Assembly (NCBI RefSeq): GCF_917563915.1
Contig: NZ_CAKJTI010000010.1
Span: 1 to 64,000, forward strand
Length of the DNA stretch: 64,000 bases
Direction: 5' to 3'
DNA from: Bacillus rhizoplanae
GTDB taxonomy: Bacteria > Bacillota > Bacilli > Bacillales > Bacillaceae_G
The notes beneath the pieces were generated by a model, which had not been told where the DNA came from, did no database searches, and saw nothing but the letters and a program-made list of their open reading frames with translations. Below are positions 1 to 64,000 of this stretch, in pieces; position 1 is the stretch's first letter, and each line of letters opens with the position of its first letter. The position numbers were made by a program, and so were the translations under genes.

Positions 1-107
1 GCTTTAAATCTTTTATTTATAAAAACAGATAAAATAAATATAAATAAAAATGAATATTAATACATAAAAAAAACGATAAATAACCACGGTAAAAATCATA
101 AAAAAAA

Positions 108-132
108 GAAGAGTGAATTTGCTTCACTCTTC
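108..132 (-). terminator. Intrinsic terminator of the Rep-like gene
   Basis: Perfect stem GAAGAGTGAA / TTCACTCTTC around a short loop, followed on the minus strand by a run of T. It lies about 25 nt past the stop codon of the Rep-like gene. Confidence 0.85.
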
Positions 133-154
133 TGCTATATAAAAAGGCTGATTA

Positions 155-838
155 TTATTTTAAAAAAGGATTTTTTTCATCTTCTCTTAAACCCGGATGC
201 CAGTCTAACATATTTACAAACGCATGATTTGCAATTGGATCGTTTATACATAATTCATCCACACCTAAATGAGACTCATTTTTACTTACCAATTGTTCCA
301 TTACATTTTTTAACAATTTACTGAATCCTATTAAACGTCTAGATGTAATTATTTTACTTTCCCGAAGAGGGATTTCACTTCTCTGTTCACGAAATTTTAA
401 CAATTTTTCTTGAAAAATTTCACGTCCATCTTCTTTTCCGTTAACTACTTTCACTTTTACATACAAATCATTTTCTATCCCTAACGCTCTACTCCACAAA
501 GAGATCCAGTTATCATATTTGATATAGTATCTCCCCTGAAAGTAGCTTTTTATCACCGGAAGTAAAACGTGAATTCTCGGATGATACATATCACCTTTTT
601 TTAAAATATCCAACATCCTAAAATAACCTAGATTGGCTTGTTGTACAGATTTATACTTAAATAACCGATTAAACCCAATTAACATCTTATCTAGCATCCC
701 ATTAATTTGTTCTTCGCTTATATTATCTAAGCCCAAATCTAACAATAACCAATTTACTTGCCGCTTTTTATTAACTTCTGTTATCACATGGTGATTAAAA
801 TATGCTAATTCCAAAGTTCGTTCCCATGATGCCAGCAT
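155..838 (-). CDS. Degenerate rolling-circle Rep (Rep_1 family) protein
   Basis: The protein (227 aa from the start chosen here) resembles the C-terminal two thirds of plasmid rolling-circle initiators of the Rep_1 (pUB110/pC194) family: a GFNRLFKYKSV stretch, then YHPRIHVLLPVIKSYF, then YYIKYDNWISLWSRAL, in the usual order. The motifs that make the family catalytic are altered: the usual FLTLT of motif I reads LLDLG, the HUH metal motif (normally HPHFHVLL) has lost its first His, and no catalytic Tyr motif (KY-S/V-KD) follows. I therefore expect no nicking activity. The frame extends upstream to 922, but that part is a repeat shared with 23768-23832; ATG at 838 has a GAGGGG ribosome binding site at proper spacing. 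It may be a remnant of an integrated plasmid or a domesticated relative. Confidence 0.65.
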   Translation of the reverse strand: MLASWERTLELAYFNHHVITEVNKKRQVNWLLLDLGLDNISEEQINGMLDKMLIGFNRLFKYKSVQQANLGYFRMLDILKKGDMYHPRIHVLLPVIKSYFQGRYYIKYDNWISLWSRALGIENDLYVKVKVVNGKEDGREIFQEKLLKFREQRSEIPLRESKIITSRRLIGFSKLLKNVMEQLVSKNESHLGVDELCINDPIANHAFVNMLDWHPGLREDEKNPFLK

Positions 839-870
839 AATTAATCCCCTCGCTTTCCCCCCTTGTTTTA

Positions 871-935
871 GGCAGGAAAAGGCCCTGACCGCTTCTATGC
901 ATGGCCAGGTGCCCTCGTCCACCTAAAAAGAAAGG
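871..935 (-). repeat. 65-bp dispersed repeat copy (GTGGACGAG element)
   Basis: Read on the minus strand this 65-bp stretch aligns without gaps to 23768-23832, about 57 of 65 positions identical by eye, including TTTCTTTTTAGGTGGACGAG and CCTTTTCCTGCC. It lies immediately upstream of the Rep-like gene. Function unknown; it is not explained by any gene here. Confidence 0.7.
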
Positions 936-960
936 GGTTTATTTATATATTTACAGAGCT

Positions 961-2223
961 TTATTTTCCTAATTTCACCAAGCTGTAATTCTTTTTACCT
1001 TTACGGATAATAATGAATCTTCCATCGAATGAATTTTCTACCGTAACATCTGTATTTACATCTGTTACTTTGTCTCCGTTCATCAAAATAGCTCCATTAT
1101 TAATATCTTCCCTTGCTTGGCGTCTAGAAGGTTCAATTCCTAAATCTACTAACCACTCGACAATATTTTTTGTTTCCTTTGCAGCATGGAAAGTTGGCAT
1201 ATCTTTAAAGCCTTGTTCAATTTCATCCGCAGTTAACGCTTTAATATCCCCGCTAAATAATGCTTCTGTAATTTTTACTGCTTGTAGAAATGCATTCTCA
1301 CCATGAACAAATTTCGTCATTTCTTTTGCTAATACTTTTTGCGCTTCGCGTTTATGAGGTTCTGTTTGAACCTTAACTACTAATTCATCAACTCTATCTT
1401 TTGTTAAGAATGTGAAGAATTTTAAGTATTTAATTACATCGCGATCATCTGTGTTCACCCAGAACTGGTAGAATTCAAATGGTGTTGTCTTTTCAGGATC
1501 TAACCAAATCGCTCCTCCTGCTGTTTTACCAAATTTCGTACCATCTGATTTTAATAGTAATGGAATTGTTAATCCAAAGACTTTTGCATCTGGTCCTTCT
1601 TTTTTACGAATTAAGTCTAAACCGCTTGTAATATTTCCCCATTGGTCACTGCCGCCAATTTGCAGTTGTACGTCTTCTTCTTTGTATAAGTGATGGAAAT
1701 CCATCGCTTGTAGAATTTGGTATGTGAATTCTGTAAATGAAATCCCTGTATCTAAACGACTTGCTACAATATCTTTTGCTAGCATATTATTTATACTAAA
1801 GTTTTTACCGTAATCGCGTAAAAACTCAAGGATACTTACTTCATGTGTCCAATCGTAGTTATTTACCATTTTCACTTCGCTATTTCCGCCAAAGTCGAAT
1901 AACTTTTGCATTTGCGCTGTTAACGCCTCAACATTATGCTGTACTTGTTCTAATGTTTGAAGTTGTCTTTCTGTTTGACGTCCACTTGGATCACCGATTG
2001 TTCCCGTTGCTCCTCCAATTAAAATAACTGGATGATGCCCAGCTAATTGGAAACGTTTCATCATCATAAATGGAATTAAATGTCCGATATGCATACTGTC
2101 ACCAGTCGGATCTACACCACAGTACAAGGAAATCTTTTTCTCTTCTACTAGTTTACGCAATCCTTCTGCATCTGTTTGTTGATTAATGGCATCGCGCCAT
2201 TCCAATTCGTCAATGATGTTCAT
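961..2223 (-). CDS. tyrS: Tyrosyl-tRNA synthetase
   Basis: Cytoplasmic class Ic aminoacyl-tRNA synthetase that charges tRNA-Tyr with tyrosine. The 420-residue length is typical. The HIGH signature is at residues 45-48 inside YCGVDPTGDSMHIGH, GGSDQWGN lies near residue 190, the KMSKS-equivalent loop reads KFGKT near residue 230, and an S4 RNA-binding domain forms the last 70 residues (SRRQAREDI, INNGAI). The gene is preceded by a complete T-box leader whose specifier codon is UAC, so expression should rise when uncharged tRNA-Tyr accumulates. Bacilli often hold two TyrRS genes (tyrS, tyrZ); the sequence is of the standard TyrS type. Confidence 0.97.
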   Translation of the reverse strand: MNIIDELEWRDAINQQTDAEGLRKLVEEKKISLYCGVDPTGDSMHIGHLIPFMMMKRFQLAGHHPVILIGGATGTIGDPSGRQTERQLQTLEQVQHNVEALTAQMQKLFDFGGNSEVKMVNNYDWTHEVSILEFLRDYGKNFSINNMLAKDIVASRLDTGISFTEFTYQILQAMDFHHLYKEEDVQLQIGGSDQWGNITSGLDLIRKKEGPDAKVFGLTIPLLLKSDGTKFGKTAGGAIWLDPEKTTPFEFYQFWVNTDDRDVIKYLKFFTFLTKDRVDELVVKVQTEPHKREAQKVLAKEMTKFVHGENAFLQAVKITEALFSGDIKALTADEIEQGFKDMPTFHAAKETKNIVEWLVDLGIEPSRRQAREDINNGAILMNGDKVTDVNTDVTVENSFDGRFIIIRKGKKNYSLVKLGK

Positions 2224-2276
2224 GTCTTTCCAGCTCCTTTAATTTGTAAGTTTTACTTACCTTAGATTGATAAGCA

Positions 2277-2313
2277 TAAAAAAAAAGTCCCTATGTCTAC
2301 ACTAGACATAGGG
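2277..2313 (-). terminator. T-box terminator hairpin before tyrS
   Basis: Stem GTCCCTATGTCTA / TAGACATAGGGAC followed by nine U on the minus strand. It lies just after the T-box sequence and is the terminator of the attenuator; the alternative antiterminator would use the T-box bases at about 2322-2340. Confidence 0.9.
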
Positions 2314-2540
2314 ACGATTTTTAACCGTGTTACCACCCAGATTGCACAAATAGTATGTATTCTACTATTCGTACCACTCTTAGCAATAGTATCGATTGCT
2401 ACTCCGCTTAGCATTACCTAAGATACTCCAGAGTGTAATTCACAAGTTTGTTTGTGCTAGGTTCCATCAACCCCTAGCTTTCTCGATAACAGTGACAAAC
2501 TGCTACTGGGCTCTTTCAACGTATTTGATATGTTAAATTA
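2277..2540 (-). promoter_or_regulatory. Tyrosine T-box riboswitch leader
   Basis: The minus strand carries a T-box leader: the conserved GGTGGTAACACGG T-box (about 2325-2338), a terminator hairpin, and a long stem I upstream. In the specifier region, GTGAATTACACTC puts TAC (Tyr) at 2435-2437 followed by a purine, as expected for tyrS. Uncharged tRNA-Tyr should pair with UAC and with the T-box bulge to favour antitermination. Confidence 0.93.
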
Positions 2541-2546
2541 TAGCCA

Positions 2547-2575
2547 ATTATAGAGAAGTAAAATTTCATTGTCAA
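2547..2575 (-). promoter_or_regulatory. Sigma-A promoter of the tyrS leader
   Basis: Minus strand: TTGACA (2570-2575), a 17-bp spacer, TATAAT (2547-2552). Both hexamers are perfect consensus and lie just upstream of the T-box leader. Confidence 0.88.
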
Positions 2576-2628
2576 TTCTATACAAAAATGTTTTTAAAGT
2601 GTTCACATTTGCTTTATTCTATTAAAGC

Positions 2629-2712
2629 AATAAAGTGAAATCCCCATTAGTGGAGGGGGCTTTATCCCCTACTGATGGAAAGCCCGCCCAATCGAGCTTT
2701 CCATCAATACTA
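2629..2712 (+). repeat. bcr1-like repeat, truncated copy
   Basis: Begins ATAAAGTGAAA and keeps a diverged first hairpin and the CAATCG segment, then breaks off near 2712; the second hairpin and the right terminus are missing. It is followed at once by remains of a tnpB gene. Confidence 0.65.
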
Positions 2713-2789
2713 GGAGTCAATAATCTAGCTGCTCCTATAATACCAATAAACCACAGGTCAAATGTTCGAATTTATCGCTTTAACAACAT

Positions 2790-2832
2790 CAAATCTGCTA
2801 GGCTGCATATTCTTTTTCTTTCGTTATGATTT
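2790..2832 (-). pseudogene. Relic of a tnpB 5' end
   Basis: The stretch around 2795-2830 matches 11845-11885, the start of the tnpB gene elsewhere in this window, at most positions (shared core GGCTGCATATTCTTTTTCTTT). Read on the minus strand it gives ITKEKEYAA followed by stop codons. Only the first dozen codons survive, next to a truncated bcr1 copy, so this is a scar of a second TnpB element. The rest of the 2713-2982 gap shows nothing I can name. Confidence 0.6.
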
Positions 2833-2991
2833 TTACCCGTTTTTCTTTACTATCTCCTTACTTGATAACAGAACTTTCATCTTTTTTACAATTAATATTA
2901 AAACTTACAATTTTTCGAAGTTATACGTCCATACCATTCTCTAAATAAATCATATATTAACAGAAATAGCAAAAAGTATAAGGTGAATAGA

Positions 2992-3996
2992 ATGACGGAG
3001 ATAAACAAAGTAGTTATTTCTGAAATTTTACAAAAGAATTATGGCATCATACCAGAAAACTTAGTACTAGTAAGACGTAAAGTGGACAGGCAGCTATGGA
3101 AGATAACCGACACTACTAAGAATGTGTATGCACTAAAATATCTACAAAAATATAAAAGAGCCCCTTTTATTGCTGCAGTAAATGATTATATGTGCGAAAA
3201 AGGGATTCCAGTAACTACTGTTCTTTCAACTTTGGATGGTACTTCGTTCGTAAATGTCGATGATGGCTGTTTTCTGCTGTTTCAATGGCTAGAAGGGGAA
3301 CAGCCCAATTATTCAGAGCCAGAAATGATAGAGAAAATGGCTACGCTGCTTGCAAAGTTCCATGTGGCGTCCCAAGGCTATGTTGCTGCAGGCAATCCAA
3401 TTACTGATTCGCGTCTTGATTGGAATGGAATCTATCAAAGAAAAATAAGAAAGATGGAAAAGTGTCAAAAAAAAGCCACTGTTAGTAGAGATTCATTCTC
3501 TAACGTCTTTTTATATCATTTACCTTGGCTGCAGTCTCGTGTCAACTGGGTACTTGATCAGCTTCCGCATACAGCTTTGCGTGCTCTATTGGATGCCGCA
3601 CAGCATGAGCCTCATCTCGCACATGGTGATTATTCCCCTCTTAATCTTATCTGGAGTAACAATAACGAGTTAACTGTAATCGATATGGATACTGTTAGCA
3701 TAGCTCTTCCCATGAGAGATATATCTCATCTCATTACTTGGGTTAACCATGCCTTAGGATCATGGTCTAGAGAAAGATTCCAACTCGTTTTAGATGCTTA
3801 CCAGCAAATTCATCCACTTTCTAGTGAAGAACATGAACTTCTTCTGCTCGATCAAATTTTTCCGCATAAAGCGATTCGATTATCAGAGAAATACTTCAAG
3901 AGCCCAGAGAATTCTAAGCTATTGAAAGAATTTGAGTGTTGTATAGAGATTGACAAAAAAAAATTAAATGACCTCGGATTGGGGCCTACACAATAA
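2992..3996 (+). CDS. CotS/APH-type small-molecule kinase-like protein
   Basis: A 334-residue aminoglycoside-phosphotransferase/choline-kinase fold protein, closest in style to the CotS/YsxE/YutH group of bacilli. Visible kinase features are YALKYL (ATP-binding Lys) near residue 45, LFQWLEGEQ (hinge), the catalytic HGDYSPLNLIW near 210 and the metal-binding VIDMDTV near 225. Since these are intact it could be an active kinase. ATG 2992 is preferred over GTG 2983 because AAGGTG is at better spacing. It is first in a four-gene run with a nucleotidyltransferase, a G1P-dehydrogenase-like protein and a CDP-alcohol transferase, so an attractive inference is that it phosphorylates the alcohol that is later activated with CTP. 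CotS-like spore proteins remain the alternative. Confidence 0.75.
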   Translation: MTEINKVVISEILQKNYGIIPENLVLVRRKVDRQLWKITDTTKNVYALKYLQKYKRAPFIAAVNDYMCEKGIPVTTVLSTLDGTSFVNVDDGCFLLFQWLEGEQPNYSEPEMIEKMATLLAKFHVASQGYVAAGNPITDSRLDWNGIYQRKIRKMEKCQKKATVSRDSFSNVFLYHLPWLQSRVNWVLDQLPHTALRALLDAAQHEPHLAHGDYSPLNLIWSNNNELTVIDMDTVSIALPMRDISHLITWVNHALGSWSRERFQLVLDAYQQIHPLSSEEHELLLLDQIFPHKAIRLSEKYFKSPENSKLLKEFECCIEIDKKKLNDLGLGPTQ

Positions 3997-4019
3997 GCGT
4001 TTATAGACGGGAGGTACGT

Positions 4020-4736
4020 ATGAGAATTGTTATATTAGCAGCTGGAGTTGGAAGTCGCTTATACCCTCTAACCATGGACAGTCCGAAAGCAATGATTAAG
4101 ATTAATGAAAAACCTTTAATACAGTACCAAGTGGAAAGTATGATAAAACTTGGTTTTGCATACGAAGATATCTATATCATAGGCGGCTATATGATCGAGC
4201 GGATTGAAGAGCATTTTACAGGAACAGGAATCCATTTTATATACAATCCGTTCTATAAATCAATCAATAATATTTATTCTTTTCTACTTTCCCAAGCTGT
4301 AGATGATGATATATTGCTAATTAATTCGGATGGTTTTTATGACAATCGATTAATTACATTAATCTTAAACTCAAAGTTCCCCACTTGCATTTTAGTCGAC
4401 CATGAAAAAGGGTTCACTGAGGAAGCAATGAAAGTGAAGCTAGAAGGTAACCGTTTGCATATGATAAACAAGCAATTACATTTGACTGATACAGATGGTG
4501 AATATATCGGCATTTCTAAATTGGCAGTTGATGATTTAAAAGTTCTATACAAAAAAGCAACGGACTTAATTGAAGCTGGAGAAACGAACAGTTGGTATGA
4601 AAACGTATATGAAGCCTGCGCTGCAAACGTGGAAATTCAGGCTGTAAATACGAAAGGGTATCCTTGGATTGAAATAGATGATTTGCATGATTTAGAGTAT
4701 GCGAAACAGCTTGCTTCGGCCATGGATACATCGTAA
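4020..4736 (+). CDS. Sugar/alcohol-phosphate nucleotidyltransferase (CTP-type likely)
   Basis: A 238-residue GT-A-fold nucleotidyltransferase. The N terminus carries the nucleotide-binding ILAAGVGSRLYPLT and PKAMIKINEKPLI; INSDGFYD near residue 100 supplies a metal-binding Asp, and WIEIDDLHDLEYA near 222 supplies the C-terminal one. Small enzymes of this shape include CTP:phosphocholine (LicC-like) and CTP:inositol-1-phosphate cytidylyltransferases. Its neighbour is a CDP-alcohol phosphotransferase, so CTP is the likely donor and a CDP-alcohol the product; the alcohol cannot be read from sequence. The ribosome binding site is GGGAGG, 24 nt after the kinase-like gene. Confidence 0.8.
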   Translation: MRIVILAAGVGSRLYPLTMDSPKAMIKINEKPLIQYQVESMIKLGFAYEDIYIIGGYMIERIEEHFTGTGIHFIYNPFYKSINNIYSFLLSQAVDDDILLINSDGFYDNRLITLILNSKFPTCILVDHEKGFTEEAMKVKLEGNRLHMINKQLHLTDTDGEYIGISKLAVDDLKVLYKKATDLIEAGETNSWYENVYEACAANVEIQAVNTKGYPWIEIDDLHDLEYAKQLASAMDTS

Positions 4737-4747
4737 GGGGGCTCACT

Positions 4748-5809
4748 ATGTCTAAGAACCTAGAACTCCCAGCTTATTTTATTCATGAGTCCAAGGCATT
4801 CGAACGTTTGCAAGACGGTGAGATTGTTGAATCTTTGGGAGAACAGAGAATAGTTGTCATTAGCGGCGGAGGTCCGACTCGTCAAATAGGTGAACATTTA
4901 ATTAACGAGCTAGGGCTACAACCGACGCAAGTTAAGGCTTTGTACTGCAGAGACAGCACGCTTCGAACGATTGATGAGTTAGAAATGGAATCCCAAAGTT
5001 TTTTTGCCGAAATGATTATTGGAGTTGGAGGCGGTAAGGTACTGGATGTCTCCAAAGTAGTCGGTACGAGAATGAATTTGCCAGTAATACTAGTACCAAC
5101 TTCTTTATCCAGTGATGCTATCTGTTCACCGGTTGCTTCAATTCAAGTGAATCCAACTAATAATATAAGTATCAACGTCCGAATGCCATGGGCTATCGTG
5201 ATTGATTTGGACATCGTGGCTCGTTCTCCTGCACGGTTATTTACTTCCGGTATCGGGGACTTGATTTCCAATAAGACAGCGCTGTTTGATTGGAAGCTGG
5301 CGCATCAAAGAAAAAAAGAAAAAATCAATACCTTTGCTTATTTGATTGCCGATCATGCGGTGGAATCTTTTTTTAATAAAATAAATCAGAATAATATAAG
5401 TAGAACAACTTTACTTCAGATAGTTGCTGAATCGCTAATCATGAATGGAATCGCTATGGCTATCGCCGGCACAAGCAGGCCGTGCAGCGGTTCAGAGCAC
5501 TTAATCAGCCATGCGTTGGATTACTATTGTGGCAAAAAAGCTCTTCACGGAGAACAGGTTGCCGTCGGGTTATTAATTTCCGAGTATTTACAAGGAAATC
5601 ATAACTCTAACAATAACATGAGACAATACTTTAAACATTTAGGTCTTCCTATTCACTACAAAGAGCTTGGTTATACAAAGGATGAAATGTGCTTAGCGAT
5701 TCAAAAAGCTCCTACTATACGAAATCGCTACACAATCTTAAATGAAACAGAACTAACAACGAAACACATTCACCATATTTTAGATGAGGTATTTCCCTTC
5801 TCACCATGA
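4748..5809 (+). CDS. Glycerol-1-phosphate dehydrogenase-like (AraM/EgsA family)
   Basis: A 353-residue member of the iron-containing alcohol dehydrogenase/dehydroquinate synthase superfamily, closest to sn-glycerol-1-phosphate dehydrogenases (AraM/EgsA), which reduce dihydroxyacetone phosphate with NAD(P)H. The nucleotide loop GVGGGKVLDVSKV is near residue 98, followed by VPTSLSSDA; the three metal ligands are present as Asp in SGIGDLISN, His in GSEHLISHAL and His in LHGEQVAVG. The enzyme should therefore be competent. It begins 12 nt after the nucleotidyltransferase and overlaps or abuts the CDP-alcohol transferase. The reduced product may be glycerol-1-phosphate or another polyol phosphate. 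Confidence 0.82.
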   Translation: MSKNLELPAYFIHESKAFERLQDGEIVESLGEQRIVVISGGGPTRQIGEHLINELGLQPTQVKALYCRDSTLRTIDELEMESQSFFAEMIIGVGGGKVLDVSKVVGTRMNLPVILVPTSLSSDAICSPVASIQVNPTNNISINVRMPWAIVIDLDIVARSPARLFTSGIGDLISNKTALFDWKLAHQRKKEKINTFAYLIADHAVESFFNKINQNNISRTTLLQIVAESLIMNGIAMAIAGTSRPCSGSEHLISHALDYYCGKKALHGEQVAVGLLISEYLQGNHNSNNNMRQYFKHLGLPIHYKELGYTKDEMCLAIQKAPTIRNRYTILNETELTTKHIHHILDEVFPFSP

Positions 5810-5831
5810 GATGATAAGGAGCGTGGTCTTA

Positions 5832-6653
5832 TTGACTGCCAACAAATATTCATTGAACGATATTAAAAATGCTTATAAACAGAAAGACGCTTGGTGGACA
5901 GTTTTTTTAGTGGATCCTGTCGCATCTAGGTTAATGCTTCCGCTGGCGAATTATACGAAGATTACCCCGAATCAACTTACCTTATTGGCATTCTTCACTG
6001 GCCTCCTAGCCGCTTTTCAATTTTATCAAGGTACCTATTTTTCGTTAGTCCTAGGCGCAGTTTTGTATCATATTAGCTTTACTTTCGATTGCATGGACGG
6101 AAAAATATCCCGCCTCAAAGGAACCGGTTCCATATTCGGAGCGTGGTTAGACTATATTTTAGATCGTACCCGCGTTGCCATTTGTGCTTTTTCATTCATG
6201 CTTGGACAATATCACCAATCAGGAGATGAAACATATTTTTATTTAGCTGCTCTTATTTGCTTTTTAGATAGTACACGATACATGAATTCACTGCTTGTTT
6301 CCAAATCGCGAAAAAAAATGCAAAAACAACTATCCGAAGCAAAGACGACATTTACAAAGGAAGGTCTCGATGTAAAAGAGGAGTTTTTAGGGGAAATTGT
6401 TTCTCGGTTTCCATCCTACTTGAAAATAAGAGGATTCTTTTTAAAAAGAAGAGTTCGCTTGCATCTCATGAGCGGAATTGAATATCAAATGTTTATTTTT
6501 ATCCTCGCTCCAATTACCGGGCTTATCCAAGAAGGAGTAATCTTCAGCTCTATTATTATGATTCTATTCGAATCAGCTATTATTTATAAGCTTTGGTTGC
6601 AAACTGTAGATTTCCAACGACAGCTAAACAGGTTAACGAAGGAAAGTGAATAG
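5832..6653 (+). CDS. CDP-alcohol phosphatidyltransferase family membrane enzyme
   Basis: An integral membrane enzyme that transfers an alcohol phosphate from or onto a CDP-activated substrate. The family signature is complete: D-C-M-DG-K-I-SR followed by G-x3-D-x3-D in FDCMDGKISRLKGTG and FGAWLDYILD (about residues 90-115). Several hydrophobic segments surround it, and the soluble region near 150-190 is basic. The frame is open from ATG 5784, which would overlap the upstream gene; AAGGAG at 5816-5821 favours TTG 5832. Last gene of the cluster, followed by a strong terminator. Partner acceptor (diacylglycerol, inositol-like phosphate, polyprenol) unknown. Confidence 0.85.
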   Translation: MTANKYSLNDIKNAYKQKDAWWTVFLVDPVASRLMLPLANYTKITPNQLTLLAFFTGLLAAFQFYQGTYFSLVLGAVLYHISFTFDCMDGKISRLKGTGSIFGAWLDYILDRTRVAICAFSFMLGQYHQSGDETYFYLAALICFLDSTRYMNSLLVSKSRKKMQKQLSEAKTTFTKEGLDVKEEFLGEIVSRFPSYLKIRGFFLKRRVRLHLMSGIEYQMFIFILAPITGLIQEGVIFSSIIMILFESAIIYKLWLQTVDFQRQLNRLTKESE

Positions 6654-6667
6654 CTTGTAATCATCAC

Positions 6668-6710
6668 AAAGAGCATTCAAAACTAGAAAATATAGTTTTG
6701 AATGCTCTTT
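6668..6710 (+). terminator. Terminator of the head-group cluster
   Basis: Near-perfect 18-bp stem AAAGAGCATTCAAAACTA with its complement and a 7-nt loop, followed by GTTTTATT, 15 nt past the last stop codon. Confidence 0.92.
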
Positions 6711-6822
6711 GTTTTATTAAAGACTTCAGACAGATAGAGACCTTAAGTAAGAAAAAATATTGTCATAGATAACAAGGTAGAAAGGTATCGCATTTTACCG
6801 TACATCACTTCTGGTGCGATAG

Positions 6823-6970
6823 ATAAAGTGAAACTTCCATCAGTGGGGGGTCTTCATCTCCCACTGATGGTTAACCAATCGGGTGCATGCCAGCAGTTAT
6901 CCCCCACCTATCTTCTTCGCTTCTCCCAATCTTGAAGTGGGGGTCTTACTGCCCGTTAATGCGGGATAAA
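6823..6970 (+). repeat. bcr1-like repeat, nearly full copy
   Basis: Starts ATAAAGTGAAACTTCC, ends GCGGGATAAA. Hairpin 1 is CCATCAGTGGG / CCCACTGATGG; hairpin 2 is CCCCCACCT-type with AGGTGGGGG-type. It occupies most of the gap between the cluster terminator and the collagen-like gene; nothing else is evident there apart from a purine-rich ribosome binding site at its end. Confidence 0.9.
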
Positions 6971-7011
6971 ATCGAATTAATAGTGTGGAATAAAGACTCA
7001 TTTTACAGTAA

Positions 7012-8518
<1,507 letters not shown>

Positions 8519-8520
<2 letters not shown>

Positions 8521-8553
8521 AAAAACGGATTCTTTGAAAAGAATCCGTTTTTT
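8519..8553. terminator. Bidirectional terminator between collagen-like and DUF4183 genes
   Basis: Stem AAAAAACGGATTCTT / AAGAATCCGTTTTTT with a TGAA loop lies between two convergent stop codons and has A/T runs on both flanks. Confidence 0.92.
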
Positions 8554-8557
8554 ATTA

Positions 8558-8842
8558 CTAGTTTACAACAAATTCAATCATAACCGGAACACCAGCATCT
8601 AAAACATCTCCACCAGGAATTGTAATAGCTGTTGTGGTTACAGTTGAAGTGTTTGCAAGCTGTAACTGTGCGTTCAGGTACAAATTATAATATGCAAATG
8701 ACGCAGGAAATGCCGTAGCAGCAGCTCCCGTGTCATCGCTAAAAGCAGTTGCTAAAATATTAAAAGTTGCTCCTGTTCCTGTTCCAACACCAATTGTTGA
8801 ATTAAATCTTTTACCTGCTAAATAAGGCTTAATAATAGCCAT
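8558..8842 (-). CDS. DUF4183 family protein
   Basis: A 94-residue protein made of one DUF4183-type domain: NSTIGVGTGTGATFNILA, then FAYYNLYLNAQLQ and GVPVMIEFVVN, matching in order the C terminus of the convergent collagen-like protein ([21 protein letters not shown]). Such short proteins are common near spore-surface genes of the B. cereus group. AAAAGGAG precedes ATG. A sporulation role is an inference from family and neighbour. Confidence 0.8.
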   Translation of the reverse strand: MAIIKPYLAGKRFNSTIGVGTGTGATFNILATAFSDDTGAAATAFPASFAYYNLYLNAQLQLANTSTVTTTAITIPGGDVLDAGVPVMIEFVVN

Positions 8843-9006
8843 TTTATTTCACTCCTTTTGTTTTCAAGTCTAGTAGGGCTTGTCCTACTTTACATAGTAT
8901 GTAAATGCTTTATTTTAGCAACGGCCAACTACCTGTTTTTCATGGCTATTTAATATTAGAAGTCCAATAATGTTCTTACTTTTTCGGTAGGAGCTAGGCG
9001 TCCCTA

Positions 9007-9164
9007 TTTATCCCGCTATTCGCGGGCAGTAAAACCCCCACCTCAAGATTGTGAGGAGTCCGAAGAAGATACATGGGGGATAACTGCCCGTTAATGCCCG
9101 ATTGGTTCAACTAAACATCAGAGGGGGATAAAGCCCCCCTCCTCTGATGGAAGTTTCATTTTAT
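9007..9164 (-). repeat. bcr1-like repeat, full copy (reverse)
   Basis: TTTAT at 9007-9011 and 9160-9164 flank the two-hairpin body in reverse orientation (TTTATCCCGC start, GAAGTTTCATTTTAT end). It lies between the DUF4183 gene and the M42 peptidase terminator; the remaining bases of the 8843-9235 gap show no gene. Confidence 0.9.
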
Positions 9165-9235
9165 ATTGAAGATTTTTTTCACCTTAGCCTGCCAAAGATC
9201 CCTATTCTATTAGTTCAACATATTCCTCATACAAA

Positions 9236-9266
9236 AAAGGCTAATCTATATTACAGATTAGCCTTT
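9236..9266 (-). terminator. Terminator of M42 peptidase gene
   Basis: Stem AAAGGCTAATCT / AGATTAGCCTTT with a short AT-rich loop, directly past the stop codon on the minus strand and followed by T residues. Confidence 0.88.
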
Positions 9267-9280
9267 CTATCAATTACTTA

Positions 9281-10330
9281 TTATTTTTCTACTAAATCCG
9301 ATTGTACATACGCATAAACAAGCGCCTCCGTATGCGCAATCGACGACTCATGCGTACGCTCATATGCATGAGACGCATCAATACCAGGACCAATAAGTCC
9401 ATGCTTCACATCTGCCCCGGCACGAATTGCGGCAGATGCGTCAGATCCATAGAATGGGTAAATATCTACTTTATATTCAATGTTATTTGCTTTCGCAAGT
9501 TCGACTAAATGTTTACGCATTGCGTAATGGTATGGACCACTAGAGTCTTTTGCACAAATTGACACTGTATATTCATCTGATGCTTGTCCATCGCCAAGTG
9601 CTCCCATATCCACCGCAAGGTATTCTACTGTTTCTTCTGGAATGTTTGAGTTACCGCCGTAACCGATTTCTTCATTATTAGAGATTAAGAAATGCGTTGT
9701 ATATGGTAGTGTAATCTTTTCATCTTGTAATCTTTTAATTAATTGAAGTAAGATGGCAACGCTTGCTTTGTCATCTAGGTGACGAGACTTAATGTAGCCG
9801 CTGTCTGTCATTTGAACGCGCGGATCGAATGATACGAAGTCGCCTACTTCAATGCCTAGTTCACGTACTTCTTCTGGTGAAGATACGCGCTCGTCGATAC
9901 GCACTTCAATGTTTTGTTCGTCACGTTTTGCTTCCCCGGCGTTTTTGTATACGTGTACAGACGTTTGATGGATTAAAATTGTGCCGGTATACGTTTTACC
10001 ACTTACTGTTTCGATTTCGCAATATTCCCCTTCAACCGCATTCCAGCGAAATCCGCCAATCATTGATAGTTGCAGACGTCCGTCTGCTTTAATTTCTTTT
10101 ACCATTGCGCCTAACGTATCAACGTGAGCGGTAAGTAAACGGTGCTTTGTGTCATCTTTCCCTTTTAACGTTATCATAAGGCCGCCCTTATTGTTGCGCT
10201 TCGTCTCTACATTCCACTCTTTTACATAGTCCTCAATAAAACGAATAATTGTGCTTGTATTTCCAGATGGACTTGGGATTGAAACGAGTTGTTTAATAAG
10301 CTCCATCGTATCTTTTGCGTTATGTACCAT
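9281..10330 (-). CDS. M42 family metallo-aminopeptidase
   Basis: Cytosolic dinuclear-metal peptidase of the FrvX/YsdC/PepA-deblocking type, 349 residues. Metal and catalytic residues are recognisable: LLTAHVDTLGAM near 65 (His and Asp), SRHLDDKAS near 178 (bridging Asp), SNNEEIGYGG near 212 (catalytic Glu pair), AVDMG near 233 (Asp) and the late His in ASHAYERTHESS near 325. Length is normal. Monocistronic, with its own terminator. Substrate preference cannot be read. Confidence 0.92.
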   Translation of the reverse strand: MVHNAKDTMELIKQLVSIPSPSGNTSTIIRFIEDYVKEWNVETKRNNKGGLMITLKGKDDTKHRLLTAHVDTLGAMVKEIKADGRLQLSMIGGFRWNAVEGEYCEIETVSGKTYTGTILIHQTSVHVYKNAGEAKRDEQNIEVRIDERVSSPEEVRELGIEVGDFVSFDPRVQMTDSGYIKSRHLDDKASVAILLQLIKRLQDEKITLPYTTHFLISNNEEIGYGGNSNIPEETVEYLAVDMGALGDGQASDEYTVSICAKDSSGPYHYAMRKHLVELAKANNIEYKVDIYPFYGSDASAAIRAGADVKHGLIGPGIDASHAYERTHESSIAHTEALVYAYVQSDLVEK

Positions 10331-10377
10331 ATGTTTTTCCCCTCTCTTCTATCTTTCTAATATTCAGTATGAAAACT

Positions 10378-10413
10378 CCCTCCACTTATCTCCTTCGGAT
10401 CTTGAAGTGGGGG
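10378..10413 (-). ncRNA. Predicted right-end hairpin / omega-RNA scaffold of the TnpB element
   Basis: In IS605-type elements the RNA that guides TnpB comes from the tnpB 3' end and the right-end hairpin, with the guide reading into flanking DNA. Here the minus-strand hairpin ACCCCCACTTCAAGATC...GATAAGTGGAGG follows the tnpB stop. The guide would lie just below about 10370. Inferred from family knowledge and position only. Confidence 0.4.
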
Positions 10414-10430
10414 TTTCTCGTGTATCACCT

Positions 10431-11885
10431 TCAAAAGATGCTTAACACGAGCGGAGTTGACACAGCTGCCTGATGGCACAACCCCTCTATTCCATCGGCA
10501 AACGCCTTTGGAACTGCTTTTTTTAAGATGTTATAGGAACCATTCACATCTGCGTTTAGTATAATCCTCTCTTTCGTGTAGTACAAGCCACGTTTGATAC
10601 GTTTTCCACTGAATACAGGGATGCCTTCCTCACCATAAGTTGGGATTGCATCATTGTCTAGAAAGGAGGCTTTACTTGTATAAGATTCTTCCACTACTTG
10701 TACCATAATGCCCTGTCGATTCGCCTTGTACTTAATCATTTCAATGAGTAGATTATGTGGGATATGGCAGAAGGATTGATTCTGTTGTTTCCCCATCTCA
10801 CTGTTTTGTTTCCATGCTATATTTTTCCCAATGACAATCATAGAGATTTCATGTTGAACTGCGAACTGGACAATGTGGTAACTTATTTTGTGAAAGAAGT
10901 CTTTGATTTTGAGAAGCCGTTTCTCATGCAGCCTCTCTAAACGCTTTGATGTGTGCGGTCCTTCTTTTGGTTCTTTTCCATGACGAAGAATACCAAGTAA
11001 ACGAGCCTTTTGCTTGTTGTAATATTGATTGATGCTTTTGATGACATTGCCCTTTACTAACACAGGTATGGTTCCTGTATTCGTTACGATGGTTGCAATG
11101 TTATTAATTCCTAAATCAATACTCATATAGCGATTGTTATCTACATGCTCAGACGCTGGCTCAGATTTTTCTGTCACGATTTCAACTTTAAACTTCCCGT
11201 AAGCAGGAGAAACACGTACCTCTTTTAGATTTTCGATCTGTCCGAACAATTTACCGATATTTAATTTTATACTTGTTTTTGGAAACCGAATATATTTATC
11301 TTGGAGTTTACATACTTGATTCGTGAATACAACTTCTCTCATAGATGATTTAATGTATTTGGGAATGCGAGGTCTACCCGTAAAAGTGGAAGGATGTTTT
11401 TCGTATGCTTTGATGGAAGCAAAGAATGATTTCCAGTTTTGATATAGCTTCTTCATAACTGCTTGATTCGTTTGTGCTGGCAAGCTCATATAATCTTGTT
11501 GCTTCATTGTTTTAAACAAACAATCTAGGAAGTTATACGATAAGAACGATTTCTCTTTTGTCGGAAATACAAACAGATTACATTTGATTTCTTTTCGCTT
11601 TTCTACAGGCTTTTCTTTCTGCTTTTGCACACGTTTTTGATATGCACAAAGTTGATTTTCATTCATGATTTCAATATATGCTTATAATGTATGGAGAACT
11701 TCTTGTTGAAGGGGCTGTAAAGTTTTCTCTGTACGTAAAGCCGTATACACTTGGCGAATGTAGAAGTTTGTTGTATTGTAGAGGGTTTTTGCATTTTGAC
11801 ACATTTCCATGAAATAGGCGTACAATTTATGACCTTTCTTGATCCAAATTTGATAGGCTGCATATTCTTTTTCTTTTGTTATCAT
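10431..11885 (-). pseudogene. tnpB: tnpB (RNA-guided nuclease of IS605 type) with in-frame stop
   Basis: The frame runs from ATG 11885 (AGGAGGTGAAC in front) for 67 codons, meets TAA at 11682-11684, then stays open in the same frame to 10431, so one nonsense change splits an otherwise intact 484-codon gene. The first part has EYAAYQIWIKKGHKLYAYF, the usual TnpB N terminus. The second open part (ATG 11666, 411 codons) keeps RuvC-I Asp (YMSIDLGINN) and RuvC-III Asp (ILNADVNGSYN). The RuvC-II position reads VIGKN without Glu; EESYTS lies further on, a pattern known for TnpB lineages with a rearranged active site. The CxxC zinc ribbon is absent. Reinitiation at 11666 would give a protein lacking the N terminus. 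Confidence 0.85.
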
Positions 11886-12167
11886 GTTCACCTCCTTCTT
11901 TTCTTCATGATACTACAAAACAGCCAAAAAGAACATACATTCGCAATACCACAAAAATATTTTTACAAATGCGATGGCAATTCATCTCCACCTTAAACTG
12001 GGCTATGCCCTGCACGTTTTGAAGATGGAGTTTTCTTGCCAAATTTTCGATAAAGAATTATTTGATGCTTACTTAATCCCTACATTCAAATTTATCTCCT
12101 TCTTGAACTAAACTGATCATTAGTACAAGAAGAAAAACGGTGCTACTTTATTACAAACGGTCAAACT

Positions 12168-12359
12168 TTATTTTAAATCCACCTCTGTAGTTTCTGATGA
12201 TGTGTCGATATAATTATTAAAATTTCTCCCTGTATACACTGCATGAACAGTCCCCACATTTGTATCACCAGACATGTATGAAAACAAGATGTAATCAAAT
12301 TTTACGTCAAATAATGTTGTAACAATAATACTGTATGATGCATAGCATAAAGTATACAC
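12168..12359 (-). other. Doubtful 63-codon open frame
   Basis: A short frame between the TnpB element and padR. Its second half (SYMSGDTNVGTVHAVYTGRN) looks protein-like but I do not recognise it; the first half overlaps the padR promoter region. No convincing ribosome binding site. It may be the tail of a lost gene or chance. The rest of 12041-12396 contains an imperfect hairpin at about 12101-12133 and the AT-rich padR upstream region with several ATACACTGTAT-like half-palindromes that could be PadR sites. Confidence 0.2.
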
Positions 12360-12396
12360 TGTATGACATATAGTATATAAAAAATGAGGTGGGTGA

Positions 12397-12744
12397 ATGA
12401 GTACGTTATTGAATTCATTAACGACAGAGCTTAGGAGAGGAACGTTGACATTAGCCGTTTTAAGTCAATTACGAACACCCCAGTATGGATATTCACTTGT
12501 TCAGTTATTGGAGGAATCGGGCATTACCATTGAACAAAGTACCTTATATCCATTGCTTCGCCGATTGGAAAAACAGGAATTAGTGACGAGTAGTTGGGAT
12601 ACATCTGAGAGTAGACCCCGTAAGTTTTATGTTTTAAGTGAATATGGGTTAGAGATCTTTTTGCAGTTAAAAAGGGAATGGCTTAAGAATTCGAAAGAGC
12701 TCTATAGCTTATTAAAAAAGGAGGAAGACGATGAATCTGATTGA
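12397..12744 (+). CDS. PadR family transcriptional regulator
   Basis: A 115-residue winged-helix repressor of the short PadR type: RRGTLTLAVLSQL, YGYSLVQLLEESGI, STLYPLLRRLEKQELV and SRPRKFYVLSEYG match the domain in order. It overlaps the downstream membrane-protein gene by 14 nt. In such pairs PadR usually represses its own operon in response to envelope or drug signals; candidate operators are the ATACACTGTAT-like repeats at about 12345-12375. Confidence 0.92.
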   Translation: MSTLLNSLTTELRRGTLTLAVLSQLRTPQYGYSLVQLLEESGITIEQSTLYPLLRRLEKQELVTSSWDTSESRPRKFYVLSEYGLEIFLQLKREWLKNSKELYSLLKKEEDDESD

Positions 12745-13729
12745 GATTTATATAAAAGAAGTTACTCGGAGGCTGCCTGAAAAAAATCGTGAGGATATTG
12801 CTCTAGAGTTACGGTCAACCATAGAGGATATGCTGCCTGATGATTACAGTGAAGAAGATGTAAAGGCGGTTCTTGAAAAATTAGGGAGTCCAGTCACAAT
12901 GGCTAGTGGTTATCGAGATTGGCCAATGCACTTAATTGGTCCACGCTATTTTGATGTATATGTGACGCTACTAAAAATGATTTTACCGATTGCCGCTGTC
13001 ATTTCGTTAATCTCGGTGATTGCCGAACATTTTATTGGATATAGTGGAGAACAAGCGGTTATAAATATTATTTTTAGTCTTATAGGCGAAGGAATAGGGA
13101 GCATCATTGAAGTAGGGATCCATGTATTCTTTTGGCTAACACTTGTGTTTGCTATTTTAGAAAGAACAGATAAAGAAAGAGATGGGCACCCATTAACAGC
13201 ACGCCTTAAAAAATGGACTCCTGATGATTTGAAAAATATCTCTTATATCCCTAAGAAAAAAGCGATTTCAAAGGGCGAGGTATTTGGAAGTTTAATGTGG
13301 ACTGCGATTTGGTCAACTCTTTATTTTTATGCGAATCATCTTGTAGGTGTATATGAACGCGGTAGAGACGGACTTGAATTCGTGACCCCAACTTTTAATC
13401 AGGAAGTTTTACTTGGATATTGGCCAATCGTTCTTGTTGTAATTGGTCTCGAAATAGCATTAGCTCTTTATAAATTATTAAAGGGGCAATGGACAAAAGG
13501 AATAGCAATTTGGAATACTGCACTCCAGCTTATCGCAACCATTGTATTCATTATTATAGTAACAAATCTGAATGTGATAACCCAAGATTTTATTACGTAT
13601 ATGACTAATTTATTTAACATAACAGCTAATCAATTTGAAACATGGATAGTTGGCGGTGGAGTTTTCATCTTTATTTTATTTGCAGCAATCAGTGTATTTG
13701 ATGGCTTCTGTAAGGCTAGAATTCGTTAA
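12731..13729 (+). CDS. HAAS-domain membrane protein (PadR partner)
   Basis: A 332-residue protein with an N-terminal HAAS-type helical domain (EIYIKEVTRRLPEKNREDIA, LELRSTIEDML, VKAVLEKLGSP; residues 1-65), followed by about six hydrophobic helices (near 80-105, 120-145, 195-215, 235-255, 265-290, 305-325). Translationally coupled to padR (AAAAGGAGG before ATG inside padR). Such proteins probably work with PadR in sensing, but no enzymatic motif is visible. The 289-bp stretch after it holds nothing I can identify. Confidence 0.8.
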   Translation: MNLIEIYIKEVTRRLPEKNREDIALELRSTIEDMLPDDYSEEDVKAVLEKLGSPVTMASGYRDWPMHLIGPRYFDVYVTLLKMILPIAAVISLISVIAEHFIGYSGEQAVINIIFSLIGEGIGSIIEVGIHVFFWLTLVFAILERTDKERDGHPLTARLKKWTPDDLKNISYIPKKKAISKGEVFGSLMWTAIWSTLYFYANHLVGVYERGRDGLEFVTPTFNQEVLLGYWPIVLVVIGLEIALALYKLLKGQWTKGIAIWNTALQLIATIVFIIIVTNLNVITQDFITYMTNLFNITANQFETWIVGGGVFIFILFAAISVFDGFCKARIR

Positions 13730-14018
13730 TATATTTGTTTATTAAACTACCATTACGTACTTTAAGATTGGAATAATCATGTTGCAGTTGTATCCTTGAA
13801 ATAAAGTTGAACCGTTTTTATAGTTAATTAAGAAACTGTTGAGTGATAATAGAGTTGTTCCGTTAAAACGCCAGATTGTTGAATAAAACTTTTAAAGAGA
13901 ATTTGATATCATGTTAAAGTTTAGAAGCTTATTGTGAAGGTTTGTAACGTATGCAAGATAACAGAAAAAGTTTTTTAGTATTAATTTGTAAAAACACAAT
14001 AAATCAAGAGGTGCTTAT

Positions 14019-14426
14019 ATGGAAGGAACTATACATTATACACTAGAACCCCCTGAAGATTTTACGCAATTACTAACCTTATATGAATCTTTAGGATGGA
14101 ATTCACTTAAATTAACAGTTAATGATTTAGAACAAATGTGCAATCAAAGTTGGTATGCCATTTATACTTTTGATGAACAAAAATTGGTGGGAACGGGCCG
14201 TATTATTTCAGATGGTGTGATTACTGGAATTATATGTGGAGTGGGTGTACTACCGAGTTACCAGTCCAAAGGAATCGGCAAAGAAATGCTGAATCGAATG
14301 ATTGAACATTGTGAGCAGAATCGAGTAATTCCTCAACTTTTGTGTGCGGAAAGTTTGGAATCCTATTATGAATTTTTTGAATTTAAGAAATTTTCCGTTG
14401 GTATGACAAGAAATATAAATCGATAA
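14019..14426 (+). CDS. GNAT family N-acetyltransferase
   Basis: A 135-residue single GNAT domain. The acetyl-CoA loop is GVLPSYQSKGIGKEML (about residues 82-97), preceded by a beta strand IICGV, with ESYYEFFEFKKF at the C terminus. Substrate unknown. The stop codon TAA lies inside the ATAAA terminus of a bcr1-like repeat, which suggests the repeat landed exactly at the end of the gene. No operon partners. Confidence 0.88.
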   Translation: MEGTIHYTLEPPEDFTQLLTLYESLGWNSLKLTVNDLEQMCNQSWYAIYTFDEQKLVGTGRIISDGVITGIICGVGVLPSYQSKGIGKEMLNRMIEHCEQNRVIPQLLCAESLESYYEFFEFKKFSVGMTRNINR

Positions 14427-14522
14427 AGTGAAACTTCCATCAATGGGAGTTTTCCTCATCCCCCACCTACCTTCCTCACAATCTGGAGATTGTGGTCTTA
14501 CTGCCCGCGATAGCGGAATAAA
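14423..14522 (+). repeat. bcr1-like repeat, short copy
   Basis: ATAAA at 14423-14427 and 14518-14522. The body keeps GTGAAACTTCCATCAATGGGAG and the second hairpin but lacks the central part (100 bp instead of about 155). Its left terminus contains the stop codon of the acetyltransferase gene. Confidence 0.85.
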
Positions 14523-14550
14523 AGGCATCGCATGTACTGCGATGCCTTTT
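14521..14550 (-). terminator. Terminator of the MazG-like gene
   Basis: Stem AAAGGCATCGCA / TGCGATGCCTTT with a TGTAC loop immediately past the minus-strand stop codon. It overlaps the right terminus of the bcr1 copy by two bases. Confidence 0.85.
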
Positions 14551-14875
14551 ACTCTTCACTCACTTCTACTAAATATACACCTTTTTCAAATCCGCCGCGC
14601 TCTGCTTCTTTCTCTTTACGAATGCGCTCAATATCCTCTAACGTTACGCCTTCTGCTTGTGCCATTGCTTTAATAACTTCTAAGGCATCGGCTAAAGAAT
14701 CTAATGCATGGTCACGATCCTGCATAGATGCAAATTCACGCATTTCTTCTATTCCAATTTTCGATAATTCTTGTATGTATTCTTGTTTGCTTAATTTTTT
14801 TGATGAATATGTTTTACCAGACATTAAAATCATTTCCGGTACACGGTCGCGTACTACTTTATTATAAACTGACAT
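14549..14875 (-). CDS. MazG-like/phosphoribosyl-ATP pyrophosphohydrolase-like protein
   Basis: A 108-residue all-alpha NTP-pyrophosphatase-like protein. It opens with VYNKVVRDRVPEMI, typical of the small house-cleaning family, and has the paired acidic helices EEMREFAS and DSLADALEVIKAMA that would hold Mg in MazG/HisE folds. GGAGGTGTTCTC precedes ATG. Not part of a his operon, so a nucleotide clean-up role is more likely than histidine synthesis; this is inference. Confidence 0.8.
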   Translation of the reverse strand: MSVYNKVVRDRVPEMILMSGKTYSSKKLSKQEYIQELSKIGIEEMREFASMQDRDHALDSLADALEVIKAMAQAEGVTLEDIERIRKEKEAERGGFEKGVYLVEVSEE

Positions 14876-14925
14876 GAGAACACCTCCATTTTTTTCTATA
14901 GCTCCTTCTATTATTCAACAAAAAA

Positions 14926-14966
14926 AGTGCTAACACCATTATACTAAAAAAATGTGTTAACACTTT
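14926..14966 (-). terminator. Terminator of yhaR-like gene
   Basis: Stem GTGTTAACAC / GTGCTAACAC-type, followed on the minus strand by eight T, just past the enoyl-CoA hydratase stop codon. Confidence 0.85.
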
Positions 14967-14983
14967 CGTATTCTGTAAAACTT

Positions 14984-15772
14984 TTATTCTCCTTTAAAAA
15001 CCGGGACACGTTTCTCTAAAAATGCTGTAATGCCCTCTTTATGATCCGCTGTTTTTCTCATTGCATATTGGCCGCGTTTTTCAAGCTGAAGTGTTTGTTC
15101 TAACGAGGAACGATTCACTTCGGCTAATATTTGCTTCGTTTGAATCATTGCGCCAATTGGTTTTTGCAGCCATTCATTGATTTTTTGTTTTACAGCATCT
15201 TGGAAGTTCTCACCGATCACCTCATCAATCATGCCGATTTCAAGTGCTTCCGTTGCTGATAATTTCTTTCCTTCCCAAATGATTTCTTTTGCCACATGCT
15301 CTCCAAGGCGCTTTTGTAAGAAGAAATGTCCACCACCATCTGGAATTAAAGCGATTCCAATAAAGTTCATCGCAATAATGGATGAAATATCAGCCATTAC
15401 GTAATCAGCTGTTAATGCAATGCTGAGTCCAAGGCCTGCCGTCGGGCCATGAATCGCACTAATAACAAGCTTTGGCATTGTGTAAAGCGCCACAATAATT
15501 TCGGAAATGGTATTCATAATGCCTTCAAATGCACTTTCATCTCCGCTTGATAACATCGACTTAATATCGCCGCCCGCAGAAAAACCACGGCCGTTTCCGC
15601 ATAGCACAACGATATGCACAGAGCTTGCAGCCACTTCTTTTAACTTTTGTAATAGTTCTTTTAACGTCTGCTCATCTAACGCATTTAACACTTGCGGACG
15701 ATTTAACATAATCGTCGCAATCCGCCCTTCATATTTTACAATTACTGATTCTGCCTTGCTTGAAACTGTCAT
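14984..15772 (-). CDS. yhaR: Enoyl-CoA hydratase/isomerase family protein (YhaR-like)
   Basis: A 262-residue crotonase-fold protein that should hydrate or isomerise acyl-CoA thioesters. IMLNRPQVLNALD near residue 20, the oxyanion-hole GRGFSAGGDIKSM near 62 and HGPTAGLGLSIAL near 109 are present. The usual catalytic Glu pair is incomplete: the position after GLGLSIAL reads TADYVMAD and IALIPDGGG has Asp. It may therefore be an isomerase or another crotonase. The name rests on the neighbourhood with hemZ and yhaX as in B. subtilis. The 15773-16085 gap holds only the promoter of the next gene. Confidence 0.85.
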   Translation of the reverse strand: MTVSSKAESVIVKYEGRIATIMLNRPQVLNALDEQTLKELLQKLKEVAASSVHIVVLCGNGRGFSAGGDIKSMLSSGDESAFEGIMNTISEIIVALYTMPKLVISAIHGPTAGLGLSIALTADYVMADISSIIAMNFIGIALIPDGGGHFFLQKRLGEHVAKEIIWEGKKLSATEALEIGMIDEVIGENFQDAVKQKINEWLQKPIGAMIQTKQILAEVNRSSLEQTLQLEKRGQYAMRKTADHKEGITAFLEKRVPVFKGE

Positions 15773-16021
15773 ACATTCCCTCTCCTTCTCTAATCTGTTA
15801 TCCTTATATAATTACAGAAAGGGTTTTCAAAAACCTTCTTTTTTCTTAATTTTCCGTCAAATTAACATAAATTTCGTCTCAAATTACAACAATACTATAT
15901 AAGATAGCAGAAACACATCTCGTGCTAATAACTCTTCTGACAAGAAACAAGCTTTTAAAACGCGGAAATGTAACACACAACCTGCCAAAGCCGATATCTA
16001 CATTAACAAATTCAGTAACTT

Positions 16022-16050
16022 TCTCTATTCATATTCTTTCGTGGTATAAT
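16022..16050 (+). promoter_or_regulatory. Likely sigma-A promoter of the 157-residue protein gene
   Basis: TATAAT at 16045-16050 lies 36 nt before the ATG. The -35 region (TCTCTA or TTCTCT at 17-18 bp) is weak. Confidence 0.5.
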
Positions 16051-16085
16051 GAACCATTACATTCATTACAATCATGGAGGACCCT

Positions 16086-16559
16086 ATGCTAACTTTTGAA
16101 GAAAAATTAACGATTATTGAATCATTCCCAGAGCTAGAAAGAAAAAACGTATCACTTGGGCGAATTAATTTTCATTATGAAGAAAGTCGCCTAGACAAAA
16201 AAAACGTTGTGTACCATTTACACCCAAATGGAAATGGCTTCGTATATGCCGGGCATCTGAAAGGCTACAAAACGAACGATAAAGGGATGGTTAACATCCG
16301 TGATTTTTCAGCGGAAGAACTTCGCTCATTACTTGAAAAATCAATGGATGCCCTTTCACAAGAACCAGTAGAAGAAGTTACACTTGCTGAAGATTTCCAA
16401 GAGGAAGAATGGATCAACGAAGAAAATCACGTACTAACTCTTATAAACGAAGATGAAGATATGTGGAACGTATATGCTGGACTTAATTTAGACGGCACAT
16501 TCAACTCTTACAAAGAAGCGGCACAATACCTTGATGAAGAAGGATTTACACGTAAATAA
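16086..16559 (+). CDS. Conserved hypothetical acidic protein
   Basis: A 157-residue soluble, acidic protein I do not recognise. ATG 16086 is the likely start because GGAGG lies 8 nt ahead and overlaps the earlier ATG at 16074. Two similar modules can be suspected: NVVYHLHPNGNGFVYAGHL near 37 and DMWNVYAGLNLDGTF near 128 share the G-F/N-VYAG pattern, suggesting an internal duplication. No signal peptide or membrane segment. Single gene with its own promoter and a shared terminator. Confidence 0.75.
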   Translation: MLTFEEKLTIIESFPELERKNVSLGRINFHYEESRLDKKNVVYHLHPNGNGFVYAGHLKGYKTNDKGMVNIRDFSAEELRSLLEKSMDALSQEPVEEVTLAEDFQEEEWINEENHVLTLINEDEDMWNVYAGLNLDGTFNSYKEAAQYLDEEGFTRK

Positions 16560-16598
16560 AAAAGACGCTCTTTCCGAGTAGGAAGAGCGTCTTTTTTA
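16558..16598. terminator. Bidirectional terminator between convergent genes
   Basis: Stem AAAAAAGACGCTCTT / AAGAGCGTCTTTTTT around CCGAGTAGG, serving the gene at 16086 and rluF. Confidence 0.92.
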
Positions 16599-16599
16599 T

Positions 16600-17289
16600 T
16601 TATCCTAGCAATGCAAGAAGCTCACTCAACTCTTCCTCAGTAAGCTCGCGCCACTCTCCCGTCTCAATGCCGTCTACTACGATATTCATAATCCGAATGC
16701 GTTCTAATTGGGTGACTGTATATCCGAACGCTCGGCACATACGGCGAATTTGACGGTTCATTCCTTGTGTCAGAATAATGCGGAATACACACTCGCTTAT
16801 GCGATATATGTTACACGGATTTGTTTTCCCATCACGAATCGTTACACCACCGGCCATACCTTCTAAGAAAGCATCATCAAATGGCTTATCCACCGTTACA
16901 ATATACTCTTTTTCATGACCATATTCAGAGCGCATCATTTTATTTACGATATCACCGTCATTCGTCATTAAAATTAATCCTTGCGATGCTTTATCTAAGC
17001 GGCCAATCGGAAAAATACGCTCTGGATAATTAACAAAATCGATAATATTTCCTTCTATATCCTTCGCCGCTGTACAAGTAATACCTACAGGTTTGTTTAA
17101 AGCAATATAAATAGGATGTATCTTAGTTGGAATTGGCTTCCCATCAACAAGTACAATGTCACCAGGCTCTACCTCTTGTCCTGGCTCACAAATCTCTCCA
17201 TTAACGGTAATTCGCTTTGCATCAATAAGGCGATTCGTTTCTCTTCTTGAATAATAACCCGTTTCACTGATGAATTTATTAATTCTCAT
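16600..17289 (-). CDS. rluF: 23S rRNA pseudouridine synthase RluF-type
   Basis: A 229-residue RsuA/RluF family enzyme that isomerises a uridine in large-subunit rRNA. The S4 domain (MRINKFISETGYYSRRE, NRLIDAKRITVNGEI) fills residues 1-60; the catalytic Asp is in GRLDKASQGLILMT near 102; QGMNRQIRRMCRAFGY near 180 is the conserved C-terminal motif. ATG 17289 follows AAAGGAAC; the frame is open 8 codons further upstream without a site. Exact target uridine is inferred from the subfamily. Confidence 0.9.
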   Translation of the reverse strand: MRINKFISETGYYSRRETNRLIDAKRITVNGEICEPGQEVEPGDIVLVDGKPIPTKIHPIYIALNKPVGITCTAAKDIEGNIIDFVNYPERIFPIGRLDKASQGLILMTNDGDIVNKMMRSEYGHEKEYIVTVDKPFDDAFLEGMAGGVTIRDGKTNPCNIYRISECVFRIILTQGMNRQIRRMCRAFGYTVTQLERIRIMNIVVDGIETGEWRELTEEELSELLALLG

Positions 17290-17360
17290 GCAAAGTTCCT
17301 TTCTTATTTGCAATTCACATATGCTAGCACTTTCAACATTCTATCATAAGTGCACATTAC

Positions 17361-17401
17361 AAAAAAACACACAACGCCATAGCTAATGGGTGTGTGTTTT
17401 A
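17361..17401 (-). terminator. Terminator of the psp-like operon
   Basis: Stem AAAACACACA / TGTGTGTTTT with a 20-nt loop, lying below the bcr1 copy that follows the DUF4247 gene. The repeat appears to have inserted between the gene and its terminator. Confidence 0.65.
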
Positions 17402-17413
17402 TCATATTTCTCA

Positions 17414-17519
17414 TTTATCCCGCATTAACGGGCAGTACCCCCCCACTTCAAGATTGAGAGAGAAGCGAAAAAGATAGGTGGGGGATGAAGCCCCCCACTT
17501 GATGGAAGTTTTACTTTAC
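17414..17519 (-). repeat. bcr1-like repeat, short copy (reverse)
   Basis: TTTAT at 17414-17418, TTTAC at 17515-17519; about 106 bp. The second hairpin is complete, the first is replaced by CCCCCCACTTGATGG. The right terminus contains the TAA stop (17516-17518) of the DUF4247 gene. Confidence 0.85.
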
Positions 17520-18328
17520 CGTCTCTTCGTAATTTTCCCAGAACCTCCAACTCTCGTTTTCGGAGGAGATGTGTTTTTTGGAGGAGTAGTGATAGATGAC
17601 TTTGGTTTAACGTCTGATCCACTTGGTTTATCAGGTGATTTAATGATTTTTCCTTTATTCTGCTCAGACGGTGGGACAGTTTGATTTTGTTTTTTCATAA
17701 CGCTGCCTTCGCTTCCCACAGATGTACCGGAATTATTTACTTTGTCACTTCTCTTAATGATAGAGCCAGTACCTTGTTTTGTTAGTGGCGGCATCGTTTT
17801 TTTCTCTTGAGCAGTAGGCGGACGATAGTCGATTACTGGTTTATATGTTTTCCGAGTTGTATACCCGCGGTAATCCCCTTTATATGATTTATGAGAATCA
17901 AATAAATTGCTAACTATACTTCCCACAATATAACCTTCTAAAAAAGACGGTTGATAATTTTGGCGAACAAATTCCTCATTACTTACTTCAATTAATGTAT
18001 CGGATGGTTTCTCCTTATCCTTCTGAATGTTGTACCACTCATCAGGATATACAAGAAACATTTGGTTATCATCTTCTTTAGACATTTGCTCTGGCTTTTT
18101 TTGATCGGCCAGTTTTTTTGCTATGTCAGGAACAGATTCATTCACGGCCCTATATACAAACGATTCCTGATTTCCTTCTCTTAGAACTGATTCTAATGGA
18201 TAAAGATCTTTAACCTTGTTGTCATTATCGCAACCCGATAAGGTAAAAAGAGCGATTACGAATACAATAGAAGCAGCAATGGTAAATCCGATGGATGCTT
18301 TCATCATGGTAAACAGTCGTTTTAACAT
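17516..18328 (-). CDS. DUF4247 lipoprotein of the PspA operon
   Basis: A 270-residue predicted lipoprotein: hydrophobic N-terminal segment FTIAASIVFVIALFTLSGC with a LSGC lipobox (Cys near 33). The middle part (YPLESVLRE, FLVYPDEWYNIQKD, SFLEGYIVGSIVSNLF) is the DUF4247 region; the last 100 residues are Lys/Pro/Ser-rich and low in complexity. It ends the run pspA - DUF350 - DUF4178 - DUF4247, a combination known around PspA in Firmicutes, and would sit on the outer face of the membrane. Confidence 0.85.
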   Translation of the reverse strand: MLKRLFTMMKASIGFTIAASIVFVIALFTLSGCDNDNKVKDLYPLESVLREGNQESFVYRAVNESVPDIAKKLADQKKPEQMSKEDDNQMFLVYPDEWYNIQKDKEKPSDTLIEVSNEEFVRQNYQPSFLEGYIVGSIVSNLFDSHKSYKGDYRGYTTRKTYKPVIDYRPPTAQEKKTMPPLTKQGTGSIIKRSDKVNNSGTSVGSEGSVMKKQNQTVPPSEQNKGKIIKSPDKPSGSDVKPKSSITTPPKNTSPPKTRVGGSGKITKRR

Positions 18329-18340
18329 GATCGCACCCCC

Positions 18341-18847
18341 TTACGTCGCCCGTATGATTTGTACATCTGCCGTAAGAATTGTTTCTCCTTCGTACATCAT
18401 TGTGCGCCCTTCTTGCCATTCAATTCTGAGCAATTTACGGTTGTCAGATTGAAACTCCCAAACATGTTGTTCACCAGATACTGCAAACGGTGTTTTTCCA
18501 GTGATGGATGCCCGGCAAGAATATTGTTCTTCCATATAATACTCTAAATCATCCATTTCAATTGTAGTAGGAATTTCGTTGAAAGAATCTAATCGCCCAT
18601 CAATTGGTGTATATAATTCATAATAGACCTTTTCGCGATTTTCAACCTTTAAATAACGAATTGTATTTCCGTCCTGCAATGTTAAGAAAATCTCGTTTCG
18701 TTCATGCATACGTGTTTTTCCTATAATTTCATAAGTGACCAAAGACACCTCAAGAATATCCCCAGGCTCTAAAGAAAGTACACTTTTCTCAGGCTTAACA
18801 GGTTCAGGACTTTTCAATATATTTTTAATACGTTTAAATAAACTCAA
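18341..18847 (-). CDS. DUF4178 protein of the PspA operon
   Basis: A 168-residue soluble protein with a beta-rich DUF4178 domain: LEPGDILEVSLVTYEIIGKT, FLTLQDGNTIRYLKVE and VWEFQSDNRKLLRIEWQEG. No membrane segment or signal. It starts 25 nt after the DUF350 gene and ends 12 nt before the DUF4247 gene, so the genes are cotranscribed. Function unknown; the context points to envelope stress. Confidence 0.82.
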   Translation of the reverse strand: MSLFKRIKNILKSPEPVKPEKSVLSLEPGDILEVSLVTYEIIGKTRMHERNEIFLTLQDGNTIRYLKVENREKVYYELYTPIDGRLDSFNEIPTTIEMDDLEYYMEEQYSCRASITGKTPFAVSGEQHVWEFQSDNRKLLRIEWQEGRTMMYEGETILTADVQIIRAT

Positions 18848-18872
18848 GAGCTATCCCCTCCGCTTCTGATTT

Positions 18873-19277
18873 TTAAAGACACGCTGCTAAAATGAGGGCA
18901 CCAACGATATGCAATGAACCTGCTAAAAGCGCATGAGCAACTTTTCCTTGCACAGTCCCATCTTCTAAGTCTAAGCCAGCTATCTTCTTCAAAATGAATT
19001 CTACTAATCTTTCTAAAATAAATAAAATAACAAAAGAAACAACAGAGGCCAACAAAGCTTGCCATAAATCGTTTGATTTCAAAATCGACTGTGACAAAAT
19101 ATATCCTTGTGCAAAAAGTTTCATGACAAAACGAGTCGTTACAGCAATATTTCCTTTTTTTATCTCGGCTAAATCTTTATATTTAGTAAAAATAGAATCT
19201 ATCCACATGAGTACAAACAAAAGAACAGCACTTGACAGCGTCCATACAAACATTGCCGCAATATTCATCCATGTCAT
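18873..19277 (-). CDS. DUF350 membrane protein of the PspA operon
   Basis: A 134-residue integral membrane protein with four helices (about residues 5-25, 45-65, 70-95, 110-132), matching the DUF350 family by length and by AVTTRFVMKLFAQGYIL and VAHALLAGSLHIVGALI. AAGGAGG precedes ATG. Second gene after pspA, presumably a membrane partner of PspA. Confidence 0.82.
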   Translation of the reverse strand: MTWMNIAAMFVWTLSSAVLLFVLMWIDSIFTKYKDLAEIKKGNIAVTTRFVMKLFAQGYILSQSILKSNDLWQALLASVVSFVILFILERLVEFILKKIAGLDLEDGTVQGKVAHALLAGSLHIVGALILAACL

Positions 19278-19314
19278 TACAAATCCTCCTTAACTATTTT
19301 AAGTAAAAATAGAA

Positions 19315-19350
19315 AACCGACATTATCCACTCCTTACGACATGTCGGTTC
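19315..19350 (-). terminator. Inverted repeat between pspA and the DUF350 gene
   Basis: AACCGACAT / ATGTCGGTT with a 17-nt spacer and a T-rich tail on the minus strand. It may be a partial terminator that gives more pspA than downstream message, or an RNA-stability element. Confidence 0.55.
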
Positions 19351-19385
19351 TTCAAATAAATTTTCTATAATGTCTTTTAAACCAA

Positions 19386-20051
19386 TTATTTCTCGTACTG
19401 CTTCATAATACGAGCTAACTCATCTTCTACCTGCTTATCTCTATTCATATTCGCAAACTCTTCATCTAACGACTTTTCTTTTTTGTATATTTCACCGCTT
19501 GCTTCTGCTTCCGCTTCTAGTTGAAGAGCTTTTTCCTCCATACGGCTTAAACCTGCTTTTGCTGTATTGGAATCAAATCCAGACATCGCCTTATTAATAT
19601 TCTTTTGCGCATTCGCTGCGTTCACTCTTGCAACAAGCGTTTCACGTTTGTTCTTTAATTCCGTCAATTGCTTACGCATCTCTTCTAATTTTGCACGAAG
19701 ATTATCAGCCGCTAGTTTATTTTGTTCATAACTCGTTTTATACTCATTCATTTTTTGTTCTGCATTTTTCTTTTCCTCTAAAGCACGGCGCGCAAGATCG
19801 ATGTTGTTTGCCTGTACTGCCATATGCGCTTGCTCCTCGCGCTTCGTTACGAGTGTAGATTGTTCTTCGTATAATAATTTGAACTTTTTCTCAAGTGCGA
19901 TTTGAGCAGCTACACTCTTCTCCGCTTCCTCTACATCTTCTTGCATATCACGTAAATATTGATCTGTCATCTTAATTGGATCTTCAGCCTTTTCAATCAA
20001 TGCATATACATTTGACATCGTTAAATCGCGCAATCTTTTAAACATAGACAT
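19386..20051 (-). CDS. pspA: PspA/IM30 family phage shock protein A
   Basis: A 221-residue ESCRT-III-like coiled-coil protein that binds and repairs the inner leaflet of the membrane. Typical features: MSMFKRLRDLTMSNVYALIEKAEDP with an amphipathic first helix, QYLRDMQED, then long heptad helices to the end. Met at 20051 follows AGGAGGG; the open frame extends 14 codons further without a start signal. First gene of a four-gene operon with DUF350, DUF4178 and DUF4247 proteins. Confidence 0.95.
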   Translation of the reverse strand: MSMFKRLRDLTMSNVYALIEKAEDPIKMTDQYLRDMQEDVEEAEKSVAAQIALEKKFKLLYEEQSTLVTKREEQAHMAVQANNIDLARRALEEKKNAEQKMNEYKTSYEQNKLAADNLRAKLEEMRKQLTELKNKRETLVARVNAANAQKNINKAMSGFDSNTAKAGLSRMEEKALQLEAEAEASGEIYKKEKSLDEEFANMNRDKQVEDELARIMKQYEK

Positions 20052-20183
20052 AAAAAAATCCCTCCTATGAATGAAATAACAATTCAAATTCAATTCCAGT
20101 CAACACAAAACGGAAATATTACTACAAAGTAAGAATATTCACATTTTCAAAATTATGTGTTTATTATAACAAAATCAACAGTA

Positions 20184-20216
20184 AAAGCACAGTTTCAAAA
20201 TTAAACTGTGCTTTTT
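20184..20216 (-). terminator. Terminator of the acyl-CoA ligase gene
   Basis: Stem AAAGCACAGTTT / AAACTGTGCTTT. It lies beyond a bcr1 fragment that follows the stop codon, so the repeat separates the gene from its terminator. Confidence 0.8.
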
Positions 20217-20217
20217 G

Positions 20218-20295
20218 GGGCAGTAAGAGCCCGATTGATGAGGGCTTTCCATTAGTAGGCGATGAAGCCTCCCACTAATGGAAGTTTCACTTTAT
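20218..20295 (-). repeat. bcr1-like repeat, half copy (reverse)
   Basis: GGGCAGTAAGAGCCCGATTG joins directly to the first hairpin (CCATTAGTAGG... / CCCACTAATGG) and ends GAAGTTTCACTTTAT. The second hairpin is deleted. Confidence 0.8.
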
Positions 20296-20296
20296 A

Positions 20297-21853
20297 CTAT
20301 TTCGTCGCTTCCTTCAAAGATTCGCGCAACACAAACTTCTGCAATTTCCCGCTCGCATTACGCGGAAGTTCTTTCGCAAATACGTAATGACGAGGACGTT
20401 TATAATCAGCTAATTCATCACTTTCCTTACAATAACGGTCTAATTCCTTTTCTGTTAATGATTCATCTTTCTTCACAACTACCGCTACTACGCGCTCGCC
20501 CCATAATTCATCTGGTTCTCCAAGTACAGCAACATCTAAAATACCATCATGGCTATGCAGGAAGTCTTCAATTTCACGCGGGTAAATGTTCACGCCGCCG
20601 CTGATCACCATATCGTCAACACGATCTGCCACGTATAAATAACCATCTTTATCAAAATAGCCAAGATCACCGGAGTGATACCAACCTTTATACATTACTT
20701 TTTTGGTTGCTTCTTCGCGGTTATAATATCCAGCCATCATACTTGTCCCGCGTACAATGATTTCTCCAACTTCGTAAGGCGGAAGTACATCGTCTGGTTC
20801 TGCTGGTTCATCTTCATTTGACTTCACGATGCGCACTTCATGGCTAAAGCAAGGTGTCCCTGCTGATCCTGCTTTTGTAATTTGATCTTCTTCTACAAGA
20901 AACGCTACAACAGGCCCAAACTCTGTCATCCCGTAAATTTGTACAAGATCAATATAAAGACGTTCTTTACATTCTTTCACAAGCGCTGGCGCCATTGCCG
21001 CTCCGCCGTAAACCCCTATCTTCATCGAAGTTAAATCATATTTTGTTAAATCTTCTTGCAGCAGCATGTTCCACATTGTCGGCGCTGCAAAGAACGTTGT
21101 AATCTTTTCTTCTTGAATTGTTTCTAACACTGTTTTCGTATCAAAATGATGTAAAATAACATTTTTCCCGCCAACTTGAATACGCGGCAGAAAACCAGCG
21201 TTTAATTCACCGCAGTGATATAGCGGTGCTACAATTAATCCGACGCTATCACGTGTATATTTTATATAATACGTACAAATCATACTATGCTCTGCCATGT
21301 CCCGGTGACGATGCAGCACTCCTTTTGGATTCCCAGTCGTACCGCTCGTATATAACATAGAGCAATAGTCCATTTCATCAACTTCAATGTCGATTGGTTC
21401 TGCCTTTGCTTCGTTTACTTTTTCATGATAAGAAACGGCATAAGACGGCACATCATCTTCAACGTACCAAAACGAAGTATGCGGAAAATCACGTTCAATC
21501 ATAGAAATTGTTGATTCAACTTCTTTTTCAAACACAAAAACTTTAGAGGAAGCATCTTGCAATATGTAGGAAACTTCTTTTGCTTTTAAACGGAAGTTAA
21601 TCGGATTAAAGATGGCACCAATCTTCGTACAAGCTAAGTAAACCGTTACAAATTCATGTGAATTATATAAGTAAACAGAAACTCTGTCCCCTTTTCGTAC
21701 TCCTTCTGCAAGTAGTGCATGTGCAGTTTTATTTACCATCTTATCCCACTGTTTATATGTCCAGCGAATGTTTTTTGCAGGTTCTACTAACGCTTCTTTT
21801 TGTGGATATTTTTGCACAGCTAGATCAAAAATTCTGCCAATAGTCATATACAT
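20297..21853 (-). CDS. Long-chain fatty-acyl-CoA ligase-type AMP-dependent synthetase
   Basis: A 518-residue ANL-superfamily enzyme that adenylates a carboxylic acid and transfers it to CoA. P-loop YTSGTTGNPKGVLHRH (about 172-187), YGMTEFGP (about 300), TGD-type motif YHSGDLGYFDKDG (about 388) and the C-terminal lysine in LPRNASGKLQKF (about 503) are intact. Close in shape to B. subtilis YhfL/FadD-like ligases. Monocistronic. Substrate chain length is not readable. Confidence 0.92.
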   Translation of the reverse strand: MYMTIGRIFDLAVQKYPQKEALVEPAKNIRWTYKQWDKMVNKTAHALLAEGVRKGDRVSVYLYNSHEFVTVYLACTKIGAIFNPINFRLKAKEVSYILQDASSKVFVFEKEVESTISMIERDFPHTSFWYVEDDVPSYAVSYHEKVNEAKAEPIDIEVDEMDYCSMLYTSGTTGNPKGVLHRHRDMAEHSMICTYYIKYTRDSVGLIVAPLYHCGELNAGFLPRIQVGGKNVILHHFDTKTVLETIQEEKITTFFAAPTMWNMLLQEDLTKYDLTSMKIGVYGGAAMAPALVKECKERLYIDLVQIYGMTEFGPVVAFLVEEDQITKAGSAGTPCFSHEVRIVKSNEDEPAEPDDVLPPYEVGEIIVRGTSMMAGYYNREEATKKVMYKGWYHSGDLGYFDKDGYLYVADRVDDMVISGGVNIYPREIEDFLHSHDGILDVAVLGEPDELWGERVVAVVVKKDESLTEKELDRYCKESDELADYKRPRHYVFAKELPRNASGKLQKFVLRESLKEATK

Positions 21854-21962
21854 GTCGCATTTTCCCCCTTAAAGTTTTCATAATTTTATGATTTCGTTCA
21901 CAATTAGACATCTCCTGCTAATTTTTACTTTTTTTTTCTGATTATTCTCGACAGCGTTTTAC

Positions 21963-22119
21963 ATAAAGTGAAACTTCCATCAGTGGGGGCTTTCTTCATC
22001 CCCCACTGATGGTTAGTTGAACCAATCGGACTTTTACGGGCAGTTATCCCCCACCTTTCTTCTTCGATTCTCTCTCAATCTTGGGGTGTGGGTCTTACTG
22101 CCCGTTAATGCGGGATAAA
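21963..22119 (+). repeat. bcr1-like repeat, full copy
   Basis: ATAAA at 21963-21967 and 22115-22119 bound both complete hairpins. It fills most of the gap between the acyl-CoA ligase gene and the hemZ terminator. Confidence 0.92.
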
Positions 22120-22123
22120 AAAA

Positions 22124-22147
22124 GAAACTGCCAAACTGGCAGCTTCT
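22124..22147 (-). terminator. hemZ terminator
   Basis: Stem AGCTGCCA / TGGCAGTTTC-type followed by seven T on the minus strand, just past the hemZ stop codon and abutting the bcr1 copy. Confidence 0.82.
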
Positions 22148-23637
22148 TATCCGAATAACTCTTGTAAAATTTTAAGTTTATCTTCTGTATACTTCACATA
22201 ACCATCATTATACGATTTTGGATCTTTTGGGTTGGCAAAGTGTGTAATAGCACCTGTCTTTGGATGAACAAATTTACTCGATGCACCGCAGCCAAGACCG
22301 ATAATAGACTGCACTTCTTCCATAATAACAATGTTATAAATGCTTTCTTGACTTGGCATTGCATAACCAACGTTCTCTAAGTTACCTAAAATATTCTTTT
22401 GACGATATAAATAATACGGTACGTAATTATGCTCTTTCGTCCACTCTTCTGCTTCATGCATCATCGCTGTAATTTCTTCACGGCCTGCCACTTTATATTT
22501 ACGCTTATTTTGCGTCATTTCAGAAGCACGCTTAAAGGATAATGTATGCACTGTTAACGATTCTGGCATAAGCTTTTCTGTTTCTGCTAGTGTATGCTTA
22601 AAGATATCTAATCCTTCACCTGGAAGACCGATAATTAGATCCATATTAATATTGTTCATACCCATTTCGCGAGCAAGATGGTACTTTTCAATTGTTTCTT
22701 CTACTGTATGATGACGTCCAATTGCTTTTAGTGTTTCTTGATGGTATGACTGCGGATTAATACTAATTCGGTCGATATTCCATTTATTTAACACCTCTAG
22801 CTTCTCTGGTGTAATTGTATCTGGACGTCCTGCTTCTACCGTTACTTCACGAACTTGTTTGACATCTGGGAACGACTCATACATTTCTTCATACAGCATG
22901 TCCATTTCTTCTGCTGTAATACTTGTTGGCGTACCGCCGCCATAGTAAATCGTCGTTACTTTCACGCCTTTCTCTTTTAAAAACTTACCGATTTCACGAA
23001 CTTCATAATGTAAGCCGCCTAAGAATGAATCGACAGATCCTTGGCGTCCATTAATCGCATAAGCTGGGAATGTACAGTATGCACATTTTGTTGGACAAAA
23101 CGGAATCCCAATATAAATACTTACTTCTTCTTTTAAACGATATAAATCTGGCACAACAGCAAGTTGGCAATCAACAATACGCTGCATAAGCTCAATTTTC
23201 TCATCATGAATTAAATAACTTTCACGAAGTTCGCTATGTGCTTCCTCTTTTGTCATACCGCTTTGCAACATTTTATGAAGAAGCTTCGTTGGGCGCACAC
23301 CTGTTAAGATTCCCCACTTTTGCTCCACACCTGTTAACTGCTGGAGAACAGACAGATATACATAAGACACGACATGCTTCACTTGCTTCATACGTTCTTT
23401 TTCTTCCGTAAAGGACGATAAATCTTTGGAAAACGTTTCTTCATACACGTTTCCTGTCGCGATTTCCGTTAAACGAGCAGAAGCTGTCACATTTCCTTCT
23501 ATATTTATATCAACAATGATATTTGCATCTTCTTTTTCAAATGCTACCGTACTCTCTTCAAAAAATAAGCCGCTAATATTTTGCAGCGGACGTAAAAAAC
23601 GATCATCTTGTAACGTTTTAATTGAAATTAACAACAA
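22147..23637 (-). CDS. hemZ: HemZ-type oxygen-independent coproporphyrinogen dehydrogenase-like radical SAM protein
   Basis: A 496-residue radical SAM enzyme of the HemN/HemZ family. The 4Fe-4S motif is IPFCPTKCAYCTFPAYAI (CxxxCxxC, about residue 180), followed by YYGGGTPTSIT and VEAGRPDTIT; NMDLIIGLPGEG is near 330. The N-terminal 160 residues are the extension typical of HemZ. The start is a TTG codon behind AAAGGTG. Catalysis in haem synthesis is assigned by family; some HemN-like proteins act as HemW. Confidence 0.92.
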   Translation of the reverse strand: MLLISIKTLQDDRFLRPLQNISGLFFEESTVAFEKEDANIIVDINIEGNVTASARLTEIATGNVYEETFSKDLSSFTEEKERMKQVKHVVSYVYLSVLQQLTGVEQKWGILTGVRPTKLLHKMLQSGMTKEEAHSELRESYLIHDEKIELMQRIVDCQLAVVPDLYRLKEEVSIYIGIPFCPTKCAYCTFPAYAINGRQGSVDSFLGGLHYEVREIGKFLKEKGVKVTTIYYGGGTPTSITAEEMDMLYEEMYESFPDVKQVREVTVEAGRPDTITPEKLEVLNKWNIDRISINPQSYHQETLKAIGRHHTVEETIEKYHLAREMGMNNINMDLIIGLPGEGLDIFKHTLAETEKLMPESLTVHTLSFKRASEMTQNKRKYKVAGREEITAMMHEAEEWTKEHNYVPYYLYRQKNILGNLENVGYAMPSQESIYNIVIMEEVQSIIGLGCGASSKFVHPKTGAITHFANPKDPKSYNDGYVKYTEDKLKILQELFG

Positions 23638-23767
23638 TCATCACCTTTTCTATTTTCAAACTTCCTTTAGTTTACTTGAAGGCTGATATGAGGTCAACAA
23701 AGAACTATTACGGATGAGACTTCTAATTTTTAGGAACATTTTAAGTAGATGAATACAAATTGAAAAA

Positions 23768-23832
23768 CCTTTCTTTTTAGGTGGACGAGAGCATCTGGTC
23801 ACGCCTAGAAGCAGTCAGCCCCTTTTCCTGCC
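23768..23832 (+). repeat. 65-bp dispersed repeat copy (GTGGACGAG element)
   Basis: Gapless match to 871-935 on the other strand (about 57 of 65 positions). It lies in the non-coding stretch between hemZ and the CGATATAT array. The stretch 23638-23767 contains nothing I can name. Confidence 0.7.
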
Positions 23833-23884
23833 ACGTGCAATACTACGAGTGCAAGTCACCTTTTGTTCTGAGATACATTCCTGT

Positions 23885-24056
23885 CGAATGTTGTAGATTG
23901 GTCGATATATCGTGTCGAACGGTCGATATATCTGAAATTGCGCCGATATATTCTGCTGAGCGGGCGATATATCCGAAATTGCGCCGATATATTCTGCTGA
24001 GCGGGCGATATATCCGAAATTGCGCCGATATATTCTGACTAACGGGCGATATATTA
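23885..24056 (+). repeat. CGATATAT array 1 (eight units, 41-bp superrepeat)
   Basis: CGATATAT occurs at 23903, 23924, 23944, 23965, 23985, 24006, 24026 and 24047, i.e. spacings of 21, 20, 21, 20, 21, 20, 21 bp. Alternating linkers (TCTGCTGAGCGGG and CCGAAATTGCGC) make a 41-bp tandem repeat. Related arrays occur at 33304, 42500 and 48954. Confidence 0.92.
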
Positions 24057-24058
24057 TA

Positions 24059-24090
24059 GAAAAACCTCAGGTATTCGCCTGAGGTTTTTA
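24059..24090 (-). terminator. Terminator of yhaX-like gene
   Basis: Stem AAAAACCTCAGG / CCTGAGGTTTTT directly after the stop codon; it abuts array 1. Confidence 0.9.
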
Positions 24091-24091
24091 C

Positions 24092-24964
24092 TTACCATCT
24101 CTTCATTTGTATATGATTGTTCAAAAACTTAATTGGAAACTGCTTTCGAAAATGTTCTTTAATCATATATTGCACACCGTTTTCATTATTTGAGCGTGTA
24201 ATCCAATCGGCTGCTTTCTTTAAAACAATCGGAGCATTCCCCATCGCTACCCCTAATCCAACGCTTTCGATAACATCTAAATCTTCCATGCTATCTCCAA
24301 TTGCTACCATTTCTTTTAATTCAATGTCAAGATGCTCTCCCAATAATTGCAACCCGCGTAATTTCGATACATGAGGCGGTAATATTTCGATTTGTTCTTT
24401 CCCGCATTCTACAAAATTGACATTTTCAAATGCCTTTTGTAAGGTTGTGAGCGCACGCTTCTTTTCACTTTGAGTCGCAAATGTAACATCAATTTTCGGT
24501 GCAGCTACCGGTTGATCGCGAAGTGCATCACCGAGTGAATCTACAAATTGAACCGGGTAAAATAACGGATCAGAAGTTGATAAGACTGTTCGTGCAATTA
24601 AATTTGGCGTATGCTGCTGCCGATTTCCAATCGAAAATCTTTCATGAGAAATGCGAATGTTACATTCAAAATGTTCAAGCACCTGTACAATATTAAATGT
24701 CACTTCTTCTGATAATCGTTTTTGAATTAACGGTTTATCTAATGAAGATGAAATAAATGCACCGCCATGCGTCACTAATATAGAATTTAATTTTAATGAT
24801 TTTGCTATTTTATGAGCGGATTGAAAATTCCGATTCGTAAATAGCGTAACATATACACCTTTTCTCTTCACAAATTCAATCGCTTCACGCGTTCCTTTTT
24901 GTAATTTCCCATTTGGAAGTAAGAGTGTTCCATCTATATTAAGAGCTAGTAAACGATAAATCAT
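24092..24964 (-). CDS. yhaX: Cof-type HAD superfamily protein (YhaX-like), nucleophile replaced
   Basis: A 290-residue HAD protein with a C2B cap. Motif I reads LALNIDGTLL: the usual nucleophilic Asp of DxDGT is Asn at residue 9, while Asp 11 is kept. Motif II is LFTNRN (Thr replaces part of the usual T-N pattern), motif III Lys is in SKLRGLQLLGEH and motif IV is AIGDSMEDLDVIE. With Asn as nucleophile, phosphatase turnover is doubtful, though Asn can deamidate. Position next to hemZ fits B. subtilis yhaX, a stress/sporulation gene. GGAGG precedes ATG. Confidence 0.85.
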   Translation of the reverse strand: MIYRLLALNIDGTLLLPNGKLQKGTREAIEFVKRKGVYVTLFTNRNFQSAHKIAKSLKLNSILVTHGGAFISSSLDKPLIQKRLSEEVTFNIVQVLEHFECNIRISHERFSIGNRQQHTPNLIARTVLSTSDPLFYPVQFVDSLGDALRDQPVAAPKIDVTFATQSEKKRALTTLQKAFENVNFVECGKEQIEILPPHVSKLRGLQLLGEHLDIELKEMVAIGDSMEDLDVIESVGLGVAMGNAPIVLKKAADWITRSNNENGVQYMIKEHFRKQFPIKFLNNHIQMKRW

Positions 24965-25130
24965 GATGAAGTACCTCCTCTTCTTAGCTGTAGCGTTCTA
25001 TCATTAATTTATGAAAAGATGATGCTAATTAGAACGAATGCAAATTTAGATCATACGTTTACAATAAAATCGTTCAATATTTTTGATTTCTTTCTAGTTA
25101 AGAATGTATTCTGTTTGTAGAGGTGATTAT

Positions 25131-25676
25131 ATGGGTAACTGCAAAAGGATAGTAGCTATTTCCGGAAGCATTCGAGAAGGTTCCTCCAATACCAATATAT
25201 TAAAAACTTTAGCAGCGTTTATTCCCGAAAATATTGATTATAATATTTATAACGGAATACAAGAACTTCCTCATTTTAATCCAGATATTGATCGCATTCA
25301 GGCACCAACTGTTGTTGAAGATTTTCGAAAGACACTAGCTAAAGCGCATGCACTCATTATCTGCACACCAGAGTATGCAAAAGGTGTACCAGGAGTCTTG
25401 AAAAATGCATTAGAATGGCTTGTCTCATCAGCTGAACTTTACAAAAAACCAGTGGCTGTTATAACAGCTTCTTCATCAATTACCGGCGGAGACAAGGCAC
25501 ATGAATCTTTACTACTTACACTAGGTATGTTGGATGTTACTATTGTTCAAAATGGATCGGTTCTCATTCCATCTGTTGGAACTAAATTTAATAATGATGC
25601 TACAGTCACAGATGAACAAACAAAGCAAGACCTTATTTCTCTCATTCATGGTATGCTGCAAGAATTACATGATTGA
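25131..25676 (+). CDS. NADPH-dependent FMN reductase family protein
   Basis: A 181-residue flavodoxin-like quinone/azo/chromate reductase. The FMN phosphate loop is ISGSIREGSSNTNILK (about residues 9-24), followed by PEYAKGVPGVLKNALEWL near 84 and AVITASS near 112. ATG 25131 is preceded by GAGGTG; the frame is open from 25104 with no site. Soluble, homodimer or tetramer by family. Substrate not determined by sequence. Confidence 0.9.
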   Translation: MGNCKRIVAISGSIREGSSNTNILKTLAAFIPENIDYNIYNGIQELPHFNPDIDRIQAPTVVEDFRKTLAKAHALIICTPEYAKGVPGVLKNALEWLVSSAELYKKPVAVITASSSITGGDKAHESLLLTLGMLDVTIVQNGSVLIPSVGTKFNNDATVTDEQTKQDLISLIHGMLQELHD

Positions 25677-25696
25677 TTTATAAAACAATTCATTTT

Positions 25697-25728
25697 AAGC
25701 AGCATCCATACGAAAGGATGCTGCTTTA
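25697..25728 (+). terminator. Terminator of FMN reductase gene
   Basis: Stem AAGCAGCATCC / GGATGCTGCTT with an 8-nt loop and TTTACT tail. Confidence 0.85.
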
Positions 25729-25761
25729 CTCATTTAAAGTCTTACGAAAGGAATTTGCTAA

Positions 25762-26376
25762 ATGAAATGGCCACTTTCTTGGTATGAAGGCGATACATTA
25801 GACGTTGCGAAACGATTGCTTGGGCATAAACTCGTTCACATTGTTAATGGCGTAAAGCGAAGCGGAATCATTGTAGAAGTCGAAGCATATAAAGGACCTG
25901 ATGATAAAGCAGCACATAGCTACGGCGGTCGCCGCACAGAACGAACAGAAATTATGTTTAGTACTCCTGGTCATGCTTATATATATCTTATTTATGGCAT
26001 GTACCATTGTTTTAATATTATTACGGCACCGGAAGGGATACCACAAGGTGTGTTAATTCGGGCATTAGAGCCCGTAGAAGGCATTGAAGATATGAAACAA
26101 GCAAGATATGGTAAAACGGATATTATAAAATCACAGTTCAAAAACTTAACAAATGGACCAGGAAAACTATGTAAAGCACTAGGCATTACATTAGAGCAAA
26201 AAGGGCTTTTACTTACGAGCAATGAGCTATATATTGAAGAGGTTCCTTATAACAAACATTTGTCTCATACATATAACATCACAGCAGGCCCGCGCATTAA
26301 TATTGATTACGCTGAAGAAGCAGTGCATTATCCGTGGCGGTTTTACTTTCAAGGTCATCCGTTTGTTTCGAAATAG
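25762..26376 (+). CDS. aag: DNA-3-methyladenine glycosylase (AAG/MPG type)
   Basis: A 204-residue alkyladenine DNA glycosylase that excises alkylated purines from DNA. The family core is clear: catalytic Glu in [20 protein letters not shown] (about 39-58), the intercalating [12 protein letters not shown] near 76, and [11 protein letters not shown] near 133. Length matches the B. subtilis enzyme. AAAGGAA precedes ATG. Monocistronic, followed by a bcr1 copy. Confidence 0.95.
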
Positions 26377-26392
26377 CATCTTATAAAGTGAA

Positions 26393-26540
26393 ACTTCCAT
26401 CAGTGAAGAGTTTTTTCATCTCCCACTGATGGAAAGCTCTCACCAATCGGGCTTTTACGGGCAATTATCCCCCACCTATCTTCCTCGCTTCTCTCTGAAT
26501 CTTGAGGTGGGGGGCTTACTGCCCGTTAATGCGGGATAAA
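26393..26540 (+). repeat. bcr1-like repeat, full copy
   Basis: ATAAA at both ends (26393-26397, 26536-26540), both hairpins present. Lies 17 nt after the glycosylase stop codon. Confidence 0.92.
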
Positions 26541-26586
26541 TAATATTAATTTTCCATCCATCCTCATACTTGTACAGAAAAAATAA

Positions 26587-26615
26587 AAAAGCACTTCCTC
26601 GCTTACAAGGAAGTG
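26587..26615 (-). terminator. yheA terminator
   Basis: Stem GCACTTCCT / AGGAAGTGC followed on the minus strand by TTTTTTATTTTTT. Confidence 0.88.
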
Positions 26616-26629
26616 CCTCTTTCTTATGA

Positions 26630-26980
26630 TTACATGAATGCGTTATATAAGTCTTCAAGCGGCTTCATGATGATTTTATTTAAATCGCCGATTAAGACAT
26701 TCAGACGTTGCTCTGCTTGCATTAAGTTTGTGATTTTTACATTTTGTTGTACTAATGCTACAACTGCTTGCGCCTTTTGATTGTCTTCTTCTGTTAATTG
26801 CTCACCTTGCATCATTTTTTGTTGAAGCTCCATTTGCATCATACGGAAACGATCAAATAGTTGTTTCGCCTCTGCATCTGCTTGTACTTCTGCATAACTT
26901 ACTTTTAATGCTTGAAAATCTGGATTTTCTGTAATTACGTTTTGTAATTCATAAGCAACATCATGCATGTTTTTTGCCAT
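26630..26980 (-). CDS. yheA: YlbF/YmcA family protein YheA
   Basis: A 116-residue all-helical protein of the YlbF/YmcA/YheA superfamily, recognisable from [37 protein letters not shown] and [22 protein letters not shown] 26980 follows AAGGAGG; the frame continues 12 codons upstream with no start signal. Relatives act with RNase Y or in biofilm/competence control; YheA itself has no settled role. Followed downstream by a terminator; yheB lies upstream on the same strand. Confidence 0.9.
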
Positions 26981-27093
26981 TATATATATCCTCCTTGCAA
27001 TGTGATACAATATCACACTGTTTATATGTTTTCGTTCTTTACATACCCTTCTTACGATATCAGACTATGTATGATATGTGAAGTAAATTCACT

Positions 27094-28230
27094 TTATGAT
27101 ATGATAATTAATAATAACCCTTGCACAACTCCAATTAAGCCGCCAAGTAATGCACCTAAATACGTAATCATTTTCAATTCACTTTTTGTAATAGATAAAA
27201 CAAGTTCTTCTATGCGCTCAATTGGGAAAGTTTCTACTTCTTGCTGGACAATATCAGCTAAATACAAGCGCTGCATAATATCCGCAATATTATTCGTCGC
27301 CCACTGTAAGCTCTTTCGTATAGCATTCGGAATTACATTGTTTATCACATTTTCACGAATAGGAGCACACACATCACGAACAGATTGATTAAATAAAGCA
27401 CATACGGTTTGTTCCACTTTCACAAAGGAAAGAATACTTTTCACAACAGATTCTTTTGAAATAAATGTTTCTACTTCATTCACTTCACGCTGTTTCAGTT
27501 TTTCCCATTCTTTTCTCATGACATCAGACAATAATTGCTTCGTTCCATCTTGTTGTAAAAATTTAATAACTTCTGGCTGTAGTCGATCGACTAAACTTAC
27601 ATTACCTAAGAACATACCAACTAAATTTAATAATGTGCCACGTGATGCAAAAAAATCATCAATCATTTTAGCAAGACGTTGTTTTCCTTCTGGACTTTCA
27701 AAGAAGGTAATCGCTTTTTCTATAACAAAAGTAGCTGCATTCGGAATTTTTTCTTCAATCTTTTCATGAACAGAAAGCGGAAGAGCTTGTTCCCACGTAT
27801 AAGCACGATATGTTTCAAATAATGAATTCATTTTATTTGTGACGATGCTTTCAATTTGCTTTGTAACTCGTTCTTCTATATGCGTCATATTCAGCTTCTC
27901 TAACACTTCTCGCAATGTTTGTTCATTCATCAGAAGCTTATCCACTTCTATTTGGGCCCAATCAATGAGCTCTTGCTGAAAAGACGCATTTGTTAGCTTC
28001 TTCTCAATCCCTTCTGGTGTTAATAAATGATCTACAACCATTTTCCCTAATTGTACAGCTAACTCATCACGTCGCTTCGGAATTAACCCAGGCGTAAAAG
28101 GCACCCGAAATTTCCCAATATGTTTTGGATGATGCGGTCGAAATAACATTTTAATTGCAAGATGGTTCGTATATCCTCCAATGACCGCGCCTAGTCCTGT
28201 TGTTGTTAACAGATTCAGCCACATATTCAC
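27094..28230 (-). CDS. yheB: DUF445 membrane protein YheB
   Basis: A 378-residue DUF445 protein: an N-terminal membrane segment ([20 protein letters not shown]), a long helical middle part and a C-terminal membrane segment ([20 protein letters not shown]). [21 protein letters not shown] near 32-52 is the conserved family signature. Length matches B. subtilis YheB. Same strand and order as yheA in B. subtilis. Function unknown. Confidence 0.9.
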
Positions 28231-28425
28231 AATATATCAACCTTCCGTTTCTCACGTATACATATCCTTCATTATAACTGCTCTATAATGCTCCAGCAAA
28301 CGAGACACTAGCCCCCTATCAAAAATACTGCTCATTAGATTTGAAGCAATTGGTATAAGACGCATTTCTTTGAATATTACTCAATTAAACACATGTTTAG
28401 TGCTATATAAAAGGAGGCGTTTTTT

Positions 28426-29493
28426 ATGGTTCTCGGAATATTAACATCGCGTTTCCATCACGAGCGAGAATACTACACAGAAATTGCAAAGCGTGCATGC
28501 TTCCATCACATTGTCGTTGCACAGTTTACTCCCTTTAGCATCGATCCGCAAACGGAGCTTGTCAACGGACTTCTCTTTGATACCGATAAACAGGATTGGG
28601 TAGAGCAGCAATTCGTCATTCCATCTCACATATACAACCGATGCTCATACAAAGATGAAAAAAATGTTAAAAAAGCACTTCCTATCATAAAATGGCTTCA
28701 CAGTCGCCCGGATTCATTATTTTTAAATGATGAGCTTCCAAATAAAACAAATATGTATGAAATTCTTACAAAAAACAAACAACTAGTACCATATGTACCT
28801 GTAATAAAACAAGCAAGTAAAACAACAACGTTACAGCTATTACAAACAAAAAAAGATGTGATTATAAAGCCCTTGCATTCACTTTCAAAACAAAATATGT
28901 ACCACATTTTTTATCAAAATCGCACGTTTCATGTTACTACATTAGAACGAAATCGCTTTCCAACAAAAACATTCCAAACAAAAGATACGTTTTTACCTTG
29001 GTTACAATCATTGCTTCAAACACGTGATTATACAATACAGCCTATATCACCTCACTCAACATCTCCTGTTCATATTCGCTCTATTTTACAAAAGAATAGA
29101 GAAGGTACATGGGAAGAACAAGAAAAAGTTATTCAAATAGACAACACACCTTATTCTTTCTTATTTCCTCTTACAGAGCAAACAAGATTTACTGCATTTA
29201 AAAATTTGCAACATCATCTATCAAAAATTGACTTTACATTATTACAGGATAGTATACACGTTATTACAAAAGAAACGCCTCGAGCTTTAGAAAATACCTT
29301 TTCTCACCTTTTTGAATTAGAGCTCTCTATTGTAATGGATGCAACTGGTGCCGTTTGGTTATATCAAGTAGATACAAAACCTCCTTATACAGCCTTTATA
29401 CGACATAATACCGATGTTGCTGAAAAAGTATACACAGCGCCTCTTCGTTATTATCAATCATTACTTCCTTTTAAAGAGAAACAGGAACTGTAA
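28426..29493 (+). CDS. yheC: YheC/YheD family endospore coat-associated ATP-grasp-like protein
   Basis: A 355-residue protein of the YheC/YheD family. It begins LGILTSRFHHEREYYTEIAKRA; the ATP-grasp-like part spans about 100-345 with NDELPNKTNMYEIL, DVIIKPLHSLSKQNMY (Lys expected to contact ATP), and LSIVMDATGAVWLYQVDTKPP near the metal site. Divergent from yheB, as in B. subtilis. Length favours YheC over YheD. Usually made during sporulation and bound to the coat. GGAGG precedes ATG. Confidence 0.85.
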   Translation: MVLGILTSRFHHEREYYTEIAKRACFHHIVVAQFTPFSIDPQTELVNGLLFDTDKQDWVEQQFVIPSHIYNRCSYKDEKNVKKALPIIKWLHSRPDSLFLNDELPNKTNMYEILTKNKQLVPYVPVIKQASKTTTLQLLQTKKDVIIKPLHSLSKQNMYHIFYQNRTFHVTTLERNRFPTKTFQTKDTFLPWLQSLLQTRDYTIQPISPHSTSPVHIRSILQKNREGTWEEQEKVIQIDNTPYSFLFPLTEQTRFTAFKNLQHHLSKIDFTLLQDSIHVITKETPRALENTFSHLFELELSIVMDATGAVWLYQVDTKPPYTAFIRHNTDVAEKVYTAPLRYYQSLLPFKEKQEL

Positions 29494-29502
29494 GCTGAAG
29501 AT

Positions 29503-29610
29503 GTAAAGTGAAACTTCCATCAGTGGGGGGTTCTTCATCCCCCACCTTTCTTCTTCGATTTTCTCTGAATCTTGAGGTGAGAGATAACTGCCCAAGAATA
29601 GCGGGATAAA
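29503..29610 (+). repeat. bcr1-like repeat, short copy
   Basis: Left end GTAAA GTGAAAC at 29503, right end GGGATAAA at 29610; about 108 bp. The first hairpin is joined directly to the second (CCATCAGTGGGGGG then CCCCCACC). Confidence 0.85.
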
Positions 29611-29639
29611 TAAGTTATAGAAATTTTCTGCATCACAAA

Positions 29640-29673
29640 AAATCCGTCTCAACTTTTTGCTGAGACGGATTTT
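29640..29673 (-). terminator. Terminator after the 81-residue protein gene
   Basis: Stem AATCCGTCTCA / TGAGACGGATT with a 9-nt loop, overlapping the end of the gene and followed by T on the minus strand. Confidence 0.8.
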
Positions 29674-29918
29674 CATATAAGCTGTACAGTTACTTCTGTT
29701 TGCTTTTCACATGTAGGACAATATAAAAGATGAAGGCAATATTGCTGCGAATCATGCGCGGACAATCCATCAACTTCCTCTAGCAGTTCTTGATCCATAT
29801 AGGCACTATATGGACCAATATAATCGACTGTTTTTCCATAGTCTTGGAGTATACTCGTACAAGTAGGACAAGTATAAGCTTTATATTCTAATGCATTACA
29901 AAGCGGACACATCGCCAT
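29673..29918 (-). CDS. Small zinc-ribbon protein, unknown function
   Basis: An 81-residue cysteine-rich protein. CPLCNALEYKAYTCPTC near the N terminus and YCPTCEKQ near the C terminus give three CxxC pairs, enough for a zinc ribbon plus one more site. No signal peptide. It sits between yheC and the SASP genes, at the place of yheE/yheF in B. subtilis, but I cannot equate it with either. AGGAA-type site before ATG. Confidence 0.75.
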   Translation of the reverse strand: MAMCPLCNALEYKAYTCPTCTSILQDYGKTVDYIGPYSAYMDQELLEEVDGLSAHDSQQYCLHLLYCPTCEKQTEVTVQLI

Positions 29919-29935
29919 TTTGATTCCTCCAAAAA

Positions 29936-29957
29936 AGGGACGGTATTCCCGTCCCCT
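29936..29957 (-). terminator. Terminator of the first SASP gene
   Basis: Stem GGGACGG / CCGTCCC with a short loop and an adjacent AAAAAA (T-run on the minus strand). Confidence 0.75.
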
Positions 29958-29971
29958 ATAGCCATTTTGAT

Positions 29972-30166
29972 TTATTTTTGGAAACCACCTAAATGTTGCT
30001 CTGCATAAGATACAAGACGTTTTGTAATTTCACCGCCAACAGATCCGTTTGCGCGTGCAGTTGAATCTGGTCCAAGTTGTACGCCAAACTCAGTTGCGAT
30101 TTCATACTTCATTTGATCTAAAGCAGCTTGTGCACCAGGAACTGCAAGACTATTGTTTCTAGCCAT
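29972..30166 (-). CDS. Alpha/beta-type small acid-soluble spore protein
   Basis: A 64-residue SASP that coats and protects spore DNA and is cut by the GPR protease on germination. The family blocks [15 protein letters not shown] (containing the GPR cleavage region) and [14 protein letters not shown] are present. Ribosome binding site AAGGAGG. A sigma-G-type promoter lies at 30198-30227. Divergent from a second, very similar SASP gene; synteny with yheHI suggests the sspB neighbourhood of B. subtilis. Confidence 0.97.
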
Positions 30167-30197
30167 GTCATATCACCTCCTTGTATTGGTGTATTCA

Positions 30198-30227
30198 TAG
30201 TATGTAAAAGCGGATTCTTTCTATGCA
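30198..30227 (-). promoter_or_regulatory. Sigma-G promoter of the first SASP gene
   Basis: Minus strand TGCATA (30222-30227), 17-bp spacer, CATACTA (30198-30204). Good fit to the forespore sigma-G consensus. Confidence 0.8.
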
Positions 30228-30287
30228 AATAGGGGATTTGTAATTTTTGGCATTATTAATTTTTACAAATTTTACAAACCATCATTT

Positions 30288-30317
30288 CGTATATCTTTCT
30301 ACGTATCATCCATACTA
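30288..30317 (+). promoter_or_regulatory. Sigma-G promoter of the second SASP gene
   Basis: CGTATA (30288-30293), 17-bp spacer, CATACTA (30311-30317), about 100 nt before the SASP start codon. Confidence 0.75.
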
Positions 30318-30418
30318 TGATTACAAGCACTCCACACGATGGATTAGCGCCAAATGGGGCGATTCTGGTTCAACTCCAGCTAATCCAACCAAAACTCACA
30401 CTAAGGAGGACATATACT

Positions 30419-30619
30419 ATGGCAAACCAAAATTCTAATCAATTAGTAGTACCTGGTGCAACTGCTGCAATTGACCAAATGAAATACGAGATTGCAACTG
30501 AATTTGGAGTAACATTAGGTGCTGATTCAACAGCTCGTGCAAATGGTTCAGTAGGTGGAGAAATTACAAAGCGTTTAGTAGCAATGGCTGAACAAAGCCT
30601 TGGCGGATATCAAAAATAA
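30419..30619 (+). CDS. Alpha/beta-type small acid-soluble spore protein
   Basis: A 66-residue SASP, near-identical in its core to the divergent gene at 29972 ([32 protein letters not shown]). ATG 30419 is preceded by AAGGAGG; the frame is open further upstream but that part contains the sigma-G promoter region. Binds DNA in the dormant spore and supplies amino acids on germination. Confidence 0.97.
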
Positions 30620-30630
30620 ATATATATGGC

Positions 30631-30662
30631 AAAAAGGTCTCAAGCATCGCTTGAGACCTTTC
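30631..30662. terminator. Bidirectional terminator, SASP / tcyC
   Basis: Stem AAAGGTCTCAAGC / GCTTGAGACCTTT with a 3-nt loop between convergent genes. Confidence 0.92.
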
Positions 30663-30668
30663 TATCTT

Positions 30669-31403
30669 CTACTGTAGCATTTGTAAAAATCTCTTTGTTC
30701 GTTCTTCTTTCGGATGTACTAACACTTCTTCTGGTGTGCCTTGTTCAACAATCACACCGCCATCCATAAAGATAACACGATTCGCAATTTGATGAGCAAA
30801 ACGCATCTCATGCGTGACAATTACCATCGTCATGCCTTCCTGTGCAAGTTCTCTCATCACTTTTAGCACTTCTTGCACAAGTTCAGGATCAAGCGCTGAT
30901 GTCGGTTCATCAAATAAAATCACTTGCGGCTCCATCGCAAGCGCGCGTGCAATACCTACGCGCTGTTGCTGTCCACCTGAAAGCTGAAATGGATATAAAT
31001 CCATTTTATCACCGAGTCCAACTTTTCTCAGAAAATACTCCGCTTTTTCTTTCGCCTTCTCTTTTGAAACTTTCTTAACCGTTATAAGGCCTTCCATCAC
31101 ATTTTCAAGTGCTGTAAAATGCGGGAATAAATTGTGATGCTGAAACACCATACCTGTTTTGGTGCGCAGTTTCACAATATCACGCTTCGTCATCTTTTTC
31201 GAAAAATCGAGTGTTTCATCACCGATACGAATTACACCGCTATTAGGGGTTTCTAATACGTTTAGACAACGAAGCAATGTTGTCTTACCAGAACCAGAAG
31301 GTCCGATAATAACAACAACTTCACCTTTTTCTACTTCCATATCAATATGCTTTAAAACGGTGTTATCACCAAAACTTTTTTGTAAATGTTGAATTGAAAT
31401 CAT
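30669..31403 (-). CDS. tcyC: L-cystine ABC transporter ATP-binding protein
   Basis: A 244-residue ATPase of the polar amino acid uptake class. Walker [13 protein letters not shown] (about 34-45), Q-loop FQHHNLFPH, signature [15 protein letters not shown] (about 138), Walker [15 protein letters not shown] and H-loop VTHEM are intact. ATG 31403 follows AAAGGAG; the frame continues to a TTG at 31427. Last gene of tcyABC, working with the permease and lipoprotein upstream. Confidence 0.9.
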
Positions 31404-31430
31404 AGAAACAAAAACTCCTTTTAGCAAGGA

Positions 31431-32132
31431 TTATTTTAAAACATGACGCTCTGTTCGTTTTTCAAGTATTTGCTGCACAATTGATAACAAGAAACAAATT
31501 GCCCAATAAATCAGTCCCGCTTCTGTATAAACGACCAAGAATTCATAGTTTGTCGCTGCAATTTCCTGCGCTTTCCGAAACATTTCTGTTACTAAAATCA
31601 TTGACGCCAGCGATGTGTCTTTAATCAAACTAATAAATGTATTGGAAAGAGGCGGAATCGAAACGCGTGCTGCCTGCGGTAAAATAACACGGCGCAGCGC
31701 TTGTGGATATGACATACCGATTGTATATGCAGCCTCCCATTGCCCCTTCGGAATTGACAAAATAGAAGCGCGAATAATCTCTGAAGCGTATGCCCCAACA
31801 TTTAAAGAAAAACCAATAATCGCTGCTGTATACGAGTCAATTGTAATCCCTACTGTCGGAAGTCCATAAAAAATAATGAATAATTGAACAAGAAGCGGTG
31901 TACCGCGAATAATAGATACATAGATGCGTGCAATCCATTCTAATGGACGATTTCCAGAAATACGGCATAATGCTGTTAACGTTGCTAACACTAAACCAAT
32001 TATAAATGTAATCAATGCAAGCGGTATTGTAGTGAAAATAGCACCCTTCAGCATAGGCATGAAGGATGCTTTTGTTATATCAGTCCAAACAGATAATCGA
32101 TCTACATCAAATAAAACATTACTTAGATACAT
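31431..32132 (-). CDS. tcyB: L-cystine ABC transporter permease
   Basis: A 233-residue His/Glu/Gln/Arg-type permease with about five membrane helices. The coupling motif with the ATPase is [22 protein letters not shown] (about 150). ATG 32132 overlaps the end of the binding-protein gene by 14 nt, implying coupled translation; TTG 32141 is an alternative. Length agrees with B. subtilis TcyB. Confidence 0.9.
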
Positions 32133-32922
32133 CTTCACCAAACCATTTCTTCGATATTTTGTCGTAAGTGCCGTCTTTTTTCATGTCATCTAAAGCTTTA
32201 TTTACTTCAGCAACAAGTTTGTCGCTGCCTTTACGGAACATCAGTCCACTTTTTGATGCTTCTTTTTCTGTATCAACAATTTTTACTTTCGCATCTGGTT
32301 TTGTTTTTAAGTAGTTCAATACAGATAAACGATCATTAATTGTGAAATCAACGCGGCCAGAGTTTAATAATTCAACTGCTTGGTTAAAGCCTTCTACACC
32401 AACGATTTCTGCACCATTTTTCTTCGCAATGTCAGTAAAGTTACTTGTTAAAGATTGTGCTGCTTTTAAGCCTTTTACATCTTCGAATTTCGCTGGTTTG
32501 TCTTTATCTTTCGGAATTACAAGTACTGCTGAAGAAGATACATATGGCTTAGAGAAATCATATTTCTTTTCGCGATCTTCACGAATCCCAACTTCGTTCG
32601 CAATCATGTCAAAACGTTTTGCATCAAGTCCAGCAAATAAGCTATCCCATTGTGTTTCTTTAAATACTGGTTTCACGCCAAGACGCTTTGCTACTTCTTC
32701 AGCAATCTCAACGTCAAACCCTGTTAGCTTGCCACTTTCATCATGGAATGTGAACGGCGGATATGTACCTTCTGTTCCAATAACAAGCTCTCCGCTTTTT
32801 TTAATTTGATCTAACGCATCTTTGCTAGGGCCTTGAGCTGTATCTTTTGTTTGTTTTCCGCAACCCGCTACAACTCCCACAACCAATAATGCAAGCACGA
32901 AAAATGAAAGTAATTTTTTCAC
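32119..32922 (-). CDS. tcyA: L-cystine-binding lipoprotein
   Basis: A 267-residue extracellular solute-binding protein (family 3). Signal [18 protein letters not shown] with lipobox Cys near 21; [13 protein letters not shown] near 50, [15 protein letters not shown] near 69, and the C terminus [13 protein letters not shown] is the same as that I recall for B. subtilis TcyA, which is why cystine is preferred over other amino acids. First gene of tcyABC. Its upstream region (32923-33174) shows no riboswitch I recognise. Confidence 0.9.
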
Positions 32923-33153
32923 GATGACAATCCTCCAAGTATTCTGATAGGAATTTAAGAACTATATTGATTGTATTCAATCTTACAACATTTTTCAATC
33001 AAAATGTTCTACATTAGTGTATCCTTTTCATACAAAATCAAACAAACCCATGAATTATATACACATAAAACTTTATTCAGGAAGGATTTTCAAACAAAAC
33101 AACTCCTTCTACTTTTCGATACGATCTAATTCCAGCGGCCCGACTCCTCTTGC

Positions 33154-33384
33154 ATCGAACATCGTCGAAAGGTCTTTATTCCGCATTAACGGGCAGTAAA
33201 GAATGGAGAAGAGCTGGGAAGAAAACTGCCCGTAAAAGCCCGATTGGTGAGAGCTTTCCATCAGTGAGAAAAGCGTCACTGATGGAAGTTTCACTTTATA
33301 TTCTGTCGAAGCGCCGATATATCACAAATAACGCCGATAAATGTATCACTTCCTCCGATATATCGCGAATAACGCCGATATCTT
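33154..33384 (+). repeat. CGATATAT array 2, interrupted by a bcr1 copy
   Basis: Leader CATCGAACATCGTCGAAAGGTCTTTAT (33153-33179) is followed by a reverse bcr1 copy, then TCTGTCGAAGCGCCGATATAT resumes at 33302. Units at 33315, 33335, 33356 and 33376 keep the 20/21-bp pitch. Arrays 3 and 4 show the same leader and unit joined without the insertion. Confidence 0.88.
33175..33299 (-). repeat. bcr1-like repeat nested in array 2 (reverse)
   Basis: TTTAT at 33175-33179 and 33295-33299. First hairpin intact (CCATCAGTGAG... / ...CACTGATGG), second hairpin diverged. The flanks are array 2, giving a filled site; see 42514-42540 for the empty one. Confidence 0.9.
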
Positions 33385-33400
33385 TGCGGACACGTAAAAA

Positions 33401-33423
33401 AGAACTTGCCACCCTGGCAAGTT
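33401..33423 (-). terminator. Terminator of the 27-residue peptide gene
   Basis: Stem GAACTTGCC / GGCAAGTTC followed by TTTTTT on the minus strand. Confidence 0.85.
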
Positions 33424-33425
33424 CC

Positions 33426-33509
33426 TCAAGAATCTAATACACAATATCCAATCATTCCACATAGTAACAAAAAGAACGCGATGTTGAATGTAACCGATAA
33501 TTCCTCCAT
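33426..33509 (-). CDS. Putative 27-residue membrane peptide
   Basis: A small gene with all parts in place: AAGGGGGAA 7 nt before ATG 33509, 27 codons, TGA, and a strong terminator 3 nt later. The peptide begins MEELSVTFNIAFF and continues with a hydrophobic helix ending in IGYCVLDS, so it should span the membrane once. The ribosome binding site directly abuts the terminus of a bcr1 copy (ATAAAGGGGGAA), so the repeat may have replaced its promoter. I do not recognise the family. Confidence 0.65.
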   Translation of the reverse strand: MEELSVTFNIAFFLLLCGMIGYCVLDS

Positions 33510-33531
33510 TTGTATTCCCCCTTTATCCCGC

Positions 33532-33673
33532 TATTCGCGGGCAGTAATCCCCACAACCTATATGCAAAGAAAAACAAAGGCGATGGATGAGGGATAACTG
33601 CCCGTAAACGCCCGATTGGTGAGAGCTTTCCATCAGTGGGGAAACCCTCCCACTGATGGAAGTTTCACTTTAC
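33532..33673 (-). repeat. bcr1-like repeat, full-length diverged copy (reverse)
   Basis: TTTAT at 33532-33536, TTTAC at 33669-33673. First hairpin complete (CCATCAGTGGGG / CCCACTGATGG); second hairpin body replaced by unrelated bases but its GGGCAGT / ACTGCCC base is kept. Confidence 0.85.
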
Positions 33674-33754
33674 CTCAAAATATCATATAGACAAAGGAAG
33701 AATACATCCTACTTGTAAACTTTATTTTAAAATTTTCTGAACATTCTATGAACG

Positions 33755-35755
33755 TTACGCACTTTGACTACCTGCAATCTGCGTTTTATACATTTCATAA
33801 TAACGGCCTTTCTTTGCCATCAACTCTTCATGTGAACCTTTCTCAAGGATCGTTCCGCGGTCCAATACAATAATTTGATCGGCACTTTTAATCGTTGATA
33901 ACCGGTGCGCAATAATAAATGTGGTGCGCCCTTTTTTCACGACTTCGAGCGCCTGTTGAATCATTGCTTCTGTTTCTGTATCAATACTGGATGTTGCTTC
34001 ATCCAAAATTAAAATCGCTGGATCAAATGCAAGTGCGCGTGCGAAGGAAATAAGCTGCCGCTCACCTGTTGAAAGCGTACTTCCTTTTTCAGTTACTTCT
34101 TCTTGAATGTTGTTTGCAAAACGTTCTGCTCCAACATCACGCAGCGCCTTCACAATCTGTTCCTTCGAAATTCGTTCTTGCTCTAAACTCACATTTGAAG
34201 CAACCGTTCCTGTAAATAGGAATGGATCTTGCAGTACAATTCCCATATGCTCACGAAGTGCTTGTTTTGAGATGGCCTTTATATCATATCCATCAATCGT
34301 GATGTTCCCTTTTTGAAATTCGTAAAACTGAAAGAGTACATTCATAATCGAGCTTTTTCCTGATCCGGTATGACCAACTAACGCAACCGTTTCTCCTTGC
34401 TTCGCTTCAAAAGAAATGTTTCGCAGAACTTCATCCTTCCCGTTATAGGAAAACGAAACGTTATTAAAACGAACATTTCCTCGTAAACGCGGAACGTGCT
34501 CTTCCTGCACTGCTTCTCCCTTTTCATCTAACAATTCAAACACACGCTCTGCAGCCACGCGCGCTTGCTCTAAGTTTGCTAACTGATTCACCATATTAGT
34601 AATCGGTGAAAATAACCGTGTTAAATAATCAACGAACGCGTATAGCACACCTAATGAAATCATTCCTTCTGCACTTAATGATGCGCCGCCAAAATGCCAA
34701 ATCACACCTGTAAACGCAATATTGCGGAGCACCCCCACTAAGTTGTGAGAAGTCGCGGCATTTAAACTTAAAATTTTATTTTGGTACATATAATACTCTT
34801 CGTTTAATTGCTCAAATTCCTGCTTTGTCGCGCGCTCTTGACGAAACGCTTGAATAATAGGCATTCCTTGAATCGATTCATTCACTGTTCCATTAATGTC
34901 CGATAACCGTGAGCGCATTTTATGATTGTACACAGACGCATACTTGCGGTAAAAAATAGCCCACACGCATAAAATCGGAATAAGGATTAAACACATGAGC
35001 GCAAGCTTTGCATCTAATAAGAACAAAGCAATAAAAATACCAATGATGTAAATAAAACTGGAAAAGAATGTCGATAGTACTGTTACGTACAGCTCTCGAA
35101 TCGCCTCCGTATCATTTGTCACACGAGAAACGATTTTCCCTGCCGGCAAATGATCAAAGTAACGAATCGGCAATGTTTGAATGTGAGAAAACACATCTTC
35201 TCGCATAATTTGAATAATTTTATTCGCTGCTTTTTGTAAATAAAATTGTTTTCCATATGCAAAGAGGGATACAACAAGTAAGAGAGCTAAATATCCGCTG
35301 CCGAGTAAAAATAGTCGTTTTATTTCTGGTTGATAAAACGAGAAAATTTCCTCCCCTGTAAGCTTAGTCCCTTTATATACTTGCACCGCTTTCCCTTTCT
35401 GAATTGTAATCATATTTCCCTTCACAGAACGCGTTCCTTCAAGTGAAACTTTGTTAGGAATAAAATAGTAGTCGCGGCCAATTTGAACAATGTGAACTTC
35501 TTTTCCTTTCTGTTCTCCTGCTTTAAACCGATCACTTCGCTTATACCAAGCACCGTTATAAAAAACAGTATCGTCTCCTTTTATCGTTTCGTGCCAAGGC
35601 TTTTCAATTCCAACGATATGTTCATCAATCATCGTTTTCGCAACAAACGGACCAGCTAATTCAGCAATAACGAAAATAAATAACATCGCTAAAGCCACTC
35701 CAATCGTTGCTTTTACTTTCATCGCATATTGGAATAATCGTTTTCCCACGCTCAT
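33755..35755 (-). CDS. bmrD: Multidrug ABC exporter subunit, BmrD/YheH-type
   Basis: A 666-residue half-transporter: six membrane helices in the first 380 residues, with an insertion of about 100 residues between helices 1 and 2 (KPWHETIKGDDTVFYNG onward) characteristic of YheH. The nucleotide-binding domain has Walker A VGHTGSGKSSIMN, Walker B AILILDEATSSIDTETE and switch AHRLSTI; the signature reads STGERQ. Its start overlaps the upstream subunit stop (ATGA). Pairs with the next gene as a heterodimer. Confidence 0.92.
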   Translation of the reverse strand: MSVGKRLFQYAMKVKATIGVALAMLFIFVIAELAGPFVAKTMIDEHIVGIEKPWHETIKGDDTVFYNGAWYKRSDRFKAGEQKGKEVHIVQIGRDYYFIPNKVSLEGTRSVKGNMITIQKGKAVQVYKGTKLTGEEIFSFYQPEIKRLFLLGSGYLALLLVVSLFAYGKQFYLQKAANKIIQIMREDVFSHIQTLPIRYFDHLPAGKIVSRVTNDTEAIRELYVTVLSTFFSSFIYIIGIFIALFLLDAKLALMCLILIPILCVWAIFYRKYASVYNHKMRSRLSDINGTVNESIQGMPIIQAFRQERATKQEFEQLNEEYYMYQNKILSLNAATSHNLVGVLRNIAFTGVIWHFGGASLSAEGMISLGVLYAFVDYLTRLFSPITNMVNQLANLEQARVAAERVFELLDEKGEAVQEEHVPRLRGNVRFNNVSFSYNGKDEVLRNISFEAKQGETVALVGHTGSGKSSIMNVLFQFYEFQKGNITIDGYDIKAISKQALREHMGIVLQDPFLFTGTVASNVSLEQERISKEQIVKALRDVGAERFANNIQEEVTEKGSTLSTGERQLISFARALAFDPAILILDEATSSIDTETEAMIQQALEVVKKGRTTFIIAHRLSTIKSADQIIVLDRGTILEKGSHEELMAKKGRYYEMYKTQIAGSQSA

Positions 35756-37506
35756 ATTTTCACCTCGCCTTCCACTTCTTCCCCTTGTTGTCTTTCAAAT
35801 TGCTCTGTATACCAACCGCCCTGTTGAATCAGCATGTCATGCGTTCCTTCTTCAATGATTTCACCATTATCCATTACAAGAATCCAATCAGCATGCTCCG
35901 TAGCAGACAGACGATGCGTTGTAATAATCGTCGTTTTCCCACTGCGTTCTTTCCGAATATTTTCAATAATTGCTGCTTCCGTTCTTGCATCAACAGCTGA
36001 TAACGAATCATCTAAAATTAAAATTTCTGGATTTTGAATCACTGCCCGTGCAATCGAAATACGTTGTTTTTGCCCTCCCGATAGCGATACACCTTTTTCT
36101 CCAACAAGTGTTTCTAATCCATCCGGCAAAAATTCCAAGTCTTTCTTGAAAGCAGCGATTTCAATTGCCTTTTGCAGCTCTTCTTCACTTGCTTCTCTGT
36201 TTCCAAATAAAATATTTTCCCGTGCTGTTTTCGAAAAAAGGATGTGTTCTTGCGGAACATATCCAGTCCAGCTTAATACATTATCAATGTGTATATTTTG
36301 CAGTGGTACACCAGATACAGTGATTTCACCTGTTCCTAGTGGATACTGGCGAAGAAGCTGCCGAACGAGCGTTGTTTTGCCACTTCCCGTTTTCCCAACA
36401 ATCCCAAGTGTTTCCCCTCTATTTAACGAGAACGAAACGTTTTTCAAATTTAATTTAGAGGATGTTGGATACGAAAAGGATACATCTTCAAAATCAATGC
36501 AGTCTGGCTGATGTACACGCGATGGTTTCTTTACATTTTTTACGTCTTGCTTATATGCTAACGTTTCATTTACACGATCAAGTGAAGCATTCCCGCGCTG
36601 CATAACGTTTATCAGCTCACCAATCGCAAACATCGGCCAAATCATCATACCAAGGTACACGTTAAACGATACAAGTTCCCCAATCGTTACCTCATTTTTA
36701 AATACTAAAAACGCTCCGTACACAAGGCCAATTAAATAACTCATCCCAACAAGCATTTTCACTGTCGGTTGAAAAAGTGAATCAATTTTTGCGACTTTCA
36801 TATTCTTTGCATACACATCTGTTGCTAACGTATTAAATCGCTTTTCATCTTCCGTTTCCTGTACATAAGCGCGAATGACACGTACACCTGCAATCGACTC
36901 CAGCACTTTATCGTTCATATCTCCAAATACATCTTGTGCAACTGTAAAGCGCTCGTGTAATTTCTTTCCATAAGCACTCACTGCATACGCCATAATCGGA
37001 AGCGGCAATAAAGCAGCGAATGTTAACTTCCAACTAATCGAAAAACCCATCATAAGCACAATTGTCAGCATATATAAACTCGAATCAACGAGCGTTAAAA
37101 TACCAAATCCAGCTGTCATGGCAATAGCCTTTAAATCATTCGTTGCCCTTGCCATTAAATCACCTGTACGATTTCTTTGATAGAAAGTTGGCGTCATCTT
37201 CAGCAAATGCCCCATAAATTTGGAACGCATCGTTTTTTCAAGCACAAATGCGCCGCCGAATAAATGATATTGCCATACATAAGAAAGTACATAACCCACA
37301 GTTGCTGCACCAAGTAACATCCACACATAATTCATAATCCCCGCATTTGTTAAATCCCCGGCTTTTATATCATCAATTGCCAATCCAATTAGTTTTGGCG
37401 GAATAATCTCGACCACATTGACAATAAGTAAACAACAAATGGCAATGCTATACCTTTTCCAATGCGTTTTAAAAAACCATGTTAATTTTTGTAATACAGA
37501 AAACAA
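35752..37506 (-). CDS. bmrC: Multidrug ABC exporter subunit, BmrC/YheI-type
   Basis: A 584-residue half-transporter with six helices and a nucleotide-binding domain: Walker A VGKTGSGKTTLVR, signature LSGGQKQRISIARAV, Walker B EILILDDSLSAVDARTE and TTHRLSA. The Walker B Asp-Asp (not Asp-Glu) means a degenerate ATP site here, as known for BmrC. TTG 37506 follows AAGGGAGAGG and gives the length of B. subtilis YheI; the frame continues upstream through the leader peptide region. Preceded by a short leader ORF, consistent with antibiotic-induced control. Confidence 0.92.
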   Translation of the reverse strand: MFSVLQKLTWFFKTHWKRYSIAICCLLIVNVVEIIPPKLIGLAIDDIKAGDLTNAGIMNYVWMLLGAATVGYVLSYVWQYHLFGGAFVLEKTMRSKFMGHLLKMTPTFYQRNRTGDLMARATNDLKAIAMTAGFGILTLVDSSLYMLTIVLMMGFSISWKLTFAALLPLPIMAYAVSAYGKKLHERFTVAQDVFGDMNDKVLESIAGVRVIRAYVQETEDEKRFNTLATDVYAKNMKVAKIDSLFQPTVKMLVGMSYLIGLVYGAFLVFKNEVTIGELVSFNVYLGMMIWPMFAIGELINVMQRGNASLDRVNETLAYKQDVKNVKKPSRVHQPDCIDFEDVSFSYPTSSKLNLKNVSFSLNRGETLGIVGKTGSGKTTLVRQLLRQYPLGTGEITVSGVPLQNIHIDNVLSWTGYVPQEHILFSKTARENILFGNREASEEELQKAIEIAAFKKDLEFLPDGLETLVGEKGVSLSGGQKQRISIARAVIQNPEILILDDSLSAVDARTEAAIIENIRKERSGKTTIITTHRLSATEHADWILVMDNGEIIEEGTHDMLIQQGGWYTEQFERQQGEEVEGEVKI

Positions 37507-37547
37507 TATAACCTCTCCCTTCCTGTTGTTGTTTAAACATTGGTTCA

Positions 37548-37607
37548 TTATCCGCTATCCAGCGTCTCCGTTTTTACCATTCGCACCTCATACTTTTCCA
37601 TCGTCAT
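37548..37607 (-). CDS. Putative leader peptide of bmrCD
   Basis: A 19-codon frame (MTMEKYEVRMVKTETLDSG) with a good GAAAGGAAGG site 1-2 nt ahead of ATG, ending in tandem stops TAA TGA 41 nt before bmrC. In B. subtilis bmrCD is controlled by ribosome stalling on the leader peptide BmrB; this is the likely counterpart by position, though shorter and with no obvious large terminator between it and bmrC. An inverted repeat CTATACA / TGTATAG at about 37638-37655 could be an operator. Confidence 0.5.
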   Translation of the reverse strand: MTMEKYEVRMVKTETLDSG

Positions 37608-37722
37608 TCCTTCCTTTCTCCATTCCATTTATTATTGAAACTATACAAATGTATAGGAACAATCTAAAAAAAGAGACAAAAAAAGGCATACCGTCGCTTT
37701 GACGATATGCGAAAAACGCATA

Positions 37723-37757
37723 AAAGCGTACGTCACGACACACGCAACGTACGCTTT
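37723..37757 (-). terminator. Terminator of the 28-residue peptide gene
   Basis: Perfect 11-bp stem AAAGCGTACGT / ACGTACGCTTT followed on the minus strand by TATGCGTTTTT. Confidence 0.85.
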
Positions 37758-37779
37758 CCTTTTCAACTAAAAAGAAGCG

Positions 37780-37866
37780 TTATTTGTCCGTAGAGGTTGC
37801 GTGATGATATTTATTGTTTTCACCGCGTAAAACACCTGAGCCAGTCATGTATACGATTACAATCAT
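37780..37866 (-). CDS. Putative 28-residue peptide
   Basis: ATG 37866 follows GGAGGTGTGCGTG; 28 codons; TAA; then a perfect terminator hairpin. The peptide begins MIVIVYMTGSGVLRGENN and ends HHATSTDK: a short hydrophobic start and a polar tail. Unknown family. Gene signals are strong; function unknown. Confidence 0.65.
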   Translation of the reverse strand: MIVIVYMTGSGVLRGENNKYHHATSTDK

Positions 37867-38070
37867 CACGCACACCTCCTTCTTCTTTTATTTTCCATTT
37901 TTAATTGTATAACTTTAAAGACTTTTCTGTCAATTATTTTTTCATTTTTATGGAAAAATAATTATTAAGCAAAAAATGTTCCAGAAATCGCTTTTAGAAA
38001 TAGTTCATTGGGATTTTTTTCAAACCTCATACAATCACCATATACCTACTCTTACAAGTCACTATTTTTT

Positions 38071-38157
38071 ATGAGGGCTTATGTAAACGAAATTGAAGTA
38101 AACTCTAGCATGGGCACACAAGGTATTCGTAAAAGCCTTGAATCTATGACACGTTAG
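38071..38157 (+). pseudogene. Possible gene remnant (28 codons)
   Basis: A short frame with plausible coding composition (MRAYVNEIEVNSSMGTQG start, ESMTR end) but no ribosome binding site, followed by an inverted repeat at 38189-38228 that could be its terminator. Likely the tail of a lost gene. Nothing else is visible between 37880 and 38280. Confidence 0.3.
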
Positions 38158-38188
38158 AAGATAACAACGCTAAATTCAATATAAATCT

Positions 38189-38228
38189 ATAAAGGTGAGT
38201 AAAAAATAGTTTCTATTCACCTTTATAT
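38189..38228. terminator. Terminator-like inverted repeat
   Basis: ATAAAGGTGA / TCACCTTTAT with a 17-nt AT-rich loop. It follows the 38071 remnant; direction uncertain. Confidence 0.5.
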
Positions 38229-38325
38229 TTTATAAAAATGTTTGCTAGCACTACATTTCTCTTGCACACACTCTCTATCATTTTCATATATATATATTAA
38301 CTTCTGATAGAGGGGAGGGGGCCAC

Positions 38326-38502
38326 ATGTTAAACGGCTTAGTAGAAGGCGACAAAATCCGTGTTTTTTCAGCTGGACGTGAAATTGATGGTGTAGGTGTT
38401 TTCATCCGCGTAGAGAACAACAATTTCTTAATTTGGGTGGACAGCAATGCTAATATAAACGTTACAAGCTTAAATACGATTAGCATTCGCAAAATTTCCT
38501 AA
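38326..38502 (+). CDS. Small beta-rich protein (GDKI-VF domain)
   Basis: A 58-residue protein starting at ATG 38326 behind GAGGGGAGGGGG. The sequence LVEGDKIRVFSAG, GVGVFIRVENNNFLIWVDS and NVTSLNTISIRKI looks like a five-stranded small barrel. The same pattern makes up the C-terminal half of the convergent protein at 38565 (LGDKIEVFDG, EGIFIECTNEWLYWVNVD, ISHIKSVKQI). Unknown function; the neighbourhood contains many spore genes. Confidence 0.75.
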   Translation: MLNGLVEGDKIRVFSAGREIDGVGVFIRVENNNFLIWVDSNANINVTSLNTISIRKIS

Positions 38503-38564
38503 TCACTCATAAAGTGTTCTAACTCCTAGGACCAAAAAGAACAGTCTATTTCAAAAAGAGTTAT

Positions 38565-38936
38565 TTAAATCCCTTTTTGAATAGACTCTTTTTTTATAAT
38601 CTGTTTTACACTTTTTATATGACTAATGGTTAGATCATAATCAACGTTAACCCAATATAACCATTCGTTTGTACACTCAATAAAGATCCCCTCTGTACGT
38701 GTCTCCCCATCAAATACTTCTATCTTATCTCCTAATGAAAAAAGAGGCGGCAATGCACTCTTTTCTGTTTTTTTACTTAAATTCTTTTGTATATCATAGA
38801 GTAGTCTCATACATCGTTCTAAAGAAGCTGCGAGCTCTTCATTTTGCTTTTTTAACTCCTCTATTGCATCTGGCTTCTGGCGCCTATGAATTTCCTTCCC
38901 ACATATAAAGCAGTTTCTCTTAAACCAGCTCTCCAT
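38565..38936 (-). CDS. Unknown protein with CxxC, coiled coil and GDKI-VF domain
   Basis: A 123-residue protein in three parts: an N-terminal CFICGKEIHRR with a CxxC pair, a short coiled coil (AIEELKKQNEELAASLERCM, about 23-45) and a C-terminal barrel-like domain (about 70-118) similar to the 58-residue protein encoded opposite. Not recognised beyond that. A coiled coil plus small barrel suggests an adaptor or scaffold. Confidence 0.72.
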   Translation of the reverse strand: MESWFKRNCFICGKEIHRRQKPDAIEELKKQNEELAASLERCMRLLYDIQKNLSKKTEKSALPPLFSLGDKIEVFDGETRTEGIFIECTNEWLYWVNVDYDLTISHIKSVKQIIKKESIQKGI

Positions 38937-38948
38937 TCACTATCCCTC

Positions 38949-39072
38949 TTTATCTCGCTACTTATGGTCAGTAAAACTTCCACCAAATTTTTAAGGAAAT
39001 AAAGCTACCCGTAGTTCAACTAGCCGTCAGTAAGGGACGAAAAAAAACTTACTAATGGCATCTTTGCTTTAT
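38949..39072 (-). repeat. bcr1-like repeat, degenerate copy (reverse)
   Basis: TTTAT at 38949-38953 and 39068-39072. Remnants of TCTCGCTA...GGTCAGTAAAAC, CTACCCGTAGTTCAACTAGC and CAGTAAGGG...CTTACTAATGG are recognisable but the hairpins are eroded. Confidence 0.65.
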
Positions 39073-39242
39073 ACCTCATTTCATATACATATTATATGAT
39101 GCGAAGCCTTAAGTTGTTTCATTGTCTTAAGCATACTCTATTCTCACAATAATCTGATTATGTTTATTTGCATTGACGAATAAAAAGCCATTTGTTACCC
39201 TTGGTTATGTTAACTTTATACATAAATCCTCATTCGTATCTC

Positions 39243-39420
39243 GGTGAGGTAGAGGTTGCAATTATTAATAGTATGATTTAGGAGATGTGTGGCATCGCTG
39301 ATCAAATCGGAAAGGAATAGTTGCCGAAGCAAGAAGCATCCACAGCGCTTTCTTGCTGGGCCTGCATTGAATAAGTGCAGGACTGTCACAGGCTTTTTGC
39401 TTGTGGAGAGCTATCGAGAG
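39243..39420 (+). promoter_or_regulatory. Lysine riboswitch (L-box)
   Basis: Conserved L-box segments occur in order: GGTGAGGTAGAGGTTGC at the 5' side, GGAAAGGAATAGTTGCCGAAGC in the middle, ACTGTCACAGGC, and GCTTGTGGAGAGCTATCGAGAG closing P1. A terminator at 39450-39482 follows. Lysine binding should terminate transcription upstream of the permease gene. Confidence 0.93.
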
Positions 39421-39449
39421 GTATGTCCGCGGGTTTCTTAATAAGATTG

Positions 39450-39482
39450 AAAAGCGCGTGAATATATACGCGTTTTTTTGTT
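39450..39482 (+). terminator. L-box expression-platform terminator
   Basis: GCGCGT / ACGCG hairpin followed by seven T, between the lysine aptamer and the permease start codon. Confidence 0.8.
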
Positions 39483-39553
39483 TTGTTTGGAACTTCAAAC
39501 ACATACATATCTCCGCGCTTGACTTGGTTATACTAATTTTGGAGGTAGTTTCT

Positions 39554-40972
39554 ATGCAACAAAAAAAATGGGGCTTTTGGGTACTTACTGCATTTGTAGT
39601 TGGGAATATGGTTGGGGCAGGTATTTTTATGATTCCAAGTACATTAGCACAAACAGCCAGCCCTCTTGGTGTTACATTAGCTTGGTTAACAACAGGATTT
39701 GGCGTATTAATGCTAGCTCTTGTTTTCGGTAATTTAGCAATTCGTCGTCCTGATTTAACAACAGGTCCGCAAAGTCATGCTTACGCGCTCTTTTCTTCAC
39801 AAAAAACGAAAAAAATGGCGGGTTTTAGTATCGTATGGGGCTACTGGGTTGCAAACTGGGCAAGTAACGTAGCCATCATTACATCATTTGCTGGTTATTT
39901 ATCACTCTTTTTCCCAATTATGAAAGATACTCACGTATTGTTTTCAGTTGGAACTTTCAACATTGAAGTTGGAAAATTGATTACGTTCTCCATTTGCACC
40001 ATTTTATTATGGGGTACCCATATGATTTTGGCAAATGGAGTAAATGGTGCCGGTAAATTAAACTTTTTAGCAACAACAGCGAAAGTAACAGGATTCCTTC
40101 TCTTCATCATTGTTACATTATTTGCCTTCGAAGCTTCTAAACTTGGACAATGGTATACGCCAATCGTTGATAAAGAAGGCATTTCACACGGACTGCTATC
40201 GCAAATAAACTTAGCAGCCTTAACAACACTTTGGGCCTTCATTGGTGTCGAGTCGGCTGTATTATTATCAAACCGTGCTGTTTCACCAAAAACAGTAAAA
40301 CGTGCAACTGTTACCGGCTTACTACTAACAGTTGGTATCTATTTAGGAATTACCATCTTAACAATGGGTGTTCTTCATATAGATAAACTACAAGCATCTG
40401 AACGACCATTGGCGGATGCATTAACTGCAGTAATGGGTCATAACGGCGGAAAATTAATGGCGCTGCTTGCACTTACTTCTTTATTTGGATCCATTCTTGG
40501 TTGGGTTTTATTAAGCTCAGAAGTACCGTATCAAGCAGCAAAAGAAGGATTCTTTCCATCCTTCTTCACAAAAACCAATAAAAAAGGAAGCCCGATTCAT
40601 TCGCTTCGTTTAACAAATATTATGTCGCAAGTGTTCCTATTCTCAACACTATCCGGGTCAATTGCCCAGGCGTATACATTTGTTATTACCGTTTCAACAC
40701 TTGCCTACTTAATCCCATATCTCGTTTCTCCAATCTTCCAGCTTAAACTTGTTATCACAGGTGAAACATACGAAAATCAAAAAGGTTCTCGTATGGTGGA
40801 TGGAATCATTGCTGCGATTGCTCTTATTTATGCATTATGGGTTATTAAAACTGGCTCTTCTGATATGAAAACATTCCTGCTTGGCATTGGATTATTTTTA
40901 GTTGGATTTGCTTTCTATCCATTAATGAAACGTGACGAAAAAAAAGAAAAACAAAACGAGCAAGTTGCCTAG
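39554..40972 (+). CDS. yvsH: APC-type lysine permease/antiporter (YvsH-like)
   Basis: A 472-residue twelve-helix amino acid permease of the basic amino acid/polyamine antiporter group; GNMVGAGIFMIPSTLAQ in helix 1 is the unwound substrate-binding motif, GVESAVLLSNRA lies in helix 6. ATG 39554 follows GGAGG. It is directly behind a lysine riboswitch, which is the best evidence for lysine as substrate; B. subtilis yvsH has the same arrangement. Ends in its own terminator. Confidence 0.9.
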   Translation: MQQKKWGFWVLTAFVVGNMVGAGIFMIPSTLAQTASPLGVTLAWLTTGFGVLMLALVFGNLAIRRPDLTTGPQSHAYALFSSQKTKKMAGFSIVWGYWVANWASNVAIITSFAGYLSLFFPIMKDTHVLFSVGTFNIEVGKLITFSICTILLWGTHMILANGVNGAGKLNFLATTAKVTGFLLFIIVTLFAFEASKLGQWYTPIVDKEGISHGLLSQINLAALTTLWAFIGVESAVLLSNRAVSPKTVKRATVTGLLLTVGIYLGITILTMGVLHIDKLQASERPLADALTAVMGHNGGKLMALLALTSLFGSILGWVLLSSEVPYQAAKEGFFPSFFTKTNKKGSPIHSLRLTNIMSQVFLFSTLSGSIAQAYTFVITVSTLAYLIPYLVSPIFQLKLVITGETYENQKGSRMVDGIIAAIALIYALWVIKTGSSDMKTFLLGIGLFLVGFAFYPLMKRDEKKEKQNEQVA

Positions 40973-40994
40973 CTAAAGGTAACTTGCTTTTTTA
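40959..40994 (+). terminator. Terminator of yvsH
   Basis: GCAAGTTGCC / GGTAACTTGC spans the stop codon and is followed by TTTTTTAT. A fragment reading TTATTAACGGG nearby may be a worn bcr1 end. Confidence 0.8.
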
Positions 40995-41057
40995 TCTTAT
41001 TAACGGGTAGCAAGAGAAACACTACCCTGCTTATAATAAAACAAAGGAGTGATCTCA

Positions 41058-42257
41058 GTGACAATCGAAACAATTTGGAATGACCGTTTTCAGCAACATC
41101 TACAAAAAATCACGATGTACTTTGCGCGTATTGCAAGCGGGCTTATCTATAGCTTCCTTCTACTTCTTTGTGTAGGCGGCTATTATTATGCAAAATTTCT
41201 TCGTTCATTTCCATCTGAGTCTGTTGCACTAACCATTGTGACAATTTTACTTACGGTTATACTCACTCGTTCTCCAATTCGAACACTTTTACAAAAACCA
41301 GATATCCTATATCTATTGCCGATAGAAGAAAAACTCGCATATTATTTTAAACGTTCTCTTTTGTACAGTTATATCATTCAGCTCTTTCCATTATTATGCG
41401 TAGTACTCATCATTACACCTCTTGCCCAGCAATCATTGCATACAACTCCTGCTTTTTTATGCGGAGCCTTGGTCATTCTTGCCTTTATAAAGTGGTGGAA
41501 TATGTATTTGCATTGGACATATAGAAGAACCGAATCTATTTCACACTGGTTGCTTATCAGGATATTCTGTAATGCAGCCATTACATATACAATGTTTCAA
41601 TTCACTTCCATTATGATTATAGGAAGTATACTACTTTTCATAACGCTCTTATTTTTATATACGATTAATAAACGAAAACGGCATATTCATTGGGAATATT
41701 TAATAGAGCAAGAAGAAAAAATGGATATGCGCTTTTATCAGTTTATTCATTTCTTTACAGATGTACCGCAAATAAAACAGCAAGTAAAACAAAGAAAATG
41801 GCTGACTGTTTGGATTGAAAGATTACTGTATCAAAAGCGATCTCCTTTTTTATATTTGTATAGTTTATCCTTTTTGCGCGCGAACGATTACCTTGGCATC
41901 TACATACGATTGACCGTAGTAGGATGCATTGTTTTATACTACATTCCTACGTTCATCGGAAAAGGAATCATCACGTTATGCACCCTATACATATCCGCTT
42001 TACAACTTCGCGCCCTTTGGAACTATTTTTCGGGAAATATTATTGTAGCATTGTATCCAACTTCACTTATAGAACGAAAACGCTCTTTTATTGCGCTTGT
42101 ATTTCGAGTAACGATCGTGCAGCTAACGTTCTTTTCAATTATGGTTCTACTTAGTACTGGTTATCTCTTATTTACATTATTACTACTAGGAGGAAGTGTA
42201 CTTTTTATTCATTTCATTGTTCTTAAAAAGGCAAAAACATATATTTCTACTTTATAA
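41058..42257 (+). CDS. EcsB-like ABC transporter membrane protein (orphan)
   Basis: A 399-residue membrane protein with some ten hydrophobic segments and the EcsB pattern (LTRSPIRTLLQKPDILYLLPIEE near 70-95, typical of the family). GTG 41058 is favoured since AAAGGAG lies 9 nt ahead; GTG 41049 is too close to it. EcsB normally works with the ATPase EcsA encoded just upstream, but no ATPase gene is adjacent, so it may use the EcsA encoded elsewhere or be a duplicated copy. Followed by a terminator. Confidence 0.82.
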   Translation: MTIETIWNDRFQQHLQKITMYFARIASGLIYSFLLLLCVGGYYYAKFLRSFPSESVALTIVTILLTVILTRSPIRTLLQKPDILYLLPIEEKLAYYFKRSLLYSYIIQLFPLLCVVLIITPLAQQSLHTTPAFLCGALVILAFIKWWNMYLHWTYRRTESISHWLLIRIFCNAAITYTMFQFTSIMIIGSILLFITLLFLYTINKRKRHIHWEYLIEQEEKMDMRFYQFIHFFTDVPQIKQQVKQRKWLTVWIERLLYQKRSPFLYLYSLSFLRANDYLGIYIRLTVVGCIVLYYIPTFIGKGIITLCTLYISALQLRALWNYFSGNIIVALYPTSLIERKRSFIALVFRVTIVQLTFFSIMVLLSTGYLLFTLLLLGGSVLFIHFIVLKKAKTYISTL

Positions 42258-42317
42258 GTCAAATGACTTACGAAAGTCACCTCCCCATTTATATACCTTA
42301 TCTAAGTATGTTTATAT

Positions 42318-42354
42318 GGCTACTATCGCAAAACCGCGTATAGTAGTCTTTTTC
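42318..42354 (+). terminator. Terminator of the EcsB-like gene
   Basis: GGCTACTATCGC / GCGTATAGTAGTC with an AAAACC loop and TTTTT tail. Confidence 0.85.
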
Positions 42355-42359
42355 TATTT

Positions 42360-42498
42360 TTTAGGCACCAATTTCTTGGAAAGAATCTTTTTACTTAGGA
42401 ATTATTTTATCTCTAAATTGCATTACGATGGGTTTTGGTGGTGGAATGAGTGGACTTTCTCCGATTTGGACTGCAGTATCTGTTGGATTCTTTTTATG
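42360..42498 (+). pseudogene. Remnant of a membrane protein gene
   Basis: The stretch 42410-42500 reads in one frame LNCITMGFGGGMSGLSP and IWTAVSVGFFL, which looks like a membrane helix pair, but there is no start and the frame runs into CGATATAT array 3. It may be a gene cut by arrival of the repeat. Family not identified. Confidence 0.35.
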
Positions 42499-42596
42499 TC
42501 GAACATTGCCGAAGGGTCTTTATTTTCTGTCGAAGCGCCGATAAATGTACCATTTGCGCCGATATATCTGCAAATAACGCCGATAAACTTAGTTCC
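42499..42596 (+). repeat. CGATATAT array 3
   Basis: Leader ATGTCGAACATTGCCGAAGG and GTCTTTATTTTCTGTCGAAG, then CGAT units at 42539, 42560 and 42581 (21-bp pitch). It ends at the stop codon of the acetyltransferase gene at 42589. It gives the uninterrupted version of the site where a bcr1 copy sits in array 2. Confidence 0.88.
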
Positions 42597-43134
42597 GGAT
42601 AAAAGCAGTAGTTGGAAGCAAGGAGTAAACGTTCGTATCATACGGCACATTATTTTGATACATATAATTTCTAAGAACGCCTTCATTCAGAAAGCCTAGT
42701 TTTGTTAGTAATACATTAGATGCTTTATTTTCTGTAAAAACAACTGCTCCAATACGAGTTAATTCAAGCTCATGAAATCCGTATGATATAACTTTTAAAA
42801 CTGCTTCAGTGGCATACCCTTTTCCCCAATGTTCAGGTAAAAGTGCATAAGCGATTTCAGCTCTCTTATGTTCGGAAGACCAGTCATGAAATCCAATCGT
42901 TCCAATAATCCCTTCTGTTTCTTTTATTTCAATTCCCCATTTTATTCCTCGTTTTTCTTTGTAGTTATTTGAAAAATTCCTAATTATATTTTTCACCTGC
43001 TCTAGATCTGTTAATGGATTTTGCCCATAGTAACGTAATACATCCTCATTCGAAAAGCAATTCAATATCCCTTGTGCATCATCTTCTATTAGCTCTCTCA
43101 AGACTAGTCTTTCTGTTTCTAATATAGGAAACAT
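42589..43134 (-). CDS. RimJ/RimL-type GNAT N-acetyltransferase
   Basis: A 181-residue acetyltransferase: LETERLVLRELIEDDAQGI at the N terminus, ALLPEHWGKGYATEAVLKV for acetyl-CoA binding (about 97-115), and GAVVFTENKASNVLLTKLGF near the C terminus. Such enzymes acetylate protein N termini or small amines. AAAAGGAGGGG precedes ATG. The CGATATAT array 3 begins at its stop codon. Confidence 0.92.
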   Translation of the reverse strand: MFPILETERLVLRELIEDDAQGILNCFSNEDVLRYYGQNPLTDLEQVKNIIRNFSNNYKEKRGIKWGIEIKETEGIIGTIGFHDWSSEHKRAEIAYALLPEHWGKGYATEAVLKVISYGFHELELTRIGAVVFTENKASNVLLTKLGFLNEGVLRNYMYQNNVPYDTNVYSLLPTTAFIRN

Positions 43135-43235
43135 TCTTCCCCTCCTTTTTATCTGCCTTCAACAGCCGCATGTATCATTTTAGAATTAGCGCTTCTATTT
43201 TTGTTTGCTACACGTATCACGATATATTCTATCCT

Positions 43236-43781
43236 TTATTCATTAAACCTCCCCATCAAAATCGTATTATAGTAATTCCCATCCGATAGCATTTTGTCAT
43301 TTTTCAAGATACCCTCTACTTCAAAACCGTATCTTTCATAAAGGCTTTTAGCTTTCTCGTTCGTTTCAAGAACATTCAAAGTGATTTTCTTAATTCCATA
43401 TGAGTCGGCCCAATTAACAGATTCTTTTAAGAGGTTCTTTCCAATGCCATATCCCCAATATTCTTGTAATACGCAGACACCAAATTCTACTTTATGAGAT
43501 GTTCTTTTCAATTTGTTTCCTTCACACCTTGAAAAACCTACAATTCTTCCATTCACTTCGGCTACTAAAAATAGATTACTAACACTGTCTGTATCCTCTT
43601 TAATGATCTTTTTAAAACCAGCTTCATCTATGTATGCTTCGCCTTTTTCTCTATCTAAATTTTCTGTTTCGCCATCTATTTGTAATCGTACTTCAGATAA
43701 ATTTTTTGCATCTTCTTCCATTGCAGACCTAATCATATAACGTGTATTACGACTATAAAATTCTTTTGGGCTAATCTTCAT
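43236..43781 (-). CDS. GNAT family N-acetyltransferase
   Basis: A 181-residue acetyltransferase with FGVCVLQEYWGYGIGKNLL (acetyl-CoA loop, about 103-121) and LNVLETNEKAKSLYERYGF near 140. About 25 residues precede the first strand. Upstream of the RimJ-type gene on the same strand with a 100-nt gap. Substrate unknown. GGAGG precedes ATG. Confidence 0.92.
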   Translation of the reverse strand: MKISPKEFYSRNTRYMIRSAMEEDAKNLSEVRLQIDGETENLDREKGEAYIDEAGFKKIIKEDTDSVSNLFLVAEVNGRIVGFSRCEGNKLKRTSHKVEFGVCVLQEYWGYGIGKNLLKESVNWADSYGIKKITLNVLETNEKAKSLYERYGFEVEGILKNDKMLSDGNYYNTILMGRFNE

Positions 43782-43820
43782 TACAATTACCTCCTATCCT
43801 AACTATTTAACTCTTTTTAA

Positions 43821-43855
43821 GAAAGCTACTTGTCTCCAAAACAAGCAGCTTTCTC
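43821..43855 (-). terminator. Terminator of the MFS gene
   Basis: Stem AGAAAGCT-CTTGT / ACAAG-AGCTTTCT just past the MFS stop codon. Confidence 0.8.
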
Positions 43856-43856
43856 A

Positions 43857-45116
43857 TTACCCTATCTTCTCTACCTTCTTCTCTTGACGATGATACATAT
43901 CGATTGCTTTTTTAAATAAGAGAATGCTGCTTATTCCTATTAAACAAAACAATATACTCATTCCCCAAGAAGCAATAACGGAACCAATCATAATGCCAAG
44001 TGTTCCCACCATCTTCGCAATTTGAAACACCATCCCGTTAATGGCCATATAGGAACTTCTTGCATCATCCCTTGCCATATCTGCCCGAATAGATTGGCTG
44101 ACTGGCACATACATCATTTCTCCGATTGTTTGGAACAGACCTGCTAGTAATAAAATCCATAGACTATTACTTGCTCCGAATAGCGTAAATCCAATCGTAT
44201 ATATAAACAAGCCTATATAAAGTACTTTCCGATCCTGAAAGTGATTCATGATTTTCACAACAAGAGCTGAAAATAAAACAACTAATACTGTATTCTCGGT
44301 AGAGATCCAGCTTAGCATCCGAATCCCTGTTAAATCAAAATGATTCCCATTCCATAATGAAAATGTTATCGTTTCAAATTCCTTTTGCAGACGAACTCCG
44401 ATATAGTTATTAATTTGAAACTCTAATGATAATGCACATATGCTTGCCAAACACAATATGATAAATGCTCTGTCTTTTACGACAACTCGATAATTATTTA
44501 CCATATCCTGCAAAACGTTTTTCTTTTCTACTTTCTTTTGAACTACATATACTTCTTCCATATAAACTGTAATTAAATACAGTGTTAATAATGCAATACC
44601 TGTCAGCAGCATAAATAGTTGGAATCGGTAGTGTTCAAAAAGAAGTCCACCGAAAATTGCACCAATGGCGATAGATAAATTGATTGCCCAGTAATTAATG
44701 CTGTACATCATTTTTCGGTTTTCCGGTGTACTTACATCAATTAACATCGCTTCTGTTGCTGGGTTCATCACACCAGAACCGATGCTGTTTATAAGTAAAA
44801 AGAAAAATGTGAGCCAAGGTGAATCTATATAATCTGAGTTCGCAACCCCCATGCAAGCAATAGAAACTACTTGAATCACCTGCCCGATAATCATGACCTT
44901 TTTCCGTCCTAATGTATCGGCAATATAGCCTCCATATAAGCCAACGATAAGTGATGCAATTACATTTAATAACAATAAGAACCCCGCTAATACTGCTCCT
45001 AATTTTACGGAAAAATAAATCGCCATAAACGGAAAAATCATCGTTCCTACCGTACGAGTTAAAAAGGATGTAATAATTCTAATTTTAATGTTGCGATGCA
45101 TAGACCAAAATCCCAT
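43857..45116 (-). CDS. MFS exporter
   Basis: A 419-residue major facilitator protein with twelve helices. The A-motif is GGYIADTLGRKKVMIIG (about 62-78), and an EAMLID stretch near 125 fits drug:H+ antiporters of the DHA1 class. AAGGAGGGGG precedes ATG. It is divergent from an SgrR-like regulator with 105 nt between starts, the same pairing as sgrR-setA in enterobacteria, so export of sugars, sugar phosphates or peptides is possible. Confidence 0.88.
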   Translation of the reverse strand: MGFWSMHRNIKIRIITSFLTRTVGTMIFPFMAIYFSVKLGAVLAGFLLLLNVIASLIVGLYGGYIADTLGRKKVMIIGQVIQVVSIACMGVANSDYIDSPWLTFFFLLINSIGSGVMNPATEAMLIDVSTPENRKMMYSINYWAINLSIAIGAIFGGLLFEHYRFQLFMLLTGIALLTLYLITVYMEEVYVVQKKVEKKNVLQDMVNNYRVVVKDRAFIILCLASICALSLEFQINNYIGVRLQKEFETITFSLWNGNHFDLTGIRMLSWISTENTVLVVLFSALVVKIMNHFQDRKVLYIGLFIYTIGFTLFGASNSLWILLLAGLFQTIGEMMYVPVSQSIRADMARDDARSSYMAINGMVFQIAKMVGTLGIMIGSVIASWGMSILFCLIGISSILLFKKAIDMYHRQEKKVEKIG

Positions 45117-45221
45117 CTGTTTCCCCCTCCTTCTGTTTCTTCATTTTACTTTGAAAAAGAGGAAGGAAAAGGTTAAAATATTCTGAAGAGTTTCCCCTTT
45201 TACAAAAAGGAGTTATATAAT

Positions 45222-46958
45222 ATGAAAATTATGGACCACTATATTCGACTAAGACTTTCCTTTCCAAATGAACAACATATTCAAAATAGTCTCCAAGAAT
45301 TGGCTGCCGTTCTATTTTGCAGTACAAAAAATGTGAAGATTTTACTAAAAAAAATGAGTGAAGAAAAACTGATTGAGTGGATACCAGGAAGAGGGCGTGG
45401 AAATAAAACGGAAATTCGCTTTCTTCATACATTTGTAGAAGCGATTTTACCGCATGTTGAAGAACTTTTAAGAAATGAGAAGTTAACAGAAGTATTTCTT
45501 TTACTCAAAGAACCGCTGCCTTTCTTACTTAAAGAAAAAATAGAAGAACGATTAAATACTTATTTTGGATATACAACTTCAGATGATCTGTATGATGTGC
45601 TAAAAATTCCATATAACCGAAAATTACTCCCCATTGATCCAGCATTTGCTGCTGTGACAACAGAAAGTCACCTTATTAGCCAAATCGTTGACACGTTAGT
45701 AAGATATAACGAAAAAATAGAGCAAATCGAGCCACACTTGGCACATACTTGGGAAGTAAGCGATGATCAACTTACGTGGACATTCTACCTACGTAAAGGT
45801 GTTCGCTTTCATCACGGAAAAACATTATCAGGAAAAGATGTAACCTTCTCCTTCGAAAGATTACAAGCCGTTCAATCTCCTTTTGACTGGTTAACAGAGG
45901 AAATTGCGAAAATAGAAAATCCATCTCCTCTACAAGTTATCTTTCATTTACGAAAACCAAATCGCTTTTTCCTACATTACGTAAGCTCTGTGCAATTATC
46001 CATTTTACCGCATGATGTAATGATCCAAAATCACCAGTATATTGGCACAGGTCCCTTTAAAATAAAAAGTCTTACCGAAGACAATATTATTTTAGAAGCA
46101 TTTCCAGATTATTTTAAAGAGCGGGCACTCCTTGATCAGATTGAATTTTGGTTTATTCCAGAGCGGTCAAAAATACGAACAAATTACGAATTACCGAACA
46201 TGGGGTGTAAAGAAGAAAAGGCAGTGGAAACAGAAGAAATTGGCTGTATATATTCAGCATTTAACTTTCAAAAAAACGGCCCGCATCATGATATCTTTTT
46301 CCGAAAAGCATGGGCAGAAATACTTAATCCAACGTCGTTAATTCAAGACCTTGGCGGCAAACGTACAATGCCAGCTTATAGCTTCTTTCCCGATAAAAGC
46401 CGAACAATGTATAAAGAAACCTCCTTATATAAAGCGAAAGAATATTTACAACAAAGTACGTATAACGGAGAAATCGTACACATTTACTTCTTTGCATTTA
46501 AAGATAGCGAGCAAGATGCAATTTGGTTACAAAAACGCTGCGAAGCATTAGGAATACACTTACAGCTTCACCCATTTCCAATCACTGATTACTTTAACGA
46601 ATATATTGTGAAGCAGGCTGATATTATTTTGACAGGAGAAGTTCTCGACGCCAATCTTGAAATGGCCTTCTTACATATCTTTAAAAATAAAAGCTGCTTT
46701 GTTCATCGATTTAGACACCCACATTATCAAAAACAAATTGATGAACTGCTTGATCTATTTGTAGCAGAGCCAAATAAAGAAAAACGATATGATTTAATAT
46801 CTAAAATCGAAAAACTTCTTAGTGACCAGTACCTCCTTGTCTTTTACTACCATGTCCTAAAAAGAAGAAGTTTTCCATCTGCACTACAAAATGTCACCAT
46901 TGATTCTTTCGGATGGACAGACTTTGCAAAACTGTGGATTCGTCCCCATACACAATAG
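45222..46958 (+). CDS. SgrR-type transcriptional regulator with solute-binding domain
   Basis: A 578-residue protein: an N-terminal SgrR-like HTH (residues 1-115, SLQELAAVLFCSTKNVKILL and EWIPGRGRGNKTEI), then a periplasmic-binding-protein-like SBP_bac_5 domain (about 150-570; SQIVDTLVRYNEKIEQIEPHL, TWTFYLRKGVRFHHGK, IGTGPFKI). No signal peptide, so the binding domain works in the cytoplasm as a sensor. It is divergent from the MFS exporter, which is its likely target. AAAGGAG precedes ATG. Confidence 0.9.
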   Translation: MKIMDHYIRLRLSFPNEQHIQNSLQELAAVLFCSTKNVKILLKKMSEEKLIEWIPGRGRGNKTEIRFLHTFVEAILPHVEELLRNEKLTEVFLLLKEPLPFLLKEKIEERLNTYFGYTTSDDLYDVLKIPYNRKLLPIDPAFAAVTTESHLISQIVDTLVRYNEKIEQIEPHLAHTWEVSDDQLTWTFYLRKGVRFHHGKTLSGKDVTFSFERLQAVQSPFDWLTEEIAKIENPSPLQVIFHLRKPNRFFLHYVSSVQLSILPHDVMIQNHQYIGTGPFKIKSLTEDNIILEAFPDYFKERALLDQIEFWFIPERSKIRTNYELPNMGCKEEKAVETEEIGCIYSAFNFQKNGPHHDIFFRKAWAEILNPTSLIQDLGGKRTMPAYSFFPDKSRTMYKETSLYKAKEYLQQSTYNGEIVHIYFFAFKDSEQDAIWLQKRCEALGIHLQLHPFPITDYFNEYIVKQADIILTGEVLDANLEMAFLHIFKNKSCFVHRFRHPHYQKQIDELLDLFVAEPNKEKRYDLISKIEKLLSDQYLLVFYYHVLKRRSFPSALQNVTIDSFGWTDFAKLWIRPHTQ

Positions 46959-46979
46959 GCGGAGCTAAACAGCTCCGCC
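46958..46979. terminator. Hairpin spanning two convergent stop codons
   Basis: GGCGGAGCT / AGCTCCGCC with an AAAC loop. The stem includes the end of the SgrR stop codon and the Lrp stop codon region. No T-run, so it may act as a weak terminator or a 3'-end stabiliser. Confidence 0.5.
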
Positions 46980-47459
46980 ATCTTTGCTCTGCAGAGGCAA
47001 TACAGTAGAATACTTAATCTCTCGCAGTGCTAAACTTGTTTGAATTCTCGTGATACCGAGCATATTTAATTTACGAATAAAGCGTTCCAGCTCATTTCGA
47101 TCTCGGTGCACAACTTTTAAAATATAATCATACTCCCCCGTTAAACAATGACATTCTAATACTTCTGGCATTTCGTGCATAGCTTTCTCTAACACTTCTA
47201 GCTTCTCCGCTTGATGAATATTTGTGCTGACAAAAATAAAGCATAATAAACCAAATCCAAGTTTCTCCTGATTTAAAATTGCTACTTGCCTGTTAATAAA
47301 TCCTTCATTTTCTAATCGTTTCACCCGTGCATGCGTAGCTGGCGGCGAAAGATTAACGCGGCGTGCAACCTCAGCGTTACTCAGCTGCCCTTCCTGTTGC
47401 AACACATCTAAAATTTGTATATCTAGATCATCTAACCCCTTACGAACTACATGTTCCAT
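46965..47459 (-). CDS. Lrp/AsnC family transcriptional regulator
   Basis: A 164-residue regulator: HTH LDDLDIQILDVLQQEGQLSN and VNLSPPATHARVKRLENEGF (about 8-55), then the RAM ligand-binding/oligomerisation domain (HCLTGEYDYILKVVHRD near 105). It is divergent from an EamA-type exporter gene, a common arrangement in which the Lrp protein senses an amino acid and induces its efflux. A short bcr1 copy sits in the shared upstream region. Confidence 0.92.
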   Translation of the reverse strand: MEHVVRKGLDDLDIQILDVLQQEGQLSNAEVARRVNLSPPATHARVKRLENEGFINRQVAILNQEKLGFGLLCFIFVSTNIHQAEKLEVLEKAMHEMPEVLECHCLTGEYDYILKVVHRDRNELERFIRKLNMLGITRIQTSLALREIKYSTVLPLQSKDGGAV

Positions 47460-47476
47460 TTCTAATCTCCCTTTTC

Positions 47477-47561
47477 ATAAAGTGAAACTTCCCTCACCTC
47501 TCTTCTTCGCTTTTCTCCCAATCTTGAGGTGGGGGTCTTACTGCCCGTTAATGCGGGATCA
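47477..47561 (+). repeat. bcr1-like repeat, short copy
   Basis: Left ATAAAGTGAAACTTCC at 47477, right GCGGGATCAC at 47561. The first hairpin is missing; the second is complete. It lies 18 nt upstream of the Lrp start codon, inside the likely promoter region of that gene. Confidence 0.8.
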
Positions 47562-47808
47562 CAAACGATTATTCACCAAAACATATTACAATTACACTTA
47601 AACTGAACAAAATTCTACAAAAGTTCATAATAACTTTACATTATTTCGAATTTTATTAATTGTACAAAACAATATATATGACAAACAAGAAAAATGCTAC
47701 AATTTATATAGTTTAAAATACATTGATTAACCACCGTGCACAGTGGCTGTCTTTTATCAAATGGCAATGCGCAAGCCCTACTTTCTTGTAAAGGAGCTAA
47801 CTCATATT

Positions 47809-48723
47809 ATGCCTTATGTCATTTTATTACTCATCACGAGCTTATTGTGGGGCGGAAATTTCGTAGTGGGAAAGTCTCTTGTCGGGCACGCTTCTCCTAT
47901 GACACTTACTACTCTTCGATGGACCATTGCAGTCATTTGTCTTTTCCCAATTGTATGGTTAAAAGAAAAGAAACTTTTTCCACCGAAAGATGCAATTCTC
48001 CCTTTATTTCTTATGGGGGTTACTGGCGTTGTTCTCTTTAACATTTTTCAGTTTTGGGCGTTAGAGCATACATCAGCAACAAATGTTGGTCTTATTTCTA
48101 CATTAAATACGATTTCTATCGCTGTTTGTTCCGCTCTATTTTTAAAAGAAAAAATTAATATATGGCAAATCACATCAATGATTATTTCCTTTTTCGGTGT
48201 TACACTTGTTCTTTCAAAAGGAAAAATAGATACACTGTTTTCCTTACATTTTAATATCGGTGATTTATGGATGATGGCTGCGGTATGCGTATGGGGAATT
48301 TATTCCGTTTGCAGTAGATGGGCAACGAAAAAGACGACACCAATGATGTCTACTTTATATTCTGGTATCTTTGGTATTATCATATTGGTTCCCTTTAATA
48401 TCTCTGATTTCACAATTTCAAATGTAAACGCTTCGTTCTTAGGATCTATTCTATACACAGGTGTGATTTCAACCGTATTATGTATGGTTTTCTGGAATAT
48501 TGGCGTTCAAAAATTAGGGGCGACTACGTCAGGTATTTTTTAAAATTTCAATCCTATTTTCACTGCTATTTTAGCGTTTCTATTATTAGGTGAACAAATG
48601 ACGTGGATTCAAATCGTAGGAAGTATGATTGTTATCGGTGGCTGTTACTTATTTTCGCACTTTAAATCTAATACCACTTCAAAACAAGAATATACATCCA
48701 CCAGCTTAGCAAAGACTCATTAA
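47809..48723 (+). pseudogene. EamA/DMT family exporter broken by one nonsense codon
   Basis: From ATG 47809 (AAAGGAG ahead) the frame encodes ten membrane helices of the EamA/RhaT drug-metabolite exporter type, beginning MPYVILLLITSLLWGGNF. At 48541-48543 a TAA interrupts GATTSGIF-x-NFNPIFTAILAF, where homologues carry Leu, so TTA has become TAA. The frame then stays open to TAA 48721, giving a 304-codon gene. The truncated product would lack the last two helices. Divergent from an Lrp regulator. Confidence 0.85.
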
Positions 48724-48743
48724 ATTCAAAAGTAAAGAAATCA

Positions 48744-48900
48744 ATAAAGTGAAACTTCTATCAGTGGGGGTTTTCTTCATCCCCCACTGATAGTTAGTTG
48801 AACCAATCGGGCTTTTACGGGCAGTTATCCCCGACCTATCTTCTTCGCTTCTCTCTCAATATTGAGGTGGGGGTCTTACTGCCCGTTAATGCGAGATAAA
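48744..48900 (+). repeat. bcr1-like repeat, full copy
   Basis: ATAAA at 48744-48748 and 48896-48900; both hairpins complete. It is 20 nt after the end of the EamA pseudogene. Confidence 0.92.
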
Positions 48901-48953
48901 TGAAGCTGACTCAAAAATGAACTTTTTGGTCAGCTTCTTCTAGTACGCTCGGT

Positions 48954-49070
48954 ATGTCGAACATTACCGAAGGGTCTTTATATCGTGTCGAAGCGCCGAT
49001 ATATTCTAAAGAACGGTCGATATATTGTGAAAAGCGCCGATATATTGCAATCAATAGCCAATATATCGAT
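48954..49070 (+). repeat. CGATATAT array 4
   Basis: Leader ATGTCGAACATTACCGAAGG and GTCTTTATATCGTGTCGAAG, then units at 48997, 49018, 49038 and a degenerate CCAATATAT at 49059, spacings 21, 20, 21. It ends at the stop codon of the antiporter gene. Confidence 0.9.
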
Positions 49071-50198
49071 TCACACAAAATACTTCTTCAACAAAGGCGG
49101 TGTAATAATCGTCGTCAAAATAACAACAATTACAATCGACGTAAAATTCTCTTTCGCTAACAGATTCGCAGTCAATCCATTTGAAGCAATAATAAGCGCC
49201 ACTTCTCCCCTTGATACCATTCCCGCTCCAATACTAATAGAAGACCGTAAATCAAATCCTGTTAATCTTGCTCCAAGTCCTGAACCGACTAACTTTGTTA
49301 ATATAGCAATAATGGTCATAATGACAATGAACCATATTTGGTTTCCTAATCCTTGAAAGGTAATTTCCATTCCGATACTAACGAAAAAGATAGGAACGAA
49401 AATCGCATACGCAATCGGCTCAATTTTATGTTCTACTTCATGCTTATATGAAGTTTGTGAAATTGCGATTCCAGCAGCGAATGCCCCAATAATTCCAGCA
49501 ATCCCCATGATTTCACTGTAATAAGCAAATGAAAAACAAATAATGAGCGCCGCACTAATTAACGATTCTGAAACACGAAGCGGTGACAATATTTTCATAA
49601 TGAAAGGGACACCTTTCCAGCTAATTAAAAAAATAGTAACAAAAAAGATGACTTTCTTAGCGATTACTAGCGTTACATTCACCTCTTGTGAACCGAGAAA
49701 ACTCATCGCAAATGCTAACAATATAACAACGATAACATCATCAAATACAGCTGCTCCTAAAATCGTTGTACTTTCCCTCGTATTCATTTTTCCAAGATCT
49801 CGCAATGTTTGAACGGAAATACTAACAGACGTAGCGCAAAGAAGTAGTCCTAAAAAAATCGCATGTGCCTGCGTCATTCCAAATAAAAGACCTGCAATAT
49901 ATCCTCCAATAAACGGAAAGATAATTCCCCCTATTGCTACCGCCAAAGACGATGTAAGATTGCGATTTAATTCCTCTAAATCTGTTTCAAGCCCTGCCAT
50001 AAACATAAGAAGCAATACACCAATTGCACTTAATTCATCAATAAGCTCTGAACTATTAATAATGCCAAACATAGCTGGGCCAATAACAATTCCAATAATT
50101 AATTTTCCTAATACAGCTGGCTGTCCAAGCCGAACACTAATATCACCAGCAAGTTTTGTGCAAAGTAAAATGATGACAAGTTCAAAATAAAATAACAT
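49071..50198 (-). CDS. CPA2 family Na+(K+)/H+ antiporter (GerN/NapA-like)
   Basis: A 375-residue membrane antiporter with about twelve helices. AVLGKLIIGIVIGPAMFG near 30, the transport-site Asp pair in GAAVFDDVIVVILLAFA near 150 and GMVSRGEVALIIAS near 335 are family features. ATG 50198 follows GGAG; the frame extends 9 codons upstream. B. cereus GerN, needed for inosine germination, belongs to this group, but several paralogues exist and I cannot say which this is. Confidence 0.87.
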   Translation of the reverse strand: MLFYFELVIILLCTKLAGDISVRLGQPAVLGKLIIGIVIGPAMFGIINSSELIDELSAIGVLLLMFMAGLETDLEELNRNLTSSLAVAIGGIIFPFIGGYIAGLLFGMTQAHAIFLGLLLCATSVSISVQTLRDLGKMNTRESTTILGAAVFDDVIVVILLAFAMSFLGSQEVNVTLVIAKKVIFFVTIFLISWKGVPFIMKILSPLRVSESLISAALIICFSFAYYSEIMGIAGIIGAFAAGIAISQTSYKHEVEHKIEPIAYAIFVPIFFVSIGMEITFQGLGNQIWFIVIMTIIAILTKLVGSGLGARLTGFDLRSSISIGAGMVSRGEVALIIASNGLTANLLAKENFTSIVIVVILTTIITPPLLKKYFV

Positions 50199-50281
50199 AA
50201 TATCTGCTCCTACATAAAAATGCATTAATTTCTTACAATAGTGTTTGCTTAAACATGTCGTTTTATTTGTTACACTTTACA

Positions 50282-50310
50282 TTGACGAAATATTCTGAAT
50301 TATGATAAAT
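50282..50310 (+). promoter_or_regulatory. Possible promoter of the CAT-type permease
   Basis: TTGACG (50282-50287), 17-bp spacer, ATAAAT (50305-50310). The leader to the TTG start is about 200 nt and includes GGAGTAAGACCCCACTAATG, perhaps a worn repeat; no known riboswitch seen. Confidence 0.4.
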
Positions 50311-50511
50311 TTACTTGTGAAATTACATATTTATCCTAAAAATAACGTACAACTGCACCATTCTCCATTTTATTTATACATAATACTAATTCTACTCTCT
50401 ACTTAGTTCTCTAAGGGGCTACGTTCAAACTTAGCGGTTGTATCTATTGATCCTGTTCTAACAGGAGTAAGACCCCACTAATGATTAACTTTATGGAGAG
50501 GAGATTCAAAC

Positions 50512-51915
50512 TTGAAAACACTTTTACGAAAGAAGCCCCTTACGACCGAAGCACCACGTCAACTCAATCGAACATTAAGTGCCCTTGATTTAACTTTTTT
50601 AGGAATTGGAGCTGTTATCGGAACAGGTATTTTCGTTTTAACCGGTATTGTTGCTGCAAAGCACTCTGGTCCTGGTATTATGCTATCCTTTCTACTCGCT
50701 GCCTTTACGTGTGCATGCGTCGCTTTTTGCTATGCTGAGTTTTCATCTTCTATTCCAATTTCAGGAAGCGTTTATACATATGCTTATATGACAGTTGGGG
50801 AAATTGTTGCTTTCATCATCGGCTGGTGTTTAATGCTTGAATATTTGCTCGCAGTTGCTGCCGTTTCCGTCGGTTGGTCTGGTTATTTACAATCCCTACT
50901 GCTCGGATTTGGGATAAAACTCCCGGCTATAATCGCCTCTGCCCCCGGTCTAGGAAAAGGAGGCATCATTGATTTACCAGCTGTCCTCATTATACTTTTT
51001 ATTACAGCATTATTAAGTAGAGGGGTGCGTGAAAGTGCCCGTTTGAATAACATCATGGTATTAATTAAATTGGCTGTTATCATCGCTTTTATTATTGCTG
51101 GCGCAAAATATGTAAAACCAGAAAACTGGACACCATTTCTGCCATTTGGTTATGACGGGATTATTACAGGAGCTGCAACTGTATTCTTCGCTTTTTTAGG
51201 CTTTGATGCTATTGCAACTGCTGCCGAAGAAACAAAGAAACCGCAGCGTGACTTACCAATTGGGATTATTGGTTCTCTTCTTATTTGTACCGCATTGTAT
51301 ATCATTGTTTCCGTTGTATTAACAGGTATGGTTCCTTACACACAATTAGACGTATCAGATCCAGTTGCTTATGCTTTGAGGTTTGTCGGTGAAGACACGA
51401 TTGCTAGTTTACTAGCAGTAGGAGCAATGACCGGAATGACAACTGTTATTCTCGTCGTTATGTATGGACAAGTCCGTGTCTCATATGCGATGAGCCGCGA
51501 TGGATTATTGCCAAAAGCTTTATCTCGCGTAAATGAAAAATTCAAAATCCCTTTAGTAAACACATGGATTATGGGTATCGCCGCTGCTGTGCTTGCTGGT
51601 TTATTAGATCTACATATACTTGCAAATCTTGTAAGCATCGGTACATTAACAGCATTCACCTTCGTTTGCCTTGCGGTACTTATTTTACGAAAAACACATC
51701 CAGACTTACCGAGAGCATTCCGAGTGCCATTCGTTCCTATTTTACCAATTGTTGCAATTTGCTGTTGTCTATACTTAATGTTTAACCTTTCAAAAGAAAC
51801 ATGGATTGGCTTTGGAGTATGGTTAACAATCGGTTTATGTGTATACTTTTTTTATTCGAAACGAAATAGTAATCTACTTATTGCCAAAACACATGATGAA
51901 AAAAAAGAAGCTTAA
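50512..51915 (+). CDS. APC family amino acid permease (YfnA/CAT type)
   Basis: A 467-residue permease of the cationic/neutral amino acid transporter subgroup with twelve helices; LTFLGIGAVIGTGIFVLTGI (helix 1) and FFAFLGFDAIATAAEETKKPQRDLPIGI (family signature, starts near residue 222) are clear. TTG start behind GGAGAGGAG. Monocistronic with a terminator. Substrate likely a branched or small neutral amino acid, by similarity to YfnA/BcaP, but not determined. Confidence 0.88.
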   Translation: MKTLLRKKPLTTEAPRQLNRTLSALDLTFLGIGAVIGTGIFVLTGIVAAKHSGPGIMLSFLLAAFTCACVAFCYAEFSSSIPISGSVYTYAYMTVGEIVAFIIGWCLMLEYLLAVAAVSVGWSGYLQSLLLGFGIKLPAIIASAPGLGKGGIIDLPAVLIILFITALLSRGVRESARLNNIMVLIKLAVIIAFIIAGAKYVKPENWTPFLPFGYDGIITGAATVFFAFLGFDAIATAAEETKKPQRDLPIGIIGSLLICTALYIIVSVVLTGMVPYTQLDVSDPVAYALRFVGEDTIASLLAVGAMTGMTTVILVVMYGQVRVSYAMSRDGLLPKALSRVNEKFKIPLVNTWIMGIAAAVLAGLLDLHILANLVSIGTLTAFTFVCLAVLILRKTHPDLPRAFRVPFVPILPIVAICCCLYLMFNLSKETWIGFGVWLTIGLCVYFFYSKRNSNLLIAKTHDEKKEA

Positions 51916-51918
51916 AAA

Positions 51919-51950
51919 AGAAAGCTCGCTAGAGACAGCGAGCTTTCTTA
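51919..51950. terminator. Terminator between permease and small membrane protein genes
   Basis: Stem AGAAAGCTCGCT / AGCGAGCTTTCT with a 6-nt loop between two convergent genes. Confidence 0.88.
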
Positions 51951-51963
51951 CAGTTTCAAATTA

Positions 51964-52167
51964 TCACTTTCGTTCTTTCTTCTTCTTTTTCCAAGTTTCT
52001 ATGCTATCAAAGAAAAAGTTAATAAACAATGTTCCGAGTCCCGCTAATAAAAAGGTTATTAAAAAAAGAACCCATAGGCTTTTCTCTTGTAAATATTTGT
52101 ATCCGACTAGGAGCACGACAGCTACCCATACAAATTCAAGAATTCTTTTTATCTTCTGTTTCGACAC
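51964..52167 (-). CDS. Small two-helix membrane protein
   Basis: A 67-residue protein with two predicted membrane helices (FVWVAVVLLVGYKYL and VLFLITFLLAGLGTLFINFFF) and a very basic tail (KKKKKERK). AAGGAG precedes ATG. Unknown function. Confidence 0.75.
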   Translation of the reverse strand: MSKQKIKRILEFVWVAVVLLVGYKYLQEKSLWVLFLITFLLAGLGTLFINFFFDSIETWKKKKKERK

Positions 52168-52247
52168 ACAATCCGCTCCTTATATACATTATCTATTCTA
52201 TTTTAACATACTCTCCATTCCCTTAAGGAACGATCCGCACATATAGG

Positions 52248-52392
52248 TTTATCCCGCATTAACGGGCAGTAAGACCCCCACCTAAAGATTCAAAAAGAAA
52301 CGTGGGGGATAACTGCCCGTAAAAGCCCGATTGGTTCAACTAACCATCAGTGAGGGATGAAAACCTCCCCACTGATGGCAGTTTCACTTTAT
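52248..52392 (-). repeat. bcr1-like repeat, full copy (reverse)
   Basis: TTTAT at 52248-52252 and 52388-52392; second hairpin slightly shortened (CCCCCACCT / ACGTGGGGG). Confidence 0.92.
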
Positions 52393-52438
52393 CCCGACTC
52401 CCAAACAAAAAATTTACTATACCAAGTTCCTTTCCCTA

Positions 52439-53041
52439 TCAATATTCTGTTCTACTTTTTTTCTTAACCATTTTGGAAATAACCATTCCAATAATAAAAA
52501 CAAAAACAACTCCTAATATAGGCAACATATACTGATCCACCATAGCACCAGCCTTATGCCAATGCGGGCCAAGCTTCATTCCAACATAAATATAAAGAGT
52601 GGTTACTGGTACCATCGCAACAAATGTGTAGATTGTAAACTGCCAAATATTCATTTTCGCCATACCACATGGAACCGAAATAAGTGTACGTACACCTGGA
52701 ATAAATCGTCCTGTAAATGCTACCACAGGGCCATATTTTGCAAAGAAATTATCCGCTTTTTGAATTTGTTCTTCTTTAATGAAAAAATACTTTCCATATT
52801 TGAGTAATAGCGGACGGCCTCCATAATATCCTATGGCATACAATGTTAATGGTCCTGTTGTTCCTCCAATTGTTCCCGCTAAAACCGCAACCCAAAAATT
52901 CATATCACCTTCATATACCCAATATCCAACGAGTGGTAATACAATCTCAGCAGGAACAAATTCAAACGTTAAAGCAAAAATAACTCCAAAATATGAGAAT
53001 TGCTTTAAATAATTAATAAAATCTAAAATAAGCTGTTCCAT
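52439..53041 (-). CDS. DedA family membrane protein
   Basis: A 200-residue DedA/VTT-fold protein. EFVPAEIVLPLVGYWV (Glu pair) near 27-42, GYYGGRPLLLKYGK near 71-84 and FTGRFIPGVRTLISVPCGMAKM near 109-130 are the conserved blocks with the essential Arg residues. Family members flip lipids such as undecaprenyl phosphate or phosphatidylethanolamine and affect membrane potential. It is 11 nt downstream of the DUF1232 gene and so shares the manganese riboswitch. Confidence 0.92.
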   Translation of the reverse strand: MEQLILDFINYLKQFSYFGVIFALTFEFVPAEIVLPLVGYWVYEGDMNFWVAVLAGTIGGTTGPLTLYAIGYYGGRPLLLKYGKYFFIKEEQIQKADNFFAKYGPVVAFTGRFIPGVRTLISVPCGMAKMNIWQFTIYTFVAMVPVTTLYIYVGMKLGPHWHKAGAMVDQYMLPILGVVFVFIIGMVISKMVKKKSRTEY

Positions 53042-53052
53042 CTATCTTTCTC

Positions 53053-53331
53053 CTACTCTACTAATCCATATTTATCCTGCAAATGAATAGGTGCCATCTT
53101 GACAATGCGCTGTAAAATAAACAAAATCACCGCTACATCATCTAGCACACCAAAAAACAATAAAAAGTCTGGAATGATATCGAATGGAAACATAACATAT
53201 CCACATAAGAATAAGATAGAAAGTACCTTTTTCTTAAATTCCACATCCTTTGATGTAAAGAATTCACATAAAAACGGAATAAATTTACGAACTTGGAAGA
53301 TTAGACGTATTCTTTTCCACAACTTTCTCAT
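53053..53331 (-). CDS. DUF1232 (YkvA-like) protein under Mn riboswitch
   Basis: A 92-residue protein with the DUF1232 signature SILFLCGYVMFPFDIIPDFLLFFGVLDD cut here into its core: GYVMFPFDIIPDFL then GVLDDVAVILFILQRI, a hydrophobic hairpin. The N terminus is basic (RKLWKRIRLIFQVRKF). ATG 53331 follows GGAGAAGGA. Its message begins with a yybP-ykoY riboswitch (53416-53524) and a terminator, so it should be induced by manganese, together with the DedA gene. Confidence 0.85.
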   Translation of the reverse strand: MRKLWKRIRLIFQVRKFIPFLCEFFTSKDVEFKKKVLSILFLCGYVMFPFDIIPDFLLFFGVLDDVAVILFILQRIVKMAPIHLQDKYGLVE

Positions 53332-53370
53332 ATTCCTTCTCCTCTCTCGGTCTCCTATTACGGCATACAA

Positions 53371-53402
53371 AAAGGACCTTTACCAAAATGGTAAAGGTCC
53401 TA
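53371..53402 (-). terminator. Riboswitch terminator before DUF1232 gene
   Basis: Perfect stem AGGACCTTTACCA / TGGTAAAGGTCCT followed by TTTTTG on the minus strand. Its arms repeat sequences in the aptamer closing helix (GACCTTTACCA and GGTAAGGG), so the two structures can compete. Confidence 0.9.
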
Positions 53403-53415
53403 AAAAAGACAATAA

Positions 53416-53524
53416 GGGGCCCTTACCACGTCTGGTAAAGGTCTCACTAACAACATAGTGTTGCTAATAAAGCCGAGGGTTTCTCCCTGTAATGACGACT
53501 TTATTATTGAAGTTACTCCCCTTT
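53416..53524 (-). promoter_or_regulatory. yybP-ykoY manganese riboswitch
   Basis: The minus strand reads AAAGGGGAGTAACTTC, then AATAAAGTCGTCATTACAG, GGAGAAACCCTCGGCTTTATT, a variable hairpin, and GTGAGACCTTTACC. These are the conserved parts of the yybP-ykoY aptamer (GGGGAGTA entry, CGTCA of L1, CCTCGGCTTT-type, GAGACC exit) in correct order. The family binds Mn2+ and usually turns genes on. Confidence 0.88.
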
Positions 53525-53546
53525 ATATACGTAATTTTATATGGTC

Positions 53547-53575
53547 ATCTTAAAAGGTTTAATAGAAAATGTCAA
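53547..53575 (-). promoter_or_regulatory. Sigma-A promoter of the Mn riboswitch transcript
   Basis: Minus strand TTGACA (53570-53575), 17-bp spacer, TAAGAT (53547-53552), placing the transcript start about 15 nt before the aptamer. Confidence 0.8.
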
Positions 53576-53629
53576 TACTTTCTATCACTGTATTAGTTGA
53601 TTAACCTAAAACTTCGATAAAAGCCTTTA

Positions 53630-53660
53630 TGTATAAGAAGCCCTCATGGCTAGCATAATA
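53630..53660 (+). promoter_or_regulatory. Sigma-G promoter of ku
   Basis: TGTATA (53630-53635), 18-bp spacer, CATAATA (53654-53660), about 55 nt before the ku start. Forespore expression of ku is known in B. subtilis. Confidence 0.7.
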
Positions 53661-53714
53661 TATATATTCATTTTCCTTACATAACAATAATTCTATATAA
53701 AGGAGGATATTCTT

Positions 53715-54536
53715 GTGCATACAATTTGGAAAGGCTCTCTCTCACTTGGGTTGTTAAAAATCGGGATTAAATTGTATAGTGCAGTAGAAGAAAAAGATAT
53801 TAAGTTATTACACCTTCATAAAGATTGTCTTACACCTATTAAATATAAAAAGATTGCTCCCGATTGTTCAGATGAAGAAGTAGAAGAAGCAGAAATTGTG
53901 AAAGCTTACGAATACGAACCTCATAAATATATTATTTTAGAAGAACAAGAATTAAATGATTTGAAAAAAGAACACGAATTACGAGCAATCCGTATTCTTT
54001 CATTTGTTCAACAAGATGAAGTAGATTCTATTTTTTTCGATCGTTCTTATTTTATTGGTCCTACCCCTGGTTCAGAAAAGGCATATTTATTATTGAAAGA
54101 AGCTCTTGAACGAACAAATAAATTAGGGCTTGTACATATTTCCCTTCGTCAAAAACAACATTTAGCGATCATTCGTAATTTTCACGAAGGTTTAATGCTA
54201 CAAACAATCCACTATTCGGATGAAATACGAAAAGTTGAAAGTGTTCCAAATCTACCGAAACATGAAGAAACACCCTTGCAAAAACAAGAGCTCATTGCTG
54301 CAATGAATCTCATTCACCACCTTACAACTCCCTTTACACCGGAAGAATATACAGATGAATATAGAGAAGCTCTCCTTGACCTCATTGAAGAAAAAGTAGA
54401 ACATCACGAAAAAACCGAAACAATTTTCCAATCTAAAAATATTGTAGATATTATGGAAACATTAAACGCTAGTATTGAACAAACAAAGCAACAATCCAAG
54501 CAAAAAAACAAAACAAACAAACGGAAAGCAAAATAA
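53715..54536 (+). CDS. ykoV: Ku-like DNA end-binding protein
   Basis: A 273-residue bacterial Ku for non-homologous end joining. MHTIWKGSLSLGLLKIGIKLYSA, DSIFFDRSYFIGP and ALERTNKLGLVHISLRQKQHLAII are core Ku-bridge motifs; the last 25 residues are Lys/Gln-rich like DNA-binding tails. GTG start behind AAAGGAGG. The usual partner LigD (ykoU) is not adjacent, so it must be elsewhere or absent. The stop TAA lies in the ATAAG terminus of a bcr1 copy. Confidence 0.95.
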   Translation: MHTIWKGSLSLGLLKIGIKLYSAVEEKDIKLLHLHKDCLTPIKYKKIAPDCSDEEVEEAEIVKAYEYEPHKYIILEEQELNDLKKEHELRAIRILSFVQQDEVDSIFFDRSYFIGPTPGSEKAYLLLKEALERTNKLGLVHISLRQKQHLAIIRNFHEGLMLQTIHYSDEIRKVESVPNLPKHEETPLQKQELIAAMNLIHHLTTPFTPEEYTDEYREALLDLIEEKVEHHEKTETIFQSKNIVDIMETLNASIEQTKQQSKQKNKTNKRKAK

Positions 54537-54642
54537 GGTGAAACTTCTATCAGTGAAGGTTTTCTTCATCCCACACTGATGGAAAGCTCTCACCTATCTT
54601 CCTTGAGACGGAAATTTCACTGCCTAAAAGTAGTAGGATAAA
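54533..54642 (+). repeat. bcr1-like repeat, short diverged copy
   Basis: ATAAG at 54533-54537 (containing the ku stop codon) and ATAAA at 54638-54642. First hairpin complete (CTATCAGTG... / CACTGATGG), second shortened and eroded. Confidence 0.82.
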
Positions 54643-54658
54643 TAGACTTTTCGTGCTA

Positions 54659-55441
54659 CTAAAAAGGCGTACAATTAGGAATCTCTATCCCTGAAGATTG
54701 TGCAAGTTTTAACAGGTAATAACACTCTTCCCTTGCCATATGATCTGCCATTCTCGCCGAAAACGAACTTAACACTTGTTCTGATAACTCTAGTTCTTCT
54801 AATTCATGAAGAAAACGGGAAAATAAAGTAAGCTCTAGCGAGACATCTTTTGTAAATTTCTTTAAGGCTGGAAAAGATGTTAATTCTGTCCGTAAATAAC
54901 CAGTCATTTCAACCGCTTTTATATAAAATTGCTCAAAATGCTTTTCGTACGCTTGGCTTTTTTCTTTTAAACGCTTCTCAACAAGATCTAGTTCGCCAGA
55001 AATGGCCCCTGCATGACCGGCTGCATCTATTAACCATACGAGATGATAGTGTAATTCATGAAAAAGAGGAGGCACTTTACCTTCCATCAAATTTTTAAGT
55101 ACTGTTATGTATTCTTCCACTTCATTAACCATATGATTAAGAAATGTAGGTGTAAGATGAATGACCACTTTCCCCTCCAATTGCTTACGCAGAATATGCA
55201 GTTTAAAATTTCTAATTTCATTCGCAGCTTCACTCGCCTCTTTTGCAAATGAAATTAGGTTGGCAGTCTGAAGTTTCGTTAACAACTCATCAAATTTTTG
55301 TTCAAAATATATTGCCTTTTGAATTTCTTCCTTTTCCTTTGGAGCTAAAGCATCTTCCAGAAAGTGTGCGTGATCTCCTAAAACCCTTAACCAAAATTTA
55401 TGCTCAAATAAGGCACTTTCTTCATAAGCTCGATCCATCAT
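54659..55441 (-). CDS. DUF2935 protein
   Basis: A 260-residue all-helical protein made of two DUF2935 repeats: ALFEHKFWLRVLGDHAHFLEDAL with EQKFDELLTK near the N terminus, and HELHYHLVWLIDAAGHAGAISGELD near the middle. The His/Glu spacing (H-x3-F, H-x2-F, E-x2-H) suggests a ferritin-like or metal-binding four-helix bundle; this is inference. GGGGGGAG precedes ATG 55441. Unknown function, often found in spore formers. Confidence 0.82.
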   Translation of the reverse strand: MMDRAYEESALFEHKFWLRVLGDHAHFLEDALAPKEKEEIQKAIYFEQKFDELLTKLQTANLISFAKEASEAANEIRNFKLHILRKQLEGKVVIHLTPTFLNHMVNEVEEYITVLKNLMEGKVPPLFHELHYHLVWLIDAAGHAGAISGELDLVEKRLKEKSQAYEKHFEQFYIKAVEMTGYLRTELTSFPALKKFTKDVSLELTLFSRFLHELEELELSEQVLSSFSARMADHMAREECYYLLKLAQSSGIEIPNCTPF

Positions 55442-55535
55442 ATTCTCCCCCCTCGCAGCAAACATTCCTTATTATATATATTCATAAGGCTTTTTCGTAT
55501 GTGTACCTGGGGCAGAAAAAAGCCCCTAGAAGATG

Positions 55536-55925
55536 CTAAACTAAATTTTCACTCTTCAATTGTGCTTGTAGCTGAATCATATGTTGGTCCGGATCATAAA
55601 CAGATAGTACTTTTTTCCCCTCTACGTAATCTTCCATTTCTGTATACGTTACATGATAGTAATCTAACTTTTTAAGCAGATTTTCCACCTCACACAATGG
55701 TATATTCACTTCTATTTTTGGAAGAATTCCTTCCTCATTCACCGCTTGTTTTCTTTTATTTACGATACAACAAATTCGCATAGATCCGATATCATACCAT
55801 ACTCCTGGCAAGTCTAATTGAGGACGCTGTCTACTAGACTTAAAACCTAATATCCCCTCATAAAAATATAAAGTTTTCTTCAAATCTCTTACCTCTAATA
55901 AAACAGAATGTACGACCTTGTCCAC
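55536..55925 (-). CDS. VOC (glyoxalase/bleomycin-resistance fold) protein
   Basis: A 129-residue two-module VOC protein: VVHSVLLEVRDLKKTLYFYEG, LGFKSSRQRP, WYDIGSMRICCIVN and YDPDQHMIQLQAQ. Metal-site His and Gln candidates are the first His and the late QHMIQLQ. GTG 55925 is chosen because GAGAGGGGG lies ahead; the frame is open to ATG 55970. Substrate unknown. Confidence 0.85.
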   Translation of the reverse strand: MDKVVHSVLLEVRDLKKTLYFYEGILGFKSSRQRPQLDLPGVWYDIGSMRICCIVNKRKQAVNEEGILPKIEVNIPLCEVENLLKKLDYYHVTYTEMEDYVEGKKVLSVYDPDQHMIQLQAQLKSENLV

Positions 55926-55966
55926 AATCCATCCCCCTCTCTCACCTATTAGTTGTTGTATATGAG

Positions 55967-55996
55967 TCATAAATAGTAATTATGTTCGAATACAAT
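55967..55996 (+). promoter_or_regulatory. Sigma-E promoter of cotJABC
   Basis: TCATAAAT (55967-55974), 14-bp spacer, AATACAAT (55989-55996). This is close to the mother-cell sigma-E consensus and fits the known control of cotJ. Confidence 0.72.
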
Positions 55997-56032
55997 ACAT
56001 AATATCAGTGTTTCATATAGGAGGTGTGCATA

Positions 56033-56248
56033 TTGGATAAATCTGTGAAATCGTATGTACCATATCACGGTCCTAATGACCCATGTCCACCAATAGGAAA
56101 AAAATACTACTTTACTCCGCCACATTTATATATGGGATTCCAACCACCAAATTTACCGCAATTCCCGCCAAATGAAGCCTTAAAAAAAGGAACGTTGTGG
56201 CCTGCTTTATATGATTATTATGAAAATCCATATAAGAAAGGACGGTGA
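56033..56248 (+). CDS. cotJA: Spore coat protein CotJA
   Basis: A 71-residue proline- and tyrosine-rich protein (YVPYHGPNDPCPPIGKKYY and PPHLYMGFQPPNLPQFPPNE) typical of CotJA. TTG 56033 follows AGGAGG at 8 nt. First gene of cotJABC; it is needed for CotJC to enter the coat. Its TGA overlaps the GTG start of cotJB. Confidence 0.93.
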   Translation: MDKSVKSYVPYHGPNDPCPPIGKKYYFTPPHLYMGFQPPNLPQFPPNEALKKGTLWPALYDYYENPYKKGR

Positions 56249-56520
56249 GAAAAATCGTGGCTCAACAAATGCCAGATGAATTTTATAAATGGATGGAAGA
56301 ACTGCAAGAACTTGATTTTGTATTAGTAGAGCTCACTTTGTATTTAGATACCCATCCTGATGATGTTGCATCAATTAATCAATTTAATGATTTTTCCTAT
56401 AAACGTAGATTACTCAAACAACAAATTGAAGAAAAATACGGACCTCTTCAACAATTTGGAAATAGTTATTCAAACGCACCTTGGGAATGGAATAAAGGGC
56501 CTTGGCCATGGCAAATATAA
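56245..56520 (+). CDS. cotJB: Spore coat protein CotJB
   Basis: A 91-residue helical protein: FYKWMEELQELDFVLVELTL, YLDTHPDDVASINQFND and a Trp-rich tail APWEWNKGPWPWQI. GTG start inside the cotJA stop. Middle gene of the operon, made in the mother cell. Confidence 0.93.
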   Translation: MRKIVAQQMPDEFYKWMEELQELDFVLVELTLYLDTHPDDVASINQFNDFSYKRRLLKQQIEEKYGPLQQFGNSYSNAPWEWNKGPWPWQI

Positions 56521-56533
56521 AGGTGGGAAAAGT

Positions 56534-57103
56534 ATGTGGATATATGAAAAAAAATTACAATACCCTGTAAAAGTAAGTACTTGTAATCCAAAACTTGCGA
56601 AATTTTTAATTGAACAATACGGTGGTGCCGATGGCGAATTAGCTGCCGCATTACGCTACTTAAATCAACGCTACACCATTCCAGACAAAGTCGTTGGTTT
56701 ATTAACAGACATTGGAACAGAGGAGTTTGCACACCTCGAAATGATTGCGACAATGGTATATAAACTGACAAAGGATGCCACACCTGAGCAAATGAAAGAA
56801 GCCGGACTTGACGCTCACTATGCCGATCATGATAGCGCCATTTTCTATCACAATGCCGCAGGCGCCCCTTTTACAGCAACATACATACAAGCAAAAGGAG
56901 ATCCGATTGCAGATTTATATGAAGATATAGCTGCGGAAGAAAAAGCTAGAGCAACCTATCAATGGCTTATTAATATGTCTGACGATCCTGATATAAATGA
57001 TGGATTACGTTTTCTACGAGAACGTGAGATTGTTCACTCCCTACGCTTTCGAGAAGCAGTCGAAATTTTAAAAGAAGAACGAGATCGACAAATTTATTTT
57101 TAA
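56534..57103 (+). CDS. cotJC: Spore coat protein CotJC (manganese catalase family)
   Basis: A 189-residue di-manganese catalase-fold protein. MWIYEKKLQYPVKV start; ligands are recognisable as Glu in GGADGELAAALRYL, Glu-x2-His in IGTEEFAHLEMIA, Glu in YEDIAAEEKARATY and His in REIVHSLRFREA. Likely removes peroxide at the spore surface. ATG 56534 follows AGGTGGG; 13 nt after cotJB. Confidence 0.95.
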   Translation: MWIYEKKLQYPVKVSTCNPKLAKFLIEQYGGADGELAAALRYLNQRYTIPDKVVGLLTDIGTEEFAHLEMIATMVYKLTKDATPEQMKEAGLDAHYADHDSAIFYHNAAGAPFTATYIQAKGDPIADLYEDIAAEEKARATYQWLINMSDDPDINDGLRFLREREIVHSLRFREAVEILKEERDRQIYF

Positions 57104-57116
57104 AATATATTAAAAA

Positions 57117-57150
57117 ACTAAGTGGCCTCAATTATTAGGTCACTTAGTTT
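57117..57150. terminator. Bidirectional terminator after cotJC
   Basis: AACTAAGTG-CCT / AGG-CACTTAGTT with an 8-nt loop between convergent genes, T-run on the plus strand. Confidence 0.85.
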
Positions 57151-57152
57151 CA

Positions 57153-57335
57153 TTATAAACTCTCTTTTGCTGTTTTAATAAATTGCAATAAAATTGCAGT
57201 ACCTGTGACATTCAGTACAATACTTGTTCCAAGTGAAACCGCCCATAATGGAGTTGGTAACGATACGATTAATGATAGCATTAAGAAAGTCATACCTGCT
57301 GAAACAAAAATAAACCCCAAAAACTTGTTGTTCAA
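57153..57335 (-). CDS. Small two-helix membrane protein
   Basis: A 60-residue protein with two hydrophobic segments (FLGFIFVSAGMTFLMLSLIV and VSLGTSIVLNVTGTAILL). TTG 57335 has AAAGGAG at 8 nt; ATG 57344 overlaps that site. Unknown function. Confidence 0.7.
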   Translation of the reverse strand: MNNKFLGFIFVSAGMTFLMLSLIVSLPTPLWAVSLGTSIVLNVTGTAILLQFIKTAKESL

Positions 57336-57479
57336 TTTAAACATCTCCTTTGCAATTATAGTTTAACAGTATTTACCTTATAACTATAAGAAATTATTTG
57401 ATTATTAGTATCATGTTTTGCTCTGTCAAAAAAAGCAAACCAACTCAAATAATGGTCGAAGGGTCCTCTGATGACAAAT

Positions 57480-57760
57480 TAGAACCAATAAACCTTATCT
57501 AATTTGTTTTTCATAGTACAACCTCTACCAAGAACACTGAATAGATTGTTTGTGATTTCTTGCGATTAAGACAAAAACTTGTTCGTGACTAATTCCACGA
57601 AAATCGAAAGAACATCCACGTTTACGACCTCAAATATTTCTTTTCCCCTTTCAGAATATATTTCATCTATTTCTACAATCCCCCATCATGTCTGCTAATT
57701 TTCGGAGAGAATAACCTTTCAACAAATAAGGCCTTAAATCCCCTTCTTTCCTCAGAATGA
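57480..57760 (-). pseudogene. Decayed transposase (IS1595-like)
   Basis: Reading the minus strand, fragments in different frames line up with IS1595-type transposases: RPYLLKGYSLRKLADMMG, then VEIDEIY, then after a frameshift KGKRNI and GRKRGCSF...RGISHEQVFVLIARN. Several stops and shifts prevent any product. Ends could not be located. Nothing else is evident in 57345-57902. Confidence 0.5.
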
Positions 57761-57902
57761 TTATTCAACTTAGTGAGTCAATTATTAATTTTTAAAAAAT
57801 TAACTGTTGCTTTCTAGTCATCAGACCATTAAAATAAAAACAGCAATTCGACAAATTATTTGAATTTTCGACAAAAAATCATCTAGGAGGATTTTTATAG
57901 AA

Positions 57903-59219
57903 ATGCGTACAACTTTAAAACCATCCCAAATCCTCTCCATTAGCTTATTGCTATTTGCGATTTTCTTTGGTGCTGGTAATATGATTTTTCCGCCCCTGCT
58001 CGGTCTTTCGTCTGGAAAGAATATGTGGGTGTCTATTTCAGGATTTGTGATTACCGACGTTGGTTTATCACTATTAGCAATTGTCGCTGTTGCATTAGCA
58101 GGCGGTAGCTTTGGAAAACTTGCAAGCCGTGTTCATCCAAAGTTCGCAACGATTTTTTCCATCATTATTTACCTTTCTATCGGTCCGCTTTTCGTTATCC
58201 CGCGTACAGGCTCTGTTTCATACGAAATCGGAATTGCACCGCTTTTTCAAGGTCACTGGTATTCAATGTTGCTCTTTACAGGAATTTTCTTTACGATTGT
58301 ATACTTCTTATCGTTAAATCCTTCCAAACTAGTGGATCACATTGGAAAAATTTTAACACCTATTTTACTTATTATTATCGCAGTAATGGCAACAAAAGCG
58401 ATTCTTTCACCAGCAGGTTCTTTTGCTGCTCCTATTGGTGACTACAAAGAAATGCCCTTTTTTAAAGGTTTCTTAGAAGGATTTTTAACATTAGATGCGA
58501 TTGGAGCTCTTGTATTATCTACCATTGTGGTAAATGCAATTCGTCAAAATGGCGTAAATGATAAAAAAGCTATTACTAAATATACGATTATATGCGGAAG
58601 TATTGCAGCTTTGTTCTTAACTATTATTTATTTCTTATTAGGTTATATAGGAGCATCAAACGGACAACTCGGCCAATTCGAAAACGGCGGGCAATTATTA
58701 GCAGCTGTTATGTACCACTTATTTGGGACAAGCGGTAACATATTATTAAGCTTAGCAATTATTTTTGCTTGTTTAACAACAGCAATTGGTGTTGTTAGTG
58801 CATTTGCCAACTATTTTTCGAACATTTTAACAAATGTATCATACAAAAAACTTGTATTATGGGTTTGTGTATTTAGCTTTGTTATTTCTAACCTAGGATT
58901 AAGCTTATTAATTAAAATTACATTGCCGGTATTAATTATTCTTTATCCAATTACCATTATCTTAATTTTCGTATCGTTTATTGACAAATATACGAAGAGA
59001 AAACCTAGTGTGTATATTGGAGCAATGATTGCAGCTTTTATTATAAGTTGTATTCATGCGCTTGATAACATCGAGATGATGCCTGCTGCCATTACATCTA
59101 TTGCAAGCACAATTCCATTTTATAAATTAGGAATTGGTTGGATTGTTCCAGCGATTATCGGCGGTATTATCGGCTATTTTGTACCACAAACGACAGCACA
59201 AGTTTCAACAAATGAATAA
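57903..59219 (+). CDS. brnQ: BrnQ branched-chain amino acid:cation symporter
   Basis: A 438-residue LIVCS-family transporter with twelve helices importing Leu, Ile and Val with Na+ or H+. LFAIFFGAGNMIFPPLLGL (residues 16-34) and IGPLFVIPRTGSVSYEIGI (about 95) are family signatures. GGAGGATTTTTATAGAA precedes ATG 57903. No T-box or other leader structure recognised. Confidence 0.95.
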   Translation: MRTTLKPSQILSISLLLFAIFFGAGNMIFPPLLGLSSGKNMWVSISGFVITDVGLSLLAIVAVALAGGSFGKLASRVHPKFATIFSIIIYLSIGPLFVIPRTGSVSYEIGIAPLFQGHWYSMLLFTGIFFTIVYFLSLNPSKLVDHIGKILTPILLIIIAVMATKAILSPAGSFAAPIGDYKEMPFFKGFLEGFLTLDAIGALVLSTIVVNAIRQNGVNDKKAITKYTIICGSIAALFLTIIYFLLGYIGASNGQLGQFENGGQLLAAVMYHLFGTSGNILLSLAIIFACLTTAIGVVSAFANYFSNILTNVSYKKLVLWVCVFSFVISNLGLSLLIKITLPVLIILYPITIILIFVSFIDKYTKRKPSVYIGAMIAAFIISCIHALDNIEMMPAAITSIASTIPFYKLGIGWIVPAIIGGIIGYFVPQTTAQVSTNE

Positions 59220-59256
59220 GCATCCGTTGAGGGACTTCCTCCCTCACGGATGCTTA
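59220..59256 (+). terminator. brnQ terminator
   Basis: GCATCCGTTGAGGGA / TCCCTCACGGATGC followed by TTATTTTTT. A worn bcr1 end (CCCGCTATTTGCAGGCAGTAAC) follows at about 59262. Confidence 0.92.
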
Positions 59257-59514
59257 TTTTTTCCCGCTATTTGCAGGCAGTAACCCCATACCCATCAAAC
59301 TAAAAAACAAAAATGCCCCCAAAACGACTAAACTAAAAGATAAATAACTTCGTACCTGAGACAACTTTCTTTATTTATAGATATAGTGAAACGTCGGCTC
59401 TATGTATAAAGTTTTTCTAGTGGAACCAAATAGTTGTTATAATAATTCAGTTCTTTTGTTGTCATCAGTTTCGAGTGACTCATTAAATTCATTTATTGAG
59501 GTAATAATGAAAAA

Positions 59515-59552
59515 AAGATACAAATTAGAAATATGTCTAAAATGTATCTTCT
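59515..59552 (-). terminator. Terminator of the secreted phosphoesterase gene
   Basis: AAGATACA / TGTATCTT with a 20-nt loop and TTTTTTT on the minus strand, some 45 nt past the stop codon. The rest of 59260-59595 holds no gene. Confidence 0.7.
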
Positions 59553-59595
59553 CTAAGGTTTTTAATATTTTACTTGATCAATTATCTAGCTCAGG

Positions 59596-62500
59596 TCAAT
59601 GCGCTGCATCCGGATCAATGGAAGCAAGTTGATTTGCCCATTTAGCGATATTTGCTGCAGGATTGCTTCCGTCGGCAGGATAGTCTGTAATATGATACCA
59701 GCTAATCGTACGTTTTTCGCCAGCTTTCATGCTAGCATCAAACGATGCTCCGAAGATATATCCAAAAGCACTTAATCCGGAGGGCTGGTCCTTCGTCCAA
59801 GCAATTCCATGAGCAGGGCTGGAGATGGCAGTTTTCGGACCGTCATAAATATAGTTTCCAGTCCATCCTGAAGTCATGAAGCCGGGATTTGTTTTCGTAA
59901 TCCCTGGAACAAACGCTGTGTCATCTGCACTGTCTGGATCAAGCAGGTATTGGAAATAACCATTGAAATCCTTCTCACCCGTATTCTCCAATTCGAGCGT
60001 AAACTTTACCACCGGTGCATTTTGAAGTGCCCGATACGTAACAGAAGTTTTAATAGAAGGATCTATTTGTGCCTGTCCGGATGCATGGATGGTATCGCCA
60101 ACCGTTTCGATATTCGATAATGACAGCCACTCTCCATCACGGTTCCAAGGACGTTTTGGATCGTTCATTGTCGGTGAAAGGATCCATTCACTCCAATCGA
60201 GCGTTTCCAGTGCGTTGTCATCAAGCAAGGCAATGTCCCCAAGCCAGCCCGGCTGAAATGTACCTGCCAGGTTATTGGCGCCAATTTGTGAGGAAATCGT
60301 CGCTTGAATGCGGTTATTCATGATATAGTGATAGGTTTGTCCCGTCATGGCATCGAGCCGCGGGCTTCCAGCATTAAAATCCGGCGCTTCCAGGGACATT
60401 CCTGCCACAGGTGCTGTGATTCCACTTATTTTAAATGCAACTGTTTTCACTTCCCCGCTGGCAACTTCTACGGAAACTGGCGCACCGCTTTGATAGCCCC
60501 TGCGTTTAGCTGTAAGAGAATATTTGCCAGGCTGCAGTCCGATAAGGTACTGTCCGTCAGCATTTGTTGTAGAAACCTTGCTGTTTCCTTGGCTGTCTGT
60601 CGCAACAATCGTTGCCCCTCCAATCGGTTCTCCTGTTACACTGTCCGTTATCTGTCCAGATAGTCTCGGCCAGCGTTGTGCAGCCTTTCCTCCTGGAGTA
60701 AAGGCGTATAGGTTCCCGTCTAATGCTCCCACAACTAACGTATTTCCGGAAATAGCCGGGGAAGAAGCTACCCATGCTCCTATTTCGTGCTCCCATAAAG
60801 GTTGTCCGGTTAATTTGTCAAATGCATAAAGTTTTCCATCGTTAGAGCCGATAAATACAGTTTCACCACTAACCGCCGCAGAAGAAATAATCCCACCCTT
60901 CGTGCGATAGCTCCACTTCTTTGTACCAGTGGCTGCATCGAACGCAGCTACGTTTCCATCCGGGAATCCCATATACACCACTCCATCCGCTACTGCAGGA
61001 GAGGATCCAGTTGTACCGCCAGCAATATAGGATGAATCCGGGCTATTGTAACGCCATAGCTCTTTGCCAGTAGCTGCATCAAGAGTAACCAGCAATCCGC
61101 CGCCGTACCCCATATATACCCGTCCATCCGAGATAGAAGGCATAGAGTGCATCCAGCCGCCAGCAGGTTTTTTCCTCCATAATTCTTTACCGGTTGAAGC
61201 GTCAAGTGAGATCAGCCAGCCGCCATCTCCTCCAACATAAATTTTCCCGTCCTGAACGACAGGAGTGGATTCTACAATCCAGCCGCCAGCTAAAGGAACA
61301 TTCCATATTTCTGCACCTGTGCGGGCATCAAGAGCCATCATTTTACCGCCGCTGCCTGTGCTGTATGCCTGGTAGACTACTCCATCTACTACTGTTGGAG
61401 AATAGTACATCCAAGCGCGCTGTACTTCATCCTTCCCAACAGTCTTTTCCCAAATTACCTCTCCGGTTTCTGCATTCATGGCATAAAGTGTACCGCGAAT
61501 CGACGAAGCATATACAATTCCGTCTGCAACAGCAGGCGAAGCTTGTACCTGTGCGTCTGCTTTTACTTCCCACCGCTTTTTACCTGTCTCAAGGTCAACT
61601 GCATGGATAGCGTGATGCTCATTACCGCTTTCATCACGTGTACCAATATAAACCACACCATTTGAAATGGCAGGTGACGAAGTAAGGATTGTTCCAGGTG
61701 TACGGTATGTCCACTCAAGGCTCAGACCAGCTGCAAGTGTATCTTTTGCCTCCCCGGTATGCTGGGCATCGCCGTGGAACATCGACCAGTCTGTTCCCTT
61801 CTTCGGTTTAATCCGATTTTCATTATCAACAATGCTGAACGTATTATTTTTAACCCAAGTCTTGCCCCCATCATCTGTTACTCTAACTTCAATGGCATGC
61901 TGACCTTTGTCTGCTTTTCCAGCATCCCATTGATCATACCAGGCCATACCGCTGCTTTGATTTAGCTTTCTCCACGAACCGCCATCAATACGGTATTCAA
62001 CCTTAGTGACGTTACTTGTTGTGTTATAGGCGTTTACCAAAATGTCCATTTTTCCTTGCGGAACTTCGCTGCCTGCTGCAGGATGAACAATCGCCGCGCT
62101 TTGCTTCACGTCATACATTTTATATTTCTCTTCCTGCTTGTCTCCCTGGAAGGTAACCATGCGGAATCCGTTCGGCATCTGGTCAATCGTATAGGCACTG
62201 GAAACGGTTGTCACATGGTTAGCGCCTGGAATTGTGTCCTGGGCTACATCATTGACGTGAGTATGTCCTACCATCACCAAGCGCGTATGATATTGGCTAA
62301 GAAGATCAATAAATTGCTTCGTATTTTCTGGCGCCGGGGTTTCTGGAGTATTCATCGGTTTGTGAACAAATACAACAACTTCTTTGTCCTTTGCATTCAG
62401 TTCAAGATCCTGTTTTAACCACTCGAATTGATCAGTTTCTTTGAAACCCAATACATTTTCTAATGTTACAAAGTGTCTATTGCCATAATCGAATGAATAC

Positions 62501-63237
62501 CACTCCGGTCCAAGATAAGTACGGTAACGGTTAATTCTCGTTTGATAATCCGTTCCCGGCCCAAAATCATGGTTCCCAACTGCCGGATAAACCGGGAGAG
62601 AAGATGTTGCCGTACTCGCAGTATAATCCTGGAATTCTGTTGGGTCTGCCCGGTTGGTCAAATCCCCGCTTACGGCGATGAATGCCGGATTTCCGGTTGA
62701 TTCATTGATTTGTGCTAACTGATCTGTGAAGCGTTCACGATTATTTGCAGTACCTGCCTGGACGTGAACATCGGCAATGTTGACAAAGCTGAAATTAGGA
62801 TTGCTACTTTCCGGCGTATGTAGGAGACCAAAGTTTTGTTCCTTTGTTTCCCCAGGCTGCACATTGCCAAGCTGTCTGTAAAACTGCGGTGTTTTGTTTT
62901 TGTCAGTCGGTACGCTGTATCCACTTGGGGTTGTTACAAAAACAATATCGTCCTGACGTCTATCTGCATCAATCGTTAACGTATAGTTTCCTTGATCATC
63001 TGTAACCGTTATATTTTTACCGTCAGATACGGAAACATGCGGAATGCCCTCCTCGTTCCCATCACGGCTCCCATTTCCGTTTTTGTCAGCGAAGACCGTA
63101 CCCTTTATAGTTGCTGTAGGATTTTCCGCTACAACTGGTTTAACTACAGCAGCAAAAGCGAGGCAGCACATTGCAGCTGCAGCAACAGGTTTAAGTTTTT
63201 GTTTTATATTTTTCCCTTTGGCTTCTATTGGCTTCAT
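59596..63237 (-). CDS. Large secreted metallophosphoesterase with PQQ-like propeller
   Basis: A 1213-residue multidomain secreted protein. Signal peptide about 1-38 (KPVAAAAMCCLAFAAVVKPVVA). Then a SdrD/Cna-B-like domain (TIKGTVFADKNGNGSRDGNE), a calcineurin-like phosphoesterase (about 145-370) with all motifs: ADVHVQ, SGDLTN, GNHDF, VFVHKP, VGHTHVND. An Ig-like module (YRIDGGSWRKL, VRVTDDGGKTW) follows, then an eight-or-so-bladed PQQ/quinoprotein propeller (about 490-860; repeats of SSPAVADGVVYMG and LDAATGKELWR), a carboxypeptidase-regulatory-like domain (GQITDSVTGEPIGGATIVA) and a C-terminal beta domain. AGGAGGAG precedes ATG. Base composition is clearly GC-richer than the neighbours, suggesting transfer. 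Substrate unknown. Confidence 0.85.
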   Translation of the reverse strand: MKPIEAKGKNIKQKLKPVAAAAMCCLAFAAVVKPVVAENPTATIKGTVFADKNGNGSRDGNEEGIPHVSVSDGKNITVTDDQGNYTLTIDADRRQDDIVFVTTPSGYSVPTDKNKTPQFYRQLGNVQPGETKEQNFGLLHTPESSNPNFSFVNIADVHVQAGTANNRERFTDQLAQINESTGNPAFIAVSGDLTNRADPTEFQDYTASTATSSLPVYPAVGNHDFGPGTDYQTRINRYRTYLGPEWYSFDYGNRHFVTLENVLGFKETDQFEWLKQDLELNAKDKEVVVFVHKPMNTPETPAPENTKQFIDLLSQYHTRLVMVGHTHVNDVAQDTIPGANHVTTVSSAYTIDQMPNGFRMVTFQGDKQEEKYKMYDVKQSAAIVHPAAGSEVPQGKMDILVNAYNTTSNVTKVEYRIDGGSWRKLNQSSGMAWYDQWDAGKADKGQHAIEVRVTDDGGKTWVKNNTFSIVDNENRIKPKKGTDWSMFHGDAQHTGEAKDTLAAGLSLEWTYRTPGTILTSSPAISNGVVYIGTRDESGNEHHAIHAVDLETGKKRWEVKADAQVQASPAVADGIVYASSIRGTLYAMNAETGEVIWEKTVGKDEVQRAWMYYSPTVVDGVVYQAYSTGSGGKMMALDARTGAEIWNVPLAGGWIVESTPVVQDGKIYVGGDGGWLISLDASTGKELWRKKPAGGWMHSMPSISDGRVYMGYGGGLLVTLDAATGKELWRYNSPDSSYIAGGTTGSSPAVADGVVYMGFPDGNVAAFDAATGTKKWSYRTKGGIISSAAVSGETVFIGSNDGKLYAFDKLTGQPLWEHEIGAWVASSPAISGNTLVVGALDGNLYAFTPGGKAAQRWPRLSGQITDSVTGEPIGGATIVATDSQGNSKVSTTNADGQYLIGLQPGKYSLTAKRRGYQSGAPVSVEVASGEVKTVAFKISGITAPVAGMSLEAPDFNAGSPRLDAMTGQTYHYIMNNRIQATISSQIGANNLAGTFQPGWLGDIALLDDNALETLDWSEWILSPTMNDPKRPWNRDGEWLSLSNIETVGDTIHASGQAQIDPSIKTSVTYRALQNAPVVKFTLELENTGEKDFNGYFQYLLDPDSADDTAFVPGITKTNPGFMTSGWTGNYIYDGPKTAISSPAHGIAWTKDQPSGLSAFGYIFGASFDASMKAGEKRTISWYHITDYPADGSNPAANIAKWANQLASIDPDAAH

Positions 63238-63332
63238 GATTTCTCCTCCTGATTTTTTATATAAATTCCCCCGATAATTTGAACCTCAATAAGTAATGTT
63301 CGTACCACCACCTTAAAAGCTTAGTTATTTTA

Positions 63333-64000
63333 TCAAGCGAAGAAACGCTCGAAATACCAAATCAGCCCGATTCCAAAAATACCAGCCATCGCTGCTGCCT
63401 GTACGACAGTGGACCATTGAAACCTGCGGATATACACAAGTAAAGGAAATAAAATCAGAATAATTAAGGCTTGTCCTGCTTCTACACCAACGTTGAATGA
63501 CAAAATCGATAACAGTGATCTCCAGGTCACGTCGTTAGCAAGCTGTAAAGCACCAGCAAAGCCAATCCCGTGGATAAGTCCAAATCCAAATACAACGGCA
63601 AATCGATATTTTGATGAAAAGCCAAAATAATTTTCTACTGCTACAAATGCAATACTTAGAGCAATGAGCGGTTCGACAATGGCTGCAGGGAAGTGAATCA
63701 ATTTTACCGCTGTTAAGCCAAGAGTAATACTGTGGGCTAAGGTAAATACAGAAATTACTTTTAGAACATCCGTTACTCGGCGGGCTCCAAATACGAGTGC
63801 TATGACAAAAAGGATATGATCATAGCCGATCATGATATGGTGGAAACCGAGTTGAACAAAGCGGAAAAACTGTCCTACTGCGCTATCCTTTCCGACGTTG
63901 AGTTCCCTGTCTTCTGCATTGAAAATAAATTGGCCTTTTTTATTTTCTAAGTCGTATGAAGCGATATTTCGATGCATCGTATCATTGTCATCGAAGAAAA
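63333..64000 (-). CDS. HupE/UreJ-2-like membrane protein, 5' end beyond the window
   Basis: The frame is open through the window edge (the codons before the Met at 63977 read FFDDNDT), so the N terminus is missing. The visible part has six or so membrane helices with HHIMIGYDHILFVIALVF, FTLAHSITLGLTA, PLIALSIAFVAVENYF and GLIHGIGFAGAL, the His-rich signature of HupE/UreJ metal-permease-like proteins. It lies 95 nt upstream of the phosphoesterase gene on the same strand and shares its higher GC content, so the two were probably acquired together. Metal transport (Ni, Co) is a family guess. Confidence 0.82.
   Translation of the reverse strand, partial: FFDDNDTMHRNIASYDLENKKGQFIFNAEDRELNVGKDSAVGQFFRFVQLGFHHIMIGYDHILFVIALVFGARRVTDVLKVISVFTLAHSITLGLTAVKLIHFPAAIVEPLIALSIAFVAVENYFGFSSKYRFAVVFGFGLIHGIGFAGALQLANDVTWRSLLSILSFNVGVEAGQALIILILFPLLVYIRRFQWSTVVQAAAMAGIFGIGLIWYFERFFA

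Follow-up and report, generated by a model that had tools for sequence, protein, structure and literature searches.

A conserved four-gene cluster with a spore kinase gene and a possible role in late-sporulation CDP-glycerol chemistry in Bacillus rhizoplanae

Introduction

Clusters that combine a spore kinase gene with nucleotide-activation genes have been described for Bacillus. According to the available part of PMC2860764, the ytaA and cotS clusters are conserved, patchily distributed, and composed of the kinase, UDP-sugar enzymes, and the glycosyltransferases cotSA/ytcC, and SigK and GerE control of cotS/ytaA is reported. The same part groups the spore kinases among the small-molecule kinases, suggests nucleotide-sugar pathway reactants as ligands or phosphorylation substrates of some of them, and states that none had been assayed as of 2009. 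In Streptomyces, an araM-tagGH-CDP-alcohol phosphatidyltransferase-GT2 synteny group is termed teichoic-acid-associated, with no product stated in the part of PMC13118837 that was available. The available part of PMC8262930 describes the TagD/TarD route, in which CDP-glycerol is the donor for envelope glycerol phosphate and TagD is an HxGH-type enzyme acting on sn-glycerol-3-phosphate, as well as the AraM/EgsA-PcrB archaeal-type lipid of Bacillus, which involves a glycerol-1-phosphate dehydrogenase (G1PDH). Finally, the IPCT-DIPPS and AF2299 proteins (PDB 4mnd and 4o6m) pair a GT-A cytidylyltransferase with a CDP-alcohol phosphotransferase and use an inositol phosphate donor.

The locus studied here lies in a 64,000-nucleotide stretch of Bacillus rhizoplanae DNA (the window) and shares features with each of these systems. 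Like the ytaA/cotS clusters it contains a spore kinase gene, whereas its other genes encode a reductase, a LicC-like transferase, and a CDP-alcohol phosphotransferase, with no glycosyltransferase. It has the same core gene types as the Streptomyces group (L006), which differs in having an exporter, a GT2 gene, and two CDP-alcohol phosphotransferases, and in which no spore kinase was found. The predicted CDP-glycerol donor is shared with the TagD/TarD route, but in place of TagD there is an enzyme of the GT-A type, encoded next to a reductase of the G1PDH type; unlike IPCT-DIPPS and AF2299, the functions are on separate genes and accompanied by that reductase.

Results

Gene unit and flanking repeats

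The four genes form a genuine, intact unit on the forward strand. Gene 1 (2992..3996; open reading frame 2983-3996, with the ATG at 2992) encodes a CotS/CotI-family bacterial spore kinase (BSK), gene 2 (4020..4736) a LicC-like nucleotidyltransferase, gene 3 (4748..5809) a G1PDH-type Fe-ADH, and gene 4 (5832..6653) a CDP-alcohol phosphotransferase. All four proteins passed the curated Pfam cut-offs (APH, NTP_transferase, Fe-ADH_2, and CDP-OH_P_transf, the last being PF01066). The tight packing noted in the original prediction was confirmed, with matching open reading frame coordinates and gaps of 23 nt between genes 1 and 2 and 11 nt between genes 2 and 3. The frame of gene 4 is open from ATG 5784, which overlaps gene 3; the alternative start, TTG 5832, is 22 nt past gene 3 and fits better because it is preceded by AAGGAG and because the alignment of relatives also begins there. 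The operon ends at an intrinsic terminator-like hairpin (6666..6712, forward strand) with a 20-bp perfect stem, only 6 of whose 20 pairs are GC, a 7-nt loop, and a T-rich tail.

Direct repeats at positions 2630 and 6823 flank the cluster. A repeat-bracketed cassette was rejected because the ∼155-nt element is present in many full and partial copies throughout the window. We take this dispersed repeat to be bcr1-like, which is compatible with the B. cereus group. No exact match to it, and no relative of gene 2, was found in viral contigs. The gene 1 kinase had no match among plasmids, and the plasmid-borne dehydrogenases of Cytobacillus and Nitratidesulfovibrio were without partner genes alongside. 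Plasmid records showed 83 to 84% identity to the window over short stretches in six Priestia entries and no match to positions 24000-48000. Among 398 genomes of the class, the best match to the tyrS DNA of the window had 80% identity; in the genus of that genome, 47 of 100 genomes had a dehydrogenase match at 1e-20, with no value over 35% identity among the matches listed. For the window protein at 27094-28230, 3 of the 398 genomes had a match at 1e-100, the best with 48% identity.

Protein families and conserved residues

Gene 3 is related to archaeal-type G1PDHs, as seen in its matches to NF002022, the NCBIfam G1PDH model (E value of 1.3e-82, below the model cut-off), and to the archaeal-type structure 4rgq (2.3e-74). 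Against the equivalog PRK00843 it scored 277.6 bits, short of the cut-off of 413, as did its relatives in loci L095, L102, and L105. Its DWKLA, SRPCSGSEH, and RNRYTIL motifs have the same form as those of solved G1PDHs (GD...DW, SRP.SG.EH, and R.RYT-like), and D123, H251, and H267 are metal ligands by homology. The closest structure, 3ce9, is named a glycerol dehydrogenase; despite this name, a GldA assignment was rejected, as the G1PDH motifs are missing from the one annotated GldA compared. Nor is the AraM type the nearest: 9h4x, which judging from its length we assume to be AraM-type, was outranked by archaeal-type entries in the gene 3 search. It was the first match for the dehydrogenase of L105, a locus in which a motif search for an AraM-like protein found nothing. 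We infer that gene 3 reduces dihydroxyacetone phosphate (DHAP) to sn-glycerol-1-phosphate (G1P).

In a profile search against the PDB, the best match of gene 2 was LicC, a CTP:phosphocholine cytidylyltransferase and its nearest solved relative (1.1e-32), followed by 6pd1 (3e-27), presumably a CTP-using enzyme of the PntC type, with IPCT in sixth place (4.1e-13). Gene 2 probably uses CTP, and CTP:sn-glycerol-1-phosphate cytidylyltransferase activity is proposed for it. Gene 4 retains intact D-x2-D-G-x3-R-x8-G-x3-D-x3-D, which we take as the CDP-alcohol phosphotransferase motif (DCMDGKISR...GAWLDYILD, all four Asp present), and its best PDB matches were AF2299 and IPCT/DIPPS. Profile searches of the four proteins found no PepM, making a phosphonate route unlikely, as had been predicted.

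Gene 1 scored 177.5 bits against the CotS model TIGR02906 (cut-off, 172.7), and the orthologous kinases scored 174.5 (L001), 179.6 (L116), and 152.5 bits (L117), the last being under the cut-off. It also matched the YtaA structure 2q83 (1.7e-34) and fell below the cut-off of the NCBIfam CotI model; CotS was its best match, compared to an E value of merely 0.026 for Choline_kinase. The HGDYSPLN and DMD motifs are kept, so that, together with the metal ligands of gene 3 and the Asp residues of gene 4, the claim of preserved catalytic residues was borne out for these three proteins. In YtaA numbering, the catalytic D239 and N244, the DxD motif, and the HxxSxGY linker part set out in the available text of PMC2860764 are present in all four orthologues, which are thus putatively active BSKs. 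By alignment to the YtaA structure, the pocket positions Q238, R271, and K272 are replaced by G, S, and H in all four, which argues that gene 1 is not of the CotI substrate class.

Distribution of the cluster and of the gene 2-gene 3 pair

The same four genes in the same order were found in the window, in Paenibacillus prosopidis (L001), and in two genomes of its family (L116 and L117), with 57 to 76% protein identity. These clusters were located via genes 2 and 3, without selection on the kinase. Given its recurrence with conserved gene order, the unit is not a chance arrangement; as judged from these genomes, it is conserved and patchily distributed in a few spore-formers. Gene 1 does belong to the CotS family of spore-coat kinases, a circumstance that the original prediction had regarded as damaging if the other genes did not co-occur elsewhere, which they do. 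With Paenibacillus prosopidis as the named relative, the cluster also extends beyond the B. cereus group, in which it had been placed.

Genes 2 and 3 are adjacent in 31 loci, the window included (29 of 65 loci, plus L116 and L117), from both Bacillota and Actinomycetota. A CDP-alcohol phosphotransferase or a TagF-type CDP-glycerol transferase is also carried by 28 of the 31, and neither was found above thresholds in L095 to L097. Pfam identified the TagF-type transferase (PF04464) in L044, L100, L101, L102, and L104; it adjoins the pair in four of these loci and is 2.4 kb away in L100. A larger form, without the kinase and with a glycosyltransferase (GT2) and a teichoic-acid-type (TagGH-like) ABC exporter, occurs in 15 other Bacilli genomes, and the Streptomyces form is similar to it.

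The linkage of the pair followed the strength of the dehydrogenase match. In a phylum sample, gene 2 was beside the dehydrogenase in 9 of 11 strong loci (absent at the other 2) compared to none of 7 weaker ones, a split drawn post hoc on scores and including the known L001, without which the counts are 8 of 10 and 0 of 7. Unlike the pair loci, the seven weaker loci, without an adjoining gene 2, were taken as resembling AraM/EgsA (for L106 to L111, a label from score and length alone). Among 21 Bacilli dehydrogenase matches, gene 2 was absent at 4, of which 3 were viewed in short flanks only.

Promoter

A SigK-type promoter (2926..2959, forward strand) precedes gene 1, with a CGTCCA block at 2926-2931, a -35-like AC at 2933, and the -10 sequence CATATATTA at 2951-2959, 41 nt before the ATG. 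An exact SigK-type -10, CATANNNTA, lies 37 to 56 nt upstream of the kinase start in all four clusters, at a constant 25-nt spacing from the CGTCCA block. The -35 element (AC or GC) is weak, and because of their homology the promoters do not count as four independent observations. CATANNNTA was absent within 120 nt upstream of the 15 kinase-less clusters, which are mostly GC-richer than the window. This block suggests late mother-cell expression of the four-gene operon.

Discussion

With about even confidence, we propose a late-sporulation mother-cell operon for the transfer of glycerol phosphate to a spore-envelope acceptor. Transcribed late in sporulation in the mother cell, it would produce a reductase (gene 3) that converts DHAP to G1P, and gene 2 would use G1P and CTP to form CDP-glycerol of archaeal (sn-1) handedness. 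The membrane protein encoded by gene 4 would then transfer the glycerol phosphate moiety of CDP-glycerol to an acceptor, located at either the mother-cell membrane or the outer forespore membrane, and the product, a lipid-linked or glycan-linked glycerol phosphate, would join the spore envelope. Gene 1, with its own conserved pocket, may act on or anchor this product or a coat partner. An exporter would be unnecessary since the interior of the mother cell is the site of coat and exosporium assembly. More tentatively, the pathway may be spore-specific, with cytosolic CDP-glycerol of archaeal handedness being put on the spore.

Of the scheme originally predicted, CDP activation and transfer stands, with LicC nearest to gene 2. 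Because no kinase of this kind was found in the other loci with genes 2 and 3, it need not supply the alcohol phosphate, which probably comes from the reductase; rather than opening the pathway, the kinase was more likely added to it as a spore-specific component. Teichoic-acid-like glycerol phosphate chemistry under sporulation control is therefore the best-fitting frame, ahead of the IPCT-DIPPS or LicA-LicC frames suggested earlier. As had been stated, no described product for the four-gene combination was found in the literature search.

The same chemistry could instead serve the vegetative envelope, through a minor teichoic-acid-like polymer or head group, with the spore kinase gene as a passenger. 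This is unlikely. The kinase-less larger relatives with GT2 and a TagGH-like exporter agree with it, as does a dehydrogenase at 1e-60 in 10 of 10 genomes of one Bacilli family, all ten of which were already among the earlier dehydrogenase matches. However, the four-gene form has neither transporter nor glycosyltransferase, its SigK-type promoter is conserved, and the kinase is present in every four-gene cluster even though these were found via genes 2 and 3. It is also quite unlikely that the reductase and cytidylyltransferase take another ketose or aldose phosphate and yield a CDP-polyol other than CDP-glycerol: the IPCT-like character of gene 2 and the resemblance of gene 4 to IPCT/DIPPS and AF2299 would allow this, but gene 3 carries the G1PDH signature motifs and TagF-type CDP-glycerol transferases accompany the pair in five loci. 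Protection of the spore, or osmotic protection, by a soluble compatible solute resembling di-inositol phosphate or glycerophosphoinositol is very improbable, because the IPCT and IPCT/DIPPS relatives of genes 2 and 4 are not matched by an inositol-phosphate synthase among the four genes, and related loci include a glycosyltransferase and an exporter. Least probable is a LicA-LicC-like route in which the kinase makes the alcohol phosphate activated by gene 2, for although LicC is closest to gene 2 and the available part of PMC2860764 puts spore kinases in the small-molecule group, the stretches searched showed no kinase of this type at 27 of 29 loci with the pair, and gene 1 resembles CotS far more than Choline_kinase.

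In its available part, PMC8262930 argues that the great majority of bacteria lack free G1P, and it reports a G1P-preferring cytidylyltransferase activity in Archaeoglobus whose enzyme had not been identified. The gene 2-gene 3 pair of Bacillota and Actinomycetota is a concrete candidate for this step. Moreover, the suggested link between spore kinases and nucleotide pathways (PMC2860764, available part) becomes testable here, where the operon is small and its donor is predicted. If the proposed pathway is correct, a GT-A-type CTP:glycerol-1-phosphate cytidylyltransferase would be identified in bacteria. A BSK kinase would also be tied to a defined product, for which we know of no precedent, and the spores of some species would bear glycerol phosphate with the handedness of archaeal lipids.

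Composition of the four-gene cluster

The originally predicted positions of the four open reading frames were borne out (2992..3996, 4020..4736, 4748..5809, and 5832..6653, with intergenic gaps of 23, 11, and 22 nt). All four proteins passed Pfam cut-offs, and a hairpin with a 20-bp stem (6666-6712) closes the cluster. By its TIGR02906 score (177.5 bits versus a cut-off of 172.7), gene 1 is a spore coat kinase of the CotS family, and its nearest solved relative is YtaA (2q83; E value, 1.7e-34). It retains D239, N244, the DxD motif, and the HxxSxGY stretch (YtaA numbering), which PMC2860764 links to kinase activity. At the substrate-pocket positions Q238, R271, and K272, all four gene 1 orthologues carry G, S, and H instead. 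Because of these pocket residues, gene 1 represents a separate class of spore kinase, and it probably acts on a different substrate.

The top PDB match of the gene 2 profile was LicC (1.1e-32), followed by 6pd1 (3e-27), which we take to be PntC-type. IPCT came sixth (4.1e-13); two sugar-1-phosphate entries and an unspecified nucleotidyl transferase ranked above it. For the gene 3 profile, the best match was 3ce9 (8.8e-101), titled glycerol dehydrogenase. Next came 4rgq and 4rfl (both 2.3e-74), 5fb3 (8.8e-67), and 9h4x (1.3e-48), all titled glycerol-1-phosphate dehydrogenase (G1PDH) and all outranking the remaining glycerol dehydrogenases. The motifs of gene 3 share their form with these solved dehydrogenases and are missing in one annotated GldA; the curated G1PDH cut-off was not reached (277.6 versus 413 bits). 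Gene 4 is closest to AF2299 and IPCT/DIPPS in the PDB comparison, with all four catalytic Asp residues present.

Elsewhere in the window, a plasmid-type Rep_1 replication protein gene (155-922) adjoins tyrS (961-2528; T-box leader, 2307-2528), whose best DNA match (80%) comes from a genome that has a second match of this kind. A dispersed repeat of ∼155 nt, presumably bcr1-like, occurs in many full and partial copies (2630, 6823, 9007-9164, 21960, 26383, 48744, 52248, and others). Just 5′ of the cluster, a fragment (2790-2837) is 88% identical to DNA on the 5′ side of an IS605-type TnpB gene (10431-11892). A collagen-like gene with a DUF4183 end is followed immediately downstream by a separate DUF4183 gene (7129-8842), and we assume both to be of the spore-surface type.

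Relatives with all four genes and their promoter

GTDB genome contigs were scanned once with exact peptide patterns, which recovered a single relative, in Paenibacillus prosopidis (locus L001; 72%), where the four genes recur in identical order; this count is a lower bound because two further loci, L116 and L117, escaped the scan. The dehydrogenase was found at 1e-30 in 1 of 51 genomes of L001's genus, namely, L001's own. Among 325 genomes of the same family, gene 2 had three matches at 1e-40, L001's genome and those of L116 and L117, where the kinase and genes 2, 3, and 4 again lie in order (64, 76, 67, and 67% identity, respectively, for L116 and 57, 60, 64, and 69% for L117). The kinase was never a query in finding these three loci. 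The four-gene unit is rare and is kept as a whole. In two of the four genomes, the cluster has an S-adenosylmethionine decarboxylase gene as its neighbor (9 nt past gene 4 in L117; L001:5613-5984).

An exact CATANNNTA lies 5′ of the kinase in all four loci, at 41, 56, 37, and 47 nt from the start codon in the window, L001, L116, and L117, respectively. A CGTCCA block is found 25 nt 5′ of it with the same spacing in each, and the two together form the clearest conserved block among the 130 nt compared. At each locus, such a −10 sequence would arise by chance within ∼100 nt with a probability of 1.4 to 3.6%, the four loci being homologous and not independent. In 15 kinase-less loci, the same −10 sequence was found in none within 120 nt of the glycosyltransferase match and in one within 350 nt (4 of 4 versus 0 of 15; Fisher P = 2.6e-4, with GC content differing between the groups). 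PMC2860764 (section 13) places cotS/ytaA under SigK and GerE control.

A larger, kinase-less form

The dehydrogenase was found at 1e-40 in 21 of 398 genomes of the class, surveyed as 17 larger stretches, L001, and three loci (L026-L028) with flanks of ∼1.5 kb or less; gene 2 adjoins it in 17 of the 21. In one Bacilli family, all 10 genomes searched carry it at 1e-60, and all are among these 21. Fifteen of the 17 loci share one arrangement, with GT2, a short CDP-alcohol phosphotransferase, genes 2 and 3, an ABC permease, an ABC ATPase, and the gene 4 orthologue in succession, the short phosphotransferase being split in L030 and not detected in L033. Profiles of the L031 permease and ATPase, the sole locus so examined, resemble galactan and teichoic acid exporters. 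A comparable gene set is present on two Streptomyces plasmids, with hopanoid genes adjoining in the annotated one. PMC13118837 describes such a synteny group as teichoic-acid-associated.

The second CDP-alcohol phosphotransferase has its last catalytic Asp replaced by Arg in 14 of 15 larger Bacilli clusters (L029-L032 and L034-L043) and by Ala in both Streptomyces clusters (L005 and L006). It adjoins an intact enzyme, and the two form a conserved pair, one active-looking and the other inactive-looking. On another Streptomyces plasmid (L073), a gene 4 relative (40%) is followed ∼3 kb on by two Stealth-family protein genes.

Linkage of genes 2 and 3

The dehydrogenase scored past 1e-50 in 17 of 299 genomes of a phylum sample (18 loci). 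Gene 2 adjoins 9 of the 11 stronger dehydrogenases versus none of the 7 weaker ones (P = 0.0011), a split chosen once the scores were known and with L001 as one of the nine; one of the weaker ones, L105, is closest to 9h4x. Overall, gene 2 adjoins gene 3 in 29 of 65 scored loci, 23 of the 36 unlinked ones being represented by short flanks alone. Anywhere in the stretch examined, a CDP-alcohol phosphotransferase was present in 23 of the 29 linked loci and a TagF-type match at 1e-15 in 6, and neither was found in 3. In the FastTree topology alone, which omits two short sequences, linked dehydrogenases did not mix with unlinked ones except for one long-branch tip, L067.

The best clue to the activated alcohol comes from gene context. 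In L044, the gene 2-gene 3 pair adjoins CDP-glycerol glycerophosphotransferase genes and polysaccharide genes, and PF04464, the CDP-glycerol glycerophosphotransferase family, was matched in L100, L101, L102, and L104 (6.5e-35 to 2.9e-56). These neighbors suggest that the alcohol is glycerol. A HAD-IIA-type hydrolase gene (L044:7591-8418) also adjoins the pair in L044.

Proposed pathway

Gene 3 would reduce DHAP to sn-glycerol-1-phosphate, gene 2 would convert this and CTP to CDP-glycerol, and gene 4 would carry out the transfer step in the membrane. Unlike the larger form, the four-gene form has neither exporter nor glycosyltransferase, and it carries a spore kinase and a SigK-type promoter. 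This arrangement is consistent with production in the mother cell, which encloses the forming spore in its cytoplasm. No description of the four-gene operon or its product was found in full-text searches of an open-licence library. The component families are separately already known; what is new is the joining of a spore kinase to a G1PDH-type CDP pathway, together with the predicted stereochemistry.
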